From Actinomycetota bacterium (GTDB taxonomy: Bacteria > Armatimonadota > SYMT01): a stretch of 32,959 nt of DNA. The notes beneath the pieces were generated by a model that saw nothing but the letters and a program-made list of their open reading frames with translations, was not told where the DNA came from and did no database searches. Location of the stretch: the NCBI GenBank assembly GCA_005798285.1, contig SYKE01000264.1, forward strand, positions 1-32,959, read 5' to 3'. Shown in pieces: positions 1 to 32,959 of the stretch. The position numbers and the translations under genes are program-made. How positions within the stretch are numbered: the first letter of the stretch is position 1; each line of letters begins with the position of its first letter.

Positions 1-682
1 GACGGCGCGACGCCGTAATTCGAGAGTCCAACTGCCGCAGCGACCCAGCGGCTGAGTTGCGCGGATTGGCGTAGGTCGGATCCCCTCGCTGCTCGCGCTC
101 CTGATTGATCCTGGCAAACTCGGAGTGGGAGAGGAACACCTCTCCGCGAACTTCGAGCACGCTGCCCGGGGCGCCCGATCGCAGTTGAAGCGGGAGCCCT
201 CGGACCGTTCGGAGATTGGCAGTCACGTCCTCGCCGGACGCTCCGTCTCCTCGGGTGGCTCCGACTTCGAGGTGTCCATCCCGATAGGTCAGGCTGACCG
301 CGAGCCCGTCGATCTTCGGCTCAGCCATGTACTCGACATCAGCCGCAAGATCCAGAGCCAGTAACCGCTTCACCCGCGCATCAAAGTCCGTCAACTCCTG
401 GAGACTGAATGCATTTCCCAGCGAGAGCATCGGCACGCGATGGATGTGCGAGTTGAACTGAGACTGTGGGGAAGCGCCGACCCGCAGAGTCGGGGATGTT
501 GGGGAGAGCAACTCGGGGTGAGTTTCCTCCAGCCGAGCCAACTCAGCAAGGAGAGCATCATAGGTGCCGTCGGAAACCGTCGGCTGATCCAGCACGTAGT
601 AGGCGTAGTTGTGATCATTCAACTGCGCCCGAAGCTCAAGCACACGCAGCTCAGCTGCATGCCGCTCCAGTTCATCGCTCAT
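1..682 (-). CDS. ligA: NAD-dependent DNA ligase LigA, N-terminal part (truncated by the window edge)
   Basis: My minus-strand translation from ATG at 682 reads MSDELERHAAELRVLELRAQLNDHNYAYYVLDQPTVSDGTYDALLAELARLEETHPELLSPTSPTLRVG...PMLSLGNAFS...AEPKIDGLAVSLTY...GATRGDGASGEDVTANLRT...ANPRNSAAGSLRQLD. This includes the adenylation KxDG motif. The ORF track lacks this frame because it has no stop within the window. Confidence 0.96.
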   Translation of the reverse strand, partial: MSDELERHAAELRVLELRAQLNDHNYAYYVLDQPTVSDGTYDALLAELARLEETHPELLSPTSPTLRVGASPQSQFNSHIHRVPMLSLGNAFSLQELTDFDARVKRLLALDLAADVEYMAEPKIDGLAVSLTYRDGHLEVGATRGDGASGEDVTANLRTVRGLPLQLRSGAPGSVLEVRGEVFLSHSEFARINQEREQRGDPTYANPRNSAAGSLRQLDSRITASRR

Positions 683-691
683 CGCTGCTCC

Positions 692-1549
692 CTAGGAGGG
701 CTGAACCTCCCGTGCACAATGAAGGTCGATCGAGTCACCCGGACTCCAGGTCGGCATTCCTTCAGGCGGAGCGTATGCGAACCGTTCATCGTCGCTGGGG
801 TAGGGGCGAGTGGCTCGCTGGTGGAGCGCGTACTGATACAGCAAGCAGCGACGTGCCAGGACGTCGTCGGGAAACCAATTGTAAGTTCGATTCCAGCGCA
901 CGGCCCGATTGTCGAAGTAAACTACCCGCCGCAATTCCTCGCTGTGGTTGACCGTGCTCCCGTGGAGCACTTTGACGTGGTGGAGCAGGACGTCTCCCGG
1001 CTCGGTCTCCGCCGGAACGGCGCCCGGCAGGTCAAAGTGGTCTCGGCCCCGCCGAGCCATTTCCGCTGCTCGTCCAAATTCCCACAGATGGCTTCCGGGA
1101 ACCACCCACACGCAAGAGTTCTCAACCGTCGAACGATCCGGGTAAAGATCGATGTTGAAAATCCGCTCATTACCGGACTGCTGGGAGTTGCCGTCGCGAT
1201 GCCAGGGCACCGAGGAGCCCCGGCCGGGCAGCTTGAACACCAGCGACTCATAGCAGGGAATGAAGTCCGGCCCGACCATCCGGGTCAGGAGATCACCAAT
1301 GAAGGGGTGCGCCAGCAGGCGAAGGGAAAAGTCGTTCGGGTTCGCGTGAAGGTAGGTCAGGTAATAGGGGACCCCTTCAGGCCCCCGATTGCACCTCGCT
1401 GCAGCGGGACCGGCTGCCAGGATCTCCTGGATCAGGCGAGAGCTTTCGACGCGAAAGTTCTCCAACTCATCCGGCTGAATGACGCCACGGCAAATGACAA
1501 ATCCGTTCTCGTCGAAGAAGCGGATCTCGTCGTCGGTGATCTTTCGCAT
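692..1549 (-). CDS. Phytanoyl-CoA dioxygenase (PhyH) family Fe(II)/2OG oxygenase
   Basis: 285 aa ORF with the H-x-D motif (PWHRDG) and a distal HGS...N.S...RRVVYFDNR segment, typical of PhyH. Confidence 0.85.
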   Translation of the reverse strand: MRKITDDEIRFFDENGFVICRGVIQPDELENFRVESSRLIQEILAAGPAAARCNRGPEGVPYYLTYLHANPNDFSLRLLAHPFIGDLLTRMVGPDFIPCYESLVFKLPGRGSSVPWHRDGNSQQSGNERIFNIDLYPDRSTVENSCVWVVPGSHLWEFGRAAEMARRGRDHFDLPGAVPAETEPGDVLLHHVKVLHGSTVNHSEELRRVVYFDNRAVRWNRTYNWFPDDVLARRCLLYQYALHQRATRPYPSDDERFAYAPPEGMPTWSPGDSIDLHCAREVQPS

Positions 1550-1573
1550 GAGACCTTGCTCCCCCAGATTGCC

Positions 1574-3148
1574 TCAGGCCAGGAATCGTTCCAGCACGTT
1601 TCGCGTGATCCGGCTGATGTGCGGGTCCACAAGTACGCACGCGGGCCAGGTGATCGAACCCGCCGAGAAGACGGCGCCGCCGCCGCCCGGCTCGTGGTAC
1701 ACCATCTCGGCGCCGCCCTTGTCTGGATTGAGACCGCGGGCGATGAGTTCGAGATTAGCCGGGCTGCTCGGGGTTCGCTTGTCTGTTTCGTGGCCGGATG
1801 CCCCGCCCGGGATTCGTTCGTGCAGGCTCTCGAAACCAAAGTGGTCCCCGTTCTTCAATCCGGTTCCCTCGAAGACCCAGTGGTGCTCGTCCAGGACTTC
1901 ATATGGCGCGGCGGTCATGATGCCGGCCTCGGTGTACGCTACCCCCAGAAGATTCGCCTCCGACTCAACCGTGCGGCCGAACCGACTCTCTTCACCGGGC
2001 TTGACGTAGGATTTGAACCACAGGCGGTCCGGGTCGAGGAACTCCACCTCGCAGTTGACTCCATTACCCGCCAGGTACATCAACCGCCCGCCTCGCTCGA
2101 ACACCCACTCCTTGACCTGGCGATACATCTCCGCAGACCAGTACTCCGGATGGGAGCTCAGCATCAGCACATCGTACGAGTCGAGCGGCAACTGTCCGTA
2201 GTGCAGTTGTGACTCGGAGTAGAAGTCGTAGTCGAACCCCTCGCGCTCGAGCCAGGCCAGCAGTCGCCACTCGGCGGGCGCCAGGTGACAGGGCTGCCGC
2301 CCTCGAATGGGGTCGGTTGCTTCCTCATCCCGAAGTACGGCGTTCAGAGGTTCCGGACGATCGAAGGAGAGGGGCTGGTAGAGATCGTCGGCAAACTGCC
2401 ACTCGTTGTAGGTGCCGGCCAGGTAGCGTGTCATCTCAAGTCGCGCATTTGCGACGGGGCGCACGGGCAGACTGGTGGCGTTGATGTAGTTGGATCTCCC
2501 ACCAAAGTTGTTGTAGGCGTTCCACGTGTTGGTGGATGCCAGGACGGCGATCCGGGCCGACGGGACGGCGGGAGCCACCACCCAGGGAAAGGTAAAGAAC
2601 TCCCCTTCCTCGGTTTCCGCGTGAAAGTAGTAGAGACCCGACTTCTCCGGCCCCACCATGAACTGGGTGTGGTGCTTGGACGCGTAGCCTCTCTTGTTCC
2701 ACTCAACGCCAGTCTGGGTGTAGTCGCCGTCCGGTGTGACCTGCATGGTGGCCCGAGGACCGTGCTCGTCGAACCAGCCGATCAACTTGACCTGCTCTCG
2801 CTTCAGTCCGTACCGCCAAAGGCTTAGCCGGTAAGCGTGAACGGAGTGCACGCGAAATTCCGATCGATCACCCGACTTGACCCACTTGGGCCAGGCGTAG
2901 CCCAACAGTCGGTTGGCCAGCAGCCGGAACAAATAGGGCTCGGAAGCGCTAAGCTCCACATCTACGGTCTTGGGACCGAACCCCTCGCGGTTCAGCGTGA
3001 CCCGGTAGGTTCCCGGCTGGACGTCGGCCACGATCGCGCCACCCGCCGACGAACGAGCCGTCGTGAGAGTGCCGTCCTGCGAAGTAAAGTCGACTGCCAC
3101 ATCGGAAAGCGCCAGGTAACGCTCATCCGCTACATATCCCACGAGCAT
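1574..3148 (-). CDS. N,N-dimethylformamidase large-subunit-like protein with an N-terminal carboxypeptidase-regulatory-like domain
   Basis: The motifs STNTWNAYNNFGGRSNY, YDFYSESQLHYG, YDVLMLSSHPEYWSAEMYRQVKEWVFERGGRLMYLAGNG match the DMFase family. The N-terminus VDFTSQDGTLTTARSSAGGAIVADVQPGTYRVTLNREGFGPKTVDVEL is like CarboxypepD_reg. I prefer ATG 3148 (GGAGG 9 nt upstream) over the track start at 3172. Confidence 0.8.
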   Translation of the reverse strand: MLVGYVADERYLALSDVAVDFTSQDGTLTTARSSAGGAIVADVQPGTYRVTLNREGFGPKTVDVELSASEPYLFRLLANRLLGYAWPKWVKSGDRSEFRVHSVHAYRLSLWRYGLKREQVKLIGWFDEHGPRATMQVTPDGDYTQTGVEWNKRGYASKHHTQFMVGPEKSGLYYFHAETEEGEFFTFPWVVAPAVPSARIAVLASTNTWNAYNNFGGRSNYINATSLPVRPVANARLEMTRYLAGTYNEWQFADDLYQPLSFDRPEPLNAVLRDEEATDPIRGRQPCHLAPAEWRLLAWLEREGFDYDFYSESQLHYGQLPLDSYDVLMLSSHPEYWSAEMYRQVKEWVFERGGRLMYLAGNGVNCEVEFLDPDRLWFKSYVKPGEESRFGRTVESEANLLGVAYTEAGIMTAAPYEVLDEHHWVFEGTGLKNGDHFGFESLHERIPGGASGHETDKRTPSSPANLELIARGLNPDKGGAEMVYHEPGGGGAVFSAGSITWPACVLVDPHISRITRNVLERFLA

Positions 3149-3245
3149 GGATCCAATCCTCCAGCCCGACAATTGCCCCGGGGCGGAGGCGATCCCTCTT
3201 TAGAGTTTGAGCCTGGGCCTCTCGGCTCAGCGGGGCCCGTTCTTA

Positions 3246-3274
3246 TTGACGCCCCCATGGTCGATTGGTATAAT
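3246..3274 (+). promoter_or_regulatory. Sigma70-type promoter of the secE-nusG-rplK-rplA cluster
   Basis: TTGACG (3246-3251), a 17-nt spacer, then TATAAT (3269-3274), located 74 nt upstream of the secE ATG. Confidence 0.85.
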
Positions 3275-3282
3275 CCGGCGTC

Positions 3283-3309
3283 AGGGGGAAGGTCTTGCAC
3301 CTTCCTCCT
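3283..3309 (+). promoter_or_regulatory. Hairpin at the predicted 5' end of the secE transcript
   Basis: AGGGGGAAGGT-CTTGC-ACCTTCCTCCT: 11-bp stem with one G-U wobble and a 5-nt loop, starting about 9 nt after the -10 box. Confidence 0.7.
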
Positions 3310-3347
3310 AATTATTTGTCTCGTCCACGGGCTGCGAGGGTACCAGG

Positions 3348-3659
3348 ATGGCTACGGAAAACAGCGCCGGCGCGGTTCGCCCCAGTGCGGAGAAGGCGAA
3401 ACCTCAGCCGACGGCCCGGCCCGCCGGTGGAGGCTCGAAGTCCCCCGGGGTCCCCACGACCAGGCGGATCCGGAAGTACGTTGACGAGGTCAAGGTCGAA
3501 CTCTCGAAGGCGACTTGGCCCAGTCGCGAGGAACTTCGTGCCCAAACCCAGGTGGTGTTGGGGCTGCTGGTTCTCATCGGGGTGTTCATCGCGGGATGGG
3601 ATGCCATTCTGGGCCTGATTTTCAAAGGCCTGCTCAATGTGCTCGGTGTGCACCGTTAA
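3348..3659 (+). CDS. secE: Preprotein translocase subunit SecE
   Basis: KYVDEVKVELSKATWPSREELRAQTQVVLGLLVLIGVFIAGWDAILGLIFKGLL, plus synteny with nusG. Confidence 0.95.
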   Translation: MATENSAGAVRPSAEKAKPQPTARPAGGGSKSPGVPTTRRIRKYVDEVKVELSKATWPSREELRAQTQVVLGLLVLIGVFIAGWDAILGLIFKGLLNVLGVHR

Positions 3660-3683
3660 GCCGATCCGTCGGAGGAACTCGCG

Positions 3684-4205
3684 ATGAAAGCCTGGTATGC
3701 GGTCCACACATACTCCGGACATGAGAACAAGGTCAAGACCAACATCGAACGGCGCTCCAAGTCGCTGCGACTCGAGGATCGGTTCGGACGGATTCTCGTT
3801 CCCGTTGAGGAAGAGCAGCGCAACCGCAACGGACGCAAGACCACGATCAAGCGCAAGGTGTTTCCTGGGTATGTGCTCATTGAAATGGAATTGGATGAGC
3901 AGACCTGGTACCTTGTAAAGAACACCATCGGGGTAACCGGATTTGTCAGCAGCGGCAACAAACCTGTGCCGCTGCTGGATCGTGAAGTCAACGACATCCT
4001 CGAGGCGCTCGCAGACGGCGGAGTGAAGACCAGGCCGACGTGGCAAAAGGGTGAAGTCATTCGCGTTACGACCGGGCCATTCGCCGACTTCAACGGTTCC
4101 ATCGAAGAAGTGAACGGCGACAAGCAGAAGGTCAAGGTCCTCATCTCCATCTTCGGCCGAGATACGCCGGTGGAGTTGGACTTCAATCAGATTGAGCATG
4201 TGTGA
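3684..4205 (+). CDS. nusG: Transcription termination/antitermination factor NusG
   Basis: MKAWYAVHTYSGHENKVKTNIERR...FPGYVLIEMELDEQTWYLVKNTIGVTGFVSSGNKPVPL, and KOW region GEVIRVTTGPFADFNGSIEEVNGDKQKVKVLISIFGRDTPVELDFNQIE. Confidence 0.98.
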   Translation: MKAWYAVHTYSGHENKVKTNIERRSKSLRLEDRFGRILVPVEEEQRNRNGRKTTIKRKVFPGYVLIEMELDEQTWYLVKNTIGVTGFVSSGNKPVPLLDREVNDILEALADGGVKTRPTWQKGEVIRVTTGPFADFNGSIEEVNGDKQKVKVLISIFGRDTPVELDFNQIEHV

Positions 4206-4250
4206 GTGTGAGCGGGCTTTGCGTTCGTCGCGGCCCGCGAGGTAGGTTCG

Positions 4251-4676
4251 ATGGCAAAGAAAGTCAAGGCGATCGTCAAGCTCCAGTGCAACGCCGGAAA
4301 GGCGACACCGGCCCCTCCCGTGGGTCCGGCGCTCGGCCAACACGGCATCAATATCATGGAGTTTGTGAAGACCTACAATGAGCGAACGGCTTCGATGGTG
4401 GGAACGGTTGTTCCGGTCGAAATCACCATCTACGAAGACCGCTCCTTCACGTTTGTCACCAAGACGCCGCCTGCGGCGGAACTCTTGAAGAAGGCTGCTG
4501 GGGTCAAGTCGGGCTCGGGCGCCAACAAGAAGACTAAGGTTGGGAAGATCACCGAGGCACAGCTTCGTGAGATCGCGCAGACCAAGTTCCAGGACTTGAA
4601 CGCGAACGACATGGACGCAGCGGCGAAGATCATCGCCGGTACGGCGCGCAGCATGGGGATTGAGATCGTCGGCTAG
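4251..4676 (+). CDS. rplK: 50S ribosomal protein L11
   Basis: [38 protein letters not shown]; 141 aa; synteny. Confidence 0.98.
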
Positions 4677-4696
4677 ACAGATGATCCGGTCACGAC

Positions 4697-4732
4697 GTGG
4701 GAGGCCCCTCTCTCGGGGCCGACATCTACCAC
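4697..4732 (+). promoter_or_regulatory. Putative ribosomal protein L1 mRNA-binding site (rRNA-mimic hairpin) upstream of rplA
   Basis: GTGGGAGGCCCC-TCTCTC-GGGGCCGACATCTACCAC: outer helix GTGG/CCAC, asymmetric internal loop GA/GACATCTA, inner helix GGCCCC/GGGGCC. As I recall the 23S L1-binding region, it has a similar GUGGGAG...ACCAC arrangement. Confidence 0.65.
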
Positions 4733-4747
4733 AGGAGCAAACTGGAA

Positions 4748-5458
4748 ATGGCAAAGCGAAGCAAGCGATACGCCGCCGCAGTGGCGGGTCTGGATGTCGA
4801 AGCGGTTTACGAACTCGTCGACGCCATCTAGTTGGTTAAGAAGACGGCGAACGCAAAGTTCAACGAAACCGTAGAAGTCGCAATTCGATTAGGTGTCGAT
4901 CCCCGGCATGGGGACCAAATGGTTCGCGGAACTACGAATCTTCCGCATGGTACCGGCAAGGTGCGTCGTGTAGCGGTTTTTGCGAAGGGCGACAAGGCCG
5001 AGGAGGCTCTGGCAGCCGGCGCGGATGTCGTGGGAGATGCCGACCTGATCACCCGGATCCAGCAGGGGTGGCGCGAGTTCGACCTTTTGATGGCGACGCC
5101 GGACCTGATGCCGCAAATCGGTCGTGCGCTGGGCCGCACGCTCGGACCGCGAATGCCCAGTCCTCGGAGCGGCACAGTGACCAACGACATCGGCAAGGTG
5201 GTTCGCGACGTCAAGAGCGCCTCCCGTGTGGAGTATCGTGTCGAGCGGGCAGGTATCGTTCACATGCCGATCGGCAAGGTCAACTTCACCACCGATCAGT
5301 TGGTTGAGAATTTCTACGTACTGCTGAATGCCCTGCTGAAGGCTCGGCCCTCTGCAGCGAAGGGCCGCTACGTGAAGGCGGTCTCCATCTCTTCGACGAT
5401 GGGTCCCGGGTTCCAGATTGACGGCCAGAAGGCGCAGTCCACCGCCGAAAAGCTGTAG
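4748..5458 (+). CDS. rplA: 50S ribosomal protein L1, interrupted by an in-frame TAG at 4829-4831 (codon 28)
   Basis: Reading from ATG 4748: [80 protein letters not shown]... Frame and homology continue on both sides of TAG. The total of 236 codons including TAG fits bacterial L1 (234 aa in E. coli). The track reports only the part after TAG, starting at TTG 4832. Confidence 0.95.
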
Positions 5459-5483
5459 CGCTGGTTCCCCAGAGCGGGTTTCG

Positions 5484-5520
5484 AGAGGGGCCGGGCGAGT
5501 GCGTCCGGCCCCTTCCTCGT
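5484..5520 (+). terminator. Probable transcription terminator after rplA
   Basis: GGGGCCGG (5487-5494), 10-nt loop, CCGGCCCC (5505-5512) followed by TTCCTCGTTTG. GC-rich stem with only a weak T tract. Confidence 0.5.
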
Positions 5521-5705
5521 TTGGGGCGAGGCGAGTCGTGGCCGGCCGCCTCGGAAGTTGGGACACGCCTGTGAAAGTCTTCACTCCTGCTCGATTCCAT
5601 TTGCAAGGGGATGGACCCGTCGGTAACTAACTCTTAACGCAGCAACGCGCTCCGGCGGCCACCTCTGGTTTCCCGTGGCGTGCTCGGCGCTGGGAGTTTT
5701 TACAG

Positions 5706-6950
5706 ATGTCGTCCGAGGCCAAGGGCAACGGTAAGCGGATCCTGGTGGTGGAACACCACCAGGCTACTCGGGAACGCGCGGCTCAGACACTGCGAGCTCA
5801 GTCCTTCGAAGTTCTGGAGTGCGGCAACGTCCACGATGTGGATGAATTGGTGTCGACACTCCGTCCGCACCTGCTGTTGGTGGACACGATGCTCCCGGGC
5901 CGGAACGGCCTCGACCTGTGTCGGTCGCTTCAGGAGAACCCAGAGACTGCGGCCATACCAGTTGTTATCACCTCCGTGAAGCAGTTCGAGGCGGACAAGA
6001 AAGCCGCATTGCTTGCCGGAGCTTCGGGTTACCTCATCAAGCCCTACACCGATTCGGCGCTCCTTGAGATCGTAGACCACACGTTGGGTCGACACTTTGG
6101 CGTCACGATCTGGGGGTGTCGCGGCTCCATCGCCTCCCCGGATCGAGCATCCGGCTACGGCGGCAACACCACATGCATTGATGTGACGCTGCCCGGGCAG
6201 CGGCATGTTGTTTTCGACGCCGGCACCGGCATTCGATTGCTCGGCAATGCCCTCATCGGGCATTCGCCACTCCGCCTCGCGATCATGTTCACGCACTACC
6301 ACTGGGACCACACGCAGGGCCTGCCGTTCTTTAAGCCCCTGTACGTACCCGGAAACGAGATCCACCTTTACGGTCCCGAGGATAAGGACTCCGCGATGAG
6401 CGCTACTCTCGCGGGCGTAATGGGCGGGAAGTTCTTCCCGGTGTCCATAGAGGCCTTCCGGGCGAGCGTTCGATACAACGCTGTGCAGGAGACCCAGGTT
6501 CCTTTCGACATGTTCGGCATCGCCGTCACCACGCTTGAGGTGGTTCACCCAGGCACAACGCTCGCCTATCGACTGGAGTACGGCGGACGGTCTGTAGTGT
6601 TCTGCCCGGACAATGAGCTCGAACCCTCATCATGCGGTCCGGAGTTGAGCGGACAGGCACTCCGAATGGCAGAGTTCGCCGAGGGGGCTTCTCTACTGAT
6701 TCACGACTGTCAGTACTCATTCGAGCAGTATCAGTCCAAGCGAGGCTGGGGGCACTCCTGTGGGATGACGCTTGGAGCGGTCGCCGCCCACGCACGACCC
6801 GAACGCGTGCTGTTGTTCCATCACGACCCGGACGCGGATGATTGTGACGTGGACGCGATCCACGGTGAGTTTCGGCGGGAACTGGAGGCGCGGGGCGCTG
6901 GTTCAGTGTCCAGCGGCGCCGCCTGCGAAGGCGAGACAATCCTTCTGTAG
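5706..6950 (+). CDS. Response-regulator receiver domain fused to a metallo-beta-lactamase-fold hydrolase
   Basis: Receiver: RILVVEHHQATRERAAQTLR...LLLVDTMLPGRNGLDLC...PVVITSVKQ...GYLIKPY. MBL: GCRGS...SGYGGNTTCIDVTLPG...VVFDAGTGIRLLG...FTHYHWDHTQGLPFF...HDCQYS...GHSCGMTLGAVAAHA...LLFHHDPDADD. Confidence 0.88.
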   Translation: MSSEAKGNGKRILVVEHHQATRERAAQTLRAQSFEVLECGNVHDVDELVSTLRPHLLLVDTMLPGRNGLDLCRSLQENPETAAIPVVITSVKQFEADKKAALLAGASGYLIKPYTDSALLEIVDHTLGRHFGVTIWGCRGSIASPDRASGYGGNTTCIDVTLPGQRHVVFDAGTGIRLLGNALIGHSPLRLAIMFTHYHWDHTQGLPFFKPLYVPGNEIHLYGPEDKDSAMSATLAGVMGGKFFPVSIEAFRASVRYNAVQETQVPFDMFGIAVTTLEVVHPGTTLAYRLEYGGRSVVFCPDNELEPSSCGPELSGQALRMAEFAEGASLLIHDCQYSFEQYQSKRGWGHSCGMTLGAVAAHARPERVLLFHHDPDADDCDVDAIHGEFRRELEARGAGSVSSGAACEGETILL

Positions 6951-7037
6951 GGGCGGGTGAGGGAACACAGGAGCCCGTTTCAGGCGTCGTATGTGAAGTA
7001 TTCGACGGCGCTCGATCGTCCCATAGGACGTGTGGGG

Positions 7038-7121
7038 CCGTCACAGGGCAGAATAAACCTGATCCGCTCCGATGGCGTCATGGGAGCGGAGCGAGAACCT
7101 GCCCCAGCAACACAGTGACGG
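7038..7121 (+). ncRNA. Candidate structured leader RNA upstream of the vWA gene (no family assigned)
   Basis: Three nested helices: CCGTCAC (7038-7044)/GTGACGG (7115-7121); GGGCAG (7046-7051)/CTGCCC (7099-7104); CCGCTCC (7064-7070)/GGAGCGG (7083-7089) with inner ATG/CAT closing a GCGT loop. Non-coding, 25 nt before the likely ATG at 7147. Confidence 0.5.
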
Positions 7122-7146
7122 ATGGACGGAAAGGAACGGGCGGCGG

Positions 7147-8478
7147 ATGGAGAGCACTCAGATCATCGGGACCGGCGGTTTTCCCACTCAGATGAATCTG
7201 GGGTACGGGGCGCCCTCGGATCCGGCCCGCACGAGTTACGCGAGCCCAAATGCGCTGTCGGTTCAGGTCATCACCGGCAACCAGTACGCACACGGCCCCC
7301 GGAACTCCGTAGAACACCTCCTGGTGGAGGTAGATGCCTCGGCGGCGGCGGTGGGCCGCCGACTTCCCCTGAACCTGTCACTCGTGATCGATCGCAGCGG
7401 CTCTATGGAGGGCGAGCCACTGGAGTATGTAAAGCGGGCCTGCGGGCACGTGATCGATCTGCTCGATCCGAATGACGTACTCTCCATCGTTACCTTTTCA
7501 GACCGGGCCGAGATTGTGATGCCCGCCCGCCGGGTGGTGAATAAGGCGCTGGTGAAGGAGCACCTGTCTCGAATCGTGCCCGGCAACACCACGAACCTCT
7601 ACGAAGGATTGGCCACCGGAAGCTCGCAGGTGGCGTCCGTACGGACGGACGGCTACGTCAATCGAGTGGTCGTACTGACTGATGGGGAGCCGACCTCCGG
7701 GGTAAAGGATTATTCCTCCATCGTGGGGTGTGCCGCTGAGCAGCGGAGTCGAGGAATCACCGTCTCTGCCCTGGGATTTGGCCCGGAGTACAACGAGGAG
7801 CTCCTTGCGGGTCTCTCGAAGCGCGGCGGTGGAAATTACCATTACATCGCCCGACCCGAAGAGATCCCGGCTGTCTTCCAGTTGGAGTTGCAGCAGTTGC
7901 TGAGCACGGTTGCCAAAAACATTCGTCTCCGGCTGGTGCTGGGTCGATGGGTGGAGGCTCGACAGATCTACGGCTTGCAGCCGCAATTCGGTCCCCTCAC
8001 GGCGGAGGCGATGCTGCCGGACCTCGAGCGCGGCGCTTCGCAGCGAACTCTGATCGAGTTGGGGTTTGGCCGGCGACCGTCTGGATCCTATCGGGTCGCC
8101 AAGGTGGAGGTTTCGTACGACGACTGCGTGACGGGCGCCCTTGGTTCCCGCCTGGAAGCGGATGCGGTGTTTAACTTCGTCGCCGATGCGTCCCTGGTGG
8201 CCTCCGGCGTCAATGGCACCGTGCAACGAGAGATCGAAATTGCCCGTGCCTCCCGAAACCTCGAGCGGACGATGATGGGCCTCAAGACCCAGCAGCTCAC
8301 CGCCGGAATGGCGATGCAGGACCTGCAGAGAACACAACTGCTGCTCGAGCAGACTGGAATGAACCAGCAGGCCGCCGAACTGGGCCAGGCGATCACCAAC
8401 CTGCGCACCGGCGCCGGCGAGGTGGAAAAGACGTTGATCGGCACCATGCTCGATATTGACCTTGGAAAGCGTAAGTAG
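7147..8478 (+). CDS. von Willebrand factor type A (vWA) domain protein
   Basis: MIDAS motif DRSGSM (LNLSLVIDRSGSMEGEPLEYVK) with downstream T and D motifs (GNTTNLYEGL, VVVLTDGEPTSG). The track start at 7072 lies inside the leader hairpin; ATG 7147 (MESTQII) is preferred. Confidence 0.88.
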   Translation: MESTQIIGTGGFPTQMNLGYGAPSDPARTSYASPNALSVQVITGNQYAHGPRNSVEHLLVEVDASAAAVGRRLPLNLSLVIDRSGSMEGEPLEYVKRACGHVIDLLDPNDVLSIVTFSDRAEIVMPARRVVNKALVKEHLSRIVPGNTTNLYEGLATGSSQVASVRTDGYVNRVVVLTDGEPTSGVKDYSSIVGCAAEQRSRGITVSALGFGPEYNEELLAGLSKRGGGNYHYIARPEEIPAVFQLELQQLLSTVAKNIRLRLVLGRWVEARQIYGLQPQFGPLTAEAMLPDLERGASQRTLIELGFGRRPSGSYRVAKVEVSYDDCVTGALGSRLEADAVFNFVADASLVASGVNGTVQREIEIARASRNLERTMMGLKTQQLTAGMAMQDLQRTQLLLEQTGMNQQAAELGQAITNLRTGAGEVEKTLIGTMLDIDLGKRK

Positions 8479-8502
8479 CTCGCCTGGACGGAGAATCTTC
8501 AC

Positions 8503-9465
8503 ATGGACGAAAAAACTGTCATTGTGACCGAAGGCGACCCGGCAGGCTATCCGCCTCAGGGACGGGCTCCCGCGCCCGCAGCGCCGCCCTACGATCGAAC
8601 TCAGCAGGCGATAGCCGTACTTTGCCCGGTTTGTCAAACCCCAAACTCGCCGGGTGAGGTGTACTGCCAGGACTGCGGTCTGCACCTTGCATCGGGCGTA
8701 GGTTCCGCGGACGATCTCCCGGACCTGTCGCAGGTGCCTCGGCTGGTAGATACCACGGGAGCGGGCGGCGAGCATCCACTCTCCGAAGGGGCAAACCTGG
8801 TGGGCCGCGAGTCCGGCGAGGTTCTCCTGGCGCATCCCACGGTATCTCGAAGACACGCGCAACTCACCCTGATCGGCGGTCGCGTCGAGATCGAGGATCT
8901 CGGAAGCAGCAACGGCACCTCGCACAACGGCCGCAAGTTGGTCCCCGGCGAGAGAGCAACGCTTCGTTCCGGGGATATGCTGAAGTTCGGCAATCTCTTC
9001 TTCACGTTTATGGATCCGGCGAGTTTCTCGGCGCCCGCGGTCGCCGACCCAGCGGGGGACGCGGAGGATGGCGAGATAGTGGCGGCCATGATCGGCGGCG
9101 ACGCGGCGTATGGTTTGCGGTTAGGCGTGAACTCCATCGGGCGGCGGCCCAACAATCAGATCTTCGTAAACGATTCGTTCATGTCGGGTCGGCACGCGGA
9201 GATCCGAATCAGCGCGGACGGGTCGGCGGAATTGGTAGATGTAGGCAGCACGAATGGGAGCTTCATTGCCGGTAGGCGTCTCCCGCCCAACGAACCTCAG
9301 ACTCTGTACGATGGGTTGGAATTCCGGCTCGGAAAGACCGACTTTACGTATCAGACGGCGCCCGCGTTAGACTCGGGGAGCGGCGTGGAGAACATGGATA
9401 CGGTCTCGTTCGCCACCGCGGCTATCCCACAGGATGCCGACGAGTCGAGACTCTTTGACCTCTGA
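8503..9465 (+). CDS. Zinc-ribbon protein with two FHA domains
   Basis: CPVCQTPNSPGEVYCQDCG, then FHA1 (VGRESGEVLLAHPTVSRRHAQL...DLGSSNGTSHNGRKL) and FHA2 (IGRRPNNQIFVNDSFMSGRHAEI...DVGSTNGSFIAGRRL). Confidence 0.93.
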   Translation: MDEKTVIVTEGDPAGYPPQGRAPAPAAPPYDRTQQAIAVLCPVCQTPNSPGEVYCQDCGLHLASGVGSADDLPDLSQVPRLVDTTGAGGEHPLSEGANLVGRESGEVLLAHPTVSRRHAQLTLIGGRVEIEDLGSSNGTSHNGRKLVPGERATLRSGDMLKFGNLFFTFMDPASFSAPAVADPAGDAEDGEIVAAMIGGDAAYGLRLGVNSIGRRPNNQIFVNDSFMSGRHAEIRISADGSAELVDVGSTNGSFIAGRRLPPNEPQTLYDGLEFRLGKTDFTYQTAPALDSGSGVENMDTVSFATAAIPQDADESRLFDL

Positions 9466-9493
9466 CGAGCACCCGCCAACAGTGGAAACGAGA

Positions 9494-9643
9494 GGTTCGC
9501 CGAGTGCCGGCGAACCGCATCGAATACGGAGTTCTGACCCGTTGATTGAAGTTCCGCCAGCGAGGAGTCGGCGCCTGAGTCCACCCCGATCGGGGGTGGG
9601 CGAGTTCGCCACGCACTCTGTTCCCCGACGCGGCAACCGTCGG
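9494..9643 (+). other. Three hairpins in the FHA-PP2C intergenic region
   Basis: GGTTCGCCG-AGTGC-CGGCGAACC (9494-9516); CCACCCC-GATCG-GGGGTGG (9581-9599); CCGACG-CGGCAAC-CGTCGG (9625-9643), the last ending 9 nt before the PP2C ATG. Confidence 0.55.
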
Positions 9644-9652
9644 TAGTTCTCC

Positions 9653-10693
9653 ATGACCCAAGAACAAGAAACCACCACCCCTATCGATCCGCAGGCTCTG
9701 AAACGTGCCTGGAACGACCGCGACGGCAAGAAGCCGAGTTGGCACGTTCACCTCGTCGTCGCCGCTAAGACCGATCTGGGTCGGGTTCGGGAGAACAACG
9801 AGGACAAGTTTGACTTCCTGGAGCCCTGGAACCCCTCCGTGCTGGCTCGCAAGGGCCGCGTCTATGCGGTAGCGGACGGCATGGGAGGCCACTCCGCCGG
9901 CCAGGTCGCCGCGGAATTGGCGTTGAACGGCTTCATCGGCGCCTACTACGACGATGAGTCGTCGGATGTGGAACCGTCCATGGCTCGAGCCGTGCGCGCA
10001 GCAAACGCGTTCATCGTCGACTCCGCGCGCAGTAACGCGGGACGGCAGGGTATGGGGGCAACGCTTACCGCGGTGGTCGTAAAGGAGTGCGAAATCTTCG
10101 TTGCGCAAGTCGGCGACTCTCGCTGCTACTTGCTCCGAGACGGCCAACTGCGACAACTCACCGAAGACCACTCCTGGGTAGCAGAACAGGTGAGGTCGGG
10201 CGCGATGTCTCTGGAGCAGGCGGAGCAGTCGCCCTTCCGGAATGTGATTACCCGATCCATGGGCGGCGCGCCCGAGGTCGAGCCCGACCTGTCCGCGTAC
10301 TCTCTAGATCGGGGAGATCGGTTCTTACTTTGCTCGGATGGACTGAGCGGGATGGTGCCGGCCTCCGAAATCGCACTAATCCTTGCCGCCGAGTCCCCGT
10401 CTGTCGCCGCCTGGGAACTGGTGAACCGGGCCAACCATTGGGGTGGGCGCGACAACATCACCGCCATGGTGCTCCACGTCGACGAAATCGTTCCCTGGAG
10501 TGTGGAAGAAGCCCCTGAGGAGCACTCGACCCAGCCGGTGGATGATGGGCGATACGTGACCGAGGTACTCTCGAGCACAGATCTGGCGCGGGCCCACGGA
10601 GAAGTACCGGCGCCACCCAACTCAGTTCCCCCTGCGGAACCCAGGGCCGACAAGCCAAAGTCTTTGCTGGGGTCGATTCTACGGCGGCCATAG
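9653..10693 (+). CDS. PP2C-family protein serine/threonine phosphatase
   Basis: KTDLGRVRENNEDKF, YAVADGMGGHSAGQVAAELA, GMGATLTAVVVKECEIFVAQVGDSRCYLLRDGQLRQLTEDHSWV, LLCSDGLSGMV, GGRDNITAMVLHV. Confidence 0.94.
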   Translation: MTQEQETTTPIDPQALKRAWNDRDGKKPSWHVHLVVAAKTDLGRVRENNEDKFDFLEPWNPSVLARKGRVYAVADGMGGHSAGQVAAELALNGFIGAYYDDESSDVEPSMARAVRAANAFIVDSARSNAGRQGMGATLTAVVVKECEIFVAQVGDSRCYLLRDGQLRQLTEDHSWVAEQVRSGAMSLEQAEQSPFRNVITRSMGGAPEVEPDLSAYSLDRGDRFLLCSDGLSGMVPASEIALILAAESPSVAAWELVNRANHWGGRDNITAMVLHVDEIVPWSVEEAPEEHSTQPVDDGRYVTEVLSSTDLARAHGEVPAPPNSVPPAEPRADKPKSLLGSILRRP

Positions 10694-10732
10694 TCGCGCC
10701 TGCGGTCTGCGCGAGAGAGGTGTGAAACCGGG

Positions 10733-12682
10733 TTGGTTTCGAACACGCTGGGGCGGTTTCGAATAATCCGTGAACTCGCGCGAAGCAACGATATCGTCTA
10801 TGAAGCGGTTGATGAAAAGGGTCGGCGTGTTGCGCTCAAAGAGTTGCAGATGCCGGCCAATCTCGCCGGCCAACCTCGCCAGGAACGAATCGAGCGCTTC
10901 ACGCGGGAAGCCCGTGCCGCCGCCGGTCTGCAGCACCCGAACATCGTCCGGATCATCGACCACGGCCAGGCGCAGGGGCGGTACTTCATCGCGATGGAGT
11001 TCCTGGAGGGCCAGGCGCTCCGCGAAGAACTGCGCCAAAAGGGGGTCCTTCCTCTCAGCGAGGTTGTCCGAATCGGTTGCGCTGTGGCCGACGGGCTCGC
11101 CTTTGCCCACAAGCGAGGCGTGGTTCACCGGGACATCAAGCCCGACAACGTCCATCTAGAGCCGGATCGTCGGGTGGTGATCACCGACTTCGGTATCGCC
11201 CGGCTGACCTTCGAACCTACGCTTACAGCCGAAGGTCAGGTGTTCGGGACGCCCAGTTACATGTCCCCCGAGCAAATCCTCGGGAAGGGGATCGACGCTC
11301 GAACCGACCTCTTTTCGCTCGGCGTTATGTTGTACGAGATGGCCACCGGGAAGAAGCCCTTCGTCGGCGACAGTGTGGTCACCATCACCTACAACATCAT
11401 GCACGTGGATGCGCCGCCGGCGAGCGGGATCCCCTCCGGCATGGACAGCGTGATTCGGCGTGCGATGTCAAAAGATCCATCCACCCGCTATCCGGATGCT
11501 CGCCAACTCTCGGAAGACTTGAGAGCCGTTGGGGCTGGTCAAGCGCCGCCCCACGCATCTCGGATGCCGCCGGTACAGTCGATCCGGCAGCCGGAACCTC
11601 AAAACGGTAGTCCCGTACAGGCCCGCCCGCCGATGGGTAGACCGGTCGCCGTAGCCCCGGTCGCTGCTCCGCCTTCCCGCCCCATGGGACGCGTGGCCAC
11701 CCCGTCCCAGCCAACCCGCCAGGCGCCGATGGCCTACCCCACGGGACTGCCGCGTCCGGGTGGCTACGCCGCCGCCGGCGCCGGGTCAATGCCTCCCCCG
11801 GGTCAGCCTCCGATCCACGGTCCCGGAACGCTTCCGCCCGCTGCGTTGCCGTCTTACTCGCCGCCGGACCCGTCGCCCGCAATCCGGAGATCGGCCGGAG
11901 GCGGAGAGGCTCGCTGGCTGTTGGGTTGGCTGGGCGTGGTGCTGATTCTGGGGGTCCTCATCGTAGTGGTGACCTGGCTCACGGTGACCTCTATGGACCG
12001 CTTCCAGGCAAAAGCCCTGACCCGTACCACCAATGTGGCGCTCAATACCGCCCATCGAGCATTTCAAAGCAGACAGTATGACCTGGCGGCAGAGAAGTTT
12101 CAGGAGGCCGTGCGCACCGCTACCGGCTCGGATCGTGGGAGCGCACTCCAGGGGGCTGCCTGGTCCATCGCCGAGATGGCGCAGGCTCGGCTCGGGAACG
12201 GGTCTTCGACTCCCGACCGAAATACCCTTGCCGCGATGGAGGAGAAGCTCCGATACGCACTGCGCCTGAATTCAAACTCCCCTGCGACGTACCTGGCCCT
12301 GGGTCGGGTGCAGACAGCTCTCGGTCAGGTTGACGATGCCGACGCATCTCTGGATCAGGCGGCGGCGCTCGCGAAGCGGGCGCTGATATCGGGCGATCCG
12401 AACACGGTCAACGAGGGGAAGTCGGTCGGATCTGTCGTTCAACTCTGGAAAGCCGATCTCCATTATCGAAAGGGCGTCGCACTAGCCCGCCGGGACCCCG
12501 CCGCAGCCCGACAGGAGTTCATGATCGTCATCCAGGTGGCGCCGAACACGGAGTTCGCGCAGCGCGCGCAGCAGGCCATCCAGCAACTCTCCGGACTGGG
12601 TGGCGCCGATCCGCAAGGCTCCGGCCCGGCGGGTCTCAACAACTGGAATCCGGGTTACATGATCGGCAATGGACAGCGCTGA
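10733..12682 (+). CDS. Serine/threonine protein kinase with transmembrane segment and C-terminal TPR-like region
   Basis: VALKEL, HPNIVRIIDHG, VVHRDIKPDNVHL, ITDFGIARL, GTPSYMSPEQI, DLFSLGVMLYEMATGKKPF. Pro-rich linker, TM segment WLLGWLGVVLILGVLIVVVTWLTV, then a TPR-like region. TTG start. Confidence 0.93.
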   Translation: MVSNTLGRFRIIRELARSNDIVYEAVDEKGRRVALKELQMPANLAGQPRQERIERFTREARAAAGLQHPNIVRIIDHGQAQGRYFIAMEFLEGQALREELRQKGVLPLSEVVRIGCAVADGLAFAHKRGVVHRDIKPDNVHLEPDRRVVITDFGIARLTFEPTLTAEGQVFGTPSYMSPEQILGKGIDARTDLFSLGVMLYEMATGKKPFVGDSVVTITYNIMHVDAPPASGIPSGMDSVIRRAMSKDPSTRYPDARQLSEDLRAVGAGQAPPHASRMPPVQSIRQPEPQNGSPVQARPPMGRPVAVAPVAAPPSRPMGRVATPSQPTRQAPMAYPTGLPRPGGYAAAGAGSMPPPGQPPIHGPGTLPPAALPSYSPPDPSPAIRRSAGGGEARWLLGWLGVVLILGVLIVVVTWLTVTSMDRFQAKALTRTTNVALNTAHRAFQSRQYDLAAEKFQEAVRTATGSDRGSALQGAAWSIAEMAQARLGNGSSTPDRNTLAAMEEKLRYALRLNSNSPATYLALGRVQTALGQVDDADASLDQAAALAKRALISGDPNTVNEGKSVGSVVQLWKADLHYRKGVALARRDPAAARQEFMIVIQVAPNTEFAQRAQQAIQQLSGLGGADPQGSGPAGLNNWNPGYMIGNGQR

Positions 12683-13736
12683 TCTTCGGCGTCATTCACC
12701 CGGGGCCGTTCCAAACCTGCCGGCGCCGAGCGGGAAGGGGCTCGTCGGGTGCCCCCGCTGCGGCGGCGCACACGCCGAGCCTCCGGGCAGCGACGCCTGC
12801 CGGGCCGAAGCCGATCGGGTACTCTCCCCGCTGATATCCAGGGCCAACCTGCTCCGCATCCGTGGTCAGAGCGATGCGGCCGCCGATGAGTGTGCTGCGC
12901 TCCTGCGACGTGCCCCCGGCTGCGCCACGGTGCACGCCCTCCTGGGTGAAATCTACCAGCAGCAGGGCCGATTGGAGGATTCGCGCCATTGGTATCAGCA
13001 AGCGGTGGAACTCGATCCTTCCAGCGAAGCGGATCGCGCACGGCTCCTGCAGATTGAAGAAGTGCTGGAGGCCCGGCAGCAGCGGGAACAGTGGGAAGCG
13101 GTGATCGCCGGCCGGTCGCAGCCGGTCTCCACGTCGTTGCTCGTTCGGGAGTCCCTGCAGCGAGTGCTCACCGTCGCCGGAGCCGGTGTCTGCGGCATCA
13201 TTCTTGTCGCCGGCACGGTGGTGTCGCTCACCGATCCGGGGCCTCCCGCCACAGCGCTGAGCGACCTTCCGGTTCCCATTGTGCGCGGGAGTCGAAGGCA
13301 ACCTAATCTGCCGTTTACCCGATCCGAGCAGTTCCTCTTGCAGCGACTCTCGCCCAGTCGAGCCCCGGGCGGATCCCAACTGGTGAGTGTCACGATCGAG
13401 CCATTGACGGCCGAGGCGCGACTCCGAGTCTTCGTGCCGTGGAACATGCGGGAGCGAAGGACCGTGCGTGACTTTCGTGAGCGGCTGGTGCGTGACGCCT
13501 ATTTCTGGGTCAGCCGGGCACGGCGGGAGGATGGTTCCCTCGCTTCGTGTCACATCCTATTGGTCGGTCCGAGTCACCCGACCCAGGGTGCGGAATCCAT
13601 CTCGCCTCTGTTCGGCGCCACGTTAAGCGCCGGCCGGGCTGCCGCTGATCCGGAGGACCGGGACTCCGGGCTTCTGTTGAGATGTTTCGCGTCATCCGGG
13701 CCGGTGTACTGGGCCCCGGATCTCTCAGGACTCTGA
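12669..13736 (+). CDS. TPR-repeat protein with zinc-knuckle-like N-terminus and one TM segment
   Basis: GCPRCGGAH near the N-terminus; TPR GCATVHALLGEIYQQQGRLEDSRHWYQQAVELDPSS; TM VLTVAGAGVCGIILVAGTVVSL. Start overlaps the kinase stop by 14 nt. Confidence 0.7.
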   Translation: MDSADLRRHSPGAVPNLPAPSGKGLVGCPRCGGAHAEPPGSDACRAEADRVLSPLISRANLLRIRGQSDAAADECAALLRRAPGCATVHALLGEIYQQQGRLEDSRHWYQQAVELDPSSEADRARLLQIEEVLEARQQREQWEAVIAGRSQPVSTSLLVRESLQRVLTVAGAGVCGIILVAGTVVSLTDPGPPATALSDLPVPIVRGSRRQPNLPFTRSEQFLLQRLSPSRAPGGSQLVSVTIEPLTAEARLRVFVPWNMRERRTVRDFRERLVRDAYFWVSRARREDGSLASCHILLVGPSHPTQGAESISPLFGATLSAGRAAADPEDRDSGLLLRCFASSGPVYWAPDLSGL

Positions 13737-13772
13737 GCCCCCGGGCTCCCGCTGTGTACCAGGAGCGATTGT

Positions 13773-14225
13773 TTGCCAGTTCTCACACACTCCGTTGAAA
13801 TCGATGCACCCGCCGCGGCTGTGTATGCCATCGCACGTGAGGTCGAGCTCTTCCCCGAGTTCATGCCGGAAGTGCGAAAGACCACGGTGCTCGAGCGGTC
13901 CGACGACAACACCCGAACCGTGGTGGCGTGGGAGGGTCTGATCCCCGCATTCCACGTCACCGTTCGATGGGTGGAAGAAGACATCTGGGATGATGTGGAG
14001 TTCACATGTCGGTTTTCGCAGCTCAAGGGGGACTTCACAGAGTATGGCGGCCTTTGGCGCTTCGTCCCACTTGGAGAGTGCTGTCGTTTCGAGAGTGAAC
14101 TTCGGTACGAACTCGACATCCCGACGGTGGGGCCGCTGATTCGTGGCGTGGTGAGAAAGATCATGAATCTGAACGTTGAACGCCTGCAGGGAGCCATCAA
14201 ACGGCGTGCCGAAGGAGCCCGATAG
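13773..14225 (+). CDS. SRPBCC / coenzyme Q-binding (COQ10/START-like) family protein
   Basis: HSVEIDAPAAAVYAIAREVELFPEFMPEVRKTTVLERSDDNTRTVVAWEG; TTG start with AGGAG at 13761-13765. Confidence 0.8.
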   Translation: MPVLTHSVEIDAPAAAVYAIAREVELFPEFMPEVRKTTVLERSDDNTRTVVAWEGLIPAFHVTVRWVEEDIWDDVEFTCRFSQLKGDFTEYGGLWRFVPLGECCRFESELRYELDIPTVGPLIRGVVRKIMNLNVERLQGAIKRRAEGAR

Positions 14226-15388
14226 TGGGCGCCGTCGCCATCCGGGGTGGAAAGGTGGTCACCCCAAACGCGGTTCTCGAACCGGGGCTGGTCGTGTTCG
14301 ATGAAGGCCGGCTTACGTACGTCGGAAGCGCTCTAAACGCCATCCCCGAACGCGCAGTACTGGTGAACGCTGATGGAAAGTGGGTGCTTCCGGGCCTGAT
14401 CGACACCCACGTCCACGGCAGCTACGGAGATGACGTGATGCTCTCCGGAGCCGAGGGGATTCGCCGAATCTCACGGCGGTTCGTGGAGTTCGGCACCACC
14501 GCCTGGCTCCCGAGCACCATCGCGGCACGCCACGAAGAATTGATCCAGGCGGTGGGCTGGTGTGTGGATGCCGCGCCGGGCGACGAGGACGGCGCGCGAG
14601 TCGTGGGTATCCACGTCGAGGGGCCGTACATCAATCTGAAGCGGAAGGGAGCCCAACCGGAGGAGGGGATTCGTGATCCGGATCTGGCGGAAATGGCGGA
14701 ACTTCTGAGGGCCGGCTCGGGACTTATTCGCCTGGTGACTCTCGCGCCTGAACTTCCCGGCGGCCTGGAACTCATCCGGTTCCTCGTGACTCGGGGCGTC
14801 ATTGCCTCGTTGGGTCACAGTGACGCAACGTACGAGCAAGCCATGGAAGCAATCGCTGTCGGCGCTACTCACGCAACTCACCTCTTCAATGCGATGCCGC
14901 CGATCCATCACCGATCGCCCGGACTGATCACGGCCTGCCTGGACAGCCCGGAAATCATCGCCGAGTTGATTCCGGATGGCGTTCACCTCAGCCCGCACAT
15001 TCTCAGAATGGCGTACCGCCTGAAGGGGAGAGATCGTTCGGCGATCATCACGGACGCCTTCAGCGCTACCGGCTTGCCGGACGGCGAGCATCGGCTCGGC
15101 CCCCACCGGGTTTACGTGGACGGCAACGTGTGTAAATTGGACGACGGCACGATCGCGGGGTCGATCCTCACGATGGACCGCGCCCTCGCGAACGTCGTTG
15201 AGTTTGCCAGAGCTTCCGTCGTAGATGCCGTCAGAGTGAGCAGTCAGATCCCCGCACAGATCGCGGGCTGCGGGAACACTAAAGGATCGCTCGAAGTCGG
15301 GAAGGATGCCGATCTCTGGCTGGCGGACAACGAGTTCCGCTGTCGGGCAACATGGGTCTCCGGCCGACGGGTTTTCGGACACGCGTAG
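14225..15388 (+). CDS. nagA: N-acetylglucosamine-6-phosphate deacetylase
   Basis: GLIDTHVHGSYGDDVM, VVGIHVEGPYINLKRKGAQ, GHSDATYEQAMEAIAVGATHATHLFNAMPPIHHRSPG, ITDAFSATGLPDG, GSILTMDRALANVV. GTG start overlaps the upstream TAG by 1 nt. Confidence 0.93.
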   Translation: MGAVAIRGGKVVTPNAVLEPGLVVFDEGRLTYVGSALNAIPERAVLVNADGKWVLPGLIDTHVHGSYGDDVMLSGAEGIRRISRRFVEFGTTAWLPSTIAARHEELIQAVGWCVDAAPGDEDGARVVGIHVEGPYINLKRKGAQPEEGIRDPDLAEMAELLRAGSGLIRLVTLAPELPGGLELIRFLVTRGVIASLGHSDATYEQAMEAIAVGATHATHLFNAMPPIHHRSPGLITACLDSPEIIAELIPDGVHLSPHILRMAYRLKGRDRSAIITDAFSATGLPDGEHRLGPHRVYVDGNVCKLDDGTIAGSILTMDRALANVVEFARASVVDAVRVSSQIPAQIAGCGNTKGSLEVGKDADLWLADNEFRCRATWVSGRRVFGHA

Positions 15389-15427
15389 GCTCCTTTTGGA
15401 ACCGGTTCACCAATTTGCTGCAGATGC

Positions 15428-15457
15428 CCCCAATTTGCTCCGACATGCAGATTGGGG
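15428..15457 (+). other. Hairpin between nagA and the amidase gene
   Basis: CCCCAATTTGC-TCCGACAT-GCAGATTGGGG: 11-bp stem with one U-G wobble and an 8-nt loop; no following T tract. Confidence 0.6.
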
Positions 15458-15511
15458 AGTTGAGCACCCGAAGTGCGCGGACAGCGTCCTTCGGAGCTCG
15501 GAGTGTTGAGA

Positions 15512-17086
15512 ATGCGTCAACGGCTACTCACAGCGTCGGTTACACTCGCCGTCCTCGTTCCTATCGCGCCCCAAGGCGCGTTGGCCGAGGTAGGCGCCTC
15601 CGGTACGCGCGTAGCGCTGCCGGGCGGGCGCGCTCACTTTTACATGACCTACGGGCACGCATTGGATGCGGAGCTCTATGCGCCCCTCGGCGCAGAGCTC
15701 AGGCGGTACCAGATCCAGGTCGAGCGCACCGAGAATCGCATCCGGTTGCTTCGCGGCACCAGGGTCCTTGCAGATTGGCCCGTCACCACCCGCCGTGACG
15801 AGGTGCCGGACACCGGCGACGAGGCATGTGCACTGGACCTCGGCGGAAGTCTCTACCTACCGGTCCGGCGAGTGGGCGAGTTACTCGGCCTCAAGTATGG
15901 TTTCGACCGCAGATCCAATTTGGTCTCCCTGACGCCGGCGCCGATGCGCACTGCAAAGGTGGAGAACGAGCCGACGCCCGCCTCCCGTGAGATCATCCTG
16001 AACGGCATTGAGCTATCCCCCGGACCCGACGGGATCAAGATCAAGGTTCAGAGCACCAGCCCCATCGTTCCAAAGGTTGTGGTGGTGAAGACGCCGCCAG
16101 CTCGGATTGCACTCGACTTTGCCGGCGCGCGATGGGCAGACAACGTTCAGCTCCCTGGCGCCGTCGGCGACGTCACCGCAGTGCGGAAGGGCTATCCGGT
16201 TCCCGGGGTTGCCCGGCTTGCGTTGGAACTGACTTCCTTCGACATCAAGGTGACCGATCTTAACGTCGACGTATCTCACGTGGAAGCGGCGCTCGGCAGC
16301 GGCTCCCAGTACCGCTCCGCATCCGTCTCCCCGCGTGCCGAAGAGCAGATCAAACAGTATGAGGCGATCCGGCGCCGAACCGGTTCCGGCCAGATTGCGT
16401 CCCGTCGGGGCGACTTCGGGCTTCCCGGATTCCCGCCCATCGGCGCGGACGGCTTGCCGCCTCTCCCGGAGGCGCCCACGAGTCCCGTACCTACCAGGTT
16501 CCCGAACCTGCGAGTCATTCCCGCAGCGTCGTTGGAAGGTAAAGTTATTGTGGTAGACGCCGGCCACGGCGGCGCCGACGATGGCGCATCCGGGCCGCGC
16601 TTCAAGGAGAAGGATCTGGCGCTCCAGATGGCGCTCGCCCTGAGGGACTCGCTCACGCTGAAAGGCGCGACGGTGTTGATGACGCGGGAAGACGACCGTC
16701 GAGTGGTGCTCACGGAGCGTCCCGCGTACTCCAACCAGAGCAGCGCCCATCTCTTCATCAGCATTCACTGCAACTCCGCCGTGGCTACTAACTCAGCTCG
16801 GGGTAGTGAGACGTATTACCGGACTCCCCAGAGTCAGCGACTGGCTCAGGCGCTCCACCGGCGAATGGTTGGCGTTGCGTCGGGGGTTGATCGCGGCGTG
16901 AGGAACAACCGGGACCTCTGCGTCTGCCGAGAGACCCTGGCGCCAAGCGTTTTGCTCGAGATCGGCTTCATCGACAATCCCCAGGACGAGGCCCTGATGG
17001 CGTCGCCCGAGTTTCAGCTTCGGCTGGGGCAGTCCCTCACGCTCGGTGTGTTGGACTACTTCGGTTCCGACATCACGTCGCCCTGA
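15512..17086 (+). CDS. N-acetylmuramoyl-L-alanine amidase (Amidase_3) with copper-amine-oxidase-N-like and AMIN-like regions
   Basis: Signal peptide MRQRLLTASVTLAVLVPIAPQGALA; catalytic motifs VIVVDAGHGGADDGASG, LMTREDDRRVVLTERPAYSN, FISIHCNSAV, SVLLEIGFIDNPQDEALM. Confidence 0.9.
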   Translation: MRQRLLTASVTLAVLVPIAPQGALAEVGASGTRVALPGGRAHFYMTYGHALDAELYAPLGAELRRYQIQVERTENRIRLLRGTRVLADWPVTTRRDEVPDTGDEACALDLGGSLYLPVRRVGELLGLKYGFDRRSNLVSLTPAPMRTAKVENEPTPASREIILNGIELSPGPDGIKIKVQSTSPIVPKVVVVKTPPARIALDFAGARWADNVQLPGAVGDVTAVRKGYPVPGVARLALELTSFDIKVTDLNVDVSHVEAALGSGSQYRSASVSPRAEEQIKQYEAIRRRTGSGQIASRRGDFGLPGFPPIGADGLPPLPEAPTSPVPTRFPNLRVIPAASLEGKVIVVDAGHGGADDGASGPRFKEKDLALQMALALRDSLTLKGATVLMTREDDRRVVLTERPAYSNQSSAHLFISIHCNSAVATNSARGSETYYRTPQSQRLAQALHRRMVGVASGVDRGVRNNRDLCVCRETLAPSVLLEIGFIDNPQDEALMASPEFQLRLGQSLTLGVLDYFGSDITSP

Positions 17087-17110
17087 GCTTCGACGCAGTG
17101 ACTCACGGCT

Positions 17111-17668
17111 TCATTCGGCCAATGGCAAGTACCCGGACGCGGAGGTGATCTTCCACTCCGCGCCGGGGACGGCCAGGAAGTAGTACACCGGCTCCCTCGT
17201 GAGCCGCAGTGAGACGTGGGTCATCAGGGGCACTCGGCCTCCTTGTGACTCGAAGGTGGCTTGCACGTCGAAGTCCAGCGACGCGTGCTCGCCGTCGGCC
17301 GCGATCATCGGCCGAATCGAGCGAGAAGGGATGTTGATGTCGAGACCGGGCCGGGACCGAAAGAAGTCTCGCAGCGCAAAGCGCGCCGAGTCCTCGTTGA
17401 AACCCATCTCGTCGCGATAGTCCTTGGACAGAAGTTGGCTGATGCCGCCGACACTGCTTCGCTCCGCGGAGGACTCGGCGGCAGACAGGATCGCTCGGAG
17501 TTGGTCGGTGTCGCTGCCTTTTGGTCTTCGTTCTTCCACCGCCCGCAGCAGCAACCCGACCCCGACTCCAAGCGTGACGAGCACCACTGCAATCCAGCGC
17601 CATGTGTAAGAATCGTGGTTGTGAGTCGCCGCACGCGCCGCACCGGTCGACTTTGATCCGACGGTCAT
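17111..17668 (-). CDS. Membrane-anchored protein with NTF2-like C-terminal region (uncharacterised)
   Basis: 185 aa ORF; TM segment WRWIAVVLVTLGVGVGLLL; LSKDYRDEMGF...ALRDFFRSRPGLDI and following beta-rich sequence resemble NTF2-like proteins. Confidence 0.6.
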   Translation of the reverse strand: MTVGSKSTGAARAATHNHDSYTWRWIAVVLVTLGVGVGLLLRAVEERRPKGSDTDQLRAILSAAESSAERSSVGGISQLLSKDYRDEMGFNEDSARFALRDFFRSRPGLDINIPSRSIRPMIAADGEHASLDFDVQATFESQGGRVPLMTHVSLRLTREPVYYFLAVPGAEWKITSASGYLPLAE

Positions 17669-17760
17669 CTTCGGCCTTGCCCTTCTTCTTGGGAGCGGTC
17701 AACCGCCCCGCCGTTCAGTGAACTCAAGATTGCTTCTCAGTGATGGCGCACGCTCGAACG

Positions 17761-18270
17761 ATGAGATTTCGGCTGGGGTTGCTCGCCGGGTCTGCGGTGG
17801 TTTTCGCCGCGCTGATCTTCGGATCGCGGCCGAGTGCCCGACGGACCGCCTTCACCGAGAGCACCTCGCTGGGAGCAGGTCTCGGTGAGATCCGGTGGGT
17901 GGCCACTTTGGCGGATGCCGAGATTGCTCCGCCGGCGCTCCCCGTATGGGCCGGAGCGGGTACTCCGATGGGGGCCCGCTTTGGCCCAACGCCGCCTTCG
18001 ATGCGGGCCGCATGGTACCTCATCACGCCGGAACAGCCGACCGGAGAACTCTGGCATGTGGATAAGGAGGGGGCGGAGATTGTGCTGGGCGATGGTGTCT
18101 CCCTCCCGTGGAAGGGCGGTTCCGGCTCGCTCAGGGTCGAGGGGAATCCCGCTCGGCAGTTTCTGTATCTGCTCGTGCCGGGAGAGGGCAACCTGCAGGG
18201 GGCAGTTATCCGCATGCGGCTCTCCCGATTCGATGGCGCCCGAAGTGAGTGGCTTCGTGTTCCCTTCTAA
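17761..18270 (+). CDS. Uncharacterised secreted or membrane-anchored protein
   Basis: MRFRLGLLAGSAVVFAALIFGS N-terminal hydrophobic segment; fits between neighbouring genes; no recognised family. Confidence 0.55.
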   Translation: MRFRLGLLAGSAVVFAALIFGSRPSARRTAFTESTSLGAGLGEIRWVATLADAEIAPPALPVWAGAGTPMGARFGPTPPSMRAAWYLITPEQPTGELWHVDKEGAEIVLGDGVSLPWKGGSGSLRVEGNPARQFLYLLVPGEGNLQGAVIRMRLSRFDGARSEWLRVPF

Positions 18271-18312
18271 GGACGACGGCGCCTCGCGCCATGTTCCCAG
18301 GGGGCGGCAGCG

Positions 18313-19392
18313 ATGATCTCCATCATCGTACCGGTCAAGAATGGGCTGAGCTTCACCTGCGGGCTGTTCGAGTCGCTCACCGCCGGCAATCCCGATGTGG
18401 ACGTTCAATGGATCATCGTTGACTCCGGCAGCACGGATGGAACCGTGGAGTTTTGCCGAGACAACCGACTCGAGCGCGTCGAGTTCACTTCGACCCCTTT
18501 CAACTACTGTGCCGCCGTCAACCAGGGTGCAGAGCGGGCTCGAGGCGACCTCTGGATGATTGCGAACAACGATCTCACGTTCCGCTCGCAGGGGGACCTG
18601 AGGCAGATTGAAGATGCGTTTCGAGAGTGGCCGCTCCTGTCGGTGTTGAGTCCCGGTCGACTGGACGGATCTCAAGGGCTCGAGTTCAGGATCGACGGCG
18701 TCAACGGGGCATGTTGGGTGGTCCGCGCCGCGTCGATCCGCGAGTGGGGCGGAATGCCGGAGCAGCTCAGCGGATACGGGTACGACGAGGCGTTCACGGC
18801 TGTGATGTGTTGGCGCCGGGGCTACCTGCTGGGATGGTTGAACGGCTGGGACGTGTTGCACCACGGCAGCGCCACGTTTGGCCCCGAAGGTGGGAACACC
18901 ACCCCCGCAATGCGACGAAATCTCATTCGACTGCTCCAGATCCTGGGTCATGGTGATCTGGATCGACCGGGGGTGTCGGCGAGTCGCCTCCTGGCGCAGG
19001 TCTATGGGCGCGAGCGCGCATCAGCGCCGGCGCGACTGGAGTGGATTGGACCTCAGTTCGATGTCGTAGCCCAGGGTTATGTCAACGTGACGACGCATGT
19101 CAAATCCTCCGCGAAGCTGCCCCGGCTCACGGTCGACTGTGCTCCGAACCGGCAGTGGGCGCCTTGGGTGGCAAATCTCCTGGAGAGGGACCCGGAGTGC
19201 CCGGCTTTCAAGTGGGATCAGATCCAGTTGGAGCACGGCGCCACGGGGTTTGCGCCGGCGCCGCCGGCCGGACCCGCCCCGACTGAACTGTTACCGCCGG
19301 TCGCCGAGAAGCGTCCGACCCTTCGCCAGCAGATCTCGGCCCGATTGCACGACTGGCGAAACCGCCGAAATCGGCTGCCTGACGGGTGGTGA
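18313..19392 (+). CDS. Family 2 glycosyltransferase
   Basis: MISIIVPVKNGLSFTCGLFESL...VQWIIVDSGSTDGTVEFCRDN...NQGAERARGDLWMIANNDLTF. Confidence 0.87.
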   Translation: MISIIVPVKNGLSFTCGLFESLTAGNPDVDVQWIIVDSGSTDGTVEFCRDNRLERVEFTSTPFNYCAAVNQGAERARGDLWMIANNDLTFRSQGDLRQIEDAFREWPLLSVLSPGRLDGSQGLEFRIDGVNGACWVVRAASIREWGGMPEQLSGYGYDEAFTAVMCWRRGYLLGWLNGWDVLHHGSATFGPEGGNTTPAMRRNLIRLLQILGHGDLDRPGVSASRLLAQVYGRERASAPARLEWIGPQFDVVAQGYVNVTTHVKSSAKLPRLTVDCAPNRQWAPWVANLLERDPECPAFKWDQIQLEHGATGFAPAPPAGPAPTELLPPVAEKRPTLRQQISARLHDWRNRRNRLPDGW

Positions 19393-20313
19393 TCAAACCC
19401 CGTCCTGGGATCCGGCGCGGCACGCAGCCAGCAGTTCCACACCCTCCCGCCAGGTCCTGGGGAGCGACCCGATCCGCCCCGTGACGACCTGTGAGAGGCA
19501 TCTCGCGGCGAGCCGACTGAGGCAGGCGGTGGCGGTGGCAGCCCATCCGTGGAGGCCGTACCACTTCCGGTAGTATCGAGACCGGTCGGACCAGAGCTGA
19601 CGCTCCACCCACGGCGCCGTCTTCACACTCGCGCTGCCGTGGTGGAGCACCGCGGCCTCGGCGACGTAGGCGATGGGGCCGTGTTCACGAAGCCTACGGC
19701 AGTAATCCACATCGTTGTAGAAGAGGAACAGTCGCTCATCCATGCCGCCGATCTTCCTGTGGAACTCGGTTCGTACGATCAGGCAGGTGGTCTGGGTGGT
19801 GGCAACTTGTTGGGTACGGTTCCAATCGAAGCCCGACATCTGCCAGCTCTGAAAGACTCTCAGGTTCGGAGCGATCAGGTGCAGCGCGGAGTCCCGAAGC
19901 CACGCCATCGTCAGTGTGTGCTCCGGCGAGAGAAACGGCTGAGTCTTGCCGTCGAAGCCCACATTCCGGGGAGTCGCCGCAGCTGCTTCAGGGTGAGATG
20001 CGAGGTACTGGAGCGACCGATCTATGGTCCCGGGCAAGAGCTCGGCATCTGCGTTCAGCAAACAGACATAGGGCGACTCGACCGAGTTCAGCCCCAGATT
20101 GTTGGCTCCCGCGTAGCCGACGTTGTGTTCCAGTCGGATCCAGCGAACCTCGGGAAAGGCGATGCGCACCTGCTCCAGGCTCTCCGGCGAGGCGTTGTCC
20201 ACGACCGTTGTTGCCACGCCGGCGCCGCCGTACTCTCGAATGCTCTTCAGGCAGGCCCGCAGGAGATCCGGGCGGTTGTAGCCGGGGATGACTATCGTGA
20301 CGGTCGGGTTCAC
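19393..20313 (-). CDS. Family 2 glycosyltransferase
   Basis: MNPTVTIVIPGYNRPDLLRACLKSI...VATTVVDNASPESLEQVR...HNVGYAGANNLGLNSVESPYVCLLNADAEL; GTG start overlapping the upstream TGA. Confidence 0.9.
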   Translation of the reverse strand: MNPTVTIVIPGYNRPDLLRACLKSIREYGGAGVATTVVDNASPESLEQVRIAFPEVRWIRLEHNVGYAGANNLGLNSVESPYVCLLNADAELLPGTIDRSLQYLASHPEAAAATPRNVGFDGKTQPFLSPEHTLTMAWLRDSALHLIAPNLRVFQSWQMSGFDWNRTQQVATTQTTCLIVRTEFHRKIGGMDERLFLFYNDVDYCRRLREHGPIAYVAEAAVLHHGSASVKTAPWVERQLWSDRSRYYRKWYGLHGWAATATACLSRLAARCLSQVVTGRIGSLPRTWREGVELLAACRAGSQDGV

Positions 20314-21059
20314 GGCTTCCGATGCGCTTCCGCCAGGTAGCGCTCAACGATGCCCGCCGGCTCGCCATCCTCGCGAAGGCGGCCGCCCTCCAGCCAGAGC
20401 GCCCGTGTGGCGACTCGCTCCACGTCGGTCATGTCGTGCGACACGAAGAGAATCGCCTTGCCGGCGCGCTTGAAGGCTTCGATCTTATCGAAGCACTTCT
20501 CCTGAAACGCCTCATCTCCCACCGCAAGCGCCTCGTCCACGAGGAGGATCTCGGCATTGGTATGCACGGCCACCGAAAAGCCGAGTCGGGCCTGCATGCC
20601 GGAGCTGAAGGTGCGAAGCGGCGCGTCGACAAACTCCCGGAGTTCCGCAAACTCGATGATGTCCGCCTCCCGCTCGGCGACCTGTGCCCGCGTCAGTCCA
20701 AGAATGACGCCGTTGAGCATGATGTTCTCACGGCCCGTGAGATCCGGATGGAAGCCGGCTCCCAGCTCAAGGAGCGGCGCCACTCGCCCCTGGACGCGCA
20801 GGTTTCCGCTCGTCGGCAGATAGATGCGGCCCACCAGCGCGAGAAAGGTGCTTTTGCCGGAGCCGTTGCGGCCGACGAGCGCAACCGCCTCCCCGGGATA
20901 GATCGAGGTGGTGAGACCCTTCAGCGCGTGCACCTCGCGTATCTGACGCTTCATGCCGGAAAGTAGAGCCGCCTTCAGGGAGCCCTGGTAGACCGAGAGG
21001 TGGAAGATCTTCTCCACGTCTCGCGCTTCGATCACGGCAACCCGTTCCGGCGACGTCAT
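20310..21059 (-). CDS. ABC transporter ATP-binding protein of polysaccharide/teichoic-acid exporters (Wzt/TagH-like)
   Basis: Walker A GRNGSGKSTFL, signature FSSGMQARLGFS, Walker B ILLVDEALAVGDEAFQ, VSHDM. Start ATG 21059 (MTSPERVAVIEARD) overlaps the permease stop. The 505-aa track ORF adds spurious upstream sequence. Confidence 0.93.
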   Translation of the reverse strand: MTSPERVAVIEARDVEKIFHLSVYQGSLKAALLSGMKRQIREVHALKGLTTSIYPGEAVALVGRNGSGKSTFLALVGRIYLPTSGNLRVQGRVAPLLELGAGFHPDLTGRENIMLNGVILGLTRAQVAEREADIIEFAELREFVDAPLRTFSSGMQARLGFSVAVHTNAEILLVDEALAVGDEAFQEKCFDKIEAFKRAGKAILFVSHDMTDVERVATRALWLEGGRLREDGEPAGIVERYLAEAHRKP

Positions 21060-22009
21060 TCCCGCTCCGCCAGGGACCACTTGCGGGCCGCGAAGTATCG
21101 GTGTCCCGCCACCGCGATCAGGACCGAGGTGATGAGGGCCAGCGCCAGGTAGCCCCACTCTTCCGGACCCATCGCACGGGTAAGGTGGGACGAACCGGGC
21201 ATGAGTGCGGGCTTCAACGCCAGCTTTCGAAACGCCGTCAGCAGGCTGGCGAGCGGGTTCAGCATGTAGATCGCGTAGAGGACGTCTCCCTGCCACCCGG
21301 GAAGTCGCTCGCGGATGATCTCCGGAAAGTAAAACACAGGCATCAGCCAGTAGATGATCTTGAGCAAACTGTCGGTAATGAACCGCATGTCCTCGAAGTG
21401 CAGCGTCCAGATCGAGATAAACAACCCCATTCCAACTGTCAGGAGCGTCAAACCCAGAATCGGGATGGGAAGCAGCAAGATGGTCGGCTGCAGCGGCCAG
21501 TCGAGTTGCCCGGTGCACGCCCACCAGAAGAGCGGAAGGAGAGTCATATACGCAACGAAGACAGCCGTCGCCAGGAGAAAGTGAATCAGATTCGCCGTGA
21601 TTGCCGCGAGGGGAACCAGCTCGCGTGGAAAGTACGTTCGCCGGATCAGGTTGTAATAGAACAGCAGCGACGGGCTCGCATCCATGATGGCGGTGTTGAA
21701 AAACAGCCAGGGCAGCATCGCGCAGAACACGTACGCGTGGTAATTCGGCGTCTGTTTGCCCACCATCATGAACTTGATCACAAAGGTGATCGTCAGCACT
21801 TGCATCAACGGGTTGAGAAGCGACCAACCAAACCCCAGCACCGAGTTCTTGTAGCGGCCCTTGAGATCCCGCTGCACAAGAATGAGCAGCAACTCACGGT
21901 GCCGCCACAGCTCGATCAGGTCATCACGGAGCGAGGTTTGCACCACGAATCCCCTCATAGATCGCACGAGTCCGGATTGCCACGCTGCGCCAACTCCGCT
22001 CCTCGGCAA
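21056..22009 (-). CDS. ABC-2 type permease of a polysaccharide exporter (Wzm/TagG-like)
   Basis: LWRHRELLLILVQRDLKGRYKNSVLGFGWSLLNPLMQVLTITFVIKFMM and further TM segments. The true start is probably internal (e.g. MRGFVVQ) because the N-terminus overlaps the upstream gene. Confidence 0.9.
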   Translation of the reverse strand: MPRSGVGAAWQSGLVRSMRGFVVQTSLRDDLIELWRHRELLLILVQRDLKGRYKNSVLGFGWSLLNPLMQVLTITFVIKFMMVGKQTPNYHAYVFCAMLPWLFFNTAIMDASPSLLFYYNLIRRTYFPRELVPLAAITANLIHFLLATAVFVAYMTLLPLFWWACTGQLDWPLQPTILLLPIPILGLTLLTVGMGLFISIWTLHFEDMRFITDSLLKIIYWLMPVFYFPEIIRERLPGWQGDVLYAIYMLNPLASLLTAFRKLALKPALMPGSSHLTRAMGPEEWGYLALALITSVLIAVAGHRYFAARKWSLAERE

Positions 22010-23069
22010 ACTTTTGCGCGGCCTGCCGGAGCCGGGTGCGAGAGCCGGCCGAGGCCAGCAAGAAGCTCATACGCTCACGGAGGGCTCGGGCGTCGCCGGC
22101 GGCAAAGAGATCGACGCATCCGTGTTGTTCGTTCAATTCCTGAAAGCACGCCAGATCCGAAGCGAGCACCGCAGCTCCGTGAGCGAGGGCAACTACGACT
22201 GAGTAGCTGCCATTGGCGGCAGTGTGAGGCACCAGAACCAGATCGGCGAGCGCAAAGTACTCAGGGAGGTCCCGAGTCTCCAGATACCCCGTAATGGTGA
22301 CTCTGCCCTGCAGGCTGCGGGCCTTGATTTCTTCTTCCAGCGCTTTCAGGTACGGGGCTTCCGACTCCACTCGAACTCCTCCGGCAATCAGGAGATGGAC
22401 GGCCGCAGGCAGCTCCTTCAACGCTTCGAGCGCAAGTTCGTACCCTTTGTCCGGGGAGAGAAAGCCGAAAATGGCCATGACACGAGCGTTCTCCAACTTC
22501 AGCCGTCGTCTGAGGGTCTCGATCTGCGCAGGGTCGGCGGCGCGGGAAGGTACCGGCGCCCCCGCGGGGATGACGTGGATGCGGTCCCGGGGGATCCGCC
22601 AGGCGGCCAGCCGATTGGCGGCCAGTTCGGTATGCACGATTACCGCCCGCGCCGAGGCGAATGGATCTCTTTCGACGGATTTCCGGTAGGCGGGCACCCT
22701 CGCAAGCACGTGCTTGGCCAACTTCTGTCTTGGGCGAGTCTCGCTGTCCACACGGAGCAACTCCGTTGAGGTGAACACGGTGTGGGCGGTGACCACGTGC
22801 GGACGCTCGAGTTGTTTCAGGAGTCGCGGAAGCGATGAAACTCCCGGCGCGATGCCACCGAAGAAGGTGTACTCGTGCTGAATGTGGATCAGATCACATG
22901 AGTTGAGATGAGCGACCCGCTCAGAGAGCATTCCGGTGTCGCGCTCGGTGTAGGGGACCTGAACGACGGTGATTCGCAGCCCCAACTCCTCCAACTCCTG
23001 CCTGAGTGCTGAGGAGTAGGCCGCGATGCCGCAGCGATCGCCCACGCTCGTCCAGAGTCCGATTTTCAT
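21924..23069 (-). CDS. GT4-type (GT-B fold) glycosyltransferase
   Basis: MKIGLWTSVGDRCGIAAYSSALRQELEELGLRITVV...RVMAIFGFLSPDKGYELALEALKEL...LVLVPHTAANGSYSVVVALAHGAAVLAS. Confidence 0.85.
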   Translation of the reverse strand: MKIGLWTSVGDRCGIAAYSSALRQELEELGLRITVVQVPYTERDTGMLSERVAHLNSCDLIHIQHEYTFFGGIAPGVSSLPRLLKQLERPHVVTAHTVFTSTELLRVDSETRPRQKLAKHVLARVPAYRKSVERDPFASARAVIVHTELAANRLAAWRIPRDRIHVIPAGAPVPSRAADPAQIETLRRRLKLENARVMAIFGFLSPDKGYELALEALKELPAAVHLLIAGGVRVESEAPYLKALEEEIKARSLQGRVTITGYLETRDLPEYFALADLVLVPHTAANGSYSVVVALAHGAAVLASDLACFQELNEQHGCVDLFAAGDARALRERMSFLLASAGSRTRLRQAAQKFAEERSWRSVAIRTRAIYEGIRGANLAP

Positions 23070-23228
23070 CCATCGTCCTTAATCCGGCGAGTCCGGTGCA
23101 CCCACATGCGTTGAACCCTAATGGTATCGCCGCTGCGGACCATCGGTCGCTCCAGAAGCCCGGCTTCGGAGGTGCGGCGCCGCCGGGCGCGCAACGTCAC
23201 CAGAGAATACGTTTCTGGAGAGAACCGC

Positions 23229-24002
23229 ATGCGAGACAACCTGGTACGTCGAACACTGGAGTCGGGTAGGAGCAGTTTCGGCACGATGGTATTCGGCTTC
23301 GATTGTTCCGGGATCGGAAGGCTGGCCCATGACGCGGGCGCGGATTTCGTGCTTTTCGATCAGGAGCACTCGGGTTGGAGCATCGATACGATCAGGAACC
23401 TGATCGCATCGTCGCGCTCCTGTCCCATCACACCGCTCGTACGGGTCCCCACCGTGGCGTATCACCTGATCGCACCGGTGCTGGATGTGGGCGCAGCGGG
23501 AATCATGGCCCCGATGGTGAACACGCCGGAACAGGCACAACTGCTTGCCGACTCGTGCTACTACCCGCCGGTGGGGCGCCGCGGCGCCGCGTTTGGAGTG
23601 GGCCACGACGATTACGCGTCGGGCGATGTGGTTGAGAAGATGCAGTCGGCGAACCGCGAAGTCCTGGTCATCGCGCAGATCGAAACTGAGGAAGGCGTGC
23701 GAAACGTGGACGCAATCGCCGGCACTGACGGAATTCACGTTCTCTGGATCGGCCATTTTGATCTGACCAACTCGCTGGGCATCCCGGCCCAGTTCGATCG
23801 CCCGCGCTACCTGGATGCCGTGGCACGGGTGATGGACGCCTGTAACGCGCACGGAAAGGCCGCCGGGTTCATGGCTTCGACGCCGGCAGAGACCGAGTGG
23901 GCGCTCGCATCCGGGTTCCGCATCCTTGCCCTCGGGGGCGACCTCTGGATCTATCGCGAGGCGCTTCGCCAATCGATCCGCACCGCCCGCACCTTGCAAT
24001 AG
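23229..24002 (+). CDS. HpcH/HpaI family aldolase
   Basis: GTMVFGFDCSGIGRLAHDAGADFVLFDQEHSGWSIDTIRNLI...PLVRVPT...LDVGAAGIMAPMVNTPEQAQLLADSCYYPPVGRRGAAF...IAQIETEEGVRNVDAI. ATG 23229 preferred over the track start 23121; GGAGAG 6 nt upstream. Confidence 0.88.
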   Translation: MRDNLVRRTLESGRSSFGTMVFGFDCSGIGRLAHDAGADFVLFDQEHSGWSIDTIRNLIASSRSCPITPLVRVPTVAYHLIAPVLDVGAAGIMAPMVNTPEQAQLLADSCYYPPVGRRGAAFGVGHDDYASGDVVEKMQSANREVLVIAQIETEEGVRNVDAIAGTDGIHVLWIGHFDLTNSLGIPAQFDRPRYLDAVARVMDACNAHGKAAGFMASTPAETEWALASGFRILALGGDLWIYREALRQSIRTARTLQ

Positions 24003-24017
24003 ATCGACCGACCACTG

Positions 24018-24530
24018 CTATTGGGTGGACGAGGGTGTGATGCGACGAAGCCACTCTTCCAGCCCCCCGGGCTCATCACCCAGATAGAAGCGGTTGCCCT
24101 GACTCGCTGCCACCCCAGCGAAGAACAGCCCCACAAGGATCAAAGATCCGATCGCCACCAAGATGCCCGCCACCGCCCACCTGCGCTGGACCCGGTAGAA
24201 CTCATCGACGCTCTCCCACTTCCGACTGCTGTTCCATGCCAGGCGGTTTCCGTTTCCCAAGAGGTAGAGCCCGACGCCGACCTGCACCATCCACCCGAGT
24301 GTCTTCGATCCGAGCCCCAGCACTGCGAACAGTCCCTCCCAGACGTGGTTGGCGATGGCCCACGGCAAGGAGAGCAGGCAGCCTCCCCAGTTGAGTTGGG
24401 TGAGGTCGGGCGCTCCCGATGGGGTTGAGGGGCTCGCGATTGCCGGTTTGATGGGGTGCCCACACTGCGGACATGAGGCGGCCTGGCTCGACACGGTTTG
24501 CCGACACGCGGGACAGGCTATCAGTCTGAT
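24018..24530 (-). CDS. Zinc-ribbon membrane protein (start uncertain)
   Basis: In-frame sequence IRLIACPACRQTVSSQAASCPQCGHPIKP forms a two-CxxC zinc ribbon followed by two hydrophobic segments. The track start (GTG 24494) excludes the first CxxC; the natural start position would be ATC 24528-24530. Confidence 0.65.
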   Translation of the reverse strand: MRLIACPACRQTVSSQAASCPQCGHPIKPAIASPSTPSGAPDLTQLNWGGCLLSLPWAIANHVWEGLFAVLGLGSKTLGWMVQVGVGLYLLGNGNRLAWNSSRKWESVDEFYRVQRRWAVAGILVAIGSLILVGLFFAGVAASQGNRFYLGDEPGGLEEWLRRITPSSTQ

Positions 24531-24566
24531 TGCGCCCGGCCGGGGGGCCCCGTGGTTGGGCGGCCC

Positions 24567-25403
24567 TCAAGGAGCGTTGACCACCGGTTTTGCACTCGAT
24601 GCGCGGGTTGGAGAAACGTCCTCCCCGCGTCCCGCGAGGGCAATCGCTGAGGCCATCGCCGTCACGCCGCCGTACCGTGCGCTGGGATCTGCCTTGCAGG
24701 CTCTTTGAATCACCGCCGTGAGTTTCTGCGCGATCTCCGGCGAGAGGTCCGGGGGTTCAAGTCTTGCCGGCGGCTCTGCAGGCAGCGTCCCCGTCAGCAT
24801 CCGGTACAGGAGGACGCCGACCGAGTACTGATCGGAGCGAGCGTCGATCACGTGGCCGGCTCGACGCTCGGGGCTCCGATAGGCGGTTGGAGCGCTGCCG
24901 AACTCAGGTTCCAGTTCGGAAAACAGTGCGGGGATGCCGATGTCCGTCAGGCGGACTGCACCATCGCCGGGGTCTAGAACAACTGCTCCGGGATGGATGT
25001 CGCCGTGACACCAACCACACCGTTCCAGTTCTCGGATCGCACCGAGAACCGAGCCCACGATCTCTCGGGTGCGCGGGTAGGGAATGCGCGGCTGTTCATC
25101 CAGCAGAGCCTCCAACGTGGTCCCCTCGATCCACTCAAGCGCCACCAGAAAGTGGTCCTCTTCGGCTCCATAGTCGACAATCGCCGGCAGCGCCGGGTGG
25201 GAGAGGGTTGCCGCCGCTCGCAGTTTTCGCTCGAGCCGTTCCGCAAGACTGGCTCCGGGAAGCGCCGTTTGGGTGGGGAGAGGCCCGTAGTCGTATAGGA
25301 CTACTTCGCTCCCATCACTCGAGCGGGTTGCCCGAACGCAGACTGAGAAGGCGCCACGGCGGACTTCTGCATGAATCTGATACTGTGATCTGGAAACGGA
25401 CAT
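24567..25403 (-). CDS. Degenerate serine/threonine kinase-fold protein (probable pseudokinase)
   Basis: Kinase-like layout: LSHPALPAIVDYGAEEDHFLVALEWIEGTTLEALL, CHGDIHPGAVVL, VRLTDIGIPAL, APTAYRSPERRAGHVIDARSDQYSVGVLLYRMLTGTLP. The VAxK lysine and HRDxKPxN asparagine are not apparent. Start ATG 25403 (MSVSRSQYQIH) preferred. Confidence 0.8.
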   Translation of the reverse strand: MSVSRSQYQIHAEVRRGAFSVCVRATRSSDGSEVVLYDYGPLPTQTALPGASLAERLERKLRAAATLSHPALPAIVDYGAEEDHFLVALEWIEGTTLEALLDEQPRIPYPRTREIVGSVLGAIRELERCGWCHGDIHPGAVVLDPGDGAVRLTDIGIPALFSELEPEFGSAPTAYRSPERRAGHVIDARSDQYSVGVLLYRMLTGTLPAEPPARLEPPDLSPEIAQKLTAVIQRACKADPSARYGGVTAMASAIALAGRGEDVSPTRASSAKPVVNAP

Positions 25404-25446
25404 GGCGCATCCTGAAATGCGATCACTCGTGAGGGACGCAGTTCGG

Positions 25447-25461
25447 TGACAATTCATGTCA
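25447..25461. promoter_or_regulatory. Short inverted repeat in the divergent pseudokinase/SWIM intergenic region
   Basis: TGACA-ATTCA-TGTCA, perfect 5-bp arms; possible operator. Confidence 0.25.
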
Positions 25462-25644
25462 GACAATCATCTCTATCGTTCCTCCAACATCCGAGTGGCG
25501 CGCTCCAGGGGTGATTGCGCTACCTGAAGGATGACCTGTTCGACTCTTCCAACCTGCCGGGTGGCCAGGTTTTGGACGGGTCGGAACACCTGGCGACGGG
25601 GCCTTCCGGGTTCGATAGCCACCGATCGAAAGGAGTCCGCAATC

Positions 25645-27042
25645 GTGAGTACCGCGACAGTCGTTCATCGAACGCGCTACTGCACGTCGTCGGCCCTCCT
25701 TCGATCCGTGAGCGAGGGGGTGCAGGCAGTGGGACTGTTCCTCGCGACATCTGAGGGGCCGATGCACACAGTTCAGGCGCCGCTGTTCATGCGGGGCGTC
25801 GTTCGGCGGCCCCAGGCGGTGGCTGATCTGTTGTTGACCCTTTCACAGGTCGCCCGCTCCCGATTCCATTTGCCGGCCGCAATGCTTCGGCAGGTGGCCG
25901 AACACGCGGATCCAGTCATCACCTGTCACCTTGATGGGATCCGATTCGAGGCATTCTCGCAGTGCTGTGGGGTCTATGCCAGGCTGGACCTGTCCGGAGA
26001 AGAGTTGGACGGGGTCGTGGTCACTCCGGGAACGACGAACGTCGACTTCAACCCGGAACTCCGCGCAGCACTCTCGTCCATCGGCGGCGACGAGTCGCTC
26101 CGGTTGACCGTCGGTTCCCAGGGGATTGAGTTCCAGACCGATACGGCGACCATCCTGGAACGCGTGGTGGAGCTTCCGGTCCGGTGGCTAAAGGGACTCG
26201 TGGGCGCGGAGTGTTCTCAGTCCCGAATGAGTTTGCGCTGGCAGCTTAAGGCGGTCGAGGCTCGCCGGCTGCTGGCCACGGTACCGCGCGGTGGAGGACC
26301 CCGAACGAGCGCATTTCTGACGCCGGCGGGAGGCGGGCTCCGTTTCAGCCAGACGCCCCAATCGGGTGCGGTGCAAGTCGGAGGGCTGGAGCGACTTCGA
26401 CTTCTGGATCGAATCAGCCGGCACATCACCGGGCTTCGGATCTTCTCGGGCGAGGATGGGGGACCGACGGCCTGGCAGCTCTCGGTTGGGATGAGCAGGC
26501 TCGTGCTGGTCCTGAGCCCGACGGCTTCGCGAGGATTCTCGGGAGATGGGGATGGCCTGGGCGATCTCCTCGTCGAGCCGAATGGAGAAGACGTGAGCCG
26601 GGTCCTCCACTGGCTCGCTGCCCGTGGTAGCAGCACCAGTGATTTGATGCAGACCCATCTCCGGTTGTCACCTGAGGATTTGGCTGGTTGCCTGGCCCAC
26701 CTCAGTGCCAATGGCCTCATCGGTTATGATCTGGCGGACTCGGCTTATTTCCATCGGGTGCTTCCGTACGATCTCAGTCGTGTGAGCCGGCTCAATCCCC
26801 GGATCTTGGGCGCCCGGGGACTGGTCGAAGCCGGCGCCGTACGGTGGGACACCGACCAAATTGAGTCCGCGGCTGCGTGGATCCTGAGTTCCGAGGTTGA
26901 GCATCGGGTGGTGCTCGGGGAGACGGGCGATCGCTGCTCCTGTCCGTGGTGGTCGAAGCACGGGCTCGATCGGGGACCTTGCAAGCACATTCTTGCGGCG
27001 CGAATTGCAAAGGGGAGGGGTAATGGACCCGCACGAGCTTGA
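25645..27042 (+). CDS. SWIM zinc-finger domain protein
   Basis: C-terminal CSCPWWSKHGLDRGPCKHILAARIA matches CxCx(n)CxH. GTG 25645 with AAAGGAG upstream preferred over the track start 25531. Confidence 0.85.
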   Translation: MSTATVVHRTRYCTSSALLRSVSEGVQAVGLFLATSEGPMHTVQAPLFMRGVVRRPQAVADLLLTLSQVARSRFHLPAAMLRQVAEHADPVITCHLDGIRFEAFSQCCGVYARLDLSGEELDGVVVTPGTTNVDFNPELRAALSSIGGDESLRLTVGSQGIEFQTDTATILERVVELPVRWLKGLVGAECSQSRMSLRWQLKAVEARRLLATVPRGGGPRTSAFLTPAGGGLRFSQTPQSGAVQVGGLERLRLLDRISRHITGLRIFSGEDGGPTAWQLSVGMSRLVLVLSPTASRGFSGDGDGLGDLLVEPNGEDVSRVLHWLAARGSSTSDLMQTHLRLSPEDLAGCLAHLSANGLIGYDLADSAYFHRVLPYDLSRVSRLNPRILGARGLVEAGAVRWDTDQIESAAAWILSSEVEHRVVLGETGDRCSCPWWSKHGLDRGPCKHILAARIAKGRGNGPARA

Positions 27043-29851
27043 TGATGCAATTGGGACCGGCGATCGGAACCGGCTGCTGGACATCCTGATTGCCGCCGAC
27101 GAGTCGCACCGGCGTGTATGTACCGGTGTAGCAGACCGATGGGAGGAGCGCCTGAGGGTCTATTGGACGCTGCCGGAGCAGGAACAACGGGTCCAGATGC
27201 CTCGCGAGACCGCGGCATCGATCGTGTCTGGACTGCAGCTTGTCCGGATAGCAGTGGGCTCGCGGCCCCCAACGCACGCGGCATTCAACATCGACTATGC
27301 CGCCGCCGCACGTGTCCTGGCTGCGCGTCGTCCCGCGTGGCTCCAGGATTGGGTCGAGAGCGCGCTTGATCAGCTTCCGGGGTGCTGGCCCCTGGTGCGT
27401 GCCCTGGAGAGATCGGGGGCCATCCGCCGCCCACCGTTGCCCAGCTACGTCTGTGGGATGATTGCCGCCGCTCGGCCGTTGCTGTCCACCGATCCGGAAC
27501 TGCACCAGGAGTTCTGGCTGCTGTTTGAGTACGAGGGCTCCCAGGCGGCGAGCATGACCATGGCCGACTCGTTTCGGTGGAATGGCGAGACGTGGACGGA
27601 TGTCCTGTGTCGGCTCTCGGAGGAGGGGGCTCTCTCCCGCGAGCGGCTTCTCACCGCCAGCCTGGCGGCCCTGAGGAGAGACTTCCCCCAATATCGGTCC
27701 GGCTGGTTCTCCCGCTTCCACGAAGCCCTGAAACCCACGGTTGAAGAGCGTGCCGGCCGACTCTCACAGTACCTGGCGCTCCTCGCGAGCCCCATTCCGC
27801 CAACGGTCCGTTTCGCCCTGCGGGCCCTGGATGCCATCGATCGGGCGGAGAGGTTGCCAGCCGGGGAGTTGATCCGATATGTCCCGGCCGCTCTTTCCGC
27901 GAGAGAGAAAGGCACGGTCTTACTGGCGCTCAAACTATTGGGACGGGAGGTCACTCGACGGCCGGATGCCTGGCGAGGGGCGGCGACGGCCGCTCTGAAC
28001 GCCCTCGTTCACACGGCGCCCGAAGTTCACTCGGCCGTTCTGGACGTCATCGAGTCCGTCCAGTCCCCGCTCGATGCCGAGGTGATGGCGCTGCTGGTAC
28101 AACACCGAGACTTCGTGGCGCCCAGTCAACTCAAACGGCTCGACACGATTCTCCAGCGTCACGGCGCGAGTGAGACCGCTACCGTACCGTCCGGCGGAGT
28201 TCGGCTCTGCGTTGGGGAAGCCGAGCCGACGCTTCCGCCGCCCGTCGATCTGCCGTTCCATGGGGTCCCGAGGTTGGATCCGAGCCGGAAGCTGCTTCCG
28301 ATCCTCGACATCGAGGAGCTTGTCGAGGCCGCCGGCGTACTCCTGGAGCGGTGGGGGCCCCCTGAGGAGATCGAACGCGTTATGGACGGAGTCTCCCGGC
28401 TCTGTACGGTCCGACCCGACGACTACTCCCGACGCACGGCGCCGCTCAGGAAGCGTGCTCGCCAACTGGCCCGTGCAACCGAAGATGCAGGCCGTTTCCT
28501 GGGGGATCCGCAGCGCGATCTGCCGCTGCTGATGATCGCCTGGCTGGATGGCGAGGTCTCCGACCGAACGCGACCCGAAGAGATCGGGCTCGATGAGTTC
28601 ATGGGAATTCGGTTGCACGAGATAGCAATCCGGGCGGCGAAGGGAGCGTCTAAGCCGACCCTGGCCCTCCCAACGCACATCGGCGGATGGATCTGCCCGA
28701 GCACTCTTGTTTCACGCGTCCGATGCGCCGGAAGTGACATCGACCTTGCAGACGCGGTGCAGGCCCTGCTCCGATTGGCGCCCGACGGCCGTGAGCGGGC
28801 GAGGTCGGAGGCTGCGGACCTCCCCGGGGAACTGGGCGCCGCGCTGCGACACGCGCTCGGAGAATCCGGTATCGCCATCGGAGTGAGTGAAGCACTCTGG
28901 ATCGCCGCTGCGAGGTCCAGGGATCCGTTCGCCGACGACGTGGCCGTGGATCAGCGGTTTCCCGGGGGTGGACCGGACTCCGGCCTGGCAGCACGCGTTG
29001 AATTCAGCGTGGAGCACGAGCAGCACACGTACGAAGGCACGACCTATCATCATCATTCGCTGAAGGTCACTCGTACGCCGGCCATCCCCCCCGAGATCTC
29101 TCCCTACCATCCCGCTGTTCGGGTCCACGTGCGCGCCGAGCAAAGCATTCCCGTACGGCGATGGTCGGCTCTGGTCTGGCCGGGTGGGCTACACTCCTGG
29201 TTTGCTCGGGGAGCGGAAGCTCTCGGCTCAAACCTGGATTGGTGGGAGGCGCGCTGGCCCAACCGGGTCTTCCTGGAGCCTCTCGTCGATCCGGACACGC
29301 CGCTCACGGGACCGGCTCTCGCGTTGCTCTGCACCGCTTTGGGCGCCAAGAATCCTGGGGAGTCCGGCCTGGCGACCGACGTCCTGATCGCGGGGATCAC
29401 CGACGGGAGGATCGACCGCGAGCAGTTCGGCGGGAGTCTGGGATCGTACCTCAAGGATGGACTGCTGCTCGGAACGCGGGTGAGCCGGGCGCTCACTCAG
29501 GCGGCTCAATCGGGGCCGCTCCACGTGGAAGTGATCCGATCCGCTGTGGAGCGGGCCATTGTCCAGCACCCGGAGATTCGGCCGGCGGATCTGGGCGCCC
29601 TTCTCACCCTGCTGCGGGAGCTGAGTATCGCCTGCGGCGCAGCTATCGAGAGCTCGGAGGCCCGGTCGTTTCTTGGGACCGTGCTCAAGGGAAAGTCCGG
29701 AACCCTGGCTCGGCAGATCCTGGGGTTGGCTCTCGATTTGGAACGGAGAAGCGCACACCTGAGGGCCGCCCGTGAGGCCGCACTCGAAGGACGGCTTCCG
29801 CGGATGGAGCGATGGGAGAGATCGCTTGCGGCATCCGCGGAAGAGGCATGA
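27023..29851 (+). CDS. Large helical-repeat protein, probably DUF6493-like partner of SWIM proteins
   Basis: LLTASLAALRRDFPQYRSGWFSRFHEALKPTVEERAGRLSQYLALLASPIPPTVRFALRALDAID resembles, from memory, the family found beside SWIM proteins. ATG 27023 with GGGGAGGGG upstream; overlaps the SWIM stop by 20 nt. Confidence 0.65.
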   Translation: MDPHELDDAIGTGDRNRLLDILIAADESHRRVCTGVADRWEERLRVYWTLPEQEQRVQMPRETAASIVSGLQLVRIAVGSRPPTHAAFNIDYAAAARVLAARRPAWLQDWVESALDQLPGCWPLVRALERSGAIRRPPLPSYVCGMIAAARPLLSTDPELHQEFWLLFEYEGSQAASMTMADSFRWNGETWTDVLCRLSEEGALSRERLLTASLAALRRDFPQYRSGWFSRFHEALKPTVEERAGRLSQYLALLASPIPPTVRFALRALDAIDRAERLPAGELIRYVPAALSAREKGTVLLALKLLGREVTRRPDAWRGAATAALNALVHTAPEVHSAVLDVIESVQSPLDAEVMALLVQHRDFVAPSQLKRLDTILQRHGASETATVPSGGVRLCVGEAEPTLPPPVDLPFHGVPRLDPSRKLLPILDIEELVEAAGVLLERWGPPEEIERVMDGVSRLCTVRPDDYSRRTAPLRKRARQLARATEDAGRFLGDPQRDLPLLMIAWLDGEVSDRTRPEEIGLDEFMGIRLHEIAIRAAKGASKPTLALPTHIGGWICPSTLVSRVRCAGSDIDLADAVQALLRLAPDGRERARSEAADLPGELGAALRHALGESGIAIGVSEALWIAAARSRDPFADDVAVDQRFPGGGPDSGLAARVEFSVEHEQHTYEGTTYHHHSLKVTRTPAIPPEISPYHPAVRVHVRAEQSIPVRRWSALVWPGGLHSWFARGAEALGSNLDWWEARWPNRVFLEPLVDPDTPLTGPALALLCTALGAKNPGESGLATDVLIAGITDGRIDREQFGGSLGSYLKDGLLLGTRVSRALTQAAQSGPLHVEVIRSAVERAIVQHPEIRPADLGALLTLLRELSIACGAAIESSEARSFLGTVLKGKSGTLARQILGLALDLERRSAHLRAAREAALEGRLPRMERWERSLAASAEEA

Positions 29852-29853
29852 AG

Positions 29854-31086
29854 TCAGGCGGTTACCACCAACCGTGTGAACTGAATGGCAGCGTGGCCGG
29901 ACTTCCGGAACGGGCGGGGCATCGGCTGCGCGTGGCCCTTCTCGTCGATCGCACGGCAATAGATGGTGTATTCGCCCGGGGGGAGCGGCGGCAGAAGAGC
30001 GGCCCACTGTGCCTTGGTCAACCGCATCGGCCACTGTTTAGGCGCCCCAGAATCGTGAAAACCGTGGGTGCCCGGTGGTATCCGGCCGCCGGGAAGGTCT
30101 ACGCCCCAACTCGTCGGCGGGGACAAGACGTGGGCATCCACCCAGGGGGCCCCAATGAACGTGGGATCTTCGTCGGGCCACGGCTGGTTGACGGGTCGAA
30201 CCCAGGTTTGAACCCGCGACAGTCCCCCGAGGCCGCACTGTGCCCAACCCGTGATCGGGATGCTCGTGCCCGCCTTTGCTGACGCCGGCACGTCGAGCAG
30301 ACCGGCAAAGGTCTTCAGCGGGCTGTCGACGTCGTTGTTCTGCTCGCCGTAGGTGTCGTTCGCGTAGAAGAGATTCGTGAGCACCACATGGGAGAGCCAC
30401 TTGATGTTCTTGAAACCGTACGCTTCCGGGACCACCACGCGAACGGGTCCGCCCCGCTGCGGCTCCAACCATTCTCCGTTCAGCTTGTAGCAGAGAATCA
30501 CCGGCGGAAGATCAAAGGGATCCTCAAACACGCGAGAGATCGGCAGGCTGCTTCGGAACATCTGTTTCGGATCATCGTTGTGGTAGCCGTAGTAGAACAC
30601 CCTGCGGAGGTTCTCTTTCGGCTGGGTGAGCCAGAGCACCTCACGCAAGGGCACACCCTCCCAGATTCCCATCCCGAGCGGACAACCGATGTTCAGGCAG
30701 GTCATCACCTTCGGGAACCGCACCGCGTGCTTTTCTGCCAGCTTCATCAGCGCGTCGAAGTTGAACGCCGTACCCTGAGTTCGAGTCAGGGGGCGCGCGA
30801 GGGTCGCGGGGTTCGCGGAATCCGGGATCACCTCCAATTGCCAGCTCTCCCGCGTGAGACCGACCTCCCGGCGCCGCTCCTCCGACAGGCGATGTGGGAT
30901 CGGGTTTCCGCGCGACACGTCCTGAAATCGCGATTGCGGGAAAAGGTAGGGCTCCATCCGGGCCGCTGCCGCAGCCAGTTCTCGGGGCAGTTCCGCCGCC
31001 GCAGCGACTTCGCCACCTCCGGCGGCGCCGACGAGCGCGGCTGCAGCGGGGATGAACTCACGCCGGGTCAGTTTCGAAGATGCCAT
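29854..31086 (-). CDS. Sulfite-oxidase-like molybdopterin-dependent oxidoreductase with a possible Tat-type signal
   Basis: MASSKLTRREFIPAAAALVGAAGGG leader; VMTCLNIGCPLGMGIWEGVPLREVL, RGGPVRVVVPEAYGFKNIKWLSHVVL, and ITGWAQCGLGGLSRVQTWV...Mo-co dimerisation-like region. Confidence 0.83.
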   Translation of the reverse strand: MASSKLTRREFIPAAAALVGAAGGGEVAAAAELPRELAAAAARMEPYLFPQSRFQDVSRGNPIPHRLSEERRREVGLTRESWQLEVIPDSANPATLARPLTRTQGTAFNFDALMKLAEKHAVRFPKVMTCLNIGCPLGMGIWEGVPLREVLWLTQPKENLRRVFYYGYHNDDPKQMFRSSLPISRVFEDPFDLPPVILCYKLNGEWLEPQRGGPVRVVVPEAYGFKNIKWLSHVVLTNLFYANDTYGEQNNDVDSPLKTFAGLLDVPASAKAGTSIPITGWAQCGLGGLSRVQTWVRPVNQPWPDEDPTFIGAPWVDAHVLSPPTSWGVDLPGGRIPPGTHGFHDSGAPKQWPMRLTKAQWAALLPPLPPGEYTIYCRAIDEKGHAQPMPRPFRKSGHAAIQFTRLVVTA

Positions 31087-31226
31087 GAGAATTGCCTCGC
31101 AGCGGGCCGGAACATTCCGGGGATCGCTTCCGTCTTTCGACCTGTTTCCACCTCGTGACCGGTTGTTCCTGTAAATCGCATGTTCTCGAGCAAGACCAGG
31201 CTGGAAGTCAGAGGGCGCCGGGAAAT

Positions 31227-32672
31227 TCACGCTGCCGCATGGGCAGAAGCGTGCCGGAACCGGGCCCGCGTTGCGAGGGCCAGGATGGTCCCGCCGAGAA
31301 GAAGCAGGAGGAGGCCGGTGTGAGTCGGACTGAGACACGCGGCCGGTATGAAGGCGACCAGCGCGGCAGCCCGGCAAGGGCGCGGCAAGTGGATCGCTGC
31401 GCCGACGGCCGCAGCAGAACAGCCGAGCAGAACGCCGCCGACCGTTCCCAGATATTTCGACAACACGGGCGCCGCGAGGAGACCCAGGCAGAAGACACCC
31501 AGAGCCCGGATCGCCTGCGCTATGCTCTCATCGTGGGGCCGGGCGCCACCGGTGGCAAGACCCACCCCAGCGAAGAGGATAAACGCAATCGGCAGTGCGC
31601 CGAGCGCCTGGAAGAAGGCTGCGCGTCCCCCGAGGTCCGGCGGAAAGTCCAGGTCGATTTGTTGCGCCGTGACCACGTTGTTCAACCGCCATGTCAACCG
31701 TGAGCCGGCGGTCTCGGTCGGGGGGAGACTTCCGCGAATGAAGCGGACCGGCCCTCCGGAGGCAGCCTGCAGTACGAACTCTTCCGAGCGACGGCGGTCC
31801 GATCCGTGAGAGTAGGACCACTGACGCCCGCCGAGCGCACGGTAGCGCACCCGGGCTTCCTTTTGCTCTCCGGGCTGCATTTCCCGTTCCCAGAGGTACT
31901 CCCGGCCACCGGGCTTCTGCTCCACCGACTCCCCCGAGACCTGAACGGTGAGGTCTCTCACAGTCCCAGCTTCGGGAAGCGGGAAGCTGAATCGAGTCGT
32001 CGCCGCCTCAGTGCCGGAGTTTCGGAAGCGATAGCGGGCTTCGAACTCCAGGTCGAACGCTCGTCCCGGGAGGCGATGAAACGTGACCTGGACTGTGGAG
32101 CCGGCCAACGGCATCGGCTCTTCGTCCAGCCGGGTCGCCTCCCGAGAAAAGATCACGTCGCTCCCTGAGCGCCGGTAGGTATCCACCAGCCGGGTGACGT
32201 TTTCGGCTGTCGGATCCGTGAGGTACGGCGCCAGGACGCCGACCCCCTCGGCGCCGATGCGCTTCAGAAACTCCGGCGGCAGGGTGAGCGTGCGCGTGTA
32301 GGTGCGCGACACGCGGGTGGAGACGGAGGGGCCGAACTGTCGGATCGGCTGGGCATTGGGGGTGGGGTTGCTGGTGGCGGTCGTCGACTCCCGCCACTCC
32401 ATGTCTGCTCGCGCCATCCGCTCGACCATCGAGAAGACGTTCCAGCCAACGGCGAGGCCCACCCCAAGCAGCAGCCAACCGCCGGCAGTTCGCCCGAACA
32501 TCCCGAACGACTTGAGCAGAGCCGGCATCGCGTCCGGCCGGCGAAAGCCCCACGCCACACAGCCTGCGATCAGTGCGACGAACAACACACCGAGGGGCCA
32601 CACCCAGGCCGCCAGAAACGAGAGGCAGAACTGGACGCCGGCTGCCGCGGCCTTCACATACGGCTCGATCAT
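31227..32672 (-). CDS. Multi-pass membrane protein with an extracytoplasmic beta-rich domain (uncharacterised)
   Basis: N-terminal TM segments, central region TRFSFPLPEAGTVRDLTVQVSGESVEQKPGGREYLWEREMQPGEQKEARVRYRALG, and C-terminal TM cluster. Confidence 0.65.
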   Translation of the reverse strand: MIEPYVKAAAAGVQFCLSFLAAWVWPLGVLFVALIAGCVAWGFRRPDAMPALLKSFGMFGRTAGGWLLLGVGLAVGWNVFSMVERMARADMEWRESTTATSNPTPNAQPIRQFGPSVSTRVSRTYTRTLTLPPEFLKRIGAEGVGVLAPYLTDPTAENVTRLVDTYRRSGSDVIFSREATRLDEEPMPLAGSTVQVTFHRLPGRAFDLEFEARYRFRNSGTEAATTRFSFPLPEAGTVRDLTVQVSGESVEQKPGGREYLWEREMQPGEQKEARVRYRALGGRQWSYSHGSDRRRSEEFVLQAASGGPVRFIRGSLPPTETAGSRLTWRLNNVVTAQQIDLDFPPDLGGRAAFFQALGALPIAFILFAGVGLATGGARPHDESIAQAIRALGVFCLGLLAAPVLSKYLGTVGGVLLGCSAAAVGAAIHLPRPCRAAALVAFIPAACLSPTHTGLLLLLLGGTILALATRARFRHASAHAAA

Positions 32673-32843
32673 GCCCGGTTAGTGGCGCCACCTTCGGAAG
32701 AGGTTCAGACGGGCGCCGGGCGAGCCGAGAGCGTTTCGAGTGCACCGTGACTTCCGAGTAGACTACCGCTTCCCATTCGGGGACGTTGGGTTTAAGTAAG
32801 CACGCCGGGCGCTATCGTCGCTCTTACCCGAGAAAGTGGCTAG

Positions 32844-32959
32844 GAGCCTGTCCGAGATTCGAGAACGCTTTCCTGTCGCGCGCCGAAGAATAGCTCCATC
32901 AAGGCTCGCTTTTGGCTCTAGTGGGCTCGATTAGCTCGAAAAGTGCGGCAGAATCACGC
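32844..32959 (-). mobile_element. Possible insertion-sequence end with transposase C-terminus (truncated by the window edge)
   Basis: GAGCCTGTCCGAGATT (32844-32859) looks like an IS terminal repeat. A minus-strand frame ends ...VILPHFSS-stop (32931-32957), similar to some DDE transposase C-termini. Very short evidence. Confidence 0.3.

Follow-up and report, generated by a model that had tools for sequence, protein, structure and literature searches.

Does the in-frame TAG within rplA, the gene for ribosomal protein uL1, mean that this genome reads UAG in an unusual way, that translation restarts inside the gene, that the gene has recently been broken, or that a single base of the sequence is wrong? 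The window (the whole 32,959-nt stretch of DNA analysed here) belongs to a draft Armatimonadota genome of 5.04 Mb in 326 contigs that is 69.1% complete, and most of its best matches among public contigs come from Armatimonadota metagenome bins. The rplA frame runs for 27 codons from ATG 4748 to the TAG, which TTG adjoins; 207 more codons then lead to the final stop, TAG 5456-5458. The features of the region are as follows.

3684-4205, + strand: nusG-like ORF, intact; read by eye from sequence and from gene order (secE-nusG-rplK-rplA)
4251-4676, + strand: rplK (ribosomal protein uL11), intact, with TAG as its stop; TIGR01632, 207 bits
4697-4720, + strand: GTGGGAGG and a GC hairpin in the rplK/rplA gap, likely an L1-binding (autoregulatory) site; motif present in relatives
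4733-4737, + strand: AGGAG, Shine-Dalgarno site of ATG 4748 (5/6 match, spacing 9-10 nt)
4748-5458, + strand: rplA (ribosomal protein uL1) frame with one interruption; matched by profiles, and the sole PF00687 match in the genome
4829-4831, + strand: TAG at L1 residue 28, where Glu is commonest in relatives; placed by alignment with them
4832-4834, + strand: TTG, a doubtful putative restart codon; mostly Leu in relatives

One stop codon within a conserved rplA

The part of the frame 3′ of the TAG passes the rplA_bact equivalog model TIGR01169 (score 271 bits, cut-off 216; profile positions 27-225 of 227), which places the product in uL1 by a curated bacterial model, and it holds the whole Pfam L1 domain (PF00687 1-198). 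With the TAG read through, alignment to bacterial L1 proteins of known structure covers the whole frame, beginning at residue 1. The 27 residues 5′ of the TAG are genuine L1 sequence that can be aligned in relatives G001, G002 and others, and the locus is thus one gene split by one stop rather than two neighbouring genes. The initial annotation had described a TAG inside rplA with TTG adjoining and homology intact on both sides, and our results confirm that description. In sequence, in position after rplK and in full-length alignment, the gene resembles any bacterial rplA (TIGR01169/PF00687), from which it differs in that the frame from the conserved start is interrupted by TAG at codon 28. 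Directly 3′ of the GRALGRTL stretch, the read-through frame carries the motif GPRMPSP. This form (GP[KR]MP) is two residues shorter than the usual bacterial L1 motif GPRGLMP and is shared by 23 of 109 relatives’ loci, among them those of the closest relatives and of other Armatimonadota.

The surroundings of the gene are likewise those of a normal rplA, with ORFs read as secE, nusG and rplK preceding it in the usual order. The hairpin at 4697-4720 carries a motif that we take to resemble the L1-binding site of 23S rRNA, and in 55 of the 109 relatives a GTGGGAG motif lies within the 150 nt that precede the L1 start. An Rfam search for an L1 leader at the hairpin gave no match. L1 autoregulatory sites are known before rplA in several phyla (PMC10931766), and the GTGGGAGG hairpin is likely another such site.

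Comparison of rplA among relatives, a check that the initial annotation had proposed, returned a sense codon at residue 28 throughout, with no internal stop in the aligned L1 region of any of the 109 loci. Glu, encoded by GAG or GAA, is the usual residue (53 of 109), in agreement with the earlier view that the TAG occupies a Glu-like position; Ala (17), Asp (14) and Lys (12) follow, and the remaining relatives carry Ser, Asn, Thr or Gln. The nearest relative found belongs to the same family, and its L1 is identical at 79% of the residues after the stop; none of the relatives is of the same genus. At the 46 positions conserved in at least 95% of relatives, the L1 of this genome deviates at none, and these positions gave no sign of the additional lesions or relaxed constraint that mark a decayed pseudogene. 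Divergence in the 27 codons 5′ of the stop is about the same as among the relatives themselves, with pN of 0.33-0.48 in pairs that include this genome versus 0.36-0.47 in pairs that do not. Since the start codon, the Shine-Dalgarno site, the L1-binding motif and the 46 conserved positions are all intact, we see no lesion but the TAG, and since a long-dead gene would look otherwise, the change must be very recent if it is real at all.

The interrupted gene could also be a pseudogene whose intact counterpart is missing from the assembly. A search of the 5.04 Mb assembly with PF00687 for a second rplA, which the initial annotation had likewise advised, found none, although an assembly that is only 69% complete leaves room for a hidden copy. 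Against this, the interrupted copy occupies the conserved rplK-rplA operon together with its regulatory site and has no other damage, and nearly all relatives with a match have a single rplA. We consider a hidden intact copy very improbable.

Reading of UAG in this genome

Recoding of UAG, whether through amber suppression, pyrrolysine or reassignment of TAG, also produces a TAG inside a conserved frame. Here, in contrast, RF1 is present and intact with its PVT motif, and loss of RF1 was rejected as an explanation. TAG is a normal terminator, found at the end of 217 of the 702 long ORFs counted across 1.63 Mb, and none of the 29 tRNA genes found in the 69%-complete assembly has a CUA anticodon. 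Internal stops were absent from all 41 ABC-transporter domains and all 15 protein kinase domains, and lone internal TAGs in other genes and in rplA stand in for Glu, Trp and Phe rather than for a single amino acid. On the intact RF1, the common use of TAG as a terminator, the lack of a UAG-reading tRNA among those found and the uninterrupted conserved domains, we rejected genome-wide recoding; general recoding of TAG is excluded as far as the draft assembly allows, and the judgement in the initial annotation that general reassignment is unlikely holds.

For two RF00005 matches that the standard mode of ARAGORN left untyped, manual reading gave a tRNA-Lys(CTT) at a contig end and a degenerate tRNA-Gly(CCC). 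The latter overlaps a ‘Pyl(CTA)’ call made by ARAGORN in intron mode, which requires a 107-base intron and is not credible. A search with PF00472 matched RF1 only; that the draft has no RF2 match is probably due to incomplete assembly.

Recoding might instead be local, with a UAG-reading tRNA inserting Glu or another residue at the rplA TAG. Such a suppressor tRNA, which the initial annotation had recommended searching for, could sit in the approximately 31% of the genome missing from the assembly, and the same genome apparently uses UGA recoding for selenocysteine. The intact RF1, the many genes that end in TAG, the tRNA genes found, the stop-free ABC-transporter and kinase domains and the mixture of residues at lone TAGs nonetheless weigh against suppression, to which we assign only a marginal chance.

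Selenocysteine recoding shares with this locus a stop codon inside a conserved frame, but it involves TGA at Cys positions, whereas the rplA codon is TAG at a Glu position. In this assembly, in-frame TGA codons occur at apparent Cys positions of a peroxiredoxin, a TlpA-like thioredoxin and two AhpD-like (CMD) proteins, encoded by the following genes.

L210, 11577-12089, − strand: TGA-containing redox gene
L226, 13919-14416, + strand: TGA-containing redox gene
L236, 11029-11991, − strand: TGA-containing redox gene
L214, 8348-9280, − strand: TGA-containing redox gene

A selA gene at G000:C20:10515-11882 (G000 being this genome) and a tRNA-SeC call with a UCA anticodon (selC-like; in L126) occur on one contig, and an overlapping ARAGORN tmRNA call there is probably spurious. 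From selA, the selC-like tRNA and the TGA codons at Cys positions, the genome probably makes selenoproteins.

The adjoining TTG as a restart codon

Ribosomes that terminate at the TAG might restart on TTG 4832, giving a working L1 of 208 residues that lacks the N-terminal 28. The TTG directly adjoins the stop, and the frame that it opens carries the entire Pfam L1 domain (PF00687 1-198). The sequence upstream of TTG 4832, however, has no Shine-Dalgarno site, its best match to AGGAGG being 3/6 as opposed to 5/6 before ATG 4748, and the stop-start arrangement occurs in none of the 109 relatives’ loci. In most relatives the position next to residue 28 is Leu, and the TTG is therefore an ordinary codon for a conserved Leu of L1 rather than a start acquired for the purpose.

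The product itself would also be an odd one. It would begin midway in the conserved stretch A-(I/L)-E-L-V-K, and the part that it loses belongs to domain I, the RNA-binding domain of L1, which includes the N-terminus (PMC10931766). The initial annotation had likened this short L1 to archaeal L1 proteins, a comparison that did not hold: archaeal L1 is about 14 residues longer at the N-terminal end, and the TTG product would miss these residues. Archaeal L1 chains (4v4n, 9srb, 1cjs) align from their own residues 8-10 at query residues 22-23, and position 17 of the archaeal L1 NCBIfam model corresponds to residue 3 of the TTG product. Because it would lack a Shine-Dalgarno site, start inside a conserved stretch, fall about 14 residues short of archaeal L1 and lose part of RNA-binding domain I, a working short L1 from the TTG is unlikely on this sequence evidence, and we regard reinitiation as very improbable.

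Sequence error or recent mutation

We scanned the assembly for other lone stops by a six-frame coding comparison, which supersedes a coding-potential scan that was swamped by antisense frames. The resulting count is a lower bound, since the stricter scan misses the rplA stop and the laxer scan ranks it low. A TAG takes the place of the Trp of relatives inside a DUF1549 gene, with a PF07583 match of 285 bits running through the stop, and another lies inside a DUF1801 gene (PF08818) where one relative carries Phe. A deiodinase-like gene (PF00837; L210 19026-19988, − strand) has one TGA that, by eye, is not at a Cys position. When we searched with the DUF1549 domain of one protein, a stop interrupted one of 59 matches in this genome versus none of 64 in the closest relative. 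The residues at these lone stops vary from case to case, as expected of errors or random nonsense mutations and not of a change in the code. Given the other lone TAGs in conserved domains, the rplA TAG looks like part of the background of this assembly.

Among the options that the initial annotation listed without choosing, reinitiation lost ground with the missing Shine-Dalgarno site and suppression with the lack of a UAG-reading tRNA among those found, and an error or an isolated nonsense mutation is favoured. We put the probability at about 0.6 that the TAG arose in the consensus of a draft metagenome-assembled genome, either as an error or through uptake of a minority variant; this figure and the other gradings given here are judgements, not computed values. 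The single lesion, the sense codons in relatives, the intact RF1, the tRNA genes found, none of them UAG-reading, and the other lone nonsense codons all form the basis for this reading. The TAG would then be a single altered base in an rplA that is normal in all else, the consensus having taken up a wrong base or a minority variant, and the living population would most likely have a sense codon at position 28 and make full-length L1 from ATG 4748. We infer that it is the assembly that has the wrong base, rather than the cell. Our search of the literature on errors in metagenome assemblies found nothing directly applicable. Counting against an error, the other interrupted genes of the assembly are accessory genes and could be true pseudogenes.

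The rplA sequence itself does not separate an error from a fresh mutation. If the nonsense mutation were real and recent, the population would lack full-length L1, or make traces of it by natural read-through, and would tolerate this loss since L1 is nonessential in some bacteria. TAG is one base away from GAG, and the remainder of rplA is undecayed, as expected of a young mutation. A passage of PMC9670183 that cites Akanuma et al. 2012 gives L1 as nonessential in B. subtilis, where its loss slows growth and impairs 70S formation, and it is this dispensability that makes a real nonsense mutation possible. All 109 relatives examined nevertheless keep an intact L1, a strongly conserved protein, and so costly a mutation is less likely than an error to be the consensus of a wild population. 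We place a real mutation second among the explanations, with perhaps a quarter of the weight. Lone nonsense codons that enter draft genomes through consensus errors or recent mutations share with the rplA TAG the single-base change, the lack of any other lesion and the presence of further cases in the assembly; the difference here is that the gene encodes a ribosomal protein, and a real mutation would be costly.

We give little credence to a TAG that is real and fixed, with the internal stop setting L1 output and L1 made either where ribosomes read through UAG at this one site or where they restart on the TTG. Were the stop real and fixed, this rplA would be unusual in nature as a core ribosomal protein gene that carries a nonsense codon, and would test the extent to which wild bacteria can do without L1 or translate past UAG. 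If the TAG is instead an error or an isolated mutation, it has little import beyond annotation of the gene as rplA with a possible assembly error.

Several other candidates emerged from the search for lone stops. L156 and L207 matched no Pfam family and were left uncounted, as was the BNR-repeat candidate L228, in which the match either starts after the stop or ends before it. L240 2060 (TAG) and L264 517 (TAA) are similar copies of a repeated, possibly Rhs-like protein, and each stop corresponds to Gln in the other copy. DUF1549 (PSCyt2) has about 60 matches in this genome and in G001 alike, a large paralogous expansion that the other relatives searched lack or have to a smaller extent.
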